From contig NZ_JAEHGE010000001.1 in the NCBI RefSeq assembly GCF_016097415.1, forward strand, positions 1,346,914 through 1,410,913: a stretch of DNA of 64,000 nucleotides, given 5' to 3'. The position numbers and the translations under genes were made by a program. This document shows positions 1-64,000 of the stretch, piece by piece (positions within the stretch are counted from its first letter, which is position 1; every line of letters starts with the position of its first letter). The stretch is from a sulfur-oxidizing endosymbiont of Gigantopelta aegis (GTDB taxonomy: Bacteria > Pseudomonadota > Gammaproteobacteria > GRL18). Under the pieces are notes generated by a model. It was not told the DNA's origin and made no database searches. It was given only the letters and a program-made list of their open reading frames with translations.

Positions 1-508
1 GTAAGCGCTTCATTTTCTTTCTCTCTATCCGTTTTAGGAGAGCTAACCCAATCATAATAGCAACTACGGGAAACATCCATAAAACGGCACAGAATCGTTA
101 CCGGGTAATCTTTAGCCTGATCAGTTATCCATGCGTACTTCACAAAGTTTCCCTTGCAAAGTACGCTGTGGCCTTTTTAATAAATCACGCTCCTGAATCA
201 CTTTTGCCAATTCTTTTTTCAGACGTTTTACTTCATCATAAATGTGTTCATCACTTCTATTGGCTACCGTCTTCACCGGTTTGGAATATTTACTGATCCA
301 GGTATGTAGAGTATTTACATTAACACCTAGCTCCCTGGCAGTCTGAGAAACGGGTTGATCCGTCTCATTAGCTAATTTGACAGCTGATTCTTTAAATTCT
401 GATGTATAGCTTTTATTCGGTTTTTTGTTTTTGATCATTCATTTTAGGTCACACTTTTTATCTTTTAGTTATTTTAAGTTGTGTGTCCGGTTAAGTGTAG
501 CCACATTA
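1..508 (-). mobile_element. IS3-family element copy A, cut by the window edge
   Basis: This is the 5' part of the IS3-family element found six times in the window. Its left terminus reads TAATGTGGC on the minus strand and lies at 501-508; the rest runs off the left edge. The full-length reference copy is F at 55951-57466. The IS end abuts a truncated CheW-like gene, so this insertion or a later deletion removed the 5' part of that gene. Confidence 0.9.
121..438 (-). CDS. IS3 transposase OrfA, copy A
   Basis: OrfA is the small helix-turn-helix protein of IS3 elements; it binds the IS ends and normally fuses to OrfB through -1 frameshifting. The HTH of the transposase_8 family covers about residues 10-55, followed by a leucine-zipper-like helix. 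The first codons differ from the other copies because of an indel in an A-run just after the usual ATG, so translation here would start at a shifted ATG. As in copies B, C and F, the A-run before the frameshift site has five A and the protein ends in an out-of-frame tail (…EVRMDN). Probably not functional alone. Confidence 0.75.
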   Translation of the reverse strand: MIKNKKPNKSYTSEFKESAVKLANETDQPVSQTARELGVNVNTLHTWISKYSKPVKTVANRSDEHIYDEVKRLKKELAKVIQERDLLKRPQRTLQGKLCEVRMDN

Positions 509-660
509 TTACCCTGAAAACGGATGAGGTGAAATGGCGTTCATCAAGAACTAAACGACGTTGGTTATTAGGTACGGTTATCGACCACATGTGTGCTTTA
601 TTGGACAGTGAAGAGTTTTCTGCGATGTTGAAAACAGGTGATGATAGTCTGCTAAGCTGA
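509..660 (+). pseudogene. CheW-like protein, C-terminal fragment
   Basis: An open frame without a start runs from the end of IS copy A (codons from 511) to TGA at 658-660. It contains WLLGTVIDHMCALLD. From memory, this resembles the C-terminus of the larger CheW-domain protein that precedes cheW in Pseudomonas-type chemotaxis clusters (…ParA, CheW-like, CheW, DUF2802). The family assignment is an inference from this motif and from the intact cheW that follows. The 5' part is absent, so the gene is broken. Confidence 0.6.
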
Positions 661-822
661 GATATTTATATGTAAGGCCTTCAAAAAATGACTTTCATAA
701 ACTAAACTTTCACTAAGATGTGCCGATAACAGATATATGAGCTCAAAAATGCTCTGTAACTAATATACACGTACTAATTTTTAGGCCCTGAGGCTATAAT
801 TTTTGAATTTTGAGGACTAATC

Positions 823-1305
823 ATGGAATATGATTACGATGATAATATGAATGTCGATCCATTGACACAATGGGTGACATTTATGTTGGAAGGTGAAAAA
901 TACGGCATTAATGTAATGCAGGTCAGGGAAGTATTACGTGATATTGAAATTGCCCCTGTGCCCGGAGCACCCAGTTATGTATTGGGTATTATCAACCTGC
1001 GTGGTAATGTAGTTACTGTGATTGACACCCGCTCTCGTTTTGGCTTATCAACCAGAGAAGCGAATGAAGAATCAAGAATTATTATTATTGAAAATAATGA
1101 GCAAACCCTAGGCTTGTTAGTTGACAGCATTGCTGAAGTGGCTGATATTCTTAAGTCTCAGATTGAAATTACCCCCAATGTCGGTAATGATGATAGTTCA
1201 AAATATATTCAAGGCGTTCATAGTCGTGATGGTGAGTTACTCATTTTAGTCTCAGTCGATAAGGTACTTAATGATGATGAATGGGCGGATATGGATATGT
1301 TTTAA
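823..1305 (+). CDS. cheW: Chemotaxis coupling protein CheW
   Basis: CheW is the cytoplasmic adaptor that links methyl-accepting chemoreceptors to the CheA kinase. The 160-residue protein is nearly all one CheW domain (about 14-150), with hallmark segments VMQVREVLR, PGAPSYVLGIINLRG and VVTVIDTR. The N-terminus is acidic and Asp/Asn-rich. A GAGGA ribosome site lies just before the ATG. It sits between a broken CheW-like gene and two small genes, the second broken, so it is the only intact recognisable member of this chemotaxis locus. No cheA, cheB or receptor gene is in the window. The family assignment is secure; whether the product still has partners is unknown. Confidence 0.93.
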   Translation: MEYDYDDNMNVDPLTQWVTFMLEGEKYGINVMQVREVLRDIEIAPVPGAPSYVLGIINLRGNVVTVIDTRSRFGLSTREANEESRIIIIENNEQTLGLLVDSIAEVADILKSQIEITPNVGNDDSSKYIQGVHSRDGELLILVSVDKVLNDDEWADMDMF

Positions 1306-1380
1306 TCTCAGCCTATAGCCAAGTATCATGGGTATATGAATAGCACTAGGCTGACAGTAATATGAGAAAGGAGGTTTATT

Positions 1381-1611
1381 ATGTCAGGCGATATTTTACC
1401 AATGAGTCCAGTAGGAGCAAGTCGTTTGGTTCAGGAAAAACGGCATTATCCGGGTCAACATAAAGAGCAACACTCAAAGCAATCGTCCAAGGATGATGAC
1501 GAGTCGTTAGAAAAAGGTATAGATGCTGATGCTCCCTTGAGTGCAGAGCAAAAGAGTGTGAATGCTAAAGAGAAAAATGTTAAGCTAGGCCATATTGACG
1601 AATATGCCTGA
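1381..1611 (+). CDS. Small hydrophilic protein after cheW
   Basis: A 76-residue, highly charged protein without membrane segments or cysteines. It has Lys/Asp/Glu/Ser-rich low-complexity sequence in the middle and ends in GHIDEYA. It is preceded by an excellent ribosome site (AAAGGAGG), which argues that it is real. I do not recognise a named family. I have a weak recollection of similar short proteins ending in HIDEYA between cheW and DUF2802 genes in gammaproteobacteria, which would fit this position. It is probably co-transcribed with cheW, 75 bp upstream. Function unknown. Confidence 0.6.
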   Translation: MSGDILPMSPVGASRLVQEKRHYPGQHKEQHSKQSSKDDDESLEKGIDADAPLSAEQKSVNAKEKNVKLGHIDEYA

Positions 1612-1631
1612 GCAGGACTAAATTTAACTTA

Positions 1632-1724
1632 ATGAATATGATTTTCATTCTTTGGGGTAGCATCAGCGCCTTATTATTACTTCTTATCTTTCTGGCTGTG
1701 TACGTTAATGGCTTGAGTAAGTGA
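1632..1724 (+). pseudogene. DUF2802-like membrane protein, N-terminal stub
   Basis: The ATG at 1632 opens a frame encoding one strongly hydrophobic N-terminal helix (Met-Asn-Met-Ile-Phe…) and then ends in a TGA supplied by the end of IS copy B at 1722. Position directly after cheW and a single N-terminal transmembrane helix match the DUF2802 protein of gammaproteobacterial chemotaxis loci. With only about 30 residues left, the identity is inferred from synteny. The remainder of the gene is not in the window. Confidence 0.5.
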
Positions 1725-1846
1725 TGTGTCAACACTTTTCCGGACAGTTTTCTAAATATTTTTTGGCTGTTTCAAGTGATTTTTGTCATTTTGTATTTCC
1801 TATCATTTTAGTTTCTCATGTTAACTTTAAATAGATGAAGATCGAT

Positions 1847-2548
1847 TTAAGCTATTTCCTGCTGTATTTCATAATCGACTGGTGACAAATAATCATTAGC
1901 CGAATGAAGTCGCTCCCGATTATAAAATACCTCAATATATTCAAATATTGCCTGCTTTGCTTCTACTCTGGTTTTGAATCGACAATGGTGCGTCAATTCA
2001 GTTTTCAAACTATGAAAGAAGCTCTCTGATACAGCATTGTCCCAGCAATTTCCTTTGCGGCTCATAGACTGAATTATGTTATGATCCGACAATATTTTTC
2101 TATGACTATCAGAGGCATATTGGCTACCTCGGTCAGTATGCCAAAGCAATCCATCCATTGGTTTACGCTTCCATATGGCCATCAGTAAAGCATCATTGAC
2201 TAGCTTGGCTTTCATTCGCTCATCCATCGACCAGCCAACAATTTGCCTAGAGAATAAGTCAATGACAACCGCTAAATATAACCAGCCTTCCTTGGTGGCA
2301 ATATAGGTAATATCACCCACATAGTAGCGATCAGGTTGAGAGACAGTAAACTCTCTTTCCAGTAAATTTGGAGATATACGCTTATTATGCTTGGAATTAG
2401 TCGTCGCTTTAAAGCGTCTCTTCGTTTTACAAAACAAACCGGCTTTTTTCATTAATCGACCAATTCTCCGGCGGCTTATATGAACGCCTTTTTCAGCCAG
2501 TTTTCTTTTTAAGACGACGGGTTCCATAAGTCTTGCGACTGTCTTCAA
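1847..2548 (-). pseudogene. IS3 transposase OrfB (DDE), copy B
   Basis: The rve/DDE integrase core is present, with motifs [20 protein letters not shown] and [11 protein letters not shown] supplying the three acidic residues. The frame opens at an internal Met. The 5' part of orfB is out of frame because of a two-base TC expansion near 2590 relative to copy F. The HTH_21 segment carries the same hidden double frameshift as copy F. Likely an inactive remnant. Confidence 0.8.
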
Positions 2549-2689
2549 ACAGTTTTTTAGCTGCTCAGTAAGCGCTTCATTTTCTTTCTCTCTCTATCCG
2601 TTTTAGGAGAGCTAACCCAATCATAATAGCAACTACGGGAAACATCCATAAAACGGCACAGAATCGTTACCGGGTAATCTTTAGCCTGA

Positions 2690-3010
2690 TCAGTTATCCA
2701 TGCGTACTTCACAAAGTTTCCCTTGCAAAGTACGCTGTGGCCTTTTTAATAAATCACGCTCCTGAATCACTTTTGCCAATTCTTTTTTCAGACGTTTTAC
2801 TTCATCATAAATGTGTTCATCACTTCTATTGGCTACCGTCTTCACCGGTTTGGAATATTTACTGATCCAGGTATGTAGAGTATTTACATTAACACCTAGC
2901 TCCCTGGCAGTCTGAGAAACGGGTTGATCCGTCTCATTAGCTAATTTGACAGCTGATTCTTTAAATTCTGATGTATAGCTTTTATTCGGTTTTTTTGTTT
3001 GATCATTCAT
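2690..3010 (-). CDS. IS3 transposase OrfA, copy B
   Basis: A 106-residue OrfA, identical in amino-acid sequence to those of copies C and F. The HTH of the transposase_8 type is at about residues 10-55. The usual ATG is used, with the IS-borne AAAAGTGTGACC leader upstream. The A-run before the frameshift site is A5 rather than the canonical A6, so the C-terminal tail is out of frame. Confidence 0.8.
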   Translation of the reverse strand: MNDQTKKPNKSYTSEFKESAVKLANETDQPVSQTARELGVNVNTLHTWISKYSKPVKTVANRSDEHIYDEVKRLKKELAKVIQERDLLKRPQRTLQGKLCEVRMDN

Positions 3011-3076
3011 TTTAGGTCACACTTTTTATCTTTTAGTTATTTTAAGTTGTGTGTCCGGTTAAGTATAGCCACATTA

Positions 3077-3575
3077 TCATTTTCTTTCTCTCTATCCGTT
3101 TTAGGAGAGCTAACCCAATCATAATAGCAACTACGGGAAACATCCATAAAACGGCACAGAATCGTTACCGGGTAATCTTTAGCCTGATCAGTTATCCATG
3201 CGTACTTCACAAAGTTTCCCTTGCAAAGTACGCTGTGGCCTTTTTAATAAATCACGCTCCTGAATCACTTTTGCCAATTCTTTTTTCAGACGTTTTACTT
3301 CATCATAAATGTGTTCATCACTTCTATTGGCTACCGTCTTCACCGGTTTGGAATATTTACTGATCCAGGTATGTAGAGTATTTACATTAACACCTAGCTC
3401 CCTGGCAGTCTGAGAAACGGGTTGATCCGTCTCATTAGCTAATTTGACAGCTGATTCTTTAAATTCTGATGTATAGCTTTTATTCGGTTTTTTTGTTTGA
3501 TCATTCATTTTAGGTCACACTTTTTATCTTTTAGTTATTTTAAGTTGTGTGTCCGGTTAAGTATAGCCACATTAT
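3077..3575 (-). mobile_element. IS3-family element copy C, 5' third only
   Basis: Starts abruptly inside orfB sequence immediately after the end of copy B and runs to an intact IS left terminus (CCACATTA, 3568-3575). Only orfA and its leader survive. The abrupt head-to-tail join with copy B suggests either insertion of B into C followed by deletion, or recombination between copies. A unique spacer of 41 bp (3576-3616) separates C from D. Confidence 0.88.
3188..3508 (-). CDS. IS3 transposase OrfA, copy C
   Basis: A 106-residue OrfA with the same amino-acid sequence as in copies B and F (HTH, then a leucine-zipper-like helix). Its orfB partner is missing, so it could at most act as a free OrfA, which in IS3 elements is a DNA-binding regulator of transposition. 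Confidence 0.8.
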   Translation of the reverse strand: MNDQTKKPNKSYTSEFKESAVKLANETDQPVSQTARELGVNVNTLHTWISKYSKPVKTVANRSDEHIYDEVKRLKKELAKVIQERDLLKRPQRTLQGKLCEVRMDN

Positions 3576-3616
3576 ATAGGTTTTATTTGTACCTTGTTGC
3601 TTCATATTCATACGTA

Positions 3617-4896
3617 TGATGTGTCAACACTTTTCCGGACAGTTTTCTAAATATTTTTTGGCTGTTTCAAGTGATTTTTGTCATTTTGTATTTCCTATCA
3701 TTTTAGTTTCTCATGTTAACTTTAAACAGATGAAGAGAAAGGGCTTTGCCCTCTGGAACGATAGAGCCGTTCCATTCACCCAAGGTATTTTCACAACGGT
3801 AATGATCCTGTTACAATATCTTCACGGCACAGGCTGAGGAGCCGATGGCCGTCAACGGTAATGGGCGGCATTTATGTCGCCTTTTACCCCTCTTCAATCA
3901 ATCGATTTAAGCTATTTCCTGCTGTATTTCATAATCGACTGGTGACAAATAATCATTAGCCGAATGAAGTCGCTCCCGATTATAAAATACCTCAATATAT
4001 TCAAATATTGCCTGCTTTGTTTCTACTCTGGTTTTGAATCGACAATGGTGCGTCAATTCAGTTTTCAAACTATGAAAGAAGCTCTCTGATACAGCATTGT
4101 CCCAGCAATTTCCTTTGCGGCTCATAGACTGAATTATGTTATGATCCGACAATATTTTTCTATGACTATCAGAGGCATATTGGCTACCTCGGTCAGTATG
4201 CCAAAGCAATCCATCCATTGGTTTACGCTTCCATATGGCCATCAGTAAAGCATCATTGACTAGCTTGGCTTTCATTCGCTCATCCATCGACCAGCCAACA
4301 ATTTGCCTAGAGAATAAGTCAATGACAACCGCTAAATATAACCAGCCTTCCTTGGTGGCAATATAGGTAATATCACCCACATAGTAGCGATCAGGTTGAG
4401 AGACAGTAAACTCTCTTTCCAGTAAATTTGGAGATATACGCTTATTATGCTTGGAATTAGTCGTCGCTTTAAAGCGTCTCTTCGTTTTACAAAACAAACC
4501 GGCTTTTTTCATTAATCGACCAATTCTCCGGCGGCTTATATGAACGCCTTTTTTCAGCCAGTTTTCTTTTTAAGACGACGGGTTCCATAAGTCTTGCGAC
4601 TGTCTTCAAACAGTTTTTTAGCTGCTCAGTAAGCGCTTCATTTTCTTTCTCTCTATCCGTTTTAGGAGAGCTAACCCAATCATAATAGCAACTACGGAAA
4701 CATCCATAAAACGGCACAGAATCGTTACCGGGTAATCTTTAGCCTGATCAGTTATCCATGCGTACTTCACAAAGTTTCCCTTGCAAAGTACGCTGTGGCC
4801 TTTTTTAATAAATCACGCTCCTGAATCACTTTTGCCAATTCCTTTTTATTTTTTAGTTATTTTAAGTTGTGTGTCCGGTTAAGTATAGCCACATTA
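3617..4896 (-). mobile_element. IS3-family element copy D, orfA deleted
   Basis: Both termini are present (TGATGTGTC at 3617; CCACATTA at 4889-4896), but the element is 1280 bp because most of orfA is deleted between the GCCAATTC region and the leader. The flanks (CGTA / AAAT) show no target duplication. It keeps the full 3' noncoding segment missing from copy B. It is the only copy with the six-A slippery run (GGCCTTTTTTAA near 4797-4810 on the plus strand). Confidence 0.9.
3907..4717 (-). pseudogene. IS3 transposase OrfB, copy D, frameshifted
   Basis: The DDE core is intact from residue 1 of the 3907-4512 frame. An extra T in a T-run near 4550 separates it from its 5' half (4487-4717), which encodes the [13 protein letters not shown] segment. 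A further one-base loss near 4696 breaks the start. There is no usable OrfA, so the element cannot move by itself. Confidence 0.85.
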
Positions 4897-5171
4897 AAAT
4901 GTTTTTTTTGCTGACTTAAAGAGGCCAAAATTCACAGTACCAAGCATATAAAAGGGAAATATTTTTTAACATGAAGTCATTCAACCAATTGAAAAACAAG
5001 AGTTTGATCTCTTGTTTCTCAAAATGCAAGCTTTTTATTTGATTTTTTTAATTTTGCTAAAGTTACTGCGAAAAGTTTTTTTATTTCTGCTTGGTAAGCA
5101 CCACTACAACTCAATTGTTCATCTCAGCGAGAATTGCTGATATTTAAATGAGGGAATTTAGTGTTTATAAA
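4897..5171. other. No gene seen; likely remnant of a further integron cassette
   Basis: AT-rich sequence with no credible open frame on either strand, between IS copy D and the first attC-like site. It contains a short inverted repeat around ACAAGAGTTTGATCTCTTGT (about 5000). Its right edge (ACTTAAC, 5172-5178) is the cassette boundary of attC1, so in the integron reading this is the start of the next cassette, truncated by IS copy D. Confidence 0.5.
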
Positions 5172-5283
5172 ACTTAACGCCTAGTTCACCAGACCGAAAA
5201 GTTTCGTGGCTTTTGTGGCATTATAGCGAAGCGCCACAAAAGGTGCGTAACTTTTTGGGTCTGCGTGCAACTTTTTGTTAGGC
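5172..5283 (-). repeat. attC-like recombination site 1
   Basis: 112 bp. On the minus strand it begins GCCTAACAA (R'' box RYYYAAC) and ends GGCGTTAAGT (R' box GTTRRRY). This polarity matches known attC sites, which start TAACAA and end GGCGTTA. Inner arms (GTTGCACGCAGACC… / …GGTCTGGTGAAC) give an imperfect palindrome. It is almost identical to attC2 and follows the stop of the TfoX-N gene, as a cassette attC should. Confidence 0.75.
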
Positions 5284-5325
5284 ATATTATTTATTTTACT
5301 TAAGCTGCTTATTAAAATTGCACTT

Positions 5326-5658
5326 TTATTTATAACTATAGGCTGAGTCAATTGCTTCTTTTGCCCACTCAACTAATTTCTCTTGATTTTCAAACAGATC
5401 TTCTGGAGCAGAATAATATTTTTTAACTTTAACGATGCCTTTTTTATTGGAATATGAGAAAGGTTCCATATCTTCTTTTTCATATTTTTTTCTAGTTATA
5501 TCATTAACGCAAAAATATAAAGTATTACCCATAATCATAGCAAATTGTTTGTTTCCACTTTTAAAAGCAAAGCCACCAAAAAACATACCTTCTTTAAGCT
5601 TGCCTAAAGGTTCGAATAGTTCTTTAACATATTCTATAAATTCCGGACTTGCACTCAT
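5326..5658 (-). CDS. TfoX N-terminal domain protein (integron cassette gene)
   Basis: A 110-residue protein matching the TfoX/Sxy N-terminal domain: EPLGKLKEGMFFGGFAFKSG near the N-terminus, then MIMGNTLYFCVND and the PFSYSNKKG segment. In full-length TfoX/Sxy this domain belongs to a natural-competence and CRP-dependent regulator; stand-alone versions are common and their role is not established. Signature, length and one-domain layout fit the family. The gene lies exactly between two near-identical attC-like sites in the orientation expected for a mobile gene cassette, with its start 14 bp inside the boundary of attC2. Its codon use is AT-richer than that of the housekeeping genes here, consistent with lateral acquisition. 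Confidence 0.85.
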   Translation of the reverse strand: MSASPEFIEYVKELFEPLGKLKEGMFFGGFAFKSGNKQFAMIMGNTLYFCVNDITRKKYEKEDMEPFSYSNKKGIVKVKKYYSAPEDLFENQEKLVEWAKEAIDSAYSYK

Positions 5659-5671
5659 TTATTTTCCTTGT

Positions 5672-5783
5672 GCCTAACGCCTAGTTCACCAGACCGAAAA
5701 GTTTCGTGCCTTTTGTGGCATTATAGCGAAGCGCCTCAAAAGGTGCGTAACTTTTTGGGTCTGCGTGCAACTTTTTGTTAGGC
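5672..5783 (-). repeat. attC-like recombination site 2
   Basis: 112 bp, nearly identical to attC1 (two internal differences plus the boundary box). On the minus strand R'' is GCCTAAC at 5783-5777 and R' is GTTAGGC at 5678-5672. It begins 3 bp after the stop of the MerR gene. Such near-identity between neighbouring attC sites is typical of chromosomal integron arrays. Confidence 0.78.
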
Positions 5784-5785
5784 AT

Positions 5786-6250
5786 TTACTCCCAAACTAA
5801 ATTAAGCATTTCTATTTTATTGAGATTTTTATTAACAGGGCATGATGGACACCCTTCACTTGAAGGCTCATTTTTGCAACCTTTACATTTTGTAATTTGT
5901 TTTTTTGCAGCAGACAATTCTAGTTTTAGATTTTTTAAATTATTGATTTTTTCTTCAATTTCTAATATTGAATTTTCAATAATATTTGATATTTTTTTAC
6001 TACCTTCATTTCCTGTTGAGCAAGTTTCTCTCGTTTTTCCAATGAGCCGAATAATTTCAAGGGGGAAGCCATTTTCTGTAAGATGAATAATGGCCTTTAA
6101 ACGGGCAAGGTGTTGTTCAGAATATAGACGTGTACCGCCATTGGTTCTATGAGGCTCTAATAACTCTTCTTCCTCATAGTACCTAATGGCGCGTACAGTT
6201 ATTTTAAGTAGCTCAGCTACTTCACCAATTTTTAAATAACTTTCTAACAT
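5786..6250 (-). CDS. MerR-family transcriptional regulator, cysteine-rich C-terminus
   Basis: A 154-residue MerR regulator. The winged HTH is at about residues 5-75 (YLKIGEVAELLKITVRAIRYYEEEELL … GTRLYSEQHLARL), followed by a long dimerisation helix and a C-terminal cysteine-rich effector region (CKGCKN…GCPSCPV), with a further Cys in ETCSTGNEG. MerR proteins activate promoters with over-long spacers on sensing metals, oxidants or thiol chemistry. The Cys pattern suggests a metal or sulfur signal, but the ligand is not deducible. It is the last gene of a three-gene minus-strand unit, directly after the TusA-like gene, and its stop abuts attC2. Confidence 0.9.
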   Translation of the reverse strand: MLESYLKIGEVAELLKITVRAIRYYEEEELLEPHRTNGGTRLYSEQHLARLKAIIHLTENGFPLEIIRLIGKTRETCSTGNEGSKKISNIIENSILEIEEKINNLKNLKLELSAAKKQITKCKGCKNEPSSEGCPSCPVNKNLNKIEMLNLVWE

Positions 6251-6478
6251 TTACTTTATTTTTATCCAAAAATGATATAGACCGTCTTTTTCTTCCTGTT
6301 TTATTAACTCATTTTTAGTTGATAAGCAATATGACGGTATATCGTTTAGCATTGATACCTTATTTGATTCAGCTAATACAATATCACCAGATTTCATAGA
6401 TTTAAACTCTTTTGTTAAATGAATAACAGGAGCAGAGCAACACATGCCTTTTATATCAACAAAGTGATTATATTCCAT
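6251..6478 (-). CDS. TusA-like sulfur-carrier family protein
   Basis: A 75-residue protein of the TusA/SirA-like fold: an N-terminal strand VDIKGMCCSAPVIHLTKEF replaces the usual CPxP motif with CCSAP, then KSGDIVLAESNK and a C-terminal amphipathic strand. TusA proteins carry persulfide sulfur on the Cys of this motif; here two adjacent Cys are present. I chose the ATG at 6478 rather than the upstream 6499 because AAGGAGAG lies 7 bp before it. The stop abuts the ATG of the MerR gene, and the HMA-like gene ends 10 bp upstream. Family placement is fairly sure; substrate unknown. Confidence 0.72.
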   Translation of the reverse strand: MEYNHFVDIKGMCCSAPVIHLTKEFKSMKSGDIVLAESNKVSMLNDIPSYCLSTKNELIKQEEKDGLYHFWIKIK

Positions 6479-6488
6479 TATTCTCTCC

Positions 6489-6716
6489 TTATAAGCCAAC
6501 TAACTGTGCAGCGTAGCCTGTGCTTTTTATTTCATTTAATAAGGCTAAGGAGCTGGTTGTATCTGAATTATAGGAGACCAATAATAAGTGCTCTTTTTCT
6601 TCATTAAATCTCGGCGCAATTACACCTTCAATTTTTCGAAGATTTTCAACAATATTTTCTTTTTCGGTTTTATTGGTATTTTTGTTCAAGTGGATCAATA
6701 CATCTGTTAATTGCAT
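6489..6716 (-). CDS. HMA-like small protein without CxxC
   Basis: A 75-residue protein with the ferredoxin-like pattern of heavy-metal-associated domains (MQLTDVLIHL … ENIVENLRKIEGVIAPRFNEEKEHLLLVSYN … LLNEIKSTGYAAQLVGL). The metal-binding CxxC is absent and there is no Cys at all, so copper binding of the classical kind is not possible. It is first in a unit with the TusA-like and MerR genes. An AGGAAA ribosome site precedes the ATG, and a 10-bp-arm palindrome lies just upstream. It could be a structural relative used in sulfur or metal handling; function not assigned. Confidence 0.68.
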   Translation of the reverse strand: MQLTDVLIHLNKNTNKTEKENIVENLRKIEGVIAPRFNEEKEHLLLVSYNSDTTSSLALLNEIKSTGYAAQLVGL

Positions 6717-6726
6717 AGCAAATTTC

Positions 6727-6774
6727 CTATCTGACGTTTACGAGAGACAAGCATCTTCCGTTAGCGTCAGATAG
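6727..6774. promoter_or_regulatory. Palindrome upstream of the HMA/TusA/MerR unit
   Basis: Perfect 10-bp arms CTATCTGACG (6727-6736) and CGTCAGATAG (6765-6774) lie 11-58 bp before the first gene of the three-gene unit. A TTGACT hexamer overlaps the distal arm on the minus strand. The position would suit an operator or an mRNA leader hairpin. The 28-bp gap is longer than in classical MerR operators, so it need not be the MerR site. Confidence 0.35.
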
Positions 6775-6797
6775 TCAAGTGTTTTGATTTTCGCCTT

Positions 6798-6922
6798 GCC
6801 TAACGCCGAATTAAATGGCCGAAAACTGAGACGGCTAAATAATTGTATGTTGTTTAGTAGTGAACTGCAAACAGGGTAATTCAAGCGAACAGTTTTTGGT
6901 CGATTTGAATGATTTGTTATGC
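6798..6922 (-). repeat. attC-like recombination site 3
   Basis: 125 bp. On the minus strand it begins GCATAACAAATCATTCAAAT and ends ATTTAATTCGGCGTTAGGC, with an imperfect palindrome between. R'' is GCATAAC and R' is GTTAGGC. The sequence differs from attC1 and attC2 but polarity and architecture are the same. R'' is complementary to the GTTATGC box at 7156-7150, as expected when that box starts the same cassette. Confidence 0.68.
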
Positions 6923-7254
6923 GGCAGTTGCACTAACAGGTTAATTTGTAATTGAAACGGACGCTTCTTTTCAGTTGCTTTTATTTCAAATAGGACCCGT
7001 TTCATTCAGTTGTGCTTTTCAGTTTATTTTATACTTTTTACCCTGCGACCATTTCCAGCAGTTTTAACCGGTTTTTCGTTCAGCTCGATTTTTAGTTATT
7101 TAATGTAACTGACATAATTGTCTTATGCTTTTGCTACAAGTATTTTGACGCATAACAAGTAATTGACTAGTTTTCGTTTAATAATCGCACACATTTGGCC
7201 TTTACTCAAGAATATCTTTGCAGCTTGAAATTCCTTTCTGGATAACACACAATA
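6923..7254. other. Apparently gene-less cassette and presumed attI region
   Basis: No convincing gene is seen. A minus-strand frame from 7005 of about 55 codons runs into attC3 and is not trusted. GTTATGC on the minus strand (7156-7150) pairs with the R'' box of attC3, so 7155-6804 has the size and ends of a small cassette. The stretch from there to the integrase remnant is where an attI site would lie. All of this is inference from boundaries. Confidence 0.4.
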
Positions 7255-7680
7255 ATGCGCATTCAAAAGCTTATGGATAAGCTCATGCAAAAATTAACTG
7301 ATGAATTAAATTAAAAATTTACTCAAATACTCCTGGATAGGAAATTACCAAAGCCAGAACAATATTTTTACACAAAGTGGCTTCGCTATTATTGGGATGT
7401 ACCTATACAACAGAGTTCTTCTGAAAACTCAGCACAAAGCTGGGTGTCTGTTTATAAAGGCTGTCTGTTTATAAACAGTTAGATTTTGTGCCAGCAGGAT
7501 GTGGTTGATTTTTTTAGCAGTTGAAAGAAAGGTCTCTGCTTCCAGCCAAAATCAGGCATTTAATGCCTTGCTCTTTTTATTTAAGCAGGTGTTAAAAAAG
7601 AGTTTGGTGAAATCAAAGGAGTCACAATTATCCTGATAAGAACTCTGGAAGATGTTGATGACTGGCTAATACGGTTTGAG
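7255..7680 (+). pseudogene. Integron-type tyrosine integrase remnant
   Basis: Fragments in shifting plus-strand frames match the core-binding (SAM-like) region of integron-type tyrosine recombinases: FYTKWLRYYWD near 7360-7400, then LAVERKVSASSQNQAFNALL at about 7517-7576, followed by FLFKQVLKK, and EFGEIKGV in another frame. At least two frameshifts separate these pieces. The catalytic domain with R…HxxR…Y is missing; the next gene downstream is unrelated. The frame points away from the attC array, which is the normal intI/cassette layout. From memory, the WLRYYLDFC-like segment is typical of the longer integrases with two SAM-like domains. Confidence 0.7.
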
Positions 7681-7683
7681 CGT

Positions 7684-8077
7684 TTAGTTACTATCACCAA
7701 ACCAGTCATAGCTACAATCAAGATGCTTGCGTATGGTGATTAAGCCTTCCAGATCATCTTCAATTAACACTTGAATGGGGGGTGCGATTTTGAAATTTCT
7801 TACTGCTACGCGCCATCCAGAATAGTGACATTCTAGGATTGGTTGGATAGCTGGTTGAAAGCGCATCAATAATGCCTAACACATGACGCAAACGCTCATT
7901 GACTTCTTCGGTGTCAGGGAATGCCTCAGAATTACGGAATTTGGAAAGATGGCGTACTTTAACGCTATCGGGCAAAGCCATGATAGTTAAAATCTCATCA
8001 CCACCCATTTTCCAGTCATCCAGTGCATGCATGACGGCCTGAGTTGTTTCTATGTTATGATCGTTTGAAATTTGCAT
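7684..8077 (-). pseudogene. MbcA/ParS/Xre-type antitoxin, frameshifted
   Basis: Removing one C from a six-C run (GGGGGG at 7777-7782 on the plus strand) joins two frames into one 130-residue protein. The joined sequence has the DUF2384 (MbcA/ParS toxin-binding) C-terminus: MSLFWMARSSKKFQNRTPIQ, then a GLITIRKHLDC helix. Members of this family neutralise RES- or COG5654-type toxins, normally encoded next door. No such toxin is visible. As read, the antitoxin is truncated after 105 residues. The indel is in a homopolymer, so a sequencing error is a real alternative. Confidence 0.6.
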
Positions 8078-8224
8078 ATTGATATAAATATTATTTTAAA
8101 AATAATTCCTAGTAATTTACTTGGTTATTATTGTATCATTACTCCCTTAATATTCCTAGGGGATATTAACTCAATCACAGGCTTGCGTTTTGGAAGCCAT
8201 TTTTAGTTATAAGAGAGAAATAGT

Positions 8225-8611
8225 ATGTCCGATAAAGTTGCTTTCCTTTTAGAAGGTCAGGAAGTCTTAACTTATGATCGTTCACAGGTTTTACCTGAAA
8301 AACAAGTCGAATACCTTGATATCATTGATACTCAGATGGATGAGGGCTTTGTTTTAAGTGATAAAAAAGTTGACCAGCCTAATTTGCAGCAAAAAACGCA
8401 GTTCGTGGCACTCAATTTAGTCAATGCCTTGAACAAGGATGATGATCAAACTGCCATTATTATGTTTACCTATCTGGTTAATCGTATGCCAGAGCTAAAA
8501 CAAGTGAAAGCCAAGAGTAAAGACTCGAAAGTGGGTGTGGAATTTGTCTTTGATGAAATTAAGTCCGAAGGCAAGAAAATTGAGTTTTTGCCTAACCATA
8601 AAGTCCATTAA
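8225..8611 (+). CDS. Hypothetical protein, 128 aa
   Basis: A soluble 128-residue protein with no signal peptide, cysteines or membrane helices. It looks like an alpha/beta fold: VAFLLEGQEVLTYD at the start, a helical middle (LVNALNKDDDQTAIIMFTYLVNRMP) and a Lys-rich end. An AGAGAGAAA ribosome site precedes the ATG. I do not recognise the family. It lies 49 bp upstream of the IS66-split gene in the same orientation, so the two probably formed an operon. Confidence 0.65.
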   Translation: MSDKVAFLLEGQEVLTYDRSQVLPEKQVEYLDIIDTQMDEGFVLSDKKVDQPNLQQKTQFVALNLVNALNKDDDQTAIIMFTYLVNRMPELKQVKAKSKDSKVGVEFVFDEIKSEGKKIEFLPNHKVH

Positions 8612-9650
8612 CTCAGCATAAAGCTACAAATAAAAGTCCACTAACAAAAAGTTAATCATTATGTCCCTTATTTTTTCTTCACAACCCGGTGCCCGGGAAC
8701 GACATCTTAAACGCCAGTACCAAAATGTACTTTTTCCTCAAGCACAAAGAGAGTTTAATGAACAACGACTTTCGGGGGCGCGCTATATGGATGAAAAAGA
8801 GCAAGAGGAATTCTTGCAGACATTTCATTCCTTGCTTGAACAGGTCGCTGAACTCAAGGCCAATGAAGGCAGTGAGTTGATGCTGGAACTGAAGTCACAA
8901 CTCGATCAAAATTATGAACTCTGCAGTGGTTTAATGGGGGAGCATCAAAGTGAAAAAGATGCCATCATTAAATTAGTCGCTGTTATTATGGCTTCCATCA
9001 AGCAAAGTGCTGCGGGCGATCCTGAAGCTGAGCATAATTTGCAAGAGGAAGAGTTAGCAAGGAATACTCATTTTCAATTGTTACAGTGTAAGCGCTTAAC
9101 GAACAGCGTTCTTTACCTTTTCCAATTCTGATTTTTTAAAATTCCAGGGAAGCAATGCTTCCAGCTTTTCAACCGTATCCGCATAAGGTAATTGGGTTAA
9201 TACATAGACCATATACGCATATGGCTCAATATCATTGGCCTTAGCGGTTTCAATAAAACTATAATGAACTGCACTGGCATGTGCACCCTTTGGCGTATCT
9301 GAAAATAACCAGGCCTTTCTACCCACGCAGAATGGACGGATAGCATTTTCTGCCAGCACATTACTGATATTCAACCGACCATCTTCACAATAAACAGTCA
9401 GCTTAGGCCATTGATTATTAATATAGGTGAGTGCTTTTCCTGTCAAGCTGTCGTTCGGCACTTTGCCCAGGGTGTTATCGACCCATGTTCTTATTTTCTC
9501 AAGAAGCGGCAGGCTCTGTTTCTGACGAACCTTAAATTTTTCATTAACACTGGCTTCTTTTATCTCACGCTCAATTAAATACAGCTTATTGATATGGGCC
9601 AGTGCCACATCGGCTTTTGTAGGCTTTTGATTGCTCTTTTTCTTTGGTTG

Positions 9651-11162
9651 TAATGTGGCTATACTTAACCGGACACACAACTTAAAATAACTAAAAGATA
9701 AAAAGTGTGACCTAAAATGAATGATCAAACAAAAAAACCGAATAAAAGCTATACATCAGAATTTAAAGAATCAGCTGTCAAATTAGCTAATGAGACGGAT
9801 CAACCCGTTTCTCAGACTGCCAGGGAGCTAGGTGTTAATGTAAATACTCTACATACCTGGATCAGTAAATATTCCAAACCGGTGAAGACGGTAGCCAATA
9901 GAAGTGATGAACACATTTATGATGAAGTAAAACGTCTGAAAAAGAATTGGCAAAAGTGATTCAGGAGCGTGATTTATTAAAAGGCCACAGCGTACTTTGC
10001 AAGGGAAACTTTGTGAAGTACGCATGGATAACTGATCAGGCTAAAGATTACCCGGTAACGATTCTGTGCCGTTTTATGGATGTTTCCGTAGTTGCTATTA
10101 TGATTGGGTTAGCTCTCCTAAAACGGATAGAGAGAAAGAAAATGAAGCGCTTACTGAGCAGCTAAAAAACTGTTTGAAGACAGTCGCAAGACTTATGGAA
10201 CCCGTCGTCTTAAAAGAAAACTGGCTGAAAAAGGCGTTCATATAAGCCGCCGGAGAATTGGTCGATTAATGAAAAAAGCCGGTTTGTTTTGTAAAACGAA
10301 GAGACGCTTTAAAGCGACGACTAATTCCAAGCATAATAAGCGTATATCTCCAAATTTACTGGAAAGAGAGTTTACTGTCTCTCAACCTGATCGCTACTAT
10401 GTGGGTGATATTACCTATATTGCCACCAAGGAAGGCTGGTTATATTTAGCGGTTGTCATTGACTTATTCTCTAGGCAAATTGTTGGCTGGTCGATGGATG
10501 AGCGAATGAAAGCCAAGCTAGTCAATGATGCTTTACTGATGGCCATATGGAAGCGTAAACCAATGGATGGATTGCTTTGGCATACTGACCGAGGTAGCCA
10601 ATATGCCTCTGATAGTCATAGAAAAATATTGTCGGATCATAACATAATTCAGTCTATGAGCCGCAAAGGAAATTGCTGGGACAATGCTGTATCAGAGAGC
10701 TTCTTTCATAGTTTGAAAACTGAATTGACGCACCATTGTCGATTCAAAACCAGAGTAGAAGCAAAGCAGGCAATATTTGAATATATTGAGGTATTTTATA
10801 ATCGGGAGCGACTTCATTCGGCTAATGATTATTTGTCACCAGTCGATTATGAAATACAGCAGGAAATAGCTTAAATCGATTGATTGAAGAGGGTAAAGGC
10901 GACATAAATGCCGCCCATTACCGTTGACGGCCATCGGCTCCTCAGCCTGTGCCGTGAAGATATTGTAACAGGATCATTACCGTTGTGAAAATACCTTGGG
11001 TGAATGGAACGGCTCTATCGTTCCAGAGGGCAAAGCCCTTTCTCTTCATCTGTTTAAAGTTAACATGAGAAACTAAAATGATAGGAAATACAAAATGACA
11101 AAAATCACTTGAAACAGCCAAAAAATATTTAGAAAACTGTCCGGAAAAGTGTTGACACATCA
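9651..11162 (+). mobile_element. IS3-family element copy E nested in IS66 tnpC
   Basis: 1512 bp from TAATGTGGC (9651) to GACACATCA (11162), flanked by a perfect 4-bp duplication GTTG (9647-9650 and 11163-11166). This fixes the true ends of the IS3 element: terminal inverted repeats TAATGTGGCTATACTTAACC and TGATGTGTCAACACTTTTCC, each followed by GGACA. The insertion is younger than the IS66 insertion that carries it. Confidence 0.95.
9717..10874 (+). pseudogene. IS3 transposase OrfA/OrfB, copy E, three or more frameshifts
   Basis: OrfA reads from 9717 but shifts at an A-run near 9943 (AAAAAG where F has AAAAAAG). The slippery run is only A4. A lost C near 10086 and a lost A near 10212 break the start of orfB. 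The DDE core is intact in 10269-10874 ([25 protein letters not shown]). All differences from copy F lie in homopolymers. Confidence 0.88.
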
Positions 11163-12202
11163 GTTGTGCCGTCTGAGAATCTTTGAATTTACGGCGAGTG
11201 TGATCCCAGCAGCCGACCGATGTGGCATTATTTTGTGCACACACGGCATTGTAACCGGCATAGCCATCGGTTTGCAGATAGCCGCTAAAGCCATCAAGCA
11301 GGCGCAGTGGTACTTCCTTCTTACGAGAAGGATCGTATTCAAACAGCACACTGGGTTGTCCAGGTGGCCCGCCACGACTGACCCACATGTATTTGTTCGA
11401 ATGAGCACTGAGTCCCGGCTCTTTTAATACTTTGAGCACCGTTTCATCCATTTGGATGATGTCACCCGACAGTTGATGTTCTCGCATGAGGTTGATGAGC
11501 GGCTGGAACTGATGAGCCAGTTTAATAGCCCAATTGGCCATGGTGGCTCGGGTTATATCGCCGCCATAGCGTGATAATATGCCTTCCATTCGATACAGAG
11601 GCAAACCATCGGCATATTTTGAGATAATGATGTGTGCCATCAGGTGAATACTGCCCATTGATTTAGGTAATGGATGTTTTGGCATGACCGCAGCTTTCAT
11701 TGAACGACTGTCTGTGTCATTGGTGCCTGCAAAGACGGCTTTTTCCTGGAAGTATTCCAGTATTTGGACTTTAGCTGGAATGATATCCAGCTCTTCTCTG
11801 ACTTTAGTGTAAAAACCTCAATGGCACCGGCTTTTTCTTCATCTGTCAGATCGATGAAGACAGGGACTCTTGGAATAGTCTTTGAGAAAGGCTTCCTGCC
11901 TGTTTTTCTTTCTTCTTAGGCGAAGTGGTTTTAGGTTCAGGGAGCCCTCATCGTCAGCCGCCTGCTCAGCTTCATCAAATAAGCGTTCCTGACCATCACT
12001 TTTTCACTGCTGGGTGCAAAGCGTTTACTACGAGCCAGACGAAGGGCTTCTTCCAGTATTTTTATACGGTGGTTTTTCTGTTCAATGACACTCAACAATT
12101 CATTCTTGTCCGCGTGTGAAAAAGCGGAAAATATAGAGTCGTTTTTGTGGATTCAGCCTTGTTTTGCATGGCTTTATTATAACAAAAATAGACTAAAAGT
12201 AC

Positions 12203-12567
12203 TTAAAATACAGACTCATAATGCAATTTCTTATGCGGTTTCATGACACTGATATCATAGCCGTCTAATAGCCAGTTGATTTGTTGTCCGGTGATATTCA
12301 TCAGGTCATCTTCACCCTTTGGCCATTTGAACTTTTCTTCTGAGAGACTTTTGTAATAGAGTACAAAACCGGTATTATCCCAGAAGAGGCATTTAATTTT
12401 ATTACGCTGACGATTGGTAAAGGCATACAGATGGCCTGCAAAGGATTATGACCTAATTCACATTCAACAATGGCACTGAGGCCAATAAAACTTTTACGAA
12501 AATCAACAGGCTTCAGATAGAGATACACCTGTGGCAGGCTGAGTGATGGACGTATGGCTGACTTCAT
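12203..12567 (-). pseudogene. tnpB: IS66 accessory protein TnpB, one frameshift
   Basis: The start matches IS66 Orf2/TnpB (VYLYLKPVDFRKSFIGLSAIVE). After GHNPL the frame is lost by a one-base deletion near 12440. In the alternative frame the normal continuation is readable (AFTNRQRNKIKCLFWDNTGFVLYYK) to a TAA at 12203. The ATG overlaps the end of tnpA by 4 bp, as is usual in IS66. Confidence 0.88.
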
Positions 12568-12893
12568 TGGAACAGTCCTGCTAATTGTTTTACCAGCTGT
12601 ACATTATCGGCAGTCACTCCTTCAATGCGTAGCTGATTGGGTAATTCTACAATTAATGCTGAGGTGCGGGCTGAATAGTGTTTCGGGGAGGATAGTTGAA
12701 TAAAACCATTCCCCTTTGTCATCGCACTGGTTTGCGTTGTTGCACCCAGCAACTTACGCTTGTAATAGCCAAAACGTTTGATGGATAGCCCATGTTCCTG
12801 ACAATAGGATGCCTGGCTGATACTGTTTTCATTCCATTGATTAACGTGGTCTTGCCAAAATTGTTTTGAGTTGGCTTGGGTTTCTGGTTTCAT
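12564..12893 (-). CDS. tnpA: IS66 accessory protein TnpA
   Basis: A 109-residue TnpA of IS66 elements, needed together with TnpB and TnpC for transposition. The N-terminal HTH region (FWQDHVNQWNENSISQASYC, then QEHGLSIKRFGYYKRKLLG) is characteristic, and the frame is intact. It is the first gene of the IS66 operon, 84 bp from the IS end. Confidence 0.9.
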   Translation of the reverse strand: MKPETQANSKQFWQDHVNQWNENSISQASYCQEHGLSIKRFGYYKRKLLGATTQTSAMTKGNGFIQLSSPKHYSARTSALIVELPNQLRIEGVTADNVQLVKQLAGLFQ

Positions 12894-13228
12894 TGATGTG
12901 TCTCATAATTAATCGATGGATTGATTATGAGGCAGGGGAGATATTTTTTGAATAACGCTAGATGGTTAAGCGCTTACGTTACAGTTTCCGCTGGTTGCTG
13001 ATTTGCTCAGACCGCGTTCACCGATTGCGCAAAATGACTTAGTGCCTACTTTATTAAGTGAGTCCGAAGGGGCAATCCGCGCTGCATTTCAGTTGTTTGA
13101 TAAAGAGCATCAAACCTTAATTTGCCAACAGGCTAAAGAATTGCTGGTAGAGAATGTGCAAGAGGACTTGTCTGCGGCAAAAATTAATCTTGCTCTAATG
13201 GAAGAAATATTAGCGCAATAAGTGTGGT

Positions 13229-13909
13229 TTAATCTTCAAACTCCAATAACATATTGATGGTTTCTAGCATTGATTCAGCATTGCGATAATCAATGCTGAC
13301 TGGCCAAAAACTACTATTCTTTGAGTCATTTTGAGTGATTCCTAAGACCAGCGAAGGGTAGGAGCGGGCATTCATTTGCTGACTTTGAGCTATTTGCTTA
13401 TCCAATTCTAATTGACATGCTTCAGCTTCCAAGACTTTTTTGAATGCACTCCTATCTAAGCCTATGGTTTCGGCTAGTGTGATGAGTATTTGCTTATCGG
13501 AAGGATTGAGGGCTTGTTGATAATAGGCTTTTTGAATGGCTGCAATCATTAAGTTTTCAAATTGATGGCTGTCGGGTGAATCCATCTCTAAAAAATCAAA
13601 GCTGTGTGCTGCAATCACAGCACGACAAGCAGGATAAGTGGCACGACGAGGCTGTGTTTGTTGCCACTTATCCCAAAAATCATGATTAAACTCAATGCCT
13701 GGTACTTTGATTTCAATGCGCCGCCAAGTATCCTGCAATTGCTGGCGCATTGCTTCTGGCATAGGGTCGTTAGTATCGGGTGCTAGTCCACCTAATAGTG
13801 CAACAAATTCCATATCATCCGGTAATTGCTGACGTAAGGAGGCTAAGACCGGTTTAAAAGCATAACACCAGCTACACATCGGATCATGAATATAATAAAG
13901 CCGATTAAT
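13229..13909 (-). CDS. DsbA-like thioredoxin-fold protein (FrnE type)
   Basis: A cytoplasmic DsbA-family oxidoreductase of the FrnE/2-hydroxychromene isomerase-like group. The active-site CxxC is at the extreme N-terminus (DPMCSWCYAFKP) and the helical insert follows; a C-terminal thioredoxin strand is preceded by the cis-Pro region (ARSYPSLVLG). The first ATG (13879) falls inside the first beta strand: upstream in-frame sequence reads NRLYYIHDPMCSWC, which the family needs. The likely start is therefore a non-ATG codon, ATT at 13909-13907, with AGAGGA about 7 bp before it, giving 226 residues. No signal peptide. Substrate unknown. Confidence 0.82.
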   Translation of the reverse strand: MNRLYYIHDPMCSWCYAFKPVLASLRQQLPDDMEFVALLGGLAPDTNDPMPEAMRQQLQDTWRRIEIKVPGIEFNHDFWDKWQQTQPRRATYPACRAVIAAHSFDFLEMDSPDSHQFENLMIAAIQKAYYQQALNPSDKQILITLAETIGLDRSAFKKVLEAEACQLELDKQIAQSQQMNARSYPSLVLGITQNDSKNSSFWPVSIDYRNAESMLETINMLLEFED

Positions 13910-13963
13910 GAGTGATTCCTCTTAAAAAAACGGGACAGATCAAACCCGTTTTATACTTCAGTT

Positions 13964-14041
13964 GTAGGATGTGGTGAGGAACGAACCGCATCAATGACAA
14001 TTAGATGCCTTTGATGCGGTTCGTTCCTCACCACATCCTAC
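13964..14041. repeat. Perfect 31-bp inverted repeat (GTAGGATGTGGTG family)
   Basis: Arms at 13964-13994 and 14011-14041 are exact reverse complements, with a 16-bp loop. It sits between the 3' end of metH and the DsbA-like gene, so the RNA could fold as a very strong hairpin after metH. Single arms of the same family occur at 36777-36807 (identical) and 62652-62682 (two differences). Confidence 0.9.
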
Positions 14042-14067
14042 TAATGTAACGATAAGCTGAATCCAGA

Positions 14068-17000
14068 CTAATAACTCAACACGGGCGATAACCAGCGTTC
14101 AGCCTTATCCATATCAAAGCCCTTACGCTTAGAATAATCTTCTACCTGATCCTTATGGATTTTTCCGGTGCCAAAATAGCTCACTTGAGGATGTGCAAAA
14201 TACATCCCAGACACTGCCGAAGCGGGCATCATGGCATAGCTGCTAGTGAGTTCAATGCCGGTTTCAGTTTGAGCATCCATCAAATCCCAGAGTATGCCTT
14301 TTTCGGTATGATCCGGACAAGCAGGATAACCCGGAGCAGGACGAATGCCCTGATATTTTTCAAAAATCAGTGCTTCGTTGTCTAATGTTTCATCCGCAGC
14401 ATAGCCCCAGTATTCTTTGCGAACCAGTTCATGCATTTTTTCTGCAAAGGCTTCAGCGAGTCTATCTGCCAAGGCTTTGAGCATAATGGATTGATAGTCA
14501 TCATGATCTTTTTCAAATTCTTCTAGCTTGGTTTCAATGCCTAGACCGGTAGTGACTGCGAAGGTGCCAATATAGTCCTTAATTCCACTGTCTTTTGGCG
14601 CAATGGTATCGGCTAGGCACTGATTATATTTCCCCAAGGGCTTCTTCATTTGCTGGCGTAGAAAATGGAAGCTTGTTAATACTTCACTACGACTCTCATC
14701 GGTATATAATTCCACGTCATCATCATTGACACTATTAGCCGGGTAAAAACCAATAATGGCATTGGCTGTGACCCACTTTTCAGCAATGATTTTGTCCAGC
14801 ATGTCGGTGGCGTCTTTAAACACTTTACGTGCCTCTTCACCATAGACCTCATTATCCAAAATAGCAGGATAGCGACCTTTAAGTTCCCAAGTTTGGAAAA
14901 ATGGCCCCCAGTCAATGCGTTCCCGTAAATCTTCCAAAGGATAATCAGTAAAGGTTTTAGTGCCTAAAAAGCGGGGCTTAGTGGGTGTATAGCCTTTAGA
15001 TAAGTCATAGCCACTATTGGATTTCACCCCAATGGCAATATTTGAACCATCTTGCCAATTGATCGGCATTTTATTCTTCCGCGCCTGAGCAATCGTAATT
15101 TGATTGGTCTTAGTGCCTTTCTTTTCTCTGGCGACACGAATTTTTTCGTATTCTGCTTTGACGGTGCTAGCAAAATTGTCTTTTAAGGTATCAGACAACA
15201 AGCTCTGACATACACCGACTGCGCGAGAAGCATCCGTAACGTGTACGACGGGGTTTTCATATTGTGGCTCAATTTTGACTGCCGTATGAATACTGGAGGT
15301 AGTTGCACCCCCTAAAATAATAGGAATTGTAAAACCTTGGCGCTGCATTTCTTTGGCGATATGCACCATCTCATCAAGAGATGGGGTAATCAGACCGGAT
15401 AGACCAACAATATCGCAATTCTCATCTTTGGCTTTTTGCAGAATATCTTCGGCAGACACCATTACGCCCATGTCTATCACTTCGAAGTTATTACATTGCA
15501 GTACGACACCAACGATATTTTTACCAATGTCGTGCACGTCACCCTTAACGGTGGCCATGAGTATGCGACCATTATGGGTCGTAATGGCTTCACCATTTTT
15601 TGCAGCCGCTTCTTTTTGGGCATCAATATAAGGCATTAACCAAGCAACGGCTTTTTTCATTACTCGGGCAGATTTAACCACTTGGGGCAAAAACATTTTG
15701 CCACTACCGAATAAATCACCAACGGTATTCATTCCGTCCATTAAAGGCCCTTCAATGACTTCAATAGGCTGATCAAAAGCCAGACGAGCTTCTTCAGTAT
15801 CGTCATCAATGTAGTCGGTTATGCCTTTGACTAATGAGTGGCTGAGTCGTCCCGCGACATCAAGTTCGCGCCAGGAAAGATCCACGACACGACCCTTGCC
15901 GCCGATAGCGCCATCACGGTAATTTTCAGCCATTTCCAATAAGGCATCAGTGGCATTGAGAGCCGTGTTTTTCGGGGGGCGGTTTAAGACCACATCTTCA
16001 ACGATATCACGTAAGTCTTTGGGGATATCATCATAAATGGCCAGTTGTCCAGCATTGACAATACCCATATCCATACCGGCCTGAATGGCATGGTATAAAA
16101 AGACTGCATGAATGGCTTCACGTACGGGGTTATTACCTCGAAATGAGAAGGATACATTAGACACACCACCGGAAACCTTGGCATGAGGCAGGGTATTTTT
16201 AATAATGCGTGTGGCTTCAATAAAATCGACGCCATAATTATTATGTTCATCAATACCGGTGGCGATGGCAAAAATATTGGGATCAAAAATAATATCTTCA
16301 GGAGGGAAGCCGACCTGTTCTGTCAGAATATTGTAAGAGCGGGTACAAATTTCCACCTTACGTGCCTGAGTATCGGCCTGACCATCTTCATCAAAGGCCA
16401 TAACAATGGCAGCAGCACCATAGTGACGAATCAGTCGTGCGTGATGAATAAAGCGCTCTTCACCTTCTTTTAGGCTGATTGAGTTAACAATGCCTTTGCC
16501 TTGTATACATTTTAAACCGGCTTCAATCACTTCCCATTTGGAAGAGTCCACCATAATGGGGACTTTGGCGATTTCAGGTTCGGCTGCTATTAGATTAAGA
16601 AAGCGGGTCATGGCGGCTACACCGTCGAGCATGGCCTCGTCCATATTGATATCAATGATCAGGGCACCACTTTCAACCTGCTCCAGTGCCACAGAAACGG
16701 CTTCTTCGTAGTTTTCTTCTTTAATCAAGCGTAGAAAACGGGCTGAACCGGTGACATTGTTGCGTTCACCAACATTAACAAATAGCGAATCATCGGCGAT
16801 ATTGAAAGGTTCTTGTCCCGATAGGCGACATTGACGTTTAATGTCCGGGATTTGTCTTGGGCTGTGCTTTTCTACAGCGGCTTTAATGGCTGCAATGGTT
16901 TCAGGTGATGTGCCACAGCAACCACCAATGATATTGATATAGCCTGATGCCGCCCATTCTTCTAGCTGCACAGCCATTTGCTCAGGTGATTCATCATAGC

Positions 17001-17868
17001 CACCTAGTTCATTGGGTAAGCCGGCATTCGGATGAGCAGATACTGCACAGTTAGAAATCTTAGATAATTCTTCTACATAGGCGCGTAAATCACCTGCACC
17101 TAAGGCACAGTTTAGGCCGATAGAAATGGGGTCAGCATGGCTCAGGGCATTGTAAAATGCTTCGGTGGTTTGACCAGAAAGGGTACGACCTGATTTGTCG
17201 GTAATCGTACCGGAGATCATGATGGGATATTCAATGTCATGATCATCGAAATATTTTTTCACTGCAAACACAGCGGCCTTGGCATTCAGTGTATCAAAGA
17301 TAGTCTCTATCAGAATGATATCACTGCCACCTTCAACGAGACCTCGGGTGGCATCGTAATAGGCATCGACCAATTCATCAAAGGTGACATTTCGAAAGCC
17401 GGGATCATTCACATCGGGTGAAATACTGGCGGTACGGTTGGTCGGGCCTAAAACTCCTGCGACAAAGCGTGGAATGCTGTCTTTGGCTTCGGCTTCATCA
17501 GCGGCTTCACGGGCTAATTGTGCGGAGGCAACATTGAGTTCAAAGGCCAGCTCTTCCATGTTGTAATCAGCCATGGCAATGGTGGTTGAACTAAAGGTGT
17601 TGGTCTCAACAATGTCCGCGCCAGCTTCAAGGTATTGGCTATGAATGGATTTAATGATATGTGGCTGGGTCAGGGATAGCAGGTCATTATTGCCTTTGAG
17701 ATCAGAAGGCCAGTTTTTAAAACGTTCACCACGATAATCGTCTTCACCCAACTCATATTGTTGAATCATGGTGCCCATGGCACCATCGAGAAATAAAATG
17801 CGGGCTTTGAGCTGGGTTTCCAATTGTGAAAAACGCTGACTCTTATTTTGAGTGATCGCTTGCGACAT
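14068..17868 (-). CDS. metH: Cobalamin-dependent methionine synthase
   Basis: MetH transfers a methyl group from 5-methyltetrahydrofolate via cobalamin to homocysteine. All four modules are present in 1266 residues: homocysteine-binding barrel ([12 protein letters not shown]; zinc ligands in [10 protein letters not shown] and GGCCGTS), pterin-binding barrel ([16 protein letters not shown] … [12 protein letters not shown]), cobalamin domain ([15 protein letters not shown] supplies the His ligand, then [11 protein letters not shown] and GGATTS) and the C-terminal AdoMet reactivation domain ([12 protein letters not shown]). I start it at the ATG at 17868 (MSQAITQ) rather than an in-frame TTG at 17889. 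It is a single gene; no cobalamin riboswitch is evident upstream. Confidence 0.97.
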
Positions 17869-17957
17869 AATATAAGACCAATTATCCAAGTGTAAAGATA
17901 CTATTTTAGCAGGAATTATGGATCTTGTAGATGTGTTTTAGGAGGATTTAACTTTAT

Positions 17958-17994
17958 TCATACCTTCTATCGTTTTTCTCAATAAAAGGTATGT
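17958..17994. repeat. Hairpin upstream of metH
   Basis: CATACCTT and AAGGTATG arms enclose a partly paired TAT/ATA inner stem and a T-rich loop. It may be a leader or terminator-like hairpin in the 5' region of metH. It lacks a clear U-tract in either direction, so the role is open. Confidence 0.35.
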
Positions 17995-17995
17995 A

Positions 17996-18120
17996 ATACC
18001 CGTGATACTTGGAAATGTAGCGAGGCATTTTGACTAAGAGCCGATTGAGTGTATAAGTACTACATGATTGAGGCTTTTAGTTAAAAGAACGAAGTCTGCA
18101 TTTCCAAATATCATGGGTAT
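17996..18120. repeat. Dispersed inverted-repeat element, ATACCCATGATACTTG family
   Basis: 125 bp bounded by ATACCCGTGATACTTGG and its inverse CCAAATATCATGGGTAT. The interior shares blocks with the 153-bp element at 40074-40226 in opposite orientation (GAGGCATTTTGACTAAGAG; GCTTTTAGTTAAAAG). A short version lies at 29816-29867 and a lone arm at 1320-1335. It lies between metH and the membrane-protein gene. Non-coding and probably non-autonomous. Confidence 0.8.
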
Positions 18121-18125
18121 AAAAT

Positions 18126-18548
18126 TTAATGAGTATGAAGGTTAAAGGAGTGTAAAACTTCTTCTAAAACGCCGGGATCGGGTAATGAGGCAAAAACAAA
18201 AAATAGCCAGATAGGGGCGAAAATAATGGCATAAAGACGTAACATCCAATTGGATTGGTCTAACCACCATTGCGACATATTATGCAAACTGTCTTCGGAG
18301 AAGAAAGGCATGGTCATGGCTAGGAATATCACGGCGATACCCAGAAATAGCATCATATTGGGAAAACCGGTGAACGGTGCAGCAGCAATGATGATGAAGC
18401 CCATTAACATACGTAAAATAATAACAGTATTAATCCAACGTGGGGCAAAGAAAAAGAATAGGATATTTTTCATGGTTGAAGTGAAAAACAGTAACATGAT
18501 ACTGGTGAGAAATAAAATACTGGCAATTGAGGTAATAATATAAGCCAT
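18126..18548 (-). CDS. Small polytopic membrane protein, unknown function
   Basis: A 140-residue, very hydrophobic protein with four or five predicted membrane segments (about 5-27, 40-60, 64-82, 100-122). It has a few aromatic and charged residues at the ends and no catalytic motif I recognise. It lies alone between the repeat element after metH and a broken IS1595-type transposase. A real gene is likely from length and composition; function unknown. Confidence 0.6.
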   Translation of the reverse strand: MAYIITSIASILFLTSIMLLFFTSTMKNILFFFFAPRWINTVIILRMLMGFIIIAAAPFTGFPNMMLFLGIAVIFLAMTMPFFSEDSLHNMSQWWLDQSNWMLRLYAIIFAPIWLFFVFASLPDPGVLEEVLHSFNLHTH

Positions 18549-18613
18549 CGAAGCTCCAATGTGAGTTGAGAGACAGGTTTAAACACCCTTTATTCGATTA
18601 TAACGCTTCTTGA

Positions 18614-19435
18614 TTACAACCTTGGCATCATGTCTTTTAAGTTAAAGCGTCTATTAAACCGATAACAAAATTCAGCAAGATACCGAGGTAAATGTTTTGA
18701 GTTAATGGAATGATAGCTTCCCTTCATAGAGTTTTTAATATTACCTATCATAGTGTTAACCCAGATAAACTCAATTTTATCAACACTTGCCGCACCACCA
18801 CCCGTGACGATTGGAACATGCTTACAGTCAGCTTCTTTAACCGCAGGAAAACAATTTAACCCATCTGAGTAAACAGTACTTCCAGGTGTTAAATGAGTTT
18901 GTGCCCATCGTTTTATTTCACTGGATTTAAACCCTTTAAGCACATTTAAATTCATTGCAATCGGGTGTCCATCTTCATTAGTAGAAACGGCTGCAACGAA
19001 CGGTGTTTTATTTTCTGAACCACGACCTCTGGAGCCGCCTCTGTGCTCACCACCCCAGTAGGCATCATCAATTTGAATGATGCCTGATAAAGGTTTACTG
19101 TCATCACGTTCTTTCATAACCTGCATGATCTTTTGTTTCATACTCCAGGCTGTATACTTACCTTAAGCTGTCTCTTTAATTCTAATGCTGAAACCGCTGT
19201 CTTGAGTCATAAGATGAATCTCCACTTTAAAGGCAGTTTAATGCTCAAATATTGTCCCACAGGTTGCTGATCTTCAATTGCAATAAGTCTTATTGCCACA
19301 CTCTGGGCAAACAAATCCATCAGGAAATTTCCATTTAAATAAGGCTTGTCGGCACTGTTTGTCAGTGCCATAATCATTAAAAAGCTCAAATAAACTATAA
19401 CCTTCTTGAAACTGAATTTTATTTTTTGACATCAT
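18614..19435 (-). pseudogene. IS1595/ISXO2-type transposase remnant
   Basis: The DDE domain of ISXO2-like transposases is intact in 18614-19141 (IIQIDDAYWGGEHRGG, VYSDGLNCFPAV, FIWVNTMIGNIKNSMKG, LPRYLAEFCYRFNRR). Upstream, from an ATG at 19432/19435, a zinc-ribbon N-terminus is readable (KWKFPDGFVCPECGNKTYC), but a stop follows and the middle, including the HTH, is shortened and out of frame. Upstream lies a short tandem repeat (ATTATAGTATAATTATAGTATAATTAT, split over 19458-19488). Inactive remnant; the element ends are not clear. Confidence 0.85.
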
Positions 19436-19485
19436 TCTACTCCACACATAATCTATACTTTAATTATAGTATAATTATAGTATAA

Positions 19486-20217
19486 TTATCGAAATATGGC
19501 GGAGCTTTGTGGGTAATCAAGTAACGCTTTGAGTATGTCAGGCAATTGATTTAGTTGATCTATCTCTATGAAAGGTGGATTAATTTTTTCTGGCCAGGGC
19601 AAGTGGTCACGATTAAGCCAGATGGCACGAATGCCTGATTGTTGCGCACCTTGGATATCAGTAAGGGGATCATCACCGATATGAATGACTTCATGGGCTT
19701 CTAATTGCTGTTTTTCTAATAAGGAATTGAAAACAATGGGATGTGGTTTTTGCTTGCCCGCATCCGCCGCAGACCAGGAAAAGTCGAATAGATGTCCAAG
19801 ACCCACTTGGTAAATATCTGCATTACCATTACTGACCGCACCAAGACGAAAGTCTGCCTTGAGTGTTTTTAGAGTCGGGATAACATCTTCGTACAAACTG
19901 ACCTTATTACGTTCGTTAATGTAAAACTCATAAGCAGCCTGTATGAATTGCTTTTCTTGTTCGGGAGAATAGCCCATTTCCCGGGACAGCAGGGCAAATG
20001 ATTTTTTACGTACAGCAGTGAGATCATGTGCGATATGTTGATGCTTAGTGACTAATTGTGTGCGTTTTTCACGTAACTGCTTAATGTTATATTGTGCTGG
20101 GATATAGGGGTGATGTTGACTAAACCATTGATGTAAGCGTTCTTCGGTGCGCGTGATAGTGATCATGCAGGGCCACAGGGTATCATCGAGATCAAAGGTC
20201 AGTAATTTTATGGGCAT
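19486..20217 (-). CDS. HAD-IA family phosphatase, YigB-like
   Basis: A 243-residue HAD hydrolase with all four motifs: DLDDT (9-13) with nucleophile Asp9 and acid Asp11, SNGN (129-132), Lys near 155 and GDDPLTD (181-187). The helical cap (about 20-110) is of the type found in E. coli YigB, which dephosphorylates FMN and the riboflavin intermediate 5-amino-6-ribitylamino-uracil phosphate. Substrate by homology only. Single gene on the minus strand, between the transposase remnant and tRNA-Asp. Confidence 0.88.
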   Translation of the reverse strand: MPIKLLTFDLDDTLWPCMITITRTEERLHQWFSQHHPYIPAQYNIKQLREKRTQLVTKHQHIAHDLTAVRKKSFALLSREMGYSPEQEKQFIQAAYEFYINERNKVSLYEDVIPTLKTLKADFRLGAVSNGNADIYQVGLGHLFDFSWSAADAGKQKPHPIVFNSLLEKQQLEAHEVIHIGDDPLTDIQGAQQSGIRAIWLNRDHLPWPEKINPPFIEIDQLNQLPDILKALLDYPQSSAIFR

Positions 20218-20382
20218 AAAAAGATACGATTGGAATTATTTAAAAAAATATTTAATCGATAGGCAGTAAATTGCTGAGAGAAAGAATAACAAAGTTTCAG
20301 CAAAAAAAAGAATGAATAATTTTTTAGATAAGCTCACTATAATAGGGCTTAAAAAGTAATAGCAAAACTATTCATATAAATG

Positions 20383-20459
20383 TGGCGGAACGGACGGGAC
20401 TCGAACCCGCGACCCCCTGCGTGACAGGCAGGTATTCTAACCAGCTGAACTACCGCTCC
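20383..20459 (-). tRNA. tRNA-Asp (GTC)
   Basis: On the minus strand the 7-bp acceptor GGAGCGG pairs with CCGTTCC (one G·U). The D-arm contains AGCTGGTTAGAA, the anticodon stem-loop is CCTGCCTGTCACGCAGG with anticodon GTC, and the T-arm is GCGGGTTCGAGTCCCGT. The 3' CCA is encoded. Single tRNA, no neighbours of the same kind. Confidence 0.97.
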
Positions 20460-20706
20460 GAAGTGGTGCGTATTATATGATACTGAAAAATAAATACTAG
20501 TCTTTTTTGAAAGTTTTTAAAAAAAAAGAATAGACTGATTTTACATGCTTGTTTTATAAGGATTCTTCATAAGCAATATCTGAAAAAGAATTTTATGCGC
20601 TAAATAAATTGATCCTTTCACTGAGCAAAGTCATTTTCAATATGCCAATCAGAATGGTATTCTAGGCGAAATTAAATAACTCAAATTTAAAGGCAAGGCG
20701 AATATC
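20460..20706. other. Intergenic region between tRNA-Asp and the MOSC gene
   Basis: AT-rich, with no open frame of note. It must hold the divergent promoters of tRNA-Asp (minus) and the MOSC gene (plus), but I could not assign hexamers with confidence. Confidence 0.4.
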
Positions 20707-21573
20707 ATGAGTGATATTATAGTTTCCCAATTATGGATTTATCCACTTAAATCAATGCGGGGGATTTCACTGGATAGCGTGCAATTGGAAAAAAGAGGTT
20801 TCCAATATGATCGACGCTGGATGTTGATAGATGAAAATAATCGTTTTATTACTCAGCGCCAACATCCCAAAATGACCTTAATTGAGCCTAGCTTTGAAAA
20901 AGGTATTGCTGATTATGGCTTGTCCGTGCGAGCGCCGGATATGCCGGTGTTAATCATTCCTTATCCTGACCAACAGATAGAGTTGTACGATGAAGTCGAA
21001 GTGACCTGTTGGGATGATCAAGTAAAAGCACACCACATCAATACGGCTATTGATAATTGGTTTAGTGAATTTTTAGGCGTTGATTGCCAATTGGTCTATA
21101 TGCCTGATGATAGCATTCGTCCAGTCGATCCTGATTATGTCTTGGATAAAGAAAAAGATATTGCCAGTTTTTCAGATGGCTTTCCCAATCTGGTGATCAG
21201 TGAAGCCTCTTTGGCTGATTTGAATAACCGAGTGGATATTGACTTAAGCATGAATCGTTTTCGTCCTAATATCGTTATTTCAGGCTGTGAAGCCTATGCT
21301 GAAGATCAATTGGGTCACTTTAAAATTGCTGCCATTGATTTTTATGCTGTTAAACCTTGCTCACGCTGCGTCATTACCACGGTGAATCCAGAAAATGGCG
21401 AAAAAGAAAGTCGTGAACCTTTGCAAACCCTTGCTTTATTTAGAAAAAAACAAAATAAAGTCTTCTTTGGTCAGAATTTATTACATAAATTAACTTATTT
21501 AAGTGATAATCGCCTGAATATTGGTGATAAAGTTGAAATTGTTGAGCCGGGTGAAGCCATAGAATTTGACTAG
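20707..21573 (+). CDS. MOSC-domain protein, YcbX-like
   Basis: A 288-residue protein with an N-terminal MOSC_N beta-barrel (VSQLWIYPLKSMRGISLDSV … GFQYDRRWMLIDENNRFITQR) and a C-terminal MOSC domain. The conserved Cys lies in KPCSRCVITTVNPENG. MOSC proteins carry molybdenum-cofactor sulfur or Mo on this Cys; E. coli YcbX helps detoxify N-hydroxylated bases. Unlike some relatives it has no C-terminal 2Fe-2S ferredoxin domain. The link to NapA, a molybdenum enzyme 9 kb downstream, is only thematic. Confidence 0.9.
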   Translation: MSDIIVSQLWIYPLKSMRGISLDSVQLEKRGFQYDRRWMLIDENNRFITQRQHPKMTLIEPSFEKGIADYGLSVRAPDMPVLIIPYPDQQIELYDEVEVTCWDDQVKAHHINTAIDNWFSEFLGVDCQLVYMPDDSIRPVDPDYVLDKEKDIASFSDGFPNLVISEASLADLNNRVDIDLSMNRFRPNIVISGCEAYAEDQLGHFKIAAIDFYAVKPCSRCVITTVNPENGEKESREPLQTLALFRKKQNKVFFGQNLLHKLTYLSDNRLNIGDKVEIVEPGEAIEFD

Positions 21574-22004
21574 TTTACTCAACATTTGCGAAACAATATT
21601 TTACTCACAATAGCTGTGGATAAGTCTGTGAATAAACTTTGGGTAAAACGCTGAAAGCTTGACGTCATTAAGTTATGTTACAAATTGATTACAAAATGAA
21701 CAGACTTTAAAGTTAAAAATAATTTATTTAAAAACAATGAGTTAAAAAATAGTTTGTAAAGAGAGTTGACATGCTTAATATAAAAGATAATTCTGATATA
21801 GTGCCTGTGTAAAACTCTTAACACAGCTTTTTTGTTGTGTAAAACTATTTCACTGAGAAAATGCATTATCTTAAATACAGTACGAAAAAACAGTCACTTG
21901 CTGGGATATTTTAATCCTGAATTTGTGAATTATGGGCAAGTTGACTAATATGAGCGAAAAGATTGCTAAAATGAACATTTAAGTTCATCTTTTCTTAATC
22001 ATTT
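21574..22004. other. 430-bp intergenic region with DnaA-box-like words
   Basis: No gene is seen. TGTGGATAA (about 21615-21623) is the perfect complement of a DnaA box (TTATCCACA), and TGTGAATAA follows closely. Further on are TTGACA (about 21764) and TTGACT…TGCTAAAAT (about 21940-21972), possible promoter elements for ccmA. Two DnaA words are not enough to call an origin. Confidence 0.4.
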
Positions 22005-22757
22005 ATGCTTTTAAATGGTATTGAAATACCAAAAAAAAGCATAATAATCAAACCTTCAATGAATATAACCGTGTCATACGAAAATAATATACCATCCGAT
22101 AATAATTCATCGCCTCAAGCTGTAAAAGGTTTGAAAGTTCAGAATCTGACCTGTGAACGAGGCTATAGAGAACTTTTTACTGATCTTAACTTTATGCTTT
22201 CTCCCGGTGAAGTTTTGCACATCAAAGGTGAAAATGGCACTGGGAAGACCAGTTTATTAAGAATTCTATCGGGATTGGCTTTGCCAATCAGCGGTGAAAT
22301 TAGCTTCGATGGCTATGATTGCCGCAAGTTTCGCAGTGAATACAATGAGAATATTGCTTTTATGGGGCATAAACTGGGTATCAAATTAGAATTGACACCC
22401 GTAGAGAATGTTCGTAGTTATTGTGAATTAAGCACTCAGCATAGTGAGCAAGCCATTCTGGATGTATTAGAAAAAGTTGGCTTGTACGGCTTTGAAGAGA
22501 TGTATTGCAATCAGCTCTCTGCGGGTCAAAAACGCCGAGTTGCTATTGCTCAGGCAATCTTATCCAAGGCGCGTTTATGGCTTTTGGATGAACCTTTCAC
22601 CTCATTAGATGTGGTTGGTGTGGCATTTTTTCTACAAGTTATTCAACAACATGTCAATGAAGGTGGTATGGTTTTACTGACCACTCATCAGGAAGTTAAC
22701 CTGAAAAACTGCACGACTAAATACCTGCAATTACCCTCTGGGCAACTCAGTGACTAA
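22005..22757 (+). CDS. ccmA: Heme exporter ATP-binding subunit CcmA
   Basis: ATPase of the CcmABCDE machinery that releases heme-loaded CcmE in System I cytochrome c maturation. Walker A is GENGTGKT (75-82), the ABC signature LSAGQKRR (171-178) and Walker B LWLLDEP (191-197); the D-loop is TSLD and the H-loop THQ. The protein has about 40 extra N-terminal residues before the usual start. A second Met at residue 19 (22059) is possible; neither has a good ribosome site. It is separated from ccmB by 217 bp, which is unusual because the two are normally adjacent. Confidence 0.95.
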   Translation: MLLNGIEIPKKSIIIKPSMNITVSYENNIPSDNNSSPQAVKGLKVQNLTCERGYRELFTDLNFMLSPGEVLHIKGENGTGKTSLLRILSGLALPISGEISFDGYDCRKFRSEYNENIAFMGHKLGIKLELTPVENVRSYCELSTQHSEQAILDVLEKVGLYGFEEMYCNQLSAGQKRRVAIAQAILSKARLWLLDEPFTSLDVVGVAFFLQVIQQHVNEGGMVLLTTHQEVNLKNCTTKYLQLPSGQLSD

Positions 22758-22974
22758 ACTTTATAGTTTCGCCTAAACCCCCTCCTTGTAAGATGACATT
22801 AGGTCAATTTTGTCGTTAGTTATTTGTCCTTAGCTTTGATATGCATCATGAATATGAGTGATAACAAGCATAAATTACTATATTTGCATTGTTTAATACT
22901 ATTATGTGCCTGCATAACCATGTAAAATGCACATTTTGTCAATAATCCTGAAGTAATAATAGGGTAGAAACTGA
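22758..22974. other. Unusual 217-bp gap between ccmA and ccmB
   Basis: No open frame with a start is seen. The gap is AT-rich and contains promoter-like words (TTGCAT and TATAGT-like stretches), but nothing decisive. It might hold a second promoter for ccmB onward, or the scar of a lost insertion. Confidence 0.35.
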
Positions 22975-23643
22975 GTGTATAACGCTTTTCTTAGTTTATT
23001 AAAACGTGATTTACGTCTGGCCTTCAGACATAAGAGTGAAATATTCAATCCATTATTTTTCTTTGTAATAGTGGTGACACTTTTTCCTTTGGGGATCAGT
23101 CCCGAAAAACAAACCTTAGCTGAAATTGGCCCAGGTATTATCTGGGTGGCTGCATTATTAGCTTCTATGCTCTCTTTGGATTCTCTTTTTCGTTCTGATT
23201 ATGATGATGGCACCTTAGAATTGATGTTATTGAGCGAATATCCTTTGTCTATTATGGTGTTAGCAAAAATTATTGTGCATTGGCTGATCACTGGTTTCCC
23301 GATTATTATTTTCTCTCCTTTGCTCGGTACGGTGATGTTTTTAAGCCCGGATGCTATCGAAACCTTGATGATAACCTTATTGTTAGGCACACCCATATTA
23401 AGTTTAATTGGTGCGATTGGTATGGCACTGGTTGTTGCCTTAAAACGTGGCGGGATGTTATTGTCACTATTGGTATTACCTTTATATATTCCCGTATTAA
23501 TTTTTTCTTCCAATGCAGTTGGCAGCAGCATGGCAGGTTTATCGATCTCCGGTCAGCTTTATTTTCTGGCCGCTTTTATGATTTTTTGTTTAACCCTAGC
23601 GCCCATTGCCACCTCCGCTGCACTTAGAGTGAGTCTCGAATAA
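22975..23643 (+). CDS. ccmB: Heme exporter membrane subunit CcmB
   Basis: A 222-residue integral membrane partner of CcmA. Six hydrophobic segments follow an N-terminal basic stretch (LLKRDLRLAFRHKSEIFNPLFFF), the CcmB hallmark. It starts with GTG, giving MYNAFLSLLKRDLR, and its stop overlaps the ccmC start by one base (TAATG). Full length for the family. Confidence 0.95.
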   Translation: MYNAFLSLLKRDLRLAFRHKSEIFNPLFFFVIVVTLFPLGISPEKQTLAEIGPGIIWVAALLASMLSLDSLFRSDYDDGTLELMLLSEYPLSIMVLAKIIVHWLITGFPIIIFSPLLGTVMFLSPDAIETLMITLLLGTPILSLIGAIGMALVVALKRGGMLLSLLVLPLYIPVLIFSSNAVGSSMAGLSISGQLYFLAAFMIFCLTLAPIATSAALRVSLE

Positions 23644-24416
23644 TGAAATCTCAAAAGACCGGTTTTTTTAAATCCGTGATGAAGTTTATTTATCACTTTG
23701 CTTCACCGAAACATTTTTATCGTATCTCCGGAAAAATGATCCCTTGGCTTGGTTGGTCAGCTGCGTTACTGCTAATTGCCGGCAGTATCGATGGCTTATT
23801 TCTTGCCCCAGTGGATTACCAGCAGGGTGACAGCTATCGTATTATTTACATTCATGTTCCAGCAGCCTGGATGTCCATGTTTATCTATATGGTGATGGCG
23901 ATATCTGGTGCCATAGGTATGATTTGGAAAATTAAACTCGCCGATGTGGTCGCCAGCAGTAGTGCGCCCATTGGTGCGGCTTTTACCTTTTTGGCTTTAG
24001 TCACGGGTTCTATTTGGGGTAAGCCAATGTGGGGTGCATGGTGGGTTTGGGATGCACGTTTAACTTCAGAGCTGATCTTATTATTTCTCTATCTGGGATT
24101 TATGGCTTTAGAAGCCGCCATTGAAGAGCCTCGCGCTGCGGCAAGAGCCTGTGCGATATTGGCTATTGTGGGTGTAATTAACATTCCTATCATTCATTAT
24201 TCAGTTGAATGGTGGAATACCTTGCATCAGGGTGCGACAGTGACCAAGTTTGATAAGCCTTCAATTCATATCTCTATGCTCATCCCTTTATTATTAATGG
24301 CCTTGGGTTTTAAACTTTATTACGCCACTGTGGTCTTAATACGAGCGAGAAATAAAGTCTTATATACTGAACAGAATAATAGTTGGGTGAAAGAGATCGT
24401 TAAAGTGAATACTTGA
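23643..24416 (+). CDS. ccmC: Heme-handling protein CcmC
   Basis: A 257-residue inner-membrane protein that delivers heme to CcmE. Six membrane helices flank the tryptophan-rich periplasmic motif WGAWWVWDARLTSELIL, and conserved His residues lie in YIHVPAAWM and HQGATVTK. It starts one base into the ccmB stop and is followed after 58 bp by ccmD. Confidence 0.96.
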   Translation: MKSQKTGFFKSVMKFIYHFASPKHFYRISGKMIPWLGWSAALLLIAGSIDGLFLAPVDYQQGDSYRIIYIHVPAAWMSMFIYMVMAISGAIGMIWKIKLADVVASSSAPIGAAFTFLALVTGSIWGKPMWGAWWVWDARLTSELILLFLYLGFMALEAAIEEPRAAARACAILAIVGVINIPIIHYSVEWWNTLHQGATVTKFDKPSIHISMLIPLLLMALGFKLYYATVVLIRARNKVLYTEQNNSWVKEIVKVNT

Positions 24417-24474
24417 TAGGTATGATCTACGAATAATCACCCATTACAAAATTTATTAAATATGAGTTATTAAT

Positions 24475-24675
24475 ATGCTTGAAATGTTACAAATGGGAAA
24501 ATACGGCGCTTATGTCTGGTCATCCTATGGCATTGCCGCTGTGGTGATGGGCTATGTTGCCTTTAAACCGCTGCTCGATAAGAAAGCTATTTTTAAGGAA
24601 TTAATGATGAAATACCGTCGAGAAGCACATCAAAAAGCGGCTCAAGCACAAGCAAAAACGCAGGAAAACCCATGA
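24475..24675 (+). CDS. ccmD: Heme exporter protein CcmD
   Basis: A 66-residue protein with one membrane helix (about residues 8-28, [20 protein letters not shown]) and a charged cytoplasmic tail ending in an Ala/Gln-rich stretch. CcmD stabilises the CcmABC complex. Its end overlaps the start of ccmE by 4 bp (ATGA). Confidence 0.92.
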
Positions 24676-25247
24676 ACCCGAAACGTAAAAATCGCCTGAT
24701 ATTGATTTTATTAATCTTAGCCGGTGTTGGCGCTGCCGTGACTCTGGGCCTTAAAGCCTTGGATCAAAATTTACTTTATTTTTTCAGTCCCACCCAGGTA
24801 AAAGCCGGTGAAGCGCCGATTGATCACTCCTTTCGTCTCGGTGGACTCGTCACTACCGGCAGTGTTAAGCGTGAAAAAGATGGTATGACTATCCACTTCG
24901 ATATTACTGATGGTGGTGAAACCATCGCTGTGACTTATGTGGGAATTTTGCCAGATTTATTTCGTGAAGGTCAGGGCATTGTTGCCACGGGTAAAATGGA
25001 TGGTTCAACTAAAATGCTCGCGGATGGCAATAAGGTGCCTCACTTTGTTGCAGACGTAGTGCTCGCCAAACACGATGAAAATTATATGCCTCCAGAGGTT
25101 CAAGACGCTTTAGATAAAGCGCAAGAAGAAGGCAAAAAGAAAATGGCAGAAAATACTAACGCCCAAAGCACTACTTCTAATAATATTCCTAGTAATACCT
25201 CCAACAACACCCCTAAAAATGAAGCACCAGGAGCTGTCACACAATGA
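24672..25247 (+). CDS. ccmE: Periplasmic heme chaperone CcmE
   Basis: A 191-residue membrane-anchored OB-fold protein that covalently binds heme through the His in [14 protein letters not shown]. The N-terminal anchor is at about 9-28. After the OB domain the tail (about 150-190) is low-complexity and rich in Asn/Ser/Thr/Pro. It overlaps ccmF by 4 bp (ATGA). Confidence 0.96.
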
Positions 25248-27232
25248 TACCTGAAATTGGCAACTTTGCCCTGACGATTGCCCTGGCAATCGCTATTATT
25301 CTGGCGGCTTTACCCTTAATTGGCGCACATAAAAATAATCTGCAACTTATGCAGTTTTCCCGTTATGCGGTAGTGGCTCAGTTTTTGATGATTTTGATAT
25401 CCTTTATTGCGCTGGCTTATTCCTTTGCGGTGGATGATTTTTCAGTCCGGTATGTCGCATCAAACTCTAATTCAGCATTGCCTATGATGTTTAAAATTTC
25501 CGCCGTATGGGGAGCACATGAAGGCTCCTTTTTATTATGGCTGTTAATTCTTTCCATCTGGACAGTTGCAGTGGCTTTTTTCAGTAAAAGTCTGCCCATA
25601 GCCATGACGTCAAGAGTGTTGGCGGTAATGGGTTTGCTGAGTATCGGGTTCCTATTATTTATTATATTTACTTCAAATCCATTTGATCGTCTTTTCCCTG
25701 CCGCTTTGGACGGTAAGGACTTAAACCCCTTGTTGCAAGATTTTGGCTTAGTCATTCATCCGCCCATGCTTTATATGGGCTATGTGGGCTTTTCAGTGGT
25801 CTTCAGTATTACCATTGCTGGGCTGATTTCAGGTCAGTTAGATTCGGCTTGGGCTCGTTGGTCGCGTCCTTGGACAGTCATTGCTTGGGTGTTCTTAACG
25901 CTGGGTATCGCATTAGGTAGTTGGTGGGCTTATTATGAATTAGGCTGGGGTGGCTGGTGGTTCTGGGATCCCGTTGAGAACGCATCGTTCATGCCTTGGT
26001 TAGTCGGTACGGCATTAATTCACTCCTTAGTCGTGACTGAAAAACGTGGTGCCTTCAAAAGCTGGACGGTGCTATTATCCTTAATGGCTTTCTCTCTAAG
26101 CTTATTAGGTACTTTTTTAGTGCGCTCAGGGGTATTGGTTTCCGTACATGCCTTCGCCTCTGATCCAACTCGTGGCTCGTTTATTCTGGCTTTCTTGGTA
26201 CTGGTGATTGGTGGTTCTCTCATGCTTTATGCCATTCGTGGTGCTTCCATGAATGGCGGCGGTCAATTTAATTTATTTTCCAAAGACACCTTTATGCTCT
26301 TAGGAAACATCCTGCTGACAGTTGCCTGTGCTATGGTCTTGCTCGGTACACTTTATCCGTTATTAGATCAGCTGATAGACTTAGGTAAATTATCCGTGGG
26401 CGAACCGTACTTTAATACCGTCTTTGTGCCTATTATGCTACCGGCGCTGGTGATTATGTCCATGGCTCCCTTGATGCGCTGGAAGAGTGATACCTTTGAA
26501 CGCGTTGCCAAACAAATGATTATTCCGTTGTTTGTTGCTTTGTCAGTCGGTATTGCCATGCTCTTTATTGAAAAAGGCTCGATCATGGTTGCTTTAAGTA
26601 TTGGCCTTGCAACGCTGGTGGTCTCAAGTGTGGTTATGAGCTTTGTGCTTCGCGTGCGTAACAAAGGCAATGCCTTTGCTGCGATGAAAAAAATTCCCTT
26701 ATCATTCTATGGTATGAATGTCGCCCATATTGGTATTGCTATCTTCGTGGTCGGTGTTACCTTTACAGAGTCCATGAGTTTGCAAAAAGATTTACGGATG
26801 GAACCTGGTGACACCATTAGTTTAGGTGGTTACTCCTTTACTTTTGAAGGTGCTAGTTCACATCAAGGACCCAACTATATCGCCTATGAAGGCGCTATCA
26901 GTGTCATGGGGCCTAAAGGTGAAGAAGTGGCTGTCTTGACCCCGCAAAAACGAACCTATCAAGTGAGTGGTATGCCAATGACTGAAGCGGGCATTGATGC
27001 AGGTATGTTCCGTGACTTATTCGTTGCGCTGGCGGAACAATTAGACAATGGTGCCTGGAGCTTGCGAATTTATTATAAGCCCTTTATACGCTGGATTTGG
27101 TTGGGTTGTATTTTCATGGGCTTGGGTGGTTTTATTGCTGTATTGGATCGACGTTATCGTTTAAAGACAGTTGATGGTGATAGCAAAGAAACTGATAGCA
27201 CAAACAATGACCCAAAAGTTGCCTTGGCATAA
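25244..27232 (+). CDS. ccmF: Cytochrome c heme lyase subunit CcmF
   Basis: A 662-residue, about 15-helix membrane protein of the heme ligation complex with CcmH/CcmI. The WWD motif [19 protein letters not shown] and the VHAFASDP segment are present, and conserved His residues lie in [12 protein letters not shown] and [12 protein letters not shown]. Length is normal. It is followed after 42 bp by ccmG. Confidence 0.97.
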
Positions 27233-27274
27233 GGTCGCTTTAGCCTATTTAAGAACTGAACTAAAGAAGAAAAA

Positions 27275-27811
27275 ATGAAAAAACAATACATGACACCGCT
27301 AATTATTTTTGGATTGTTGGTGGTCTTACTCATTGTAGGATTAATCAAATCTGAATTTATTCGTGATGTACCATCACCTTTAATAGGTAAGCCTGTACCT
27401 AATTTTACATTGCCAACAGTTGAAGCCGATCAAACAGCCTTCAGTAGTAAAGAATTACAGGGCAAGGTCTATTTAGTCAATATCTGGGCTTCCTGGTGTG
27501 TATCCTGTCGTGCTGAACATGAGATTTTGAATTATGCAGCAAAACAAGGCATTAAAATTTATGGCATTAATTATAAAGACGAGATAGAAGATGCCCGTCG
27601 TTGGTTGGCTGCTCGTGGTAATCCCTATGTGAAAAGCGGCCATGATTTGGCTGGTCGAATAGGTATTGACTGGGGCGTTTATGGTGTACCGGAAACATTT
27701 ATTATTGATAAAAAAGGCATGATTCGCTATAAGCATACTGGCCCGGTTTATATTGATGATTTGAATAAGAAACTCATTCCATTAATCAAACAACTTGAGG
27801 CAGAATCATGA
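27275..27811 (+). CDS. ccmG: Thiol:disulfide interchange protein CcmG (DsbE)
   Basis: A 178-residue membrane-anchored thioredoxin that keeps apocytochrome cysteines reduced. One N-terminal helix (about 8-25), the active site WASWCVSCRAEH and the cis-Pro motif GVYGVPETFIID are present. It overlaps ccmH by 4 bp (ATGA). Confidence 0.96.
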   Translation: MKKQYMTPLIIFGLLVVLLIVGLIKSEFIRDVPSPLIGKPVPNFTLPTVEADQTAFSSKELQGKVYLVNIWASWCVSCRAEHEILNYAAKQGIKIYGINYKDEIEDARRWLAARGNPYVKSGHDLAGRIGIDWGVYGVPETFIIDKKGMIRYKHTGPVYIDDLNKKLIPLIKQLEAES

Positions 27812-28293
27812 AACGTAAATTAATCAGTTTTTTACTGATACTCGGTGTTTCATTATTTGCACTACAAGTACAAGCAGGCCCTAAGGGCGCACCTAAAGAT
27901 CCAATCGTCTTTAATGATCCGCAAATAGAAAGTGATTATTTAGAATTGGCTGAAGAGTTACGTTGTCTGGTTTGTCAGAATCAAAACCTAATTGATTCCA
28001 ATGCTGATTTAGCGGATGATTTACGCCGTGAAGTGGCCAAAATGCTGAAGCAGGGCAAAACTAAGGAACAAGTGACTGAGTTTATGGTCGAGCGTTATGG
28101 TGATTTTGTCTTATACAATCCTCCGTTTAAAATACAGACTTTGCTCTTGTGGGCAGGCCCCTTTGTACTGATGTTTTGGGGTTTGTTTAGCATGATGAAA
28201 AAAATTAAAGCGGGCAAAACTGAAGAAAATAGTAGTGTTGCGCTTTCTGAGCAAGAAAAAGAAAAGCTGCAAGCAATTCTAAAGAACAAATAA
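27808..28293 (+). CDS. ccmH: Cytochrome c maturation protein CcmH
   Basis: A 161-residue protein with a signal peptide, the redox motif LRCLVCQNQNLIDSNA and a C-terminal membrane anchor (about 105-128). It reduces the apocytochrome CxxCH thiols or holds them for heme attachment. This is the short CcmH form; the TPR part is encoded separately by the next gene, 16 bp downstream. Confidence 0.95.
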   Translation: MKRKLISFLLILGVSLFALQVQAGPKGAPKDPIVFNDPQIESDYLELAEELRCLVCQNQNLIDSNADLADDLRREVAKMLKQGKTKEQVTEFMVERYGDFVLYNPPFKIQTLLLWAGPFVLMFWGLFSMMKKIKAGKTEENSSVALSEQEKEKLQAILKNK

Positions 28294-28309
28294 TAAAGGT
28301 AAAACAAGC

Positions 28310-29752
28310 ATGTGGGTACTATGGTTAATTTGTGCAATATTAGTGGTAATAGCGATACTGCTATTAATACAGCCTTTATTTAAGACTTATTCTGCTGATG
28401 AATTGGTTGAAACTCAGGGGCAGGCTGATCAGCGTAAAGCGTTGAATATTAAACTCTATGAAGAAAAGAAAGTTCAAATTGAACTGGACTTTAATAATGG
28501 CTTACTCAGTGAAGAAGCGCGTATTCAGGCGCAAAATGAAATTGAGCATAGCTTAATCGATGATGCAGCGTCTTCAAGCTCGGTCGAATTAGTGCAATTA
28601 AGCAATGCCAGTGCAAAAAAACTATCGATTGCCATGCTGATTTTTATTCCTGTTTTTTCTGTTGTGGTTTATATTTCCATCATACCCGGTAATATTGAAC
28701 AAATTGTGCTGGCTCAGCCGCTAAGCAATGATGCCCATGCTGCTCAAAAACAAGTGCCTGATATTAGTGCGATGGTGGCGTCTTTAGAAAAGAAATTAGA
28801 ACAAGATGCGGGTAATGCTCAGGGCTGGAATATGTTGGGGCGTTCTTATATGGTGCTAAAGCGTTATGATGACGCGGTGATTGCTTATGAAAAATCCTTA
28901 GTCCTGGTTAAGAAAGAGGATGCTGTTGAGATTCCCGAATTAGAAATTAATTATGTCGAAGCCTTAATGCAAACAGGTCAGAAGGCTTCTTATCAGAAAG
29001 CACAGGCTATTTTATCTGCGACTTTAAAAGCTGATCCGAATAATGGTGATGCCTTGTGGTTTATGGGCTTTCTTGATTATGAAAATGGTCAAAAAGCAAC
29101 GGCTGCTAAGCGTTGGACTCATCTATTGACCTTGTTACCGGACGATAGTGAGCAGTCGCGCATTGTAAGTTCTTATTTGAGTCATGTGACGACTGAATTG
29201 AATGGTGGCGTACCGGTTGCTAAAAAAGCAGCTATAGCAAAAACACAGACTGCATCAGCATCACAAACACAGACAGTCGCTAAAAGTGGGCCTGCACCGG
29301 GTCAGCAACTCACGGGCTCAAAAGATGAGCAGGCATTTATTGCAGCGATGATTGCTCGAGTAGAAAAGCGTGTTAAAGACAATCCGCAGGATCTGAAAGG
29401 CTGGCAAACGCTGGGTAAGTCCTATGGTGTACTTAATCGTCTAGATGATTCAGCAGATGCCTATGGCAAGGCTGTGAAACTGGATCCCACGAATGCTAAT
29501 CTTATGATGAGCTATTCTGATGCAGTGATTAAAACTAAAAATAGTGAACAGCTTAACAAAGCACGTATGTTATTTGCACAATTGGCTGAGAATAATCCTA
29601 AAAACTTAGACGCCTTATTCCTTTCCGGTTCCTTAGCTCGCATGGCGGGTGATAAAGAAGCGGCCAAGCAATTCTGGAGTGCTCTGCTACCACAACTACC
29701 TGCAGGTAGTGATGCATATAAGAACGTAGAGGCAAATATTAAGTCATTATAA
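28310..29752 (+). CDS. ccmI: Cytochrome c maturation TPR protein CcmI
   Basis: A 480-residue apocytochrome chaperone. Two N-terminal membrane segments (about 2-24 and 98-120) enclose a cytoplasmic loop; the periplasmic part has two TPR blocks (about 155-290 and 340-478; WNMLGRSYMVLKRYDDAVIAY and GWQTLGKSYGVLNRLDDSADAY) linked by an Ala/Gln/Thr-rich hinge. Last gene of the ccm operon. An inverted repeat and a small dispersed repeat follow. Confidence 0.93.
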   Translation: MWVLWLICAILVVIAILLLIQPLFKTYSADELVETQGQADQRKALNIKLYEEKKVQIELDFNNGLLSEEARIQAQNEIEHSLIDDAASSSSVELVQLSNASAKKLSIAMLIFIPVFSVVVYISIIPGNIEQIVLAQPLSNDAHAAQKQVPDISAMVASLEKKLEQDAGNAQGWNMLGRSYMVLKRYDDAVIAYEKSLVLVKKEDAVEIPELEINYVEALMQTGQKASYQKAQAILSATLKADPNNGDALWFMGFLDYENGQKATAAKRWTHLLTLLPDDSEQSRIVSSYLSHVTTELNGGVPVAKKAAIAKTQTASASQTQTVAKSGPAPGQQLTGSKDEQAFIAAMIARVEKRVKDNPQDLKGWQTLGKSYGVLNRLDDSADAYGKAVKLDPTNANLMMSYSDAVIKTKNSEQLNKARMLFAQLAENNPKNLDALFLSGSLARMAGDKEAAKQFWSALLPQLPAGSDAYKNVEANIKSL

Positions 29753-29765
29753 TTGTATTGAACGA

Positions 29766-29796
29766 GAGAGCATGGACAAGGACAGGCCATGCTCTC
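29766..29796 (+). terminator. Hairpin after ccmI
   Basis: Perfect 10-bp arms GAGAGCATGG (29766-29775) and CCATGCTCTC (29787-29796) start 14 bp after the ccmI stop. There is no T-run, so it is either a weak terminator or an mRNA 3'-stabilising hairpin. Confidence 0.55.
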
Positions 29797-29815
29797 AGCT
29801 CGTTTAATCCAGTAT

Positions 29816-29867
29816 ATACTCATGATACTTGAAAATATCTCGCTGCATTTTCAAGTATCATGGGTAT
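29816..29867. repeat. Short inverted repeat, ATACCCATGATACTTG family
   Basis: 52 bp: ATACTCATGATACTTGAAAAT and the inverse ATTTTCAAGTATCATGGGTAT with a 10-bp centre. It is the same end sequence as the longer elements at 17996-18120 and 40074-40226, here with almost no interior. Confidence 0.8.
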
Positions 29868-30023
29868 AGATCCTATTCTATCCAATCTCATAAACCCTTC
29901 GAACTCTCTCTATCAAAAGCACTAAAAATATTTATAAGTAATTGAATATTATATATAAAACTGTCTATAGTAATAACTTAGCAAATTACTAAATTAATAA
30001 CCTCTAATAAAACAAGGTTAATA

Positions 30024-30037
30024 TTGATTTATGTCAA
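30024..30037 (+). promoter_or_regulatory. FNR/Anr-type box upstream of the nap operon
   Basis: TTGATTTATGTCAA matches the FNR consensus TTGAT-N4-ATCAA at nine of ten positions. It lies 67 bp before the chosen napF start. A class II promoter centred at -41.5 would place the transcription start near 30072. Oxygen-controlled expression is expected for nap, and the sequence supports it; binding is not shown. Confidence 0.72.
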
Positions 30038-30103
30038 TGCTCTGATAGACTGATAGCGTAAACTTAACTTTAACGTTCTGTAGCAGAGAAGTTGCATTCA
30101 TTA

Positions 30104-30652
30104 ATGACAAAAATAACGCGTATGCAGTTGCTAAGAGGGGATTTAAAAGGAGAAAAAACTCTTTTTAGACCACCTTGGGCTCTTCCTGAAGAATATTTTA
30201 TAGATTATTGTACGCGTTGTAATAAGTGTGTTGATGCCTGCTTTGACGAATTGATCGTCAAAGGGCGTGGTGGTTTTCCACAAATGGACTTCAAACGAGG
30301 TGGCTGTGATTTTTGTGAAGATTGCTTGAATATTTGTCCGGATAATGCACTTAAGAAAGTTCCTACTAACGTTATAGAAAAAGAATTTCTACCTCCATGG
30401 CAAATAAAGGCCAGTATTGACCTGAGTAATTGTCTTTCAATGAATGCGACCATCTGTCGCTCTTGTGGTGAGTCTTGTGATGATGAGGCCATTAACTTTA
30501 CTTTAAAACTCGGTGGAATCGCCGAACCAGAGCTTAATGTTGATGCATGTACTGGATGTGGTGCCTGTTTTTCAGTCTGCCCGGTGCAGGTTATTAGTTT
30601 AAGGTCTATAGTATTAGACAAAGAGAATCACCAAGTATCAGAAATGAGTTAA
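30104..30652 (+). CDS. napF: Ferredoxin-type protein NapF
   Basis: A 182-residue cytoplasmic iron-sulfur protein thought to help mature or reactivate NapA. Three or four 4Fe-4S motifs are visible: CTRCNKCVDAC, CDFCEDCLNICP, CRSCGESC and CTGCGACFSVCP. I chose the ATG at 30104; an in-frame TTG at 30092 is also possible. First gene of the napFDAGHBC operon. Confidence 0.93.
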   Translation: MTKITRMQLLRGDLKGEKTLFRPPWALPEEYFIDYCTRCNKCVDACFDELIVKGRGGFPQMDFKRGGCDFCEDCLNICPDNALKKVPTNVIEKEFLPPWQIKASIDLSNCLSMNATICRSCGESCDDEAINFTLKLGGIAEPELNVDACTGCGACFSVCPVQVISLRSIVLDKENHQVSEMS

Positions 30653-30698
30653 ATTTTTGTTAATAATGAACACAATTGAGTGAAAAAGAAGAAAATAT

Positions 30699-30956
30699 AT
30701 GAATATATGCAGTGTCATTGTGAGTGCTAAACCGGAAAAATCTCACGCAATTAGTCAGTTGCTTGAAGAGATGGAAGGTATTGATGTTTTCGGCGGTGTC
30801 GATGAGGGAAAAATAATTGCTACACTTGAAGACAGTGGTGAAAAAGCCCTGGCTGACAAAATGGCAGCGATAAATAATTTAAAAGGTGTGATAAATGCAA
30901 CGATGATTTATCACCAGGAAGCAGATATTAAAGAAATGGAAGAGGAGATCGTATAG
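30699..30956 (+). CDS. napD: NapA signal-peptide chaperone NapD
   Basis: An 85-residue protein of ferredoxin-like fold that binds the Tat signal of NapA and holds back export until the cofactor is in. The N-terminal pattern [18 protein letters not shown] and the middle [15 protein letters not shown] are typical. Its TAG stop shares a base with the GTG start of napA. Confidence 0.92.
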
Positions 30957-33490
30957 TGAGTATAACAAGGCGTGATTTTATAAAAAGCAATGCAGCGGTT
31001 GCTGCTGCTTCAGTTGCTGGTGTTACTTTACCCGTTAGCGTTACTCAGGCAGCAGATTCTGCTGATGATGGCATTCGCTGGGATAAGGCTGCTTGTCGTT
31101 TCTGTGGTACCGGTTGTAGTGTATTGGTCGGTACTAAGGGTGGCAAAATGGTTGCCAATCAGGGCGACCCCGATGCACCCGTTAATAAGGGTTTAAACTG
31201 TATTAAAGGTTATTTCTTAACCAAAATTATGTACGGTAAAGATCGTTTAACCAAACCTTTACTGCGTAAGAAAAATGGCAAGTATGATAAAAATGGTGAT
31301 TTCACTGAAGTCAGTTGGGATGAAGCATTTGATACCATGGCAGACAAGTGGAAAACCACCTTAAAAGATAAAGGTCCAACGGCTGTCGGTATGTTTGGCT
31401 CTGGTCAGTGGACAGTCTGGGAAGGTTATGCAGCGTCTAAAATGATTAAGGCTGGTTTCCGTTCGAATAACCTCGATCCTAACGCTCGTCACTGTATGGC
31501 ATCTGCTGTAGGTGGTTTTATGCGTGCTTTTGGTATTGATGAGCCCATGGGCTGTTATGATGATTTAGAACATGCTGATGCGTTCGTGCTATGGGGTTCT
31601 AATATGGCCGAGATGCATCCAATTCTCTGGTCACGTATTACTGATACGCGTTTAACTAAGAAAGACAGTGAAGTTCATGTATTATCTACTTTTGAACACC
31701 GCTCCTTTGAACTTGCTGACAATGGCATTATCTTTAAGCCGCAGACTGACTTGGCGATTTTGAACTATATTGCTAACTACATCATTGAAAATGGTGCGGT
31801 GAATAAAGAGTTTATGGATAAGCACGTTGCGTTGCATCAGGCAACTACCGATATTGGTTATGGCTTACGTCCAGAGCATCCTTTGGAAAAGAAAGCAAAG
31901 AACAATGGTAAAACCAAGGGCAAGCATCCTGCGATTGATATGGCGCAATATACGGCTTCAGTTAAGCCTTATACCTTGAAAAAAACCAGTGAAATATCTG
32001 GTGTACCAGAAGAAAAACTACTTAAACTGGCCAAGCTCTATGCTGACCCAGACAAAAAGATTGTTTCTTTATGGACTATGGGCTTCAACCAGCACACTCG
32101 TGGCGTTTGGGCAAATGGTTTGATGTATAATGTTCACTTACTTACGGGTAAAATTTCTATCCCAGGTAGCGGACCATTTTCATTAACCGGTCAGCCTTCT
32201 GCTTGTGGTACAGCACGTGAAGTAGGTACTTTCTCACATCGTCTACCCGCAGATTTAGTGGTGAAGAAAGAAGCACATCGTGATATCGCAGAGAAAATCT
32301 GGAAATTACCCAAGGGGACGATTAATCCCAAGCCGGGTTACCATGCTGTCTTGCAAAACCGCATGCTTAAAGATGGCAAATTGAATGCTTATTGGGTGCA
32401 GTGTACTAATAATGCTCAAGCGGCAGCGAACTTCAATGAAGAAACTTTTCCGGGGTATCGTAATCCTGCCAACTTTATTACTGTGTCGGATCCCTATCCC
32501 ACGGTGACAGCTATGGCTGCTGATTTGATTTTACCGACTGCAATGTGGGTGGAAAAAGAAGGTGCTTATGGTAACGCAGAACGTCGTACTCAATTCTGGC
32601 GTCAACAGGTACAAGCACCAGGTGAATCTAAGTCTGATTTATGGCAGTTAATGGAATTTACCAAGCGTTTCAAAATGACTGATGTTTGGCCTGAAGATTT
32701 GTTGGCTAAAATGCCTGAATACAAAGATAAAACTATGTATCAGGTCTTGTATGAGAATGGTCAGGTTAATCAATTTGATGCACAGGAAATTAAAGATTCT
32801 GATGGTAATACCTATCAAAATGATGAAATGGATCACTTTGGTTTTTATGTACAAAAAGGTCTGTTTGAAGAATATGCTGAATTTGGCCGTGGTCATGGAC
32901 ATGATTTAGCTCCCTTTGATATGTATCATAAAGCACGTGGCTTACGCTGGCCTGTAGTGGACGGCAAAGAAACCCTATGGCGTTTCCGTGAAGGTTATGA
33001 TCCTTATGTTGCCAAGCTTAATCCAGATGGTGCAAAGGGTGATGCTTACTTCTACGGCAATCATAAGAAGAATGGTGGTAAGGCGAAGATTATTTCTGCC
33101 CCTTATGAGCCGCCTGCTGAAAGCCCTAACGAAGAGCATGATCTGTGGTTATGTACCGGTCGTGTCTTGGAGCATTGGCATTCAGGTTCAATGACACGTC
33201 GTGTGCCTGAACTGTATCGTGCAGTACCCGATGCAGTCATCTATATGAATAAGAAAGATGCCAAGAAACGTAAATTACGTAATGGCTCTAAGGCTAAGTT
33301 GATGACGATTCGTGGTGAAATTGAAGCACGTATTGAAACCAAAGGACGTAACAAGCCACCAGAAGGTTTGGTATTTGTACCTTGGTTTGATGCCAGTCGT
33401 TTAATTAACAAGGCGACATTGGATGCAACTGATCCGCTTTCTAAAGAAACTGATTATAAGAAATGCGCATGTAAAGTTGTGAAAGCTTAG
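30956..33490 (+). CDS. napA: Periplasmic nitrate reductase catalytic subunit NapA
   Basis: An 844-residue molybdenum enzyme reducing nitrate to nitrite in the periplasm. The twin-arginine signal is at 2-12 ([10 protein letters not shown]) with cleavage near residue 32. Cys47, 50, 54 and 82 (CRFCGTGC … GLNC) bind the 4Fe-4S cluster, and Cys180 in [14 protein letters not shown] is the Mo ligand. The bis-MGD-binding regions follow, and the molydopterin-binding C-terminal domain starts near 705 ([20 protein letters not shown]). GTG start overlapping napD. Length is normal and no key residue is missing. Confidence 0.98.
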
Positions 33491-33542
33491 TCTTTTAATC
33501 AAGTTACAATTGTAAAAAGTATGAAAAAAAGTATTAACGATA

Positions 33543-34433
33543 ATGGAGAAAAATAAAACCGATACAGTGACTGCAAAGGCAAGCATCAACCGCCGCCGGT
33601 TTTTGGGTAATACCCTAAAAACCGCTTGCGGTACGGCCTTGCTCGGTGTTGGCATGGGGACTTATTCCCGCCAAGCCGAGTCTATGCCGGCTTGGGCAAT
33701 TCGACCACCGGGTGCGTTACCGGCAGACGAGTTTTCCGGCGCTTGTATACGCTGTGGTTTATGTGTCAGAGATTGTCCTTATGATATGTTAAGACTGGCT
33801 GAGTTAGGTGAGCATGTCGCATTGGGAACGCCTTATTTCATTGCTCGGGAAAAACCCTGTGAAATGTGTGAAGACATCCCCTGTGCAGCCGCTTGTCCGA
33901 CTAATGCATTGAGTCATGAACTCAAGGTCATTGAAGAGGCTCGAATGGGTCTTGCTGTTTTGATCGATCAGGAAGAATGTATTGCTTTTCAGGGACTACG
34001 TTGTGAAGTTTGTTTTAATGTCTGCCCTGTTCAGGGTGATGCGATAAGCATTGAAATGAGACACAACCGACGTTCAGGAAAACACGCAATGTTTATTCCT
34101 GTGGTGCATTCAGATGCCTGTACTGGCTGTGGTAAATGTGAGAAGGCTTGTATTCTGGAAGAAGCGGCGATTAAAGTGTTACCTATCGATCTGGCTAAAG
34201 GTCTGCTAGGCAAGCATTATCGCTTTGGTTGGAAACAAAAGGAAGCGACAGGTGAAAGCTTAGTCGCGCCGGATGTTGAACATCGTTATAACTTACCTCA
34301 AGGGGTGCGTTATGACTACAATCAGGGTGGATTGTCGTTGCCATCGGAAGCACGGGCTGATGAATCGTCTTCGCCATTTTCTTCCAACCCTCTTGATAGT
34401 TTGAAAAAACTTCAGGAGCAACAGGAGAAATAA
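33543..34433 (+). CDS. napG: Ferredoxin-type protein NapG
   Basis: A 296-residue periplasmic iron-sulfur protein that works with NapH to pass electrons from quinol toward NapC/NapB. Tat motif NRRRFLGN near residues 16-23, then four 4Fe-4S motifs (CIRCGLCVRDCP, CEMCEDIPCAAACP, CEVCFNVCP, CTGCGKCEKAC). The C-terminal 60 residues are Ser/Gln-rich and longer than in E. coli. The stop overlaps the napH start (TAATG). Confidence 0.95.
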   Translation: MEKNKTDTVTAKASINRRRFLGNTLKTACGTALLGVGMGTYSRQAESMPAWAIRPPGALPADEFSGACIRCGLCVRDCPYDMLRLAELGEHVALGTPYFIAREKPCEMCEDIPCAAACPTNALSHELKVIEEARMGLAVLIDQEECIAFQGLRCEVCFNVCPVQGDAISIEMRHNRRSGKHAMFIPVVHSDACTGCGKCEKACILEEAAIKVLPIDLAKGLLGKHYRFGWKQKEATGESLVAPDVEHRYNLPQGVRYDYNQGGLSLPSEARADESSSPFSSNPLDSLKKLQEQQEK

Positions 34434-35272
34434 TGCAGGACTTTTATCAACGCTCACTGGCAAAGAAAGGCTGGCTTAGAGCAAACAAATGGCTGCTGCT
34501 TCGTCGCATGAGTCAATTGGGGCTGTTAGCACTTTTTCTAGTCGGACCTTTATTTGGAGTTTGGTTAGTACAAGGCAACTTGGCATCGAGTTTGACTCTG
34601 GATACCTTACCGCTTTCTGATCCCTACGTGATGTTACAGGGGTTGATGGCAGGTCATATGCCAGTTACTGAAGGCCTAATTGGTGTTGCCATTGTGGTCA
34701 GTTTTTATTGGCTGGTCGGAGGGCGGGTTTATTGCTCTTGGATTTGTCCTGTCAATATTGTCACTGACATGGCCGCTTGGCTGAGGAGAAAACTGGGCTT
34801 GAAAGTATCCAGCCCTTTTTCCAAAAACACGCGTTATTGGTTGTTGGCATTGACCTTAATTTTGCCAATCATCACCGGTGCGATCGTTTGGGAATTGTTT
34901 AATCCGGTGTCTCTGATGTTTCGCGGCATAGTATTTGGCATGGGCTGGGCCTGGATGGTCATTATCGGTATCTTCGTTTTTGACGTGTTTATCAGTCAAC
35001 GAGGATGGTGCGGGCATATCTGTCCTGTGGGTGCTTTTTATAGCCTTATCGGCACAAAAAGCATGCTCAGAATAAGTGCGGATAAACGTGAACAATGTGA
35101 TGACTGTAATGATTGTTATGTTGTTTGCCCTGAACCCAAGGTGATACAGCCAGCACTTAAAGGTGCTGATAAAGGTGTTAGCGCTTTGATTGATGATAGT
35201 CTTTGTACTAATTGCGGTCGCTGTATTGATATCTGTCATGAGGATGTATTCAATTTTTCGAATCGTTTTTAA
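34433..35272 (+). CDS. napH: Quinol dehydrogenase membrane subunit NapH
   Basis: A 279-residue protein with four membrane helices (about 25-48, 80-100, 132-155, 160-182), the conserved CSWICPVN and CGHICPVG motifs, and two C-terminal 4Fe-4S motifs (CDDCNDCYVVCPEP; CTNCGRCIDICHED). It forms the quinol-oxidising NapGH pair. The start shares a base with the napG stop. Confidence 0.95.
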   Translation: MQDFYQRSLAKKGWLRANKWLLLRRMSQLGLLALFLVGPLFGVWLVQGNLASSLTLDTLPLSDPYVMLQGLMAGHMPVTEGLIGVAIVVSFYWLVGGRVYCSWICPVNIVTDMAAWLRRKLGLKVSSPFSKNTRYWLLALTLILPIITGAIVWELFNPVSLMFRGIVFGMGWAWMVIIGIFVFDVFISQRGWCGHICPVGAFYSLIGTKSMLRISADKREQCDDCNDCYVVCPEPKVIQPALKGADKGVSALIDDSLCTNCGRCIDICHEDVFNFSNRF

Positions 35273-35338
35273 TTATTGTGTTTGAATTCTTAATGGTTTG
35301 GGTTGTTATGATCCAAACGTTATATGGAGATGTAAAAA

Positions 35339-35812
35339 ATGTGTAAAAATATAAAATCAATAAACCTGCTGTTAGATAATTGCTCTTACAAAAAAAATAT
35401 CATGATTTTTCTCGTTGCAATGGCAGCGGTGATGTTTTCAACCGCAGCATTGTCAGTGCAATCACTGCGTGGCGGTTATCCTTTGGAGTCTGATACTGAA
35501 AGTGTACCCAAACATAAGGTGAACACAGAAGAAGGTGGTTATGATCGTAATTTTAAATTGCAACCCCCTATGATTCCACATAAAACAGCTAAATATCGTA
35601 TTAATTTAAAAAATAATGGTTGTTTAAAATGTCATAGTGAAAAAAGTTATAAAAAAGAGAATGCACCAAAGGTGGGTGATAGTCATTATATTGACCGTGA
35701 CGGTAAAACTCTGAAAACTATTTCTAAACGTCGTTATTTCTGTACTCAGTGTCATGCACCACAGGTTAAGAGTAAGCCTCTCGTTAAAAATACCTATGAA
35801 GGTATTGATTAG
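35339..35812 (+). CDS. napB: Diheme cytochrome NapB
   Basis: A 157-residue small subunit of the Nap reductase that donates electrons to NapA. A signal helix lies at about 20-38 (IMIFLVAMAAVMFSTAALS), and the two heme sites are CLKCH and CTQCH; distal His residues lie in MIPHK and GDSHYID. GGAG sits 9 bp before the ATG at 35339, giving a slightly long N-terminus; a Met at residue 22 is the alternative. A MITE-like repeat follows before napC. Confidence 0.94.
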   Translation: MCKNIKSINLLLDNCSYKKNIMIFLVAMAAVMFSTAALSVQSLRGGYPLESDTESVPKHKVNTEEGGYDRNFKLQPPMIPHKTAKYRINLKNNGCLKCHSEKSYKKENAPKVGDSHYIDRDGKTLKTISKRRYFCTQCHAPQVKSKPLVKNTYEGID

Positions 35813-35840
35813 TCTTGCTAAAAAACACGCAGCACACTTA

Positions 35841-36020
35841 AACCTAAAAAAAATCAGTTGAACCTACTGCGACCGCCTTATGCACTGAATCTTAAGGGTT
35901 TTCCAGAACATTTTGACTTCACCCGTAGGGTGACTACGAATAAAGCCAAAATAACCTGTAAACCCCTTAATCTTCATCACCTAAGTCGCTCTCGCTACGA
36001 TTCAACTGAGGTTTCTAGGT
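35841..36020. repeat. MITE-like palindromic element copy 1, between napB and napC
   Basis: 180 bp from ACCTAAAA to TAGGT, flanked by TAA on both sides (35838-35840 and 36021-36023). Long imperfect inverted arms: ACCTAAAAAAAATCAGTTGA against its counterpart at the other end, with CACCCGTAGGGTG near the centre. Copies 2 (41645-41822) and 3 (58376-58553) are highly similar. No transposase is encoded; the apparent reading frames in it are not conserved genes. Confidence 0.85.
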
Positions 36021-36163
36021 TAAAATATCCATATAATTACTATGTGTATATTCTAATGATCTAATGGGTGGTGTATACTGCACCCATTCGATGACTAGCC
36101 AGCGTGAATTGGCTAAAATTGATTGACTAGATTTTATTAAAAAAGAAAGTGGGATTAAGAATA

Positions 36164-36730
36164 ATGGGATTATTTTCAAAAGAAGGTACGTTTAAAGTAC
36201 TGTTTTTTGGCTTCGTCATGGGTATTATTTTCTGGGGCGGCTTTAATACCGCCATGGAAGCAACCAATCAGGAATCATTTTGTATTTCCTGTCACGAAAT
36301 GGAAAACAATGTGTATCAGGAATACACAGAAACCATTCACTATTCAAACCGTACGGGTGTGAGAGCAACTTGTCCTGATTGTCACGTACCTAAAGAATGG
36401 ATACATAAAATTATTCGTAAAATTCAGGCTTCTAATGAAATTTATCACAAGTTATTAGGCACGATTGATACCCGCGAAAAATTTGAAGCAGAACGTCTTA
36501 ATTTAGCTACCCATGAATGGGCACGTATGTTAAGTACCGATTCGCGTGAGTGTCGTAACTGCCATGACTTTGACTCCATGGACTTTGATAAGCAAGAGTC
36601 TCGTAGTGCCAATCGCCATGAAGAAGCAATCGATAATGGCTGGACTTGTATCGAGTGTCACAAAGGTATTGCTCATGAGCTACCTGCTGGCTATGATCCT
36701 GCTGATGATACGCCAGGAGGCGATCAATAA
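36164..36730 (+). CDS. napC: Tetraheme cytochrome NapC
   Basis: A 188-residue membrane-anchored quinol dehydrogenase of the NapC/NirT family. One N-terminal helix (about 9-31) and four heme sites CISCH, CPDCH, CRNCH and CIECH. It passes electrons from quinol to NapB. I use the ATG at 36164 (MGLFSKEG) over an in-frame GTG at 36149. A 350-bp interval containing MITE copy 1 separates it from napB, so its expression may be partly uncoupled from the rest of the operon. Confidence 0.94.
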
Positions 36731-36776
36731 GCTCTTAAAGAGACAGATTAAATTAAGCCAATTTATCTTTACATTG

Positions 36777-36807
36777 GTAGGATGTGGTGAGGAACGAACC
36801 GCATCAA
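36777..36807. repeat. Single arm of the GTAGGATGTGGTG repeat
   Basis: 31 bp identical to the left arm of the palindrome at 13964-14041. It lies between napC and the terminator; no partner arm is nearby. Confidence 0.85.
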
Positions 36808-36863
36808 AGACGTATATTTAAACAAGGTTTGATCTGTGCCCTTTTAAACTTATCGCTTAATGC

Positions 36864-36914
36864 GCCATAAAAAAAGCCTGACAGATTTTCTGCCAGGCTT
36901 TTTTTATGGGCGAT
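36864..36914. terminator. Strong bidirectional intrinsic terminator
   Basis: GCCTGACAG and CTGCCAGGC arms (36876-36898) are flanked by an A-run before and a T-run after, and the pairing extends through CGCCATA/TATGGGCG. It can stop the nap operon on the plus strand and the Na/Pi cotransporter unit on the minus strand. Confidence 0.92.
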
Positions 36915-36932
36915 AATGAATTCTAGTTCAGG

Positions 36933-37172
36933 TTAATTATTTTTTAGAGCCGCCAGACCTTTCTTGCGTTTTGCATGAATAATGGCAATTTTTCTATTGA
37001 ACATTTTACGTTTATCTTTTGAGGAGGTTATAGCGCATTTTTCGATTAGGCTCTTTTCTTTGGCTTTTAATTCTTTGAGTAATTGTTTTAATTCCTCAGC
37101 ATATTTATTGCGTTTATTCTTGCCCATGTCAAGAAAGTTTCTTAATTGTTGTAAAAGTTTTTTACTACTCAT
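36933..37172 (-). CDS. Small basic coiled-coil protein
   Basis: A 79-residue, very Lys-rich, helical protein (KKLLQQLRNFL … YAEELKQLLKELKAKEKSLIEKC), without signal or membrane segment. Not recognised. Its ATG shares one base with the stop of the Na/Pi cotransporter gene (TAATG on the minus strand), so the two are translationally coupled. Such coupling suggests a role linked to the transporter, but that is inference. Confidence 0.65.
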   Translation of the reverse strand: MSSKKLLQQLRNFLDMGKNKRNKYAEELKQLLKELKAKEKSLIEKCAITSSKDKRKMFNRKIAIIHAKRKKGLAALKNN

Positions 37173-39022
37173 TATGATAGACTCCGCTTAGTATTTTCAT
37201 TGTTTTCTGCCTGCTCTTTTATATCATCATTGATGGCATCAAGTTCTTCATCATCGAGTATCAGAGTACGTTCAGCATTGCTTAAATCGTGATTGCGTTT
37301 GATAAATAAGGTTTCGCCCATTTGTATTAGATTCCTATAAATATTTGCGGCGTAGGTGACATCATTCATAAGGGAAGTTGCCATTTCAGCGGTAATTAAG
37401 TTCTTTCGGATGGACTGGGATAGCCAAGTATTCATATTGGAGATATGCTCGTCCAATAACAGTCTTAAATGATCCAAGGAGAACAGTGTTTTTTCACCTT
37501 CACCCTCATTTTCTAAATTAATGGATTCAAGTTCACGAATTAACAAACACAATTCTACTCGTATTAGGGTATAGGCCTCCTTCATTTTTGGATTGCTTGA
37601 CATACCATAAACGGATAGGTTTTTTTGCAGGTGTTTCGTATCTTTAACGGCATCAGTAATGTTTTGGTTGGCTTTACGAAGCCAGTGGATTTCTCCCGAT
37701 TGCTCCATTTCCCATGAAAAACCGGCCTTACTGATAAAGCTGACAATTTCGCTATAGAGTGACTTAATATTCAGTGTGTAAGCCGTGTCGATATCATAGG
37801 GACTTATTTTCTTTTGTGTATTGGCGATATGATCAAGGTCACTATTTGAGAGTACGTCTGAACGTTTAAAACCAAATGTCCCGGAAAAAATATTAATGGC
37901 ATTATCCCAAACCCTGAGTGTTTCATTGCGTACGGCTTCCGTGGCGGTATCAGGAAAGCTGATGGCTGAATCGGTGAGATATTTGGGCTTGGTTCGTGAT
38001 ACTTGTTTTTCTTTAAACAAACCTTCGAGAAAAGTCACCAAGTAGCGAATAAATGGTAGCATGATTAACACGCCTAAGAGATTAAATAGAGTATGAAAAA
38101 CAGCCAGCTTCAGGGTGTGATCATCGGCTGCAATGCCCACTTCTTCACTGATCCAGTCAACCGTTGACATCATTTGGTAGATGAAAACAATAGCGATAAA
38201 ACCGGTGACCAAATTAAAAATTAAATGGGCGCCAGCGAGTCGTTTGCCTTGTTCATTGGCACTCATGGAACCAATAATTGCTGTTATTGTGGTGCCGACA
38301 TTGGCTCCGATGGACAGAGCCAATGCGTTTTCGTAGCTTATCTGTCCTGAAGCCAGGGCGGTAATGGTCAGTACCAGTGTCGCATGACTTGATTGCATGA
38401 CGACTGTGGCAAGGACTCCAAGCGCAGAAAATAAGAAGATGCCAGAATATCCGCTGACGGCAAACTGAGCCAGATCAAAGTTACCTTTAAACGCTTCAAA
38501 GCCTTCTTTCATGTAATGAATGCCGAGGAACAGAAAGCCTAATCCGGTAAGAATATAACCAAAGCCTTTAAGGGTATTAGAGCGTTGAAAGACTAAGAGT
38601 ACACCAAATACTAGCATGGGCATGGCATAGGCTGAAATGTCCACTTTTAAGCCAAAACCAGCGACTAACCATGCGCCTGTTGTGGTGCCAAGATTCGCAC
38701 CAAAAATAATCCCCACACCTTCATATAAGCCCAATAAGCCTGCGCTTAAAAATGAAATTGTAATGACTGAAACAAGTGAACTGGATTGCATTATGGTGGT
38801 GCTAAGAATACCAAAAGACAGGCTTTTCCAGAGTTTATTGGTACTTTTCTTGAGGATTTTTTCTAAGGTGCCACCGGTAAAAGCCTTAAAACCATCTTCC
38901 AGTGATAACATACCAAATAAAAAAATTGATACGCCAGCGGCAACGACTTTTAAGTCCGGGCTAATCCAAAAGCCCCATGCGAGAATGACAAAAATAACAG
39001 GTAGAAGTATTTTGCGTAACAT
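37172..39022 (-). CDS. Na/Pi cotransporter family protein with PhoU-like tail
   Basis: A 616-residue inner-membrane protein of the NptA/Na-Pi cotransporter family. Two inverted repeats carry the family's QSS motifs (TIMQSSSLVSVITI and VVMQSSHATLVLTI), and GANLGTTTGAWL and GANVGTTITAIIG are further signatures. A cytoplasmic PhoU-like helical domain occupies about 360-600. It imports phosphate with sodium or regulates phosphate. First of a two-gene unit; no pho-box was identified. Confidence 0.92.
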   Translation of the reverse strand: MLRKILLPVIFVILAWGFWISPDLKVVAAGVSIFLFGMLSLEDGFKAFTGGTLEKILKKSTNKLWKSLSFGILSTTIMQSSSLVSVITISFLSAGLLGLYEGVGIIFGANLGTTTGAWLVAGFGLKVDISAYAMPMLVFGVLLVFQRSNTLKGFGYILTGLGFLFLGIHYMKEGFEAFKGNFDLAQFAVSGYSGIFLFSALGVLATVVMQSSHATLVLTITALASGQISYENALALSIGANVGTTITAIIGSMSANEQGKRLAGAHLIFNLVTGFIAIVFIYQMMSTVDWISEEVGIAADDHTLKLAVFHTLFNLLGVLIMLPFIRYLVTFLEGLFKEKQVSRTKPKYLTDSAISFPDTATEAVRNETLRVWDNAINIFSGTFGFKRSDVLSNSDLDHIANTQKKISPYDIDTAYTLNIKSLYSEIVSFISKAGFSWEMEQSGEIHWLRKANQNITDAVKDTKHLQKNLSVYGMSSNPKMKEAYTLIRVELCLLIRELESINLENEGEGEKTLFSLDHLRLLLDEHISNMNTWLSQSIRKNLITAEMATSLMNDVTYAANIYRNLIQMGETLFIKRNHDLSNAERTLILDDEELDAINDDIKEQAENNENTKRSLS

Positions 39023-39067
39023 CTGTGGTTCCTATTTTCAAAACTCTGTAAAGATATGTGTTCTAAC

Positions 39068-39952
39068 TTAGCTCTCTAACCCGGCAATACAATCCTTCAT
39101 GGGATGAGCTTTGCTAATATAACCACTGTGTAGAAAAACTTTAAGTAAATTATCATAGCTGTTTTTATTGATCTGGATATCTGCCTGCCAAGTGTTTAAT
39201 TTTTTATAGTCGTCTATTGTGGTGACTAAGACGTCGCTATCAATGTTGCTCAGTAGTGGTTGAATGATATTGGCTATTTTATTAGCAGGCATTTCCAAGG
39301 TATCATGCATGGCTTGTTGATAGGCTTCCATAAAACTATCTGCCATGTCAGATTTCAACCATTCACGAGTGGCACATAGGCTACTAAAGGCAATAGGGTC
39401 AAAGGCTTCACCAATAGAAGCGACTATTTTACCATAGCCATCTTTTTCTAATTGCTGCGGTGCAGGGCCTTGCTGATGCACATAAGCCCCTTGGCCTGAG
39501 CGAAAAGCCTGATCCATTTCTGCCACATTGCCTGCATCAATGATTTTTATTTTATCAAAATCAGCGCCATTGAGATACATAGCATAACGCAAAGTCGCAT
39601 GGGGTTGAAAGAGGTGATCGACCAATACTTCCTGACCTTCTAAATCTGACCATTGAAATGAATCATTTGGCTCTCGTGCGGTCAGATAAAAACCATCGCG
39701 CTTATTAATGGCTGCAAAGTGAACTATATCGACAGTATTTCCCGCTTCCAGAGCAGCAAAGCTAACAGCCGGGGCTGATTGTGCTAAATGGATAGCGCCT
39801 GAAAGTAAGTTCTTTTCAATGGGATTATCGGCTGTCGCAATACTATAATTAGGACTTAGGCCGCGTTTTTCTAAATATCCACCTTTAATGGTCATGAGTA
39901 GTGGGGTATAAAAGGCACTATGACGCAGAGCCATGATATTGATTGTCGCCAT
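39068..39952 (-). CDS. NMT1/THI5-like substrate-binding protein, no signal peptide
   Basis: A 294-residue periplasmic-binding-protein-like fold of the NMT1/SsuA group (ALRHSAFYTPLLMTIKGGYLEKRGL; LSGAIHLAQSAPAVSFAALE). Such proteins usually bind thiamine precursors, sulfonates or nitrate for an ABC importer. Here there is no signal peptide or lipobox from either the ATG (39952, chosen, AAGGAATA-like leader weak) or the TTG at 39967, and no ABC permease or ATPase is adjacent. A cytoplasmic binding or enzymatic role is possible. Confidence 0.75.
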   Translation of the reverse strand: MATINIMALRHSAFYTPLLMTIKGGYLEKRGLSPNYSIATADNPIEKNLLSGAIHLAQSAPAVSFAALEAGNTVDIVHFAAINKRDGFYLTAREPNDSFQWSDLEGQEVLVDHLFQPHATLRYAMYLNGADFDKIKIIDAGNVAEMDQAFRSGQGAYVHQQGPAPQQLEKDGYGKIVASIGEAFDPIAFSSLCATREWLKSDMADSFMEAYQQAMHDTLEMPANKIANIIQPLLSNIDSDVLVTTIDDYKKLNTWQADIQINKNSYDNLLKVFLHSGYISKAHPMKDCIAGLES

Positions 39953-39982
39953 AAGGAATATTCTCAAGTGAAAAATGTTAAA

Positions 39983-40051
39983 CTAGCTAGTGCCCACCCT
40001 ACGGTCAAAATTATCAAATAATTCTAGAATAACGGATGGACACTAGCTAGG
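39983..40051. repeat. Inverted repeat with CTAGCTAGTG arms
   Basis: CTAGCTAGTGCCCACC and GGTGGACACTAGCTAG-like arms (second arm reads GGATGGACACTAGCTAG) surround an AT-rich centre. The left arm includes GTGCCCACCCTACGG, shared with the GGGTGGGCA repeats at 49446 and 55853. It lies upstream of the NMT1-like gene. Confidence 0.55.
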
Positions 40052-40073
40052 CTTTTATTCAGAGCCATCACAG

Positions 40074-40226
40074 ATACCCATGACACTTGAAAATGCAGAC
40101 TTCGTGCTTTTAACTAAAAGCCTCAATCATGTAATATTTATTACAGTCAATCGACTCTTAGTCAAAATGCCTCGTTGCGCCCTGAAAGAAGTGCCCTTGG
40201 GGTGCATTTTCAGGTGTCATGGGTAT
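40074..40226. repeat. Dispersed inverted-repeat element, ATACCCATGATACTTG family
   Basis: 153 bp from ATACCCATGACACTTGAAAATG to CATTTTCAGGTGTCATGGGTAT. It has the same interior blocks as 17996-18120 in reverse orientation plus about 30 extra bases. It lies just upstream of the DMT exporter gene, within its leader region. Confidence 0.82.
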
Positions 40227-40277
40227 AGAAGTTTAACAAAATTCCTATCAATAAAGATCACTATTTGAGAATAATTT

Positions 40278-41150
40278 ATGACCCGCCATTTTGAAGGGCT
40301 ACTTTCAGTGCATTCTGCTGTACTTATTTTTGGTTTGACGGCGCTTTTTTCCAAATTCATCAGTTTAAATGCCATTGAAATTACTTTATTACGCAGTGTT
40401 TTTGCTGCCTTGGCCATTGCTCTGTATATTCTTTGGCTTAAAGAAAGTTTATTACTGCATAAAAAAAGAGATTATTTAATCGCCTTCTTATTAGGTTTTT
40501 TTCTTTGCACTCACTGGATAACTTATTTTCATGCCATGCAAGTGTCGTCTATTGCTATCGGGATCATTGCGCTTTACACCTATCCTGTCATTACCGTGTT
40601 TATTGAGCCTTTTTTTCATGGTGAACGACCACACATTAAAGACATTCTCAGCGCTCTGGTGGTGTTAGTTGGCATTTATTTATTAGTGCCGGAATTTTCC
40701 ATTGATAATCAAACAACGCAGGGTGTATTTTGGGGTGTTTTATCGGCTTTCTTGTTTGCCATGCGTAATATTATTCATGGACGTTTTTTTAAGAGCTATC
40801 CTGCAAGGCATGCCTTGTTGTATCAAACCGTATTTGTGGTGTTGTTTTTATTACCATTCTCAGGCCAAGTGGTCTTTGAGGTGAGTCAAGTTCAGTGGTG
40901 GTGGTTTATTGTGCTAGGGGTGTTTTTCACAGCCTTGCCACATACTTTGTTTGCTAATAGTTTGTTGTATCTTAAAGCAAAAACAGTGGGCTTAATTGGT
41001 TGTATGCAGGTGGTTTACGGGACTTTGTTTGCAGCGCTATTTTTATTAGAGCTACCGGACTGGAAAACGGTCGTGGGAGGATTGATTGTGATCAGCGCTG
41101 CCGTGTTTGAAACAATCGGCAGTGTTAAACAGGGGAAGCAAGCAAAATAA
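40278..41150 (+). CDS. DMT-superfamily (EamA) transporter
   Basis: A 290-residue inner-membrane protein with ten predicted helices arranged as two EamA repeats (about 8-138 and 150-283; LRSVFAALAIALYILWLKE, then ALYTYPVITVFIEPFFHGE). Drug/metabolite exporters of this family move amino acids, nucleosides or other small molecules; the substrate cannot be told. Single gene, ATG at 40278, preceded by a dispersed repeat. Confidence 0.9.
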   Translation: MTRHFEGLLSVHSAVLIFGLTALFSKFISLNAIEITLLRSVFAALAIALYILWLKESLLLHKKRDYLIAFLLGFFLCTHWITYFHAMQVSSIAIGIIALYTYPVITVFIEPFFHGERPHIKDILSALVVLVGIYLLVPEFSIDNQTTQGVFWGVLSAFLFAMRNIIHGRFFKSYPARHALLYQTVFVVLFLLPFSGQVVFEVSQVQWWWFIVLGVFFTALPHTLFANSLLYLKAKTVGLIGCMQVVYGTLFAALFLLELPDWKTVVGGLIVISAAVFETIGSVKQGKQAK

Positions 41151-41210
41151 AATAATGTACGCAGTCAATATGGGAAATAGATTTATTCCCCATATAAAAC
41201 TAATAATGCA

Positions 41211-41411
41211 TTAGTTCTGACGTGGTACGTAGGAAACCCAACGAGCGCCTTCAACGATTTTTTCATTGTTACTGGAATCAGTGACAGTCACAGTACGATC
41301 ACCATTGACAATGACACTGACGATGCCTTCGTCATTATTAGTTATTTTAGTACCGTCTTCAAGGTCACAACCCCAAACTTGTATCGAACGTTTTACGCCT
41401 TTTCTAGCCAT
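41211..41411 (-). CDS. Small beta-rich protein, possibly FNR-controlled
   Basis: A 66-residue soluble protein (MARKGVKRSIQVWGCDLEDG … ARWVSYVPRQN) with alternating hydrophobic residues suggesting a small beta barrel and a single Cys. Family not recognised. An FNR-type box (TTGATCTAAGTCAA, 41471-41484) lies 60 bp upstream, at a distance suited to class II activation. No neighbour shares its direction. Confidence 0.6.
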   Translation of the reverse strand: MARKGVKRSIQVWGCDLEDGTKITNNDEGIVSVIVNGDRTVTVTDSSNNEKIVEGARWVSYVPRQN

Positions 41412-41470
41412 GATAATTTCTCGCTGTTAATACCCTAGTAAAATACTCAGGTATTATGGTAATGATTTTA

Positions 41471-41484
41471 TTGATCTAAGTCAA
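41471..41484 (-). promoter_or_regulatory. FNR/Anr-type box upstream of the 66-aa gene
   Basis: TTGATCTAAGTCAA matches TTGAT-N4-ATCAA at nine of ten positions, the same quality as the nap box. If it acts on the minus strand with -41.5 spacing, transcription would start near 41436, 25 bp before the gene at 41411. It lies 355 bp from the RND operon on the other side, so that target is less likely. Confidence 0.55.
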
Positions 41485-41644
41485 TAAAAGATTGTTTTAT
41501 TTGTTTTTCTGTCATAATCCTAAACAAATTACTATCTGAAACAATTTGTAACAATTTATTGAGTGTAGAGAAATGATTGTGCAATTGGGATGGTTTATTA
41601 TAGGTTTGGACTGCGCTAATATTAGTGATGACTATGATATATAA

Positions 41645-41822
41645 CCCTAAAAAAATCAGTTGAACCTACTGCGACCGCCTTATGCACTGAATCTTAAGGA
41701 TTTTACAGAACATTTTGACTTCACCCGTAGGGTGACTACGAATAAAGCCAAAATAACCTGTAAAACCCTTAATCTTCAGCACCTAAGTCGCTCTCGCTAC
41801 GATTCAACTGATTATTTTAGGA
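41645..41822. repeat. MITE-like palindromic element copy 2, leader of the RND operon
   Basis: 178 bp, ends CCCTAAAA and TTTTAGGA, flanked by TAA (41642-41644 and 41823-41825). Its end is 16 bp before the ATG of the RND adaptor gene, so the palindrome forms part of that operon's 5' untranslated region or supplies its promoter. Of the 426-bp gap 41412-41838, the rest holds the FNR-type box and no gene. Confidence 0.85.
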
Positions 41823-41838
41823 TAACAGAACTGAGAAA

Positions 41839-43269
41839 ATGACAAAAATACTACAAAAAGCCTTTATTTTACCGTTGATTGTTTTTCTTGCCCTTGCTGT
41901 GGTGGTTTATAAGGTAAAAACCCAAGCACCTATTGCGCATGAACGATTAAGTTTTCCCATAAAATCGGTTGATGTGATTACGCTTAAAAAACTACCTTTT
42001 CGTAATAGAGCCATTGCCTATGGCCATGTTGAACCGGCTATTGTGTTAAATGCTAAAACAGAAGTGAGCGGTAAGATCAGTTATATCCATCCTTTTCTAA
42101 AAAAAGGGGCGAGTTTACCTAAAAATACGATTGTATTGAAAATAGAGCCAACGGCTTTTGAGTTTTCATTGGATCAGAGCAAAGCGGGGCTGAGTAGTAG
42201 TCAGCATTCTTTGACACAATTGGAAGTTGAAGAAAAAAGCACCCGCCGTTTGCTGGAAATTGCTCAGGAAAACCTACGTATTGGCAAACAGGAATTGGCC
42301 CGCTTACAAAGTATTTTAAAGCGTGGCCTAGTGGCACGCTCCAGTATTGATGAAGAGCAGCAGAAAGTGTTGCAATTGAGTCAGCAGGTAGCAGATTTAC
42401 AGGGAAGATTAGACAGTTATGCCAGTCGAAAGTCATCGACAGAGGCACAAATCAAGCAATCAAAGACACAATTGGCACAAAGCGAGGACACCTTAGGGCG
42501 TACCGAGATACGGCTGCCCTTTGATGCGCGTATCGGTACGGTAGCGGTGGAAAAAGGGGAATATATTAGTACGGGCAATGTGTTATTTGAGGCCTTGGGA
42601 ACGGAGTCCGTGGAAATTAATGCCCAATTGCCGGTGAGTCAATTCTATCCACTGATAAAAGGTTTTGAAGACCACCCCCTTAATTTAAAGCAAGTGAGTA
42701 ATTTACAAGCTGAATTTTTAAAAATAAAATTACAGACCATTGTGCGTCTGGTGGGCTATGAAGACTTTGATGCGGTATGGAAAGGACAATTGTTGCGCAT
42801 AGGTGAGGCAATTGATCCGCAACGGGATACTATCAGTTTAGTCGTTGCAGTCAACAAACCTTATGACAATGTAATTCCCGGCGTTCGTCCACCATTATTA
42901 AAAGGCATGTATGCGGAAGTGGAATTTTTTACTCCGGTGAGAGACTTATTAGTGATCCCCCGTAAAGCCCTTCATCAAGGGCGCATTTATGTGGCGAATG
43001 AGGATAACAAATTAGAAATTAGAGCAGTGAATGTGTTACAAAAACGGGGGGATTTATTAATTATTGAATCGCTGCCTGAGCAAGCTGTGCAAGTAGGTGA
43101 GCGCATTATTATTAGTGATGTCGTGCCGGTGATTGAAGGCTTGCCACTCAAGCCTATTCATGTCACGGAATTTGAGCAACAATTGGCAAAGAATGCCCTG
43201 AGTGAAGAATTGCTCCAGGTGAAATTTTCAGATAAGCCAGTAGAGATGGGTGAAGGTGTTCAGCCATGA
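41839..43269 (+). CDS. RND efflux periplasmic adaptor (membrane fusion protein)
   Basis: A 476-residue HlyD/AcrA-type adaptor with an N-terminal anchor helix (about 9-28), a lipoyl half-motif (AKTEVSGKISYIHPFLKKGA), a long coiled-coil hairpin (about 105-215, Gln/Ser/Leu-rich), a second lipoyl half (TEIRLPFDARIGTVAVEKGEYI), a beta barrel and a membrane-proximal domain. It links the RND pump to an outer-membrane channel. Its end overlaps the pump gene by 4 bp (ATGA). No TolC-like gene follows. Confidence 0.92.
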   Translation: MTKILQKAFILPLIVFLALAVVVYKVKTQAPIAHERLSFPIKSVDVITLKKLPFRNRAIAYGHVEPAIVLNAKTEVSGKISYIHPFLKKGASLPKNTIVLKIEPTAFEFSLDQSKAGLSSSQHSLTQLEVEEKSTRRLLEIAQENLRIGKQELARLQSILKRGLVARSSIDEEQQKVLQLSQQVADLQGRLDSYASRKSSTEAQIKQSKTQLAQSEDTLGRTEIRLPFDARIGTVAVEKGEYISTGNVLFEALGTESVEINAQLPVSQFYPLIKGFEDHPLNLKQVSNLQAEFLKIKLQTIVRLVGYEDFDAVWKGQLLRIGEAIDPQRDTISLVVAVNKPYDNVIPGVRPPLLKGMYAEVEFFTPVRDLLVIPRKALHQGRIYVANEDNKLEIRAVNVLQKRGDLLIIESLPEQAVQVGERIIISDVVPVIEGLPLKPIHVTEFEQQLAKNALSEELLQVKFSDKPVEMGEGVQP

Positions 43270-46200
43270 TCCGTTATTTTGCCGCTCATCCTACGCTGAG
43301 CAATATCTTAATGATGGCTATTATTGTGCTGGGACTGTATTCACTCAAAGATTTGAACAAAGAATCCTTTCCCTTATTAAAGCCCAGTATGGTCCAGGTG
43401 AGTATTCTTTATCCCGGTGCTAGTCCCAGTGATGTGGAAGAAGGCATTTGTAATACTCTGGAAGATGCCACGGATGGCATTAGTTTCTTAAAAGAGCAGG
43501 AATGTGACGCCAGAGACAATAAAGGTGTCTTTACCCTGGAAATGTTCGAGACGGGAAACATTCGTGAGTTTACCGATGATATTAAAACGGCCATTGACGG
43601 CATTCAAAATTTTCCTGATGATATTGAAGAGCCAATCATTAAACAATTGGGTAGGACGAATCCGGTCGCCAATGTGGCTATTACCTCAAAAAAATTGACT
43701 CTGTCAGAGTTAAAAGCATTGGCTGAATATTATCGTAATCGATTGATTGCGATACCGGAGATTCCTATCGTCAGCCTGGATGGCTTCTCTATGCATCAAT
43801 TACAGGTATTGGTGCGTCCAGAAACAGAAAAGAAATATAATTTAAGTGTGCAGGATATTGCTCATTTTATCTCGCAACAGTCAGTTGAGTTACCCTTGGG
43901 GCTGTTGGAAGCGAGAGATACTGCCTATCAAATTCAATTTGATAATGCGCGTAAGTCGGTGGATGAATTAGCTGATTTGGTGATTCTCAATACCAGTGAA
44001 GGGGGTGAAATCAAGCTAGGTGATGTTGCCCGTATCGTGGACACCTTTGAAAAACCCGAGGATGCCATAGCGCTAAATGGTAAGACCGCAGCCTTATTAA
44101 AAATCAGTAAAAATACCATTGATGATACATTGAGCGTCGCGGATGCCCTAAGCGATTTTGTTGCTCAGGAAAATAAATTATTACCACCTGGCACTCGACT
44201 GACCATCGTCAATGATAGCTCTACAGCCGTTCGTGATCGTTTGCAATTACTAGTGCGTAATGGTTGGCAGGGCTTGCTTTTGGCCACCCTCATTTTGTTA
44301 TTATTCTTTTCCTGGCGCTATACTTTCTGGATTGCCTTGGGTCTGCCGGTGTCTTTTTTGGGTGGACTGGCTATTATGGCCGTATTTGGCATGAGCATTA
44401 ATATGATCTCCATGATTGCCTTATTAATGGCTATTGGTATTTTAATGGATGATGCCATTGTGTTGTCAGAAAATATTGATAGGGAATTTCGTCAGGGAAA
44501 ATCACCCTTAGATGCTGCTGTTGATGGTACTAAAAAAGTGTTTCGAGGCGTTGTCTCGTCATTTTTAACCTCCGCTTTTTTGTTTGGCAGCTTATTAATG
44601 ATGACGGGTGATCTAGGACAAATTCTTGGCGTGTTACCGGTGGTTTTATTGTCGGTACTGACCATCAGTCTAATCGAAGCCTTTTTAGTATTGCCACACC
44701 ATTTAAAGCACTCATTAGAACATTCATTAGAGCACTCATTAAAAAAAGGTAAAAAAACCGGTTTAGCACGATGGCGCAACAATTTTGAAGCGAGGTTTGA
44801 GACGTTACGTAAAAAAGTGGGCGATCTTGCTCAGTTGTCGATGCAGTATCGCTATCTAACTGTGGCCATTGCGTTCTTGATGATGATTTCTGCGGTGGGA
44901 TTAGTTGCCACCGGCACGGTTAAATTTAAGGCATTTCCCGATATGGAAGGTAATAATCTGGAAGCAAGAGTGCTTCTGCCTCAGGGTACACCATTAGTAG
45001 AAACACAACGAGTGGTTGATCAATTGCTTCGTGCCTTGGATAAAAGTGCTGATGTTCTGAATCAGCATGAATCTGAGAACTTAATAAAAAATATTCAGGT
45101 GTCCTATGGTCAGCATAGTGATGCCTCTGAAAATGGTACTCACTTGGCGAGTCTGAGTATTGATATTTTAACGACTGAAAAGCGTCATACCAAGATGGCT
45201 GAATTAATTCACTTATGGGAAAAAAATACCGGTGATTTACCCAGTGTGATCAATATTCAATATAAGGAACCCAAGGTGGGACCGGCAGGGCGTGCTATTC
45301 ATGTTCGTCTGAGTGGTCAGGGCTTGAATGATTTATCTAAGGCTTCCTGGGAAGTGCAAAACTGGCTACGAGGCTATCAAGGGGTTAATAATCTACTGGA
45401 TGATCTCAGACCGGGCAAGCCTCAATACAATATTCGTCTTAGACCGGGGGCATTGAATGCTGATATCGATTCCTTCGGCCTGGCCTCACAATTACGTGCC
45501 GCGTATTTAGAGGTTAAAATTAATGAAATTTATTCTGGTCGTGAAGCCTATGAAATCATTGCTAAACTGGATAGTCAGCCTGATCAGGCTTTGCGTGACT
45601 TTGATAATACGATAATTTTTTCTAAGACCGGTGAGGAGTTACCCCTAAGCAGTGTCGCTACCATCACCGAAGTACGCGAGTTTTCACGCATAGGTCATAT
45701 TAACCATCAACGCACGGTCAATATTTATGGTGATGTGGATGCCGATATTGCCAATACTTCAGAAGTTATTGCTGGTTTACAGAAAAACTTTCTAAATACG
45801 TTGCAACAACGCTATCCGGATATCTCGTTTAGCTTTAAAGGTGAAGTAGAGAAGGGCACTGAAACGAAACTATCCATTGTTTCCGGCTTTGGTATTGGGG
45901 CATTTGCTGTGTTTTTGTTATTGAGCTTATTGTTTCGTAATTACCGTGAACCTTTAATTGTGATGATTAATATTCCCTTGGCTTTAATCGGAGCAATATG
46001 GGGACACTTATTAATGGGTTTGGATTTTACACTACCGAGTATGATCGGCTTTGTCTCTCTGGCCGGTATCGTGGTCAATGATTCTATTTTGTTGGTTGAG
46101 TTTGTCAAAATGCGTATCAATGAGGGTAATGAATTCCATGCTGCTGTCAAGCAAGCAGTAACGGATCGTTTCAGAGCTATCTTTATTACTTCGGTGACAA

Positions 46201-46409
46201 CCATTGCCGGGATGACCCCCTTATTGTTTGAAAGCAGTTCTCAAGCATTAATACTCATACCCTTAGTGACCAGTATTGTCTTTGGTATGATAACTTCGAC
46301 GGTATTGATTATGTTGGTCTTGCCTGCCTTATATGGCATTATGGATGACATTGGTTTTATAACGTTTTCAACATCCGAAAAAGAGGATCAGTTTGCAGTA
46401 TCAAGTTAA
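43266..46409 (+). CDS. RND-family efflux permease
   Basis: A 1047-residue AcrB-type proton-driven pump with twelve membrane helices in two halves, each with a large periplasmic loop. The family segment GASPSDVEEGICNTLEDA, helix-4 Asp residues in MAIGILMDDAIVLSENI and the second-half LAGIVVNDSILLVEFV are present. It belongs to the shorter, heavy-metal/multidrug-like or lipid-type RND branch; substrate unknown. A 12-bp unit is repeated three times around 44709-44743, giving HSLEHSLEHSLK in the cytoplasmic linker between the two halves. Confidence 0.94.
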   Translation: MIRYFAAHPTLSNILMMAIIVLGLYSLKDLNKESFPLLKPSMVQVSILYPGASPSDVEEGICNTLEDATDGISFLKEQECDARDNKGVFTLEMFETGNIREFTDDIKTAIDGIQNFPDDIEEPIIKQLGRTNPVANVAITSKKLTLSELKALAEYYRNRLIAIPEIPIVSLDGFSMHQLQVLVRPETEKKYNLSVQDIAHFISQQSVELPLGLLEARDTAYQIQFDNARKSVDELADLVILNTSEGGEIKLGDVARIVDTFEKPEDAIALNGKTAALLKISKNTIDDTLSVADALSDFVAQENKLLPPGTRLTIVNDSSTAVRDRLQLLVRNGWQGLLLATLILLLFFSWRYTFWIALGLPVSFLGGLAIMAVFGMSINMISMIALLMAIGILMDDAIVLSENIDREFRQGKSPLDAAVDGTKKVFRGVVSSFLTSAFLFGSLLMMTGDLGQILGVLPVVLLSVLTISLIEAFLVLPHHLKHSLEHSLEHSLKKGKKTGLARWRNNFEARFETLRKKVGDLAQLSMQYRYLTVAIAFLMMISAVGLVATGTVKFKAFPDMEGNNLEARVLLPQGTPLVETQRVVDQLLRALDKSADVLNQHESENLIKNIQVSYGQHSDASENGTHLASLSIDILTTEKRHTKMAELIHLWEKNTGDLPSVINIQYKEPKVGPAGRAIHVRLSGQGLNDLSKASWEVQNWLRGYQGVNNLLDDLRPGKPQYNIRLRPGALNADIDSFGLASQLRAAYLEVKINEIYSGREAYEIIAKLDSQPDQALRDFDNTIIFSKTGEELPLSSVATITEVREFSRIGHINHQRTVNIYGDVDADIANTSEVIAGLQKNFLNTLQQRYPDISFSFKGEVEKGTETKLSIVSGFGIGAFAVFLLLSLLFRNYREPLIVMINIPLALIGAIWGHLLMGLDFTLPSMIGFVSLAGIVVNDSILLVEFVKMRINEGNEFHAAVKQAVTDRFRAIFITSVTTIAGMTPLLFESSSQALILIPLVTSIVFGMITSTVLIMLVLPALYGIMDDIGFITFSTSEKEDQFAVSS

Positions 46410-46499
46410 AGCGCTTTAATTTGATACGCTTGTGGTTTTTTATAATATGTTGAGCAATTACATTTAAATAAATAATTTTATTGTGAGGAATAATAAATA

Positions 46500-46931
46500 A
46501 TGAATAATCTTAAAGTGACGGTTTTTGCTGGTCTGAGTGTGTTACTCGTGAGTAGTCATTCTGTGGCGAGTGAACCCTTAGCCTTACAAAAAATCATGGC
46601 TGATATTGGCAGTAATATGGAGCGTATAGTCCATGGCATTGCGCGTGAAGATTGGATGCTTGTTGAACAGGCGGCTGATAAAGTTGCTAACCATCCCACA
46701 CCGCCTATGACGGATAAAGTGCGTATTTTAAGTTATGTGGGCACTGATATGGCTACGTTTAAAAGTCTGGATTCAAAAACACATGATTCTGCTATTGTTT
46801 TAGGTCAGGAAGCGGCAAAAAAGGACGGTGCTAAAGTGATTGCACAGTTTGCAGACTTGCAAAATACCTGTCTGGCTTGCCATCAACGTTTTCGTCAAGC
46901 ATTTAAAGCGCATTTTTATGGTGAAAAATAG
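46500..46931 (+). CDS. Cytochrome c'-like monoheme protein
   Basis: A 143-residue exported protein with a signal peptide (cleavage near VASEP, residue 24), a helical bundle and a C-terminal heme site NTCLACHQRFR. This is the layout of cytochromes c' and relatives, which bind NO or transfer electrons. The ribosome site is GAGGAA. It lies between the RND operon and the heme-type sensor kinase, so a role in redox or NO sensing with the kinase is conceivable but unproven. Confidence 0.88.
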   Translation: MNNLKVTVFAGLSVLLVSSHSVASEPLALQKIMADIGSNMERIVHGIAREDWMLVEQAADKVANHPTPPMTDKVRILSYVGTDMATFKSLDSKTHDSAIVLGQEAAKKDGAKVIAQFADLQNTCLACHQRFRQAFKAHFYGEK

Positions 46932-47039
46932 TCACGATTTAGTATAAATTATGCATTCGTTTGATTGAAAAAATAGTATAAGCTTCCTATTCTTTAAATT
47001 GCCAACTCAAAAGTTGCTATTAAGAATACAAGGAACAAA

Positions 47040-49412
47040 ATGACCTCAATCTCTGCTAGTGGAATAAGCCGTGTCTTGTTTGGACAGCCCCTGCTTATCA
47101 GTATCTTCGTCTGGACTTTATTGGTGGGGCTTTCACTGGTCTGGAATAGAATTCAACTTGAAAATCAAGCGGAATACTTGGCGACCGAAGAAGCGCGTGC
47201 CAACTGGAATAAAGACCAGGCTTTTCGTCGTTGGGCTACTCGTCATGGCGGCCTCTATGTTAAGCCCGATGAACGCACACCACCCAACCCCTACCTAGCA
47301 CATTTACCCAAGCGTGATGTAGTGACAACTGATGGTACTAAACTGACGCTGATGAATCCTGCCTATATGATGCGTCAAATGACGGAAGAGTTTGAAGAAA
47401 TGTATGGTGTCAAAGGCAGTATTACCGGTCAGATTCTTTTAAACCCAATTAACAAAGCCGATCCCTGGGAATTACAGGCGCTAAAACGCTTCGATTTGGG
47501 TGAACAAGAGATTGTTGATGTCAGTCATATGGAGGGGAAACCTTATTTACGTCTGATGCGGCCAATGTTAATGAAACAGGGCTGTGTTAAGTGTCATGGT
47601 CACTTGGGATTCAAAGCGGGTGATATCCGTGGCGGGGTGAGCGTATCGATTCCTCTTACGCCTTATTTATTAGCCGCTGCCAAAACCAGTCGTGCAGTCA
47701 ATATCACTCATGCCGGCATTTGGTTGCTTGGATTAATGGTCATCCTCTTCGTTATCCAACGTAGTAAACGTTTTGAACAACAACGTGCTCAACATGAGCA
47801 AGATATAAAGGATATAGCGCAAGGTGTTTCCAGTGCCTCGGATGAATTATTTTTTGCACATCTGGTTGAGCATGTCGCTCGTATGCTTAAGGCTGATTAT
47901 GTTTTTATTGGTTTGCTGAATAAGAATAAGCCGGATATTGTGAATACCAAAGCCTTGTGTGCTTATGGGAAAACTGTTGAAAACATTGAGTACACCTTAA
48001 AAAATAGTCCCTGCGCAGAAGTCATCGGTAAAAAAGCATGTGTTTATTCTGAGAAAGTACAACAATTGTTTCCTAAAGATAAACTATTAGGGGATATGAA
48101 TGTTGAAGCTTATATTGGCAGAACCCTTGTTAATAGTCAGGGTGAATCTTTAGGTTTGCTGGTTGTTCTTAATCGAGAACCACTAAAGCACACAGATAAA
48201 ACAATGGAGTTGCTGGAAATCTTTGCAACACGTGCCGCCGGTGAAATTGAAAGATTAAACTCGGAACAAGCCTTGCGCCGCTCACAAAAAATGGATGCTA
48301 TTGGGCAGTTGTCCGGAGGTATTGCTCACGACTTTAATAATCAGCTAGGTATAATTATTGGTTATTTGGACTTTCTCAAGGAGCATGTAGAAGGAGAGGA
48401 AAAACCCAGTAAATGGGTCAAAACTGCCAACAATGCTGCGCTGCGTTGTACTGATTTGACTCGTCAGTTATTGTCTTTTGCTCGCACTCAAAGTGAAGAT
48501 AAAACGGTTGTCAATCTCAATGCTTTATTGACTGAGTTACAAACGATGTTTACCCGTTCAATCATGCCTTCAATTGAAGTTGAGTATTCTTTAACGGATA
48601 AGCCCTGGTTAACAGAAATTGATGCTGGAGAATTTCAGGATGTTGTCCTTAATCTGATCATTAATGCACGTGATGCGATGCCAAATGGGGGGAAATTAGT
48701 TATAGCGACGAGTAATGAATGCCTTGATAATGATTTTGTTGCTATGAATGAAGGTGCTCAGGCTGGCGATTATGTACAGTTTGTGCTCAGTGATACGGGC
48801 TGTGGAATGAGCAAAGCAGTGCAAGAGCGAATATTTGAGCCTTTTTATACGACTAAAGCAAAAGGAAAAGGTACTGGCTTAGGAATGGCGATGGTCTATG
48901 GTTTTGCCAAGCGTTTTGGTGGCTTTATTTTAGTGTATTCTGAGGTGGATGTCGGTACTACTTTTCGCTTGTATTTACCCCGCTCTATGGCTGATACAGT
49001 AGATGAGACAGTGACAATGACAGATGAGTCACCACCCTCTGGCAATGAAACTATCTTAATTGTTGATGATGAAATTGCTTTATTACACCTGGCAGAAGAG
49101 TTTCTATCTGACTTGGGTTATAAAACTTATGTCGCGGAAGGTGCCAGTCAGGCTGTTGAGATGTTAGAGCAGAAAACGGATATTGATTGCCTGTTCAGTG
49201 ATGTTATTATGCCGGGTGGCATTAACGGCTATGAGCTAGCTCAAAAGGCAATTAAATTGAACCCAAAGCTGAAAATATTATTGACTTCTGGGTTTGCAGC
49301 GAAAGCAATTGACTCCAATGAAGAATTTAGTTTTTCTACGCAATTATTAAGCAAACCCTATCGGAAAATTGAGTTGGCAAAACGTATACGTCAGGTGTTG
49401 GATGAAGAGTGA
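47040..49412 (+). CDS. Hybrid histidine kinase with DUF3365 heme-type sensor
   Basis: A 790-residue membrane sensor. TM1 (about 14-34) and TM2 (about 223-240) flank a periplasmic DUF3365/Tll0287-like domain whose GCVKCHGHLG motif (Cys182, Cys185, His186) is a c-type heme site. It continues with a GAF-like domain (about 255-410; KACVYSEKV), HisKA with phospho-acceptor His near 429 (SGGIAHDFNN), HATPase_c (NARDAMPNGG, DTGCGM, GKGTGLGMAMVYGF) and a C-terminal receiver (ILIVDDE; phospho-Asp in CLFSDVIMPGG). It likely senses redox state or a gas. No separate response regulator or HPt is adjacent. Confidence 0.93.
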   Translation: MTSISASGISRVLFGQPLLISIFVWTLLVGLSLVWNRIQLENQAEYLATEEARANWNKDQAFRRWATRHGGLYVKPDERTPPNPYLAHLPKRDVVTTDGTKLTLMNPAYMMRQMTEEFEEMYGVKGSITGQILLNPINKADPWELQALKRFDLGEQEIVDVSHMEGKPYLRLMRPMLMKQGCVKCHGHLGFKAGDIRGGVSVSIPLTPYLLAAAKTSRAVNITHAGIWLLGLMVILFVIQRSKRFEQQRAQHEQDIKDIAQGVSSASDELFFAHLVEHVARMLKADYVFIGLLNKNKPDIVNTKALCAYGKTVENIEYTLKNSPCAEVIGKKACVYSEKVQQLFPKDKLLGDMNVEAYIGRTLVNSQGESLGLLVVLNREPLKHTDKTMELLEIFATRAAGEIERLNSEQALRRSQKMDAIGQLSGGIAHDFNNQLGIIIGYLDFLKEHVEGEEKPSKWVKTANNAALRCTDLTRQLLSFARTQSEDKTVVNLNALLTELQTMFTRSIMPSIEVEYSLTDKPWLTEIDAGEFQDVVLNLIINARDAMPNGGKLVIATSNECLDNDFVAMNEGAQAGDYVQFVLSDTGCGMSKAVQERIFEPFYTTKAKGKGTGLGMAMVYGFAKRFGGFILVYSEVDVGTTFRLYLPRSMADTVDETVTMTDESPPSGNETILIVDDEIALLHLAEEFLSDLGYKTYVAEGASQAVEMLEQKTDIDCLFSDVIMPGGINGYELAQKAIKLNPKLKILLTSGFAAKAIDSNEEFSFSTQLLSKPYRKIELAKRIRQVLDEE

Positions 49413-49445
49413 TGGAGAAAAGGGGATAGAATAAATTATAAAAAC

Positions 49446-49543
49446 CGTAGGGTGGGCATGGCTTTATCTGCCCACGCTGCCTCAAGCGATTATTATGCTC
49501 ACTTTCAGGGTGGGCACAAAAAGCGTGCCCACCCCGGTTTCTT
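49446..49543. repeat. GGGTGGGCA palindromic repeat, copy 1
   Basis: An imperfect palindrome of about 98 bp (GTAGGGTGGGCATGGC … AAGCGTGCCCACCCC), after the kinase gene. A reversed copy is at 55853-55941. It can form a hairpin and may act as a terminator between convergent genes (kinase on plus, aminotransferase on minus). Confidence 0.75.
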
Positions 49544-49601
49544 GTAAAGACAAGTTATTGAATCGGGTAAGGGAATTATACCCTCACACAGTTACTATTT
49601 A

Positions 49602-50780
49602 TTAAGCGTTAAATGCCTTTTGAGCAGCAGGAATTGTTACACCGACATTAATATTAGCACCCATATCCGATAGCACCGCTTCCAGAGCACTTAGGCAAAG
49701 TAAGATGTTTTCTGCACGGCTACTATGACCCATTAGGCCAACACGCCAAACCTTACCCGCTAATGCACCTAAGCCAGCACCAATTTCAAGATTATATTCA
49801 TTCAATAAGCGGCTGCGTACAGCAGCCTCATCAACACCTTCAGGAATGGTAACGGCATTCAGTTGTGGTAGACGGTCAGCTTCAGCAACAACAAATTCCA
49901 GCCCCATGGCTTCAAAACCAGCACGTAGTGCTAGATGATTATGGGCATGACGTGCCCAGGAATTTTCCAATCCTTCACGCTCTAACATGACCAGTGATTC
50001 GTGTAAACCATAAAGTGCATTTACTGGAGCCGTATGGTGATAAGCACGTTTAGCATTAGCACCCCAATAACCCATAACCAAAGTCAGGTCTAAAAACCAG
50101 CTAGTGACTTTGGTTTTTCTATTTTTTATCATTTCTATGGCTTTGTCATTGAAGCTGACAGGGGATAAACCGGGTACACAGGATAAACATTTTTGAGTAC
50201 CGGAATAAATCGCATCAATACCCCATTCGTCAACTTTAAGCTCAGAGCCACCTAAAGAAGTCACTGCATCAACAATGGTTAAGCAATCATGTTTGTGCGC
50301 TAGCGCACAAAGGGCTTTCGCATCAGAGCAAACACCGGTTGAGGTCTCTGCGTGGACAAAAGCAACAATTTTTGCATCTGGATTATCTTTCAGTGCTTGT
50401 TCGACTTTAGCAATATCAACCGCCTTGCCCCATTCGTCTTCAACCATGATGGCTGTTGCGCCCAGACGTTCAACATTTTCTTTCATGCGACCGCCAAAAA
50501 CACCATTTTGACAAACGATGACCTTATCTCCGGCTTCAACCATATTAACGAAACAACATTCCATACCGGCAGAGCCAGGCGCAGAAACAGGAATGGTTAA
50601 TTCATTTTTGGTTTGAAAAGCATATTGCAGCATACTTTTCACTTCGTCCATCATACGCACAAATTCAGGATCAAGATGACCGATCGTTGGTCTGGCAAGA
50701 GCAGACAAAATTCTGGGGTGAACGTCTGAAGGGCCTGGCCCCATAAGTGTTCTAATGGCAGGATTAAAGCTGTCAGTCAT
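49602..50780 (-). CDS. Serine/alanine–glyoxylate aminotransferase (class V)
   Basis: A 392-residue PLP enzyme of aminotransferase class V, AGT/SGAT group. The start is PGPSDVHPRILSALARPTIGHLDPEF; the substrate loop is SAPGSAGMECC, the PLP-Asp segment VDAVTSLGG, and the Schiff-base Lys lies in YSGTQKCLSCVPG. It transfers an amino group from serine or alanine to glyoxylate, giving glycine. The gene is divergent from glcDEF, whose product makes glyoxylate, so the pair forms a glycolate-to-glycine route. Serine versus alanine as donor cannot be settled from sequence. Confidence 0.9.
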   Translation of the reverse strand: MTDSFNPAIRTLMGPGPSDVHPRILSALARPTIGHLDPEFVRMMDEVKSMLQYAFQTKNELTIPVSAPGSAGMECCFVNMVEAGDKVIVCQNGVFGGRMKENVERLGATAIMVEDEWGKAVDIAKVEQALKDNPDAKIVAFVHAETSTGVCSDAKALCALAHKHDCLTIVDAVTSLGGSELKVDEWGIDAIYSGTQKCLSCVPGLSPVSFNDKAIEMIKNRKTKVTSWFLDLTLVMGYWGANAKRAYHHTAPVNALYGLHESLVMLEREGLENSWARHAHNHLALRAGFEAMGLEFVVAEADRLPQLNAVTIPEGVDEAAVRSRLLNEYNLEIGAGLGALAGKVWRVGLMGHSSRAENILLCLSALEAVLSDMGANINVGVTIPAAQKAFNA

Positions 50781-50945
50781 AGTAAATTCCTTGAAAAAAG
50801 TGCTGTTATTATAGTACTTGATTAAATTGGTGGGTTATTATGAGTATTTCTTGATCAAAAAACAATAGCCAGTTATATTAAATCAAATTTAAAGCCATTT
50901 GAAGTAATTTATCAGTTGGTGCCGCTCAATGCTAAAGGTAATTTG

Positions 50946-52439
50946 ATGACATTAAAAATTGATGACTGGGGTATAAAAAACCAAATCAGCAAGCCCGAGC
51001 TAGTGCGTCTATTCTCTACCATCGTGTCAGCCAATGCATTATTGGTTGATGAGGAAGATTTAAAACCCTATGAGTGTGATGGACTTTCTGCCTATCGTCA
51101 ATTGCCTATTCTCGTTATTTTAGCCGAGACGATAGAGCAGATACAACAAATCATTGCTATTTGTGCTCAATATCAAGTTGCCGTGGTGACGCGAGGGGCT
51201 GGCACTAGTCTATCTGGCGGTGCTTTACCGCTGGAAAATGGTATTATTCTCAGTTTGGCAAAATTGAATAAAATTATCTCAATTGACAAAGGTAACCTTA
51301 CTGCGCGAGTACAGCCAGGGGTTAGAAATTTGGCGATTTCAGATGCAGTGACGGCGGATGGACTTTATTATGCCCCCGACCCATCCTCTCAAATAGCCTG
51401 TTCTATCGGTGGCAATGTCGCAGAAAATGCCGGTGGGGTGCATTGCCTCAAATATGGTTTAACCGTACACAATGTCTTGCAAGTCAAAGTGGTGATGATG
51501 GACGGTGAATTGCTGGAAATTGGTAGTGAAGCCTTAGATAGCCCCGGTTATGACTTGTTAGCCCTCATGCATGGCTCAGAAGGCATGCTGGGTGTCGTTG
51601 TTGAGGTACTGGTGAAATTATTGGTGAAACCCAAAGTGGTTAAAGTATTAATGGCGTCCTTTGATCAAGTGACAACTGCCGGCGATACAGTGAGTGAAAT
51701 TATTTCCAATGGTATCATCCCAGCAGGCTTAGAATTGATGGACAAGTCTGCAATCAGCGCTGCGGAAGATTTTATTCATGCCGGTTATCCTGTGGATGCT
51801 GCGGCTATTCTACTTTGTGAAGTAGATGGCTCGCTGGCAGAAGTGGATGCACAAATTGAACAATTACAGAAAGTTTTACAGGACGGGGGCGCGAGTGATG
51901 TACAAATCGCCGTTGATGAAGCGCAACGAAAAATTTTCTGGGCTGGTCGCAAAGCTGCTTTTCCTGCTGTAGGGCGTTTATCGCCTGATTATTATTGTAT
52001 GGATGGTACTATTCCACGCTACCAATTAGGCAAGATATTACAACGTATTCATGACTTGTCAGAAGAGTATGGCTTGGCCGTGGTGAATGTATTTCATGCG
52101 GGTGATGGCAATTTACACCCATTGATCTTATATGATGCGAACATTCCCGGTGAATTGGATAAAACCGAAGAAATGGGCGGTGAAATTCTTTCTGCCTGTG
52201 TGTCTTTAGGTGGTACTATCACAGGTGAGCATGGTGTGGGTGTGGAGAAATTGGATCAAATGTGTATCCAGTTTAATCCGGCAGAATTAACCCAATTTTT
52301 AGCCATTAAAACAGCCTTTGATCCGCAAAATTTACTTAATCCGGGTAAGGGTATCCCTTTATTGCATCGCTGTGCTGAATTTGGTGCCTTACATGTGCAT
52401 CATGGTCAATTACCTCATCCGGAACTAGAACGGTTTTAA
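50946..52439 (+). CDS. glcD: Glycolate oxidase FAD subunit GlcD
   Basis: A 497-residue FAD-linked oxidase (PCMH-type). The FAD-binding region has TRGAGTSLSGGALPLENGI and IGGNVAENAGGVHCLKYG; the C-terminal FAD-oxidase_C domain has VVNVFHAGDGNLHPLILYD and GEHGVGVEKLDQM. It oxidises glycolate to glyoxylate in the GlcDEF complex. I start at the ATG at 50946 (AAGGT 6 bp before), not at an in-frame TTG at 50916. glcE begins 5 bp after its stop. Confidence 0.95.
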   Translation: MTLKIDDWGIKNQISKPELVRLFSTIVSANALLVDEEDLKPYECDGLSAYRQLPILVILAETIEQIQQIIAICAQYQVAVVTRGAGTSLSGGALPLENGIILSLAKLNKIISIDKGNLTARVQPGVRNLAISDAVTADGLYYAPDPSSQIACSIGGNVAENAGGVHCLKYGLTVHNVLQVKVVMMDGELLEIGSEALDSPGYDLLALMHGSEGMLGVVVEVLVKLLVKPKVVKVLMASFDQVTTAGDTVSEIISNGIIPAGLELMDKSAISAAEDFIHAGYPVDAAAILLCEVDGSLAEVDAQIEQLQKVLQDGGASDVQIAVDEAQRKIFWAGRKAAFPAVGRLSPDYYCMDGTIPRYQLGKILQRIHDLSEEYGLAVVNVFHAGDGNLHPLILYDANIPGELDKTEEMGGEILSACVSLGGTITGEHGVGVEKLDQMCIQFNPAELTQFLAIKTAFDPQNLLNPGKGIPLLHRCAEFGALHVHHGQLPHPELERF

Positions 52440-52443
52440 TTTT

Positions 52444-53649
52444 ATGGCATCTCAAACATATTCTTCCCCAATAATGAAGTTATCAAAAGCACAAATCAAT
52501 GAGCATGATGATAGTGAGGCCTTGTTGGCTCAGGTTCTAGCGGCTTATGAAAAGCAACAAGTATTATCCATTCAGGGCAATGGCTCAAAAGCATTTTTAA
52601 CGCATCCTGTGAAGGGTGAGAGTCTATCGACTTCAGCCCATCAGGGCATTATTAACTATTTTCCCAGTGAACTGACGATTACGGTGCGTAGTGGTACTTT
52701 ATTATCTGATTTACAGACCGTATTAGCCGAAAATGGACAGATGTTACCGTTTGAACCGCCAGCTTATGCCGACAATGCCACCATTGGTGGCACGATTGCA
52801 ACGGGTTTGTCGGGGCCAGCCAGAGCCTTTGCCGGTTCGGCACGTGATTATGTGCTGGGTTGTAAAATAATTAATGGTCGGGGCGAATTACTGAAATTTG
52901 GTGGTGAGGTAATGAAAAATGTGGCCGGTTATGATTTGTCGCGCCTCATTAGCGGCTCTTTTGGTGGTTTGGGTGTCATTCTTGAGGTGTCCTTAAAACT
53001 GTTGCCTAAAGTAGAAGTGCAAACCCTGAGTTTTTCGATGTCACAAAGCCAATTTCCGGCACAAGTTCAAGCCTTATTATTGGCTGGCTTTCCTATTACA
53101 GCGGCTTGTTATGTTGCAGAAGAGCAAACTGAAAATCAAGAAGAACAAGGCCAGGCCTATATTCGTTTAAGTGGTTCTAGTAAAGGTGTTGCTTATTCCA
53201 GTCAGGAGATGCAGCAGGTTTTAGAAGCAGAATATGTAGTAGAAATGGCAGATGCATCGTTTTGGCTATCCTTAAATGAACAGCAATTACCCTTTTTTAA
53301 ACAAGATAAGCCTTTGTGGCGTATTTCTTTGCCTCGTATTACTCTGCCAAATATTAGGGATGATTTTTCCAGTCAATTATTGGCCGGTGATCGACAGTTA
53401 ATTGATTGGGCTGGGGCATTACGTTGGCTTTATAGTGATCAGGACGCTGATACTATTAGGCGTTTTGCCAGCCAGCAGGGTGGTCATGCACAACTTTATC
53501 GTGTCAATAATATGTCGGATGAGTTAAGTCACACGCTTGCTCGACAACAGCCATTAACTGCAGCGATGCTTAAAGTGCATCAGCAAATCAAGCGAGCAAT
53601 GGATCCGGCTGGCATTTTAAATCCGGGCTGTATTTATCCCGACTTATAA
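52444..53649 (+). CDS. glcE: Glycolate oxidase subunit GlcE
   Basis: A 401-residue FAD-binding subunit homologous to the N-terminal half of GlcD (QGNGSKAFLTHPV … ATIGGTIATGLSGPARAFAGSARDY), with GGEVMKNVAGYDLSRL typical of GlcE. The C-terminus ends RAMDPAGILNPGCIYPDL. It starts 4 bp after glcD; an internal Met at residue 11 is an alternative start. Confidence 0.94.
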   Translation: MASQTYSSPIMKLSKAQINEHDDSEALLAQVLAAYEKQQVLSIQGNGSKAFLTHPVKGESLSTSAHQGIINYFPSELTITVRSGTLLSDLQTVLAENGQMLPFEPPAYADNATIGGTIATGLSGPARAFAGSARDYVLGCKIINGRGELLKFGGEVMKNVAGYDLSRLISGSFGGLGVILEVSLKLLPKVEVQTLSFSMSQSQFPAQVQALLLAGFPITAACYVAEEQTENQEEQGQAYIRLSGSSKGVAYSSQEMQQVLEAEYVVEMADASFWLSLNEQQLPFFKQDKPLWRISLPRITLPNIRDDFSSQLLAGDRQLIDWAGALRWLYSDQDADTIRRFASQQGGHAQLYRVNNMSDELSHTLARQQPLTAAMLKVHQQIKRAMDPAGILNPGCIYPDL

Positions 53650-53689
53650 GTCTTTTTGGTGAGTTTCACCCTATGAATAAAATTTTAGT

Positions 53690-54943
53690 ATGCAAACAAA
53701 TATAAGCGAAACATACCAACAAACCCCTTTGGGGCAGCAAGCAAATGATATTTTGCGTAGCTGTGTACATTGCGGTTTCTGTAATGCCACTTGCCCGACT
53801 TATCAATTGCTGGGTGATGAATTAGATGGTCCACGAGGACGAATTTATCTGATTAAGCAGATCCTTGAGGGCAATCCGGCCACTGAAAAAACCAAGCAGC
53901 ATCTGGATCGTTGCCTCAATTGTTTAAACTGTGAAACAACTTGTCCTTCAGGTGTTCAGTATCATCATTTATTAGAAATAGGTCAGTCTCTTGCGACCAA
54001 GACGGTGACATTAGCCTGGCACAAAAGGTTGTTACGGCAAGCTATTTTAACGATCATGCCTTATCCAAAACGCTTTCAATTGTTTGTGAATATTGGCTTG
54101 TTTTTTAAATTTTTATTACCTGCAAGTCTGGCCAAGTTATTACCTAAAGATCACCAGCAAACGATTTTTTTTAGTGCTGAATTGAAGCAAAAATCGAAGC
54201 AACAGTCGAAACAAAGAGCGCAACGAAAAATTTTACTTTTACAAGGCTGTGTTCACAATGCTATCAGCCCGGATATACACCAAAAAACTGCACAGGTGTT
54301 GGATAAATTAGGCATTGAAGTACTGAATGAAGTTGATCCCGGTTGTTGTGGTGCATTGAGTCACCATATTCAGGCTGAATCTAAAACCGTTCAGTCTATC
54401 AAACATAACATTGATGCCTGGTCACAGGCCATCGAACAAGGCGTTGAGGCAATCATCAGTAATGCCAGTGGCTGTGGTGTTATGGTTAAAGATTATCCGC
54501 GTCTGGTGGAAAAATTGTTAGGCAAAGACTCTTCATATTATCTGCGGGCAGTAAAAATAGCGGCAATGACTCAAGATGTGAGTGAGGTGCTGGCGAATGA
54601 AGATTTGAGTGTTTTACAATTAGGCACAGAGTATAAAAATATCGCCTATCATCCTCCTTGCAGTCTGCAACATGGCCAGCATTTGCCGGAAATTGTGGAA
54701 CAAATTTTAGCTTCAATGGGCGCGACACTATTACCCGTGCAGGATAAGCATTTATGCTGTGGTTCAGCCGGTAGTTATTCTTTGTTTAATCCTGAAATAT
54801 CAGAGCAATTGAAAGAAAATAAGTTGGAGAATTTACAAAAACAGGGTGCAGATGTGATTGCAACCGCAAATATTGGTTGTCTGCACCACCTGCAAACTGA
54901 TGCCAAAATTCCTGTGAAACATTGGCTGCAATTGATTCAATAG
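53690..54943 (+). CDS. glcF: Glycolate oxidase iron-sulfur subunit GlcF
   Basis: A 417-residue electron-transfer subunit. It has two N-terminal 4Fe-4S motifs (CVHCGFCNATCP; CLNCLNCETTCPSG) and two CCG domains (DPGCCGALSHH; HLCCGSAGSYSLF). It passes electrons from GlcD/E to the quinone pool at the membrane. Last gene of the glc operon; a small secreted protein follows within 22 bp. Confidence 0.95.
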   Translation: MQTNISETYQQTPLGQQANDILRSCVHCGFCNATCPTYQLLGDELDGPRGRIYLIKQILEGNPATEKTKQHLDRCLNCLNCETTCPSGVQYHHLLEIGQSLATKTVTLAWHKRLLRQAILTIMPYPKRFQLFVNIGLFFKFLLPASLAKLLPKDHQQTIFFSAELKQKSKQQSKQRAQRKILLLQGCVHNAISPDIHQKTAQVLDKLGIEVLNEVDPGCCGALSHHIQAESKTVQSIKHNIDAWSQAIEQGVEAIISNASGCGVMVKDYPRLVEKLLGKDSSYYLRAVKIAAMTQDVSEVLANEDLSVLQLGTEYKNIAYHPPCSLQHGQHLPEIVEQILASMGATLLPVQDKHLCCGSAGSYSLFNPEISEQLKENKLENLQKQGADVIATANIGCLHHLQTDAKIPVKHWLQLIQ

Positions 54944-54964
54944 CGAATACAAGGGAACAGTAAT

Positions 54965-55312
54965 ATGGTGAAATATGTAGGTTTTACAATGCTGTTTTTT
55001 GCCTTGCTGGGTACTAAGCCGATATTTGCTGAAGCGGGTTGGACCAGTGAAACACAGGTATTAGAAATCATTGCGACGACTGCCGGTAAATTTATTATTC
55101 ATGCACAACCTAAAAAAAATCCGACGGATTGCAGAGATAAAAATCATTTCTTTTTAGACTATGGCTTATCAGGCTCTCAGCAAGTCTACAAACTGCTTTT
55201 AGATGCTGCATTGTCAAAATCAACAGTAAAACTATATGTAACCGGTCGTTGTGAATTATTTGATATGTCGGAATTATCAAAAGCATCGCTTATTATTGAC
55301 CATGAAAAGTGA
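54965..55312 (+). CDS. Small exported protein, two cysteines
   Basis: A 115-residue protein with a clear signal peptide (cleavage after FAEA, near residue 22), mostly beta-type sequence after it, and two Cys (DCRDKN and GRCELFD) that may form a disulfide. It resembles many unnamed short periplasmic proteins of gammaproteobacteria; no family name is offered. It follows glcF by 21 bp and may share its transcript. Confidence 0.6.
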   Translation: MVKYVGFTMLFFALLGTKPIFAEAGWTSETQVLEIIATTAGKFIIHAQPKKNPTDCRDKNHFFLDYGLSGSQQVYKLLLDAALSKSTVKLYVTGRCELFDMSELSKASLIIDHEK

Positions 55313-55418
55313 CAATAATATAGTCATTCAAACGCTTTGTTTGTAGGATTTATCCTTCATTGTATCTGCGCTCTAAGTGATACAATCACCCACTAATAAA
55401 AAAAAGGAATAAATTATT

Positions 55419-55802
55419 GTGAAAATGAAATATATTATTGCTGTACTTCTCATTATGGGTCTAAATAGTAATTCTTTTGCTAGCCCCACCTATATGGCGG
55501 GTGTGAGTTTTACCTTTGGTGGTGATTTTGGCTTGACGCTTAAGGCTTTAACGGATGATAAAAAGAGCCGTGCTGTGGGTAGCATCGGTGCAACTTATTA
55601 TCCTTTTGCTGCTAAAACGTTTGGTTTTGACCTAGGTGCAGGCTACACTTATAGTGATGCCGCTGCTATTGTCAGTTGGGATTTTATCCAAAATTCAGTA
55701 CAGTTTAGTGCCGGTTATGCTGATATTGATGATAAGAAAAAACGCTATTATGCACCACCACCTGTAACAGCACCACCAGCAAATAATAACAACCTGAATT
55801 AA
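55419..55802 (+). CDS. Small outer-membrane-type secreted protein
   Basis: A 127-residue protein with a signal peptide (cleavage near FASPT, residue 24). Alternating Gly/aromatic strands (YMAGVSFTFGGDFGLTLKAL, FGFDLGAGYTY) look like a small beta barrel or a barrel fragment, and the tail is Pro/Asn-rich (PPPVTAPPANNNN). I keep the GTG start at 55419 since AAGGA is about 10 bp upstream; ATG at 55425 is possible. Function unknown. Confidence 0.6.
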   Translation: MKMKYIIAVLLIMGLNSNSFASPTYMAGVSFTFGGDFGLTLKALTDDKKSRAVGSIGATYYPFAAKTFGFDLGAGYTYSDAAAIVSWDFIQNSVQFSAGYADIDDKKKRYYAPPPVTAPPANNNNLN

Positions 55803-55852
55803 TTTATTTGTTTGTAATTTGGTATTGTTTGAAAAATGATGCAATAAAACTG

Positions 55853-55941
55853 TAGGGTGGGCACGCTTTTTGTGCCCACGCTGAAAGTGTGAATACAAGG
55901 TGTTGAGTCAGCGTGAGCAGATAAAGCCATGCCCACCTACT
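55853..55941. repeat. GGGTGGGCA palindromic repeat, copy 2
   Basis: About 89 bp, reverse orientation relative to 49446-49543, with the same ends (GTAGGGTGGGCACGC; GCCATGCCCACC). IS3 copy F inserted 10 bp to its right. Confidence 0.75.
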
Positions 55942-56016
55942 ATATTTTATTAATGTGGCTATACTTAACCGGACACACAACTTAAAATAACTAAAAGATA
56001 AAAAGTGTGACCTAAA

Positions 56017-56337
56017 ATGAATGATCAAACAAAAAAACCGAATAAAAGCTATACATCAGAATTTAAAGAATCAGCTGTCAAATTAGCTAATGAGACGGAT
56101 CAACCCGTTTCTCAGACTGCCAGGGAGCTAGGTGTTAATGTAAATACTCTACATACCTGGATCAGTAAATATTCCAAACCGGTGAAGACGGTAGCCAATA
56201 GAAGTGATGAACACATTTATGATGAAGTAAAACGTCTGAAAAAAGAATTGGCAAAAGTGATTCAGGAGCGTGATTTATTAAAAAGGCCACAGCGTACTTT
56301 GCAAGGGAAACTTTGTGAAGTACGCATGGATAACTGA
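56017..56337 (+). CDS. IS3 transposase OrfA, copy F
   Basis: A 106-residue HTH protein ([20 protein letters not shown], then [20 protein letters not shown]) with a leucine-zipper-like helix ending [10 protein letters not shown]. In the six-A version seen in copy D the end would read [15 protein letters not shown], the ordinary IS3 pattern. So the last 20 residues here are a frameshift product. Confidence 0.88.
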
Positions 56338-57175
56338 TCAGGCTAAAGATTACCCGGTAATTCTGTGCCGTTTTATGGATGTTTCCCGTAGTTGCTATTA
56401 TGATTGGGTTAGCTCTCCTAAAACGGATAGAGAGAAAGAAAATGAAGCGCTTACTGAGCAGCTAAAAAACTGTTTGAAGACAGTCGCAAGACTTATGGAA
56501 CCCGTCGTCTTAAAAAGAAAACTGGCTGAAAAAGGCGTTCATATAAGCCGCCGGAGAATTGGTCGATTAATGAAAAAAGCCGGTTTGTTTTGTAAAACGA
56601 AGAGACGCTTTAAAGCGACGACTAATTCCAAGCATAATAAGCGTATATCTCCAAATTTACTGGAAAGAGAGTTTACTGTCTCTCAACCTGATCGCTACTA
56701 TGTGGGTGATATTACCTATATTGCCACCAAGGAAGGCTGGTTATATTTAGCGGTTGTCATTGACTTATTCTCTAGGCAAATTGTTGGCTGGTCGATGGAT
56801 GAGCGAATGAAAGCCAAGCTAGTCAATGATGCTTTACTGATGGCCATATGGAAGCGTAAACCAATGGATGGATTGCTTTGGCATACTGACCGAGGTAGCC
56901 AATATGCCTCTGATAGTCATAGAAAAATATTGTCGGATCATAACATAATTCAGTCTATGAGCCGCAAAGGAAATTGCTGGGACAATGCTGTATCAGAGAG
57001 CTTCTTTCATAGTTTGAAAACTGAATTGACGCACCATTGTCGATTCAAAACCAGAGTAGAAGCAAAGCAGGCAATATTTGAATATATTGAGGTATTTTAT
57101 AATCGGGAGCGACTTCATTCGGCTAATGATTATTTGTCACCAGTCGATTATGAAATACAGCAGGAAATAGCTTAA
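56315..57175 (+). CDS. IS3 transposase OrfB (DDE), copy F
   Basis: A 286-residue catalytic protein of the rve/DDE type: HTH_21 region at about 35-95, core with [31 protein letters not shown] and [15 protein letters not shown] (D, D, E). It opens with GTG inside the end of orfA. Residues about 58-78 ([20 protein letters not shown]) are out of frame: the +1 reading gives [16 protein letters not shown], the conserved family motif, so two compensating indels lie on either side. Activity is doubtful. Confidence 0.85.
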
Positions 57176-57521
57176 ATCGATTGATTGAAGAGGGGTAAAG
57201 GCGACATAAATGCCGCCCATTACCGTTGACGGCCATCGGCTCCTCAGCCTGTGCCGTGAAGATATTGTAACAGGATCATTACCGTTGTGAAAATACCTTG
57301 GGTGAATGGAACGGCTCTATCGTTCCAGAGGGCAAAAGCCCTTTCTCTTCATCTGTTTAAAGTTAACATGAGAAACTAAAATGATAGGAAATACAAAATG
57401 ACAAAAATCACTTGAAACAGCCAAAAAAATATTTAGAAAACTGTCCGGAAAAGTGTTGACACATCATTATTGATAAAAGGGATGATAAATGACAAGGTGT
57501 TCAATATAATAATTTGCTAGC

Positions 57522-58394
57522 ATGATTTCTATTAAATTATATAGGAGTTTTGCTGTGTTTATACAAAAAAGAGAAACATCTTTGTTTTTATTTGCATTGC
57601 TTGTTTTTTTTATCAGTTTCCCCCCGGTAGTTTTCTCTCAATCCCCTCCACCTGCTAAAATCATTGTCAGTGTTGAGCCGCTTTATGAAATTGTCGCAAC
57701 GCTCTCCCATGGCATTAATAAGCCTGAAGTAATCTATAGCAATTTTAATGAACGGCAAACCCCGCTTTCTAATCGGCAAAAATCATTACTTGCTCATGCC
57801 GATATTATTATCCGTGTGGGAAAGGGCCTTGAACCCTATTTAGATGAGTATATAAAGCAACAGGGTAGAGTGCTGGAAAATAAAACCATTACCTTATCAC
57901 AGTATATTCCACTGCTAGATAAAGAGGCTGTTTCGTCAGATGTACTTGCTGTTAATCGTCAGGAAAAAAGTGATCTACGTTTCTGGATGGATCCGCGCCT
58001 AGTCAAAATGCTGGCTATTTACATTGCACCCAAATTGGCTGTTATGGATCCCGATCACCAAGAACAATATCTGGACAATGAAATTGTTTTAAAAGCACAA
58101 TTGAAAAAAATTGAAAAAAAGATGCTACAGCTTTTTAATCAATTATCGATGGAACAAAAATCATTATTTGCTCAATTTAATCCGTATTTAAAAAATCGTT
58201 ATATGCATTTTTCTGAAATACAGCGATTACCTTCTCATAAGAAAAACAGTATTGAATCGTGTATTAATAATCACTCCTTTAAAGTCATTCCACTCAATTT
58301 GGACTATACTGAGAAATCATTATATGCCTTGTTACAGACTTTAGAATTATGCAGTCAGTCTAAGGTGGCAGTTAAACCTAAAAAAATCAGTTGA
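57522..58394 (+). CDS. ZnuA/TroA-like metal-binding protein, degenerate, 3' end in a MITE
   Basis: A 290-residue exported protein of the ZnuA/TroA substrate-binding family: signal helix about 20-40 (cleavage near VFSQS), then KIIVSVEPLYEIVATLSHG, HADIIIRVGKGLEPYLDEYI and WMDPRLVKMLAIYIAPKLA. Two usual metal-ligand His sites are missing: the first loop reads SNFNERQTPLS where a PHxxxxxPS pattern is expected, and DPHxWLDP has become DLRFWMDP. The last six residues and stop come from MITE copy 3, so the original C-terminus is changed. No znuB or znuC is nearby. Probably a non-canonical or decaying binding protein. Confidence 0.78.
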   Translation: MISIKLYRSFAVFIQKRETSLFLFALLVFFISFPPVVFSQSPPPAKIIVSVEPLYEIVATLSHGINKPEVIYSNFNERQTPLSNRQKSLLAHADIIIRVGKGLEPYLDEYIKQQGRVLENKTITLSQYIPLLDKEAVSSDVLAVNRQEKSDLRFWMDPRLVKMLAIYIAPKLAVMDPDHQEQYLDNEIVLKAQLKKIEKKMLQLFNQLSMEQKSLFAQFNPYLKNRYMHFSEIQRLPSHKKNSIESCINNHSFKVIPLNLDYTEKSLYALLQTLELCSQSKVAVKPKKIS

Positions 58395-58553
58395 ACCTAT
58401 AGCGACCGCCTTATGCACTGAATCTTAAGGATTTTCCAGAACATTTTGACTTCACCCGTAGGGTGACTACGAATAAAGCCAAAATAACCTGTAAAACCCT
58501 TAATCTTCAGCACCTAAGTCGCTCTCGCTACGATTCAACTGATTATTTTAGGT
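58376..58553. repeat. MITE-like palindromic element copy 3, at the end of the ZnuA-like gene
   Basis: 178 bp, ACCTAAAA to TTTTAGGT, flanked by TAA (58373-58375 and 58554-58556). Its first bases supply the last codons and the TGA of the ZnuA-like gene. A short direct repeat (ACTAAAACCTTGTAAGT, twice in 58569-58605) follows it. Confidence 0.87.
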
Positions 58554-58630
58554 TAAAGATTTGTAAGTAACTAAAACCTTGTAAGTGACTAAAACCTTGT
58601 AAGTAATAAGTGAGCGAGTAAAGAAGAAAG

Positions 58631-59353
58631 ATGATTTTAAAACCTGAAACAATTGAAAAAACGTGTCTTGAACAGGCTATTTTTGAACAATATTTATCCC
58701 TAGATAATCAATCTATTTTGGAATTAGGCTGTGGTGATGCCCGTTTAACTCGTTTAATTGCATTGACAGGTGAAAATCGTTCTGTCACGGCAGCAGAAGT
58801 TGATACGATTCAGCATGAGAAAAATTTCCAGATTAATGATTTGCCGAATGTGAAATTCATTATGTCCGGCAGTGAAAAAATACCTGTGGACGATAATAGT
58901 TTCGATGTTGTCTTTATGTTTAAGTCATTGCATCATGTGCCATTGGATAAAATGGATCAAGCTTTTGCAGAAGTGTCCAGAGTGCTCAAACCGAGTGGCT
59001 TGGTCTATATTTCTGAGCCTATTTTTGAGGGTGAATTTAATGAAGTACTTAGGCTGTTTCACGATGAGGAAAGGGTTCGACAAGTGGCTTTTAATCATAT
59101 TGTAAAAGCCGTTGATGAAAAACAGTTTTCCCTAGTTGAAGAATTATTTTTTAATACCCCGATTGTTTTTGAATCTTTTGAGTTTTATGCAGAAAAGGTG
59201 ATTGCTGTTACTCATAGCCAGCATCGTTTGTCGGCAGAACTGTATGAGCAGGTAGAACGCAAATTTGGTCAGTTCTTTGCTGTAAATGGTGGTGAATTTA
59301 AAATTCCTATTCGAGTTGATATTTTGCAAAATAATAAGGGCAAAGTGGTATAA
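58631..59353 (+). CDS. Class I SAM-dependent methyltransferase
   Basis: A 240-residue methyltransferase of the Methyltransf_11 type. SAM-binding motif I is ILELGCGDARLTRLI (about 35-49), with AAEVD and the post-motif SFDVVFMFKSLHHVPL; motif III-like SGLVYISEPIF. Substrate not deducible. Preceded by MITE copy 3 and a short direct repeat; the IscA/ErpA-like gene follows after 100 bp. Confidence 0.88.
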   Translation: MILKPETIEKTCLEQAIFEQYLSLDNQSILELGCGDARLTRLIALTGENRSVTAAEVDTIQHEKNFQINDLPNVKFIMSGSEKIPVDDNSFDVVFMFKSLHHVPLDKMDQAFAEVSRVLKPSGLVYISEPIFEGEFNEVLRLFHDEERVRQVAFNHIVKAVDEKQFSLVEELFFNTPIVFESFEFYAEKVIAVTHSQHRLSAELYEQVERKFGQFFAVNGGEFKIPIRVDILQNNKGKVV

Positions 59354-59454
59354 CTTAAGTTTTCATAATTATTTTGACTCATATATGTAAGCAAGTGGTT
59401 TTATGCTAGAATTAAATGATATACCATTGATGCCTAGTAAAGCGGAGAAAACTC

Positions 59455-59832
59455 ATGTCACAAGTGGAATTTAAAACTCAATTAAGCAATGAAATTAGTC
59501 TTTCAGATGAAGCTGTGCGTCAGATGTTGAATATCGTGGAGAGTGAGCCGGAGATTTCAGGTGTGCGTATTTTTCTCTCTGGTGGTGGCTGTGGAGGCAT
59601 GACTTATGGCATGACCATGGTTGAGAAACCCACTAAATTTGATTGTACCTGGGCAAAAAATGGCCTCAATGTTTATATTGATGCTGTGGCTTTGAGTTTC
59701 CTTGAAGGTGTAGAAGTTGATTTTCGTTCTGAAGGTTTGAATCAAAGTTTTGTTTTTACCAATGTCTTTGCCAATGCCGGTGGTGAGGGCACTTGTGGCT
59801 CTTGTGGTGCTGCCGGAGGTGGTTGCGGTTAG
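59455..59832 (+). CDS. IscA/ErpA-family iron-sulfur carrier with Cys-Gly tail
   Basis: A 125-residue A-type iron-sulfur carrier: ISLSDEAVRQMLNIVESEP, then the SGGGCGGMTYGM motif (Cys46) and the C-terminal GTCGSCG (Cys114, Cys117). An extra Gly-rich tail with a further Cys (AAGGGCG, Cys124) goes beyond the usual length. A-type carriers pass assembled clusters to targets such as NapF/G/H-like proteins. It overlaps nothing and is followed 2 bp later by the ATP-grasp gene. Which member (ErpA, IscA) is unsure. Confidence 0.88.
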   Translation: MSQVEFKTQLSNEISLSDEAVRQMLNIVESEPEISGVRIFLSGGGCGGMTYGMTMVEKPTKFDCTWAKNGLNVYIDAVALSFLEGVEVDFRSEGLNQSFVFTNVFANAGGEGTCGSCGAAGGGCG

Positions 59833-59834
59833 TT

Positions 59835-61148
59835 ATGGCTATTGATGTTTATGCCAATAATTGCTTATTGATCATTGCACAGGCACATAGTTATCGAATT
59901 GCACCTTATTTAAAAGCAGCCTATCAAAGAGGCTTAAAGCCAATTTTGGCCAGCAATGGTGAATATTCGCTTATTCAGGAAGTCTCTGATGGGCTGTGTA
60001 TTGATTTTAATCAGCCCGAGGAAGCCCTCGAACAAATCCTACAGTTAACTCAAAATGATGTGATTGTTGGCGTTGTCGGATGTGATGATAGTACCGTTGA
60101 ACTCGCTGCTGAAGTCGCTCAGTCTTTGGGCTTGCCTCATAACCCACCGTTAGCCGCCAAACTGTCCAGAAGAAAAGATCTGGCTCGGGCTCATTTACTG
60201 CAAGCAGGTTGTTCTGTTCCGAAACATTTACTCATCAATATCGCTGAATTTCTTCAGCAGCCTCTCTCTAGTAAATATAATATTTCATTCCCCTGTGTTA
60301 TTAAACCGATTAATTTATCTGCCAGTCGTGGTGTGATTCGGGCGAATAATAACGAAGAATTAATTGTTGCCTGCCAGCGTATTCAAGGTATTCTTGCGGA
60401 CTTGGATGTTAATGCAGAACTGAACTCTACGGACGTTGCTTTTGAGCAAGCACATGCGCTGATAGAGGATTATATTGACGGTGTTGAAGTGGCTTTTGAA
60501 GGTTATCTGCAAAATGGACAACTCTATTGCATCGCCTTATTTGACAAGCCTGATCCCCTTGAAGGCCCTTTTTTTGAAGAGACTATTTACGTCACCCCTT
60601 CAAACTTAAGCGATACATTGCAGGCTATGATTCTAAAGCGTCTTGCCCAGGCTTGTGATGCCTATGGGTTAAGAGTGGGACCTATTCATGCAGAGCTAAG
60701 AGTGGATGGTAAGGATGCCTGGATTTTGGAAATTGCCAGTCGAACTATGGGTGGAGACTGTGCGAGAATGCTCGATAGTAATAGCTTGGATGGTGATAAT
60801 GAATTTACTCTAGAAGCATTAAGCATTACCTTGCTTGTAGGGCAGAAAGTTCAGGTATCAAAGCCACAAGGAAGCCGAGGAGTAATGATGATTCCTATTC
60901 CTAAAGAAGGTATTCTGAGAAAAATAAGTGGACTTGATTCGGCTCGAAAAGTTAATTTTGTGGAAAAAGTTGATATCATCATTGCCAAAGGTCATAAATT
61001 GATCCCTCTACCAGAAGGTGATCAGTATCTTGGCTATATCTTTGCCCGTGCTGATACACCTGCTGAGGTCACAAAAGCAATCCGCGATGCCCATGCAAAA
61101 ATCCAATTTGCGATTTCACCCTTATGGGAAATCGCCCCAGCGTGCTAA
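59835..61148 (+). CDS. ATP-grasp domain protein (carboxylate-amine/thiol ligase-like)
   Basis: A 437-residue ATP-grasp enzyme: N-terminal pre-ATP-grasp domain (LLIIAQAHSYRIAPYLKAAYQRGLKPILAS, no Gly-rich Rossmann), lid and ATP-binding region (FPCVIKPINLSASRGVIRANNNEEL) and the Mg-binding end (GPIHAELRVDGKDAWILEIASRTMGGDCARML). Relatives join a carboxylate to an amine, as in L-amino-acid ligases. The true start is the ATG at 59835; an earlier frame overlapping the preceding gene is ignored. Substrate unknown. Confidence 0.88.
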   Translation: MAIDVYANNCLLIIAQAHSYRIAPYLKAAYQRGLKPILASNGEYSLIQEVSDGLCIDFNQPEEALEQILQLTQNDVIVGVVGCDDSTVELAAEVAQSLGLPHNPPLAAKLSRRKDLARAHLLQAGCSVPKHLLINIAEFLQQPLSSKYNISFPCVIKPINLSASRGVIRANNNEELIVACQRIQGILADLDVNAELNSTDVAFEQAHALIEDYIDGVEVAFEGYLQNGQLYCIALFDKPDPLEGPFFEETIYVTPSNLSDTLQAMILKRLAQACDAYGLRVGPIHAELRVDGKDAWILEIASRTMGGDCARMLDSNSLDGDNEFTLEALSITLLVGQKVQVSKPQGSRGVMMIPIPKEGILRKISGLDSARKVNFVEKVDIIIAKGHKLIPLPEGDQYLGYIFARADTPAEVTKAIRDAHAKIQFAISPLWEIAPAC

Positions 61149-61163
61149 ATTAAACATTAAGTA

Positions 61164-61463
61164 TTATTTCTTCCCACCGCCACCTTGTTGAAATCCTGCG
61201 GGTAATTGTCCAAAATCGCCTTCACCAAAGAAAAAGCCCAGCATGTGTTTTTCGATAATAATAATATTTGATGCATTGGCGGTACTAAGACCATTTTCAT
61301 TGATAATGGCTTTGGCTCGTTCTAACCATTGCTGCCAGCCTTCTTTAGACACATTGAGATAAATACGCTGTCCCAGCTCTCCAGGATGAGGTGGTTTATC
61401 CAAGCCTTCAGCTTCGGTTTTTAAGACCACGCATTGCACCATTCTTATTTCGTTATCAGCCAT
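61164..61463 (-). CDS. yggX: Fe(2+)-trafficking protein YggX-like, extended tail
   Basis: A 99-residue YggX-family protein: MVQCVVLKTEAEGLDKPPHP, then GELGQRIYLNVSKEGWQQWL with the conserved Cys11, followed by the helical middle ending HMLGFFFGEG. YggX protects iron-sulfur clusters from oxidation. The usual protein ends near FLFGEG; here a Gly/Gln-rich tail of about 18 residues (GDFGQLPAGFQQGGGGKK) is added. Its ATG shares one base with the stop of amrS. Confidence 0.93.
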   Translation of the reverse strand: MADNEIRMVQCVVLKTEAEGLDKPPHPGELGQRIYLNVSKEGWQQWLERAKAIINENGLSTANASNIIIIEKHMLGFFFGEGDFGQLPAGFQQGGGGKK

Positions 61464-62551
61464 TATATTGCCTCATTTGGGTTGGTTTTTTGTTCATATT
61501 TTTTCACTAAAATGCCTTCATCACCACAGCAACTGGCCTGACATTTTTTGACTTCTCGAATCGCTTCATCGGACGTATTCAGATAATGTTCGATGGATAA
61601 ATTTTCCTTGGCACAATCACAGCCTTTGTCATTGTGTACATAAATATTGTTTAAGCCTGCACGCTGTGCTTCTGCTTGTGCTTGAAACAAACTTGCCTCA
61701 GGAGTGGCCGGTAAGTGGCTTAATTGATAGGCAGGGAAAAATCGGGTAATGTGCCAAGGACTATCAGCGCCTAAGTTATCTCTCACCCAACAGGCAATTT
61801 GATAATATTCTTCGGGATTATCATTTTTTCCGGGGATGATATTGGTGCGAGTTTCAACATGAATGCCCAATTCCTGAGCTTTTTTTATGGAGTGTAAGAC
61901 CTGTTCAACTTTAGCCGGGCGGCAGAGTTCCTGATAAAAGGAGTCTTGCATACTTTTGATGTCAGAGCAGAGTACATCAATATGTGGCGCCACCATTTCT
62001 AAGGCTTCATCGGTGATATAGCTATTGGAAACATAGACGGTATATAGGCCTTTTTCATGGGCTAAGGTGCAGACGTCCATAATGTATTCAAGCCACACAG
62101 CCGGTTCTGAATAAGTAAATGCGATGCCCTGAACTTGAGAGCGCAAGGCGGTTTCGACTAAGGCTTCGGGAGACACCCAAGCTTCGGTTGATTCACCCTT
62201 TGCCAAGGCATCTAAAGCGCTCACACCCCAGGAAATTTCCAGATTATGACAGCCGTTACAGCGAAAACTACAGCCATAGCTACCGACTGACATAACCTGT
62301 GTACCTGGGCGGTAATGTCTTACCGGCTTGTCTTCAATGGCATCAATGTCGATGGAGGAAAGTATGCCATAGGAAAGGTTATATAAAGTACCGTTACGAT
62401 TAACGTGAGCCTGACAAAAACCCCGTTGACCATGGGCTATTTTACAGCGCCAAAGACAGAGGTTGCAACGTGTCGTACCATTATCCATTTTTTCTTGTAG
62501 ACGGGTTTCGACTAATTGATACTGTTGCATGGCTGTTTGTTTTGCGCTCAT
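61463..62551 (-). CDS. amrS: AmmeMemoRadiSam-system radical SAM enzyme (AmrS)
   Basis: A 362-residue radical SAM protein. The N-terminal CNLCLWRCKIAHGQRGFCQ is typical of AmrS (also called PflA-like), and the radical SAM cluster is bound by CSFRCNGCHN (CxxxCxxC). It continues with the SAM region (IAFTYSEPAVWLEYIMD) and a C-terminal Cys group (HNDKGCDCAKEN; CQASCCGDEG) that may bind another cluster. Relatives occur with AMMECR1 and Memo proteins, which are not in this window. Start ATG at 62551; yggX is coupled to it. Confidence 0.9.
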   Translation of the reverse strand: MSAKQTAMQQYQLVETRLQEKMDNGTTRCNLCLWRCKIAHGQRGFCQAHVNRNGTLYNLSYGILSSIDIDAIEDKPVRHYRPGTQVMSVGSYGCSFRCNGCHNLEISWGVSALDALAKGESTEAWVSPEALVETALRSQVQGIAFTYSEPAVWLEYIMDVCTLAHEKGLYTVYVSNSYITDEALEMVAPHIDVLCSDIKSMQDSFYQELCRPAKVEQVLHSIKKAQELGIHVETRTNIIPGKNDNPEEYYQIACWVRDNLGADSPWHITRFFPAYQLSHLPATPEASLFQAQAEAQRAGLNNIYVHNDKGCDCAKENLSIEHYLNTSDEAIREVKKCQASCCGDEGILVKKYEQKTNPNEAI

Positions 62552-62651
62552 ATTGTTTCCTGAGAGTTCTTTATAGTTATATTAGCAGTTTACACCATTT
62601 ATTTCATCGATATGAGCAATAGATACTTTTAATTTATTAATTTCACCACCC

Positions 62652-62682
62652 GTAGGATGTGGTGAAGAATGAACCGCATCAA
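62652..62682. repeat. Single arm of the GTAGGATGTGGTG repeat, diverged
   Basis: 31 bp matching the arm at 13964-13994 except for two positions (GAAGAATG instead of GAGGAACG). It lies between amrS and the formyltransferase-like gene. Confidence 0.8.
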
Positions 62683-62724
62683 GTGGATTGGAGTAGAATA
62701 TACCTCACTAGCAACCCTAAGTGA

Positions 62725-63567
62725 TTAGACACTTAATTGAGCCAGTACAAAGCCATTACTACAAGGAATTATTATCTCATCGTCAGCCAGTGTTATAGTC
62801 TCTTGAGGAAGCTTCATCTGATAGGAAATAGCACGACTTAAAAAAACTATTTCATTGTTGAGTAGAACGCTATAGGCTTGCTGAAAATGTGTGGATGCAC
62901 GCATATAGTTAAAAATTCTTTGGCAGCTCCAAGCGCAATCAATGGCAAAGTCACTGGCTATAGGATAACTCATATTTGAAGCTAAGCGTTCATCCTGTTG
63001 TTGAGCGTTTTGCAGTGCTTGCTGTGGGTCATCTAATAACTGTTCAATGAGTGGTAATCCCGCCTGAATTAATTGACTGAATATCTGCTGCTGAGATAGT
63101 CCATCCTCAAGTGAGACGCTTTTTTGACTAATAATTGCCCCGGCATCTATATGAGAGGTCATGGTATGTAAACTGATACCCAGTGTTGCGGCTTCTTTAA
63201 ATTGCCAGAAAATGGGCACAGGACCACGAAAAGCGGGGAGTAGGGATGGATGCAAATTCACACAGCCCCATAGAGGGAGTGCAAGGATTTCTTGCGGAAC
63301 TTTTTTCCCATAGCAGGCCACTAGAATGATATCGATTACTTGAGATTTGAGTTTGCTGAGGACTTTGGCTAGTGGCTGTTCAAGATTAATGCAAGTAATA
63401 CCATATTGCATGGCAAGGGATTCGACAGAATCATTGATAATGGGAAAACGGCTATCATTACTACAACCATCGCAAGCGACAAAGCTAAGACTGTGCTCTG
63501 AGTCGAGTAGGTATTGTAATGCGAGTGTAGAAAAAGAGCCGGATGAACCGATGAAGCCAATATTCAT
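62725..63567 (-). CDS. Formyltransferase-domain protein
   Basis: A 280-residue protein of the Fmt/GART fold. The formyl-donor site motif NLHPSLLPAFRGPVPIFW (Asn, His) and SLHTMTSHIDAGAII (catalytic Asp) are present. The C-terminal part (about 190-280) is short, unlike the tRNA-binding domain of methionyl-tRNA formyltransferase. It may transfer a formyl group to a sugar or other small molecule; substrate unknown. Single minus-strand gene. Confidence 0.85.
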   Translation of the reverse strand: MNIGFIGSSGSFSTLALQYLLDSEHSLSFVACDGCSNDSRFPIINDSVESLAMQYGITCINLEQPLAKVLSKLKSQVIDIILVACYGKKVPQEILALPLWGCVNLHPSLLPAFRGPVPIFWQFKEAATLGISLHTMTSHIDAGAIISQKSVSLEDGLSQQQIFSQLIQAGLPLIEQLLDDPQQALQNAQQQDERLASNMSYPIASDFAIDCAWSCQRIFNYMRASTHFQQAYSVLLNNEIVFLSRAISYQMKLPQETITLADDEIIIPCSNGFVLAQLSV

Positions 63568-63796
63568 AGTTGATGGTGTTATTTATATTAATTATAGTTT
63601 ATTTGTCGTCTAGTTAAGGTTTTCTTCATTATACAATAGTATAGTAGTTGTAGTTTTGAGATAGCGATTTTTAATCGATGTGATAGAATCGTTGCTAATT
63701 GATTTTGTACCCAAGGGAATACATGAAGTTTTTTTGCTGATATGTTAAGAAATAACAGCTATAAAAGCCCATATTCTACTAAATGAGGAAATTTTA
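63568..63796. other. Intergenic region before the IalB-like gene
   Basis: AT-rich, 229 bp, with no gene seen. It should hold the divergent promoters of the formyltransferase-like gene and the IalB-like gene. Confidence 0.4.
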
Positions 63797-64000
63797 ATGT
63801 CATTTGTTATAAACGCTCCTATTGTAAGTTCTCCTTCTATAAGCTTACGTGCCGTTTTTATTGTTATTACGCTATTCGCTGTTGGTTTTGCTAGCAATGT
63901 GCAAGCGAAACCGGAACACGGAAAAAAGTTTAAGGACTGGACGGTAGTGTGTGAAGATTTACCTACCACCAAAGAGAAGATATGTAATATCTTCCAGAAT
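63797..64000 (+). CDS. Invasion-associated locus B (IalB) family protein, partial
   Basis: The first 68 residues run to the window edge. A signal peptide (hydrophobic about 20-36, cleavage near VQAKP) is followed by GKKFKDWTVVCEDLPTTKEKICNIFQ, the characteristic start of IalB-like proteins (FxDWTxxCE … C.I.Q). GAGGAAA lies before the ATG. IalB-type proteins in free-living bacteria are exported beta-sandwich proteins of poorly known role. Confidence 0.85.
   Translation, partial: MSFVINAPIVSSPSISLRAVFIVITLFAVGFASNVQAKPEHGKKFKDWTVVCEDLPTTKEKICNIFQN

Follow-up and report, generated by a model that had tools for sequence, protein, structure and literature searches.

A Short Palindromic MITE between napB and napC of a Sulfur-oxidizing Endosymbiont, with 5-bp Target Duplications and a Probable IS1380-type Helper

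The Locus and the Three Copies in the Window

The window analyzed here is a stretch of 64,000 nucleotides from the genome of a sulfur-oxidizing endosymbiont of Gigantopelta aegis, and its features are collected in Table 1. The focal MITE (copy 1) starts 31 bp past the end of the napB stop codon and leaves both nap reading frames intact; the napC start given in the table is a predicted one, inferred from a GGGATTA-like motif found just before the start in aligned relatives. All three copies in the window start with CCTAAAA and finish with TTTTAGG (copy 1: TTTCTAGG), and copies 1 and 2 are 93% and 97% identical, respectively, to copy 3, which served as the reference. An earlier note on this DNA had described three palindromic copies with inverted ends. 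We found them with limits shifted by 1–2 bases, and each copy is 69–74% identical to its own reverse complement, while shuffled sequences gave a mean of 56–57% and a maximum of 66%. Folding was strong relative to shuffled sequences both for copy 2 as single-stranded DNA (z = -9.85) and for copy 1 as RNA (z = -5.36).

No ORF of at least 80 aa overlaps copies 1 or 2, and the ORF upstream of copy 3 extends into this copy. As the note had stated, no transposase is encoded, since copies of 176–177 bp are too short for one. The ZnuA-like ORF ends in ...VAVKPKKIS with copy 3 in place and in ...VAVKDL when the flanks are joined (58372-58557). A search of the whole window with Rfam at the gathering threshold gave tRNA only.

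Table 1. Positions of the MITE copies, their target duplications and neighbouring features in the window
Feature	Position	Strand	Remarks
napB	35339..35812	+	Upstream neighbour of copy 1; Pfam NapB, E 1.8e-43
Copy 1, left target duplication	35838..35842	.	TTAAA
MITE copy 1 (focal)	35843..36019	+	177 bp, between napB and napC; subfamily A body, subfamily B right tip
Copy 1, right target duplication	36020..36024	.	TTAAA
Gap hairpin	36059..36092	+	Common to relatives, independent of the MITE; covariation
napC	36164..36730	+	Downstream neighbour of copy 1, start predicted; Pfam Cytochrom_NNT, E 4.3e-77 (ORF scored from 36149)
Copy 2, left target duplication	41641..41645	.	ATAAC
MITE copy 2	41646..41821	+	176 bp, 17 bp upstream of the ATG of the HlyD-type ORF
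Copy 2, right target duplication	41822-41826	.	ATAAC
HlyD-type ORF	41839-43269		Behind copy 2; Pfam HlyD_3 25.4 bits, cut-off 22.2
ZnuA-like ORF	57522-58394		At copy 3; stop codon now within the MITE
Copy 3, left target duplication	58372..58376	.	TTAAA
MITE copy 3	58377..58552	+	176 bp, at the 3' end of the ZnuA-like ORF
Copy 3, right target duplication	58553-58557	.	TTAAA

Copy Number and Subfamilies in the Genome

A pattern for the centre of the element matched 70 times in the 4.91-Mb genome and its reversed control not once, so the MITE is not a chance pattern. The 19-bp left-end pattern gave 91 + 104 matches (control 20 + 17) and the right-end pattern 94 + 85 (control 2 + 4), counts in which every full copy scores twice. 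Among the 138 candidate places of the first search, the 40 that were scored are 97–100% identical to copy 3. Very short forms are also present, namely four of 37 bp, two of 55 bp and, in the second subfamily (B), forms of 52 and 67 bp; exact duplications flank two of the four 37-bp forms, and we infer that such forms arose as internal deletions between short repeats.

The ends have the form CCTA...TAGG, with a terminal stretch of about 16 bp, CCTAAAAWAATCAGTT, in the common subfamily (A). The ends of the second subfamily, CCTAGAAACCTCAGTT, have 15 exact matches in the genome, one of them belonging to the focal copy, and three more with one mismatch; matching 5-bp flanks were found in all four members that were read with both ends. 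The focal copy is a chimera of a common-subfamily body and a second-subfamily right tip, which points either to one transposase able to use both kinds of end or to a tip exchange that followed insertion. Among elements read with both ends, three variable bases are mostly equal at the two ends (AAT in this family; GAG, CCT and CAT in others), and are unequal in the focal copy, in the IS copies of its own genome described below and in L163.

Two longer pairs of ends were considered as autonomous partners and rejected. The 4.18-kb pair (L091) is a MITE split by insertions, with an ISL3-type transposase piece and, by reading of its ORFs, an IS21-type insert, and the 2.08-kb pair (L092) is a MITE split by an IS66-type transposase insert; in both cases parts of the MITE lie at the two sides.

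Target Site and Position Relative to Genes

Duplication length was determined for 46 copies with complete CCT...AGG ends, selected by a stricter pattern from loci L001-L113, which had been fetched as best matches. A looser pattern applied to the same loci gave 65 rows, among them very small and truncated forms, fragments matching by chance, and three copies listed once per strand. With 4 differing bases in its right tip, the focal copy falls outside the stricter set, and its duplication was read separately. An exact 5-bp duplication flanks 41 of the 46 copies across the genome (L012, L017, L019, L022 and L026 have none), against a mean of 8.0 and a maximum of 15 in 500 shuffles of the flank pairing. 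No copy gave a match of 3, 4, 7 or 8 bp, one gave 6 bp, and 11 gave flank matches of 2 bp alone (shuffled mean 3.65).

The consensus of the target is W-T-N-A-W: the second base is T and the fourth A in every one of the 41 exact duplications, and the first and fifth are A or T in all but one of them. When the strands are collapsed, the types are TTAAA (22), ATAAT (9), TTCAA (6), ATAAA (3) and ATAAC (1). TAA stands beside all three copies in the window because each of their 5-bp duplications has it at the centre; six of the 41 (TTCAA/TTGAA) lack it on both strands.

By a simple ORF rule, 13 of the 46 copies lie within an ORF of at least 100 aa, 32 are intergenic and one was left unclassed, whereas such ORFs contain 313 of 400 W-T-N-A-W sites drawn at random from the window. 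Among the 13, eleven are at most 61 bp from the 3' end of the ORF and two at most 35 bp from the 5' end. Such avoidance of gene interiors is what is expected if harmful insertions are lost. A preference for stop codons was also considered and dropped: the duplication overlaps the stop of an ORF of at least 100 aa in six of the 46 copies, as compared with 44 of 655 non-interior W-T-N-A-W sites of the window, which is not significant (one-sided binomial P = 0.086).

The nap Locus in Relatives

We collected 24 napB loci and read 23 of them for napC (our genome and 22 relatives), the remaining one, L190, being searched for MITE ends only. Two relatives have no napC in reach. In none of the 20 relatives with both genes does the MITE lie between them, although the napC matches are weak in some of these pairs (33–39% identity in L212 and L213), and no MITE ends occur in the nap loci of 23 relatives. 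Insertion within the nap cluster, as the earlier note had it, is thus borne out by a gap that is free of the MITE in 20 of 20 paired relatives.

The gap could be aligned for 15 relatives of the family, five (L191, L192, L210, L212 and L213) being omitted as too different. The single TAA that the note expected at the site in related strains is present in 12 of the 15, as TAAA in nine and as TAA in three, some of these being the stop codon of napB itself; G004, G006 and G010 have no TAA in register, and the exact TTAAA occurs in none of the 15. The match of the empty site is only approximate because these relatives are other species.

Downstream of the insertion site, the gap carries a hairpin of its own with 13 pairs, seven of which have changes on both sides among the 14 sequences used. 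Paired cells amount to 93.4%, the covariation score was reached by none of 500 shuffles and slid versions scored far lower, in a test on 14 of the 16 aligned rows (G002 and G023 omitted), which were also the source of the structure. The loop has TGTATAAT-like bases, and a T run follows the hairpin in some relatives, on account of which it may be a terminator or a processing site. Since the gap of the relatives already has this covarying hairpin, a hairpin at this place is not itself new, and copy 1 is an extra one in a gap already holding one; an effect of copy 1 on napC expression is possible but unproven. Promoter-like sites in 35700-36300 number 4 against 1.5 expected, none within copy 1. 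Other hairpin-like stretches, unlike the MITE by eye, were seen in the napB–napC gap at L204 and L209 (in G015 and G004, respectively).

IS1380-type Elements as Candidate Helper

A search of the genome with PF13701 gave three matches, two of which are IS1380-type copies; the third, below the cut-off, was not counted. The two copies, L111 (1684 bp, flanked by ATAAA on both sides) and L112 (1680 bp, flanked by TTAAA on both sides), have unlike ends, CCTATAAAAATCAGTT and CCTAAAAACCGCAGTA, which are equal at 11 of 16 bases, and the CCTATAAAAATCAGTT end agrees with the left end of the MITE at 15 of 16 bases. Their reading frames are both broken, and the 11-contig assembly yielded no intact transposase of IS1380 type. 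Two ORFs of the same strand, L112:203-721 and 2410-2916, stand on either side of L112 and resemble halves of a REP-associated Y1 transposase gene; Pfam Y1_Tnp scores weakly in one of them (20.7 bits, cut-off 23) and not at all in the other.

The related IS copies, found in the genus and in the family, are 1680–1710 bp (1.68–1.71 kb) long. One end of a copy in G020 and of two copies in G002 is CCTAAAAAAATCAGTT, which agrees with the start of the MITE at 16 of 16 bases. An intact transposase frame of 522 aa is present in G009, a member of the same genus, and scores 69 bits for Pfam DDE_Tnp_1_4 (PF13701; cut-off 34.7); its best NCBIfam model, transpos_IS1380 (NF033539), gives 122.7 bits, below the cut-off of 180. 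The proposed assignment of the helper to the IS1380 family is based on the Pfam score. G004 has a frame with a stop, and G002 has many fragments (49 matches). Exact 5-bp duplications flank five of the eight IS copies read with both ends, one of the five being on a Polaromonas plasmid, and are missing from L163, L167 and L169; their sequences (TTAAA, ATAAA, TTAAT and TTTAA; TTAAA in Polaromonas) are of the same target type as those of the MITE.

Beyond the terminal 19–23 bp, no significant similarity between MITE and IS was found (best matches E 3.7e-5 to 0.08, at the ends), so the MITE is not a simple deletion derivative of the IS. Plasmid relatives of the helper transposase, at 23–28% identity, are annotated as IS1380 family. 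The Polaromonas plasmid CP087967.1 has, 357 bp away from its IS1380-like element with TTAAA duplications, another element of 234 bp whose ends match; as the latter has no target duplication, the support it gives is weak.

Distribution among Genomes

The MITE was found in at least 24 of the 144 genomes searched, a count in which at most five candidates per genome were scored and absence is not firm. The carriers are this genome, 13 of 15 others of its genus and 7 of 8 others of its family (20 of 23 other family members in total), together with 3 of 120 genomes outside the family, one at 77% identity and two weak. PF13701 matches occur in 45 of 278 genomes, our own included, 32 of them over the cut-off; within the family they occur in only 6 of 24 genomes (own included), though the MITE is present in 21 of 24. 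Public genomes, scanned for an exact pattern, contributed 16 stretches, with BP5.bin83, Ga0074134 and SW_26 among the MAGs that contain them; most of these stretches have ends of the form CCTAAAAANNNCAGTTGG. The viral_contigs set gave no exact end-pattern match and the plasmid set no MITE match, both being sets that may lack entries from this genome or from ones close to it.

Interpretation and Alternatives

We consider it very probable that this MITE is non-autonomous, with ends recognized in trans by a DDE transposase of the IS1380 family. Such a transposase would bind the ends of about 16 bp (CCTAAAAWAATCAGTT, or CCTAGAAACCTCAGTT in the second subfamily) and cut a W-T-N-A-W site with a stagger of 5 bp, which would leave exact 5-bp duplications. 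Copy 1 would have landed in this way behind napB, where it would add a hairpin of 177 nt to the napB–napC transcript. The attribution of the MITE to IS1380, as judged from ends and duplications at the sequence level, appears well supported.

The earlier note had read the element as consistent with a TA-type target, with a constant TAA flank, and had named the Tc1/mariner, IS630 and IS200 types as those in which to look for its transposase. A MITE of the Tc1/mariner or IS630 group has a 2-bp TA duplication, and IS200/IS605 derivatives have neither inverted ends nor target duplications. The TAA flanks, on which this reading draws, do stand at both sides of all three copies in the window; over the genome they are not constant, as six of the 41 exact duplications lack TAA. 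The duplication is of 5 bp in 41 of 46 copies and never of 3 bp, which weighs against the reading unless the 46 copies are unrepresentative, and a TA-duplicating family does not fit a 5-bp W-T-N-A-W duplication. No 2-bp TA duplication of the Tc1/mariner or IS630 kind characterizes these copies, and inverted ends together with 5-bp duplications do not agree with IS200/IS605. As the autonomous elements with matching CCTA...TAGG ends are of IS1380 type, a TA-type origin is scarcely credible and the helpers proposed in the note give way to IS1380. MITEs flanked by TAA, we would caution, need not be TA-type. A different 5-bp-duplicating transposase, for instance of the Tn3 or IS1634 family, with similar ends by chance is unlikely as well. 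The assembly's lack of an intact IS1380 helper speaks for it, as does the fact that, in the accessible part of the source, Tn3-type TIMEs give AT-rich duplications of 5 or 6 bp (PMC4133298). The same source, however, gives TIME ends of 38 bp, and the inverted repeats of Tn2/Tn3 start with GGGG in the part consulted of PMC7864471, so that the MITE, with ends starting CCTA, does not conform to the Tn3-type TIME pattern of 38-bp ends starting GGGG; moreover, up to 16 of 16 end bases are identical to those of IS1380-type elements making W-T-N-A-W duplications.

It might also be proposed that copy 1 has been kept for its hairpin, which would process or attenuate the nap transcript, and so has been co-opted for tuning napC; its place before napC in a gene cluster and its strong RNA fold noted above are in accordance with this. 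This we hold to be improbable: among the relatives compared, copy 1 is in this genome only (0 of 20), the gap already has a hairpin, terminator-like sites in 35700-36300 number 0 against 0.5 expected, and the avoidance of gene interiors by the copies overall is explained by purifying selection alone. The element provides an insertion marker across the family, one for which the target is well defined and a helper can be proposed.

Comparison with Known Systems

According to the accessible parts of the cited papers, ISEcp1, a member of the IS1380 family (PMC2887853), has the left inverted repeat CCTAGATTCTACGT and 5-bp repeats (PMC7864471), chromosomal units of ISEcp1 in E. coli have AT-rich duplications of 5 bp at their sides (PMC9325909), and IS1247 of the same family is 1672 bp long with 5-bp repeats (PMC3281130). 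The elements studied here resemble these two in the CCTA start (that of the left repeat of ISEcp1), the 5-bp duplications, the similar size of the related IS and the DDE_Tnp_1_4 transposase; they differ in that the MITE has no gene and that the transposase of the related IS falls under the NCBIfam IS1380 cut-off. The W-T-N-A-W target of the MITE is also stricter than the ISEcp1 sites TCATA, TGGGT, GATAA and ATTTC given in the consulted part of PMC7864471.

In being short and non-coding, with inverted ends and many copies, the MITE is like the Correia elements (CREE), the TIMEs and the type II MITEs of Anabaena sp. 90, as far as the excerpts available describe them (PMC9330008, PMC4133298 and PMC3542288, respectively). 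According to the same excerpts, the commonest duplication of Correia elements is TA (PMC9330008), in contrast to W-T-N-A-W; TIMEs have Tn3-type ends (PMC4133298), whereas those of the MITE are of IS1380 type; and the Anabaena elements, unlike the MITE, have no evident matching IS (PMC3542288). The consulted parts of accessible papers on IS1380 and MITEs, most subscription papers lying outside the search, describe no IS1380-type MITE, and the pairing may therefore be undescribed so far.

A further likeness is to piggyBac, whose end CCCTAGAAAGATAGTC stands next to TTAA in the oligonucleotides of PMC7351741 and for whose trees IS1380 has served as the outgroup (PMC10813416), both papers being known to us in part. 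The elements here include ends CCTAGAAA beside TTNAA, and the likeness is one of end letters and target; the duplication is the 4-bp TTAA in piggyBac, whereas it is of 5 bp in the MITE. We regard it as rather unlikely that the MITE and its related IS1380-type elements form, at the level of their DNA, a bacterial counterpart to piggyBac (CCTAGAAA with a TTNAA-like target versus CCCTAGAAAG with TTAA). Within this group, the variable triplet after CCTARAAA (AAT, CCT, CCG, CGG or GAG) would mark subfamilies of ends. A single transposase may nonetheless combine ends of different subfamilies, to which both the chimeric focal copy and the unlike IS ends in its own genome point. Such a counterpart would bear on the origin of the target choice of piggyBac.

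Other Repeats in the Window

Near-identical copies or fragments of an apparent IS3-type element with two transposase ORFs, its family assigned by reading, occupy 1-5785, 9646-11165 and 55948-57466. Repeats of GTAGGATGTGGTGAGGAACGAACCGCATC lie at 36777-36805 and 13964-14041, with 64 + 61 matches in the genome and none for the reversed control. Some of them, among the matches listed, form inverted pairs about 52 bp apart, and the repeats resemble REP/REPIN repeats.
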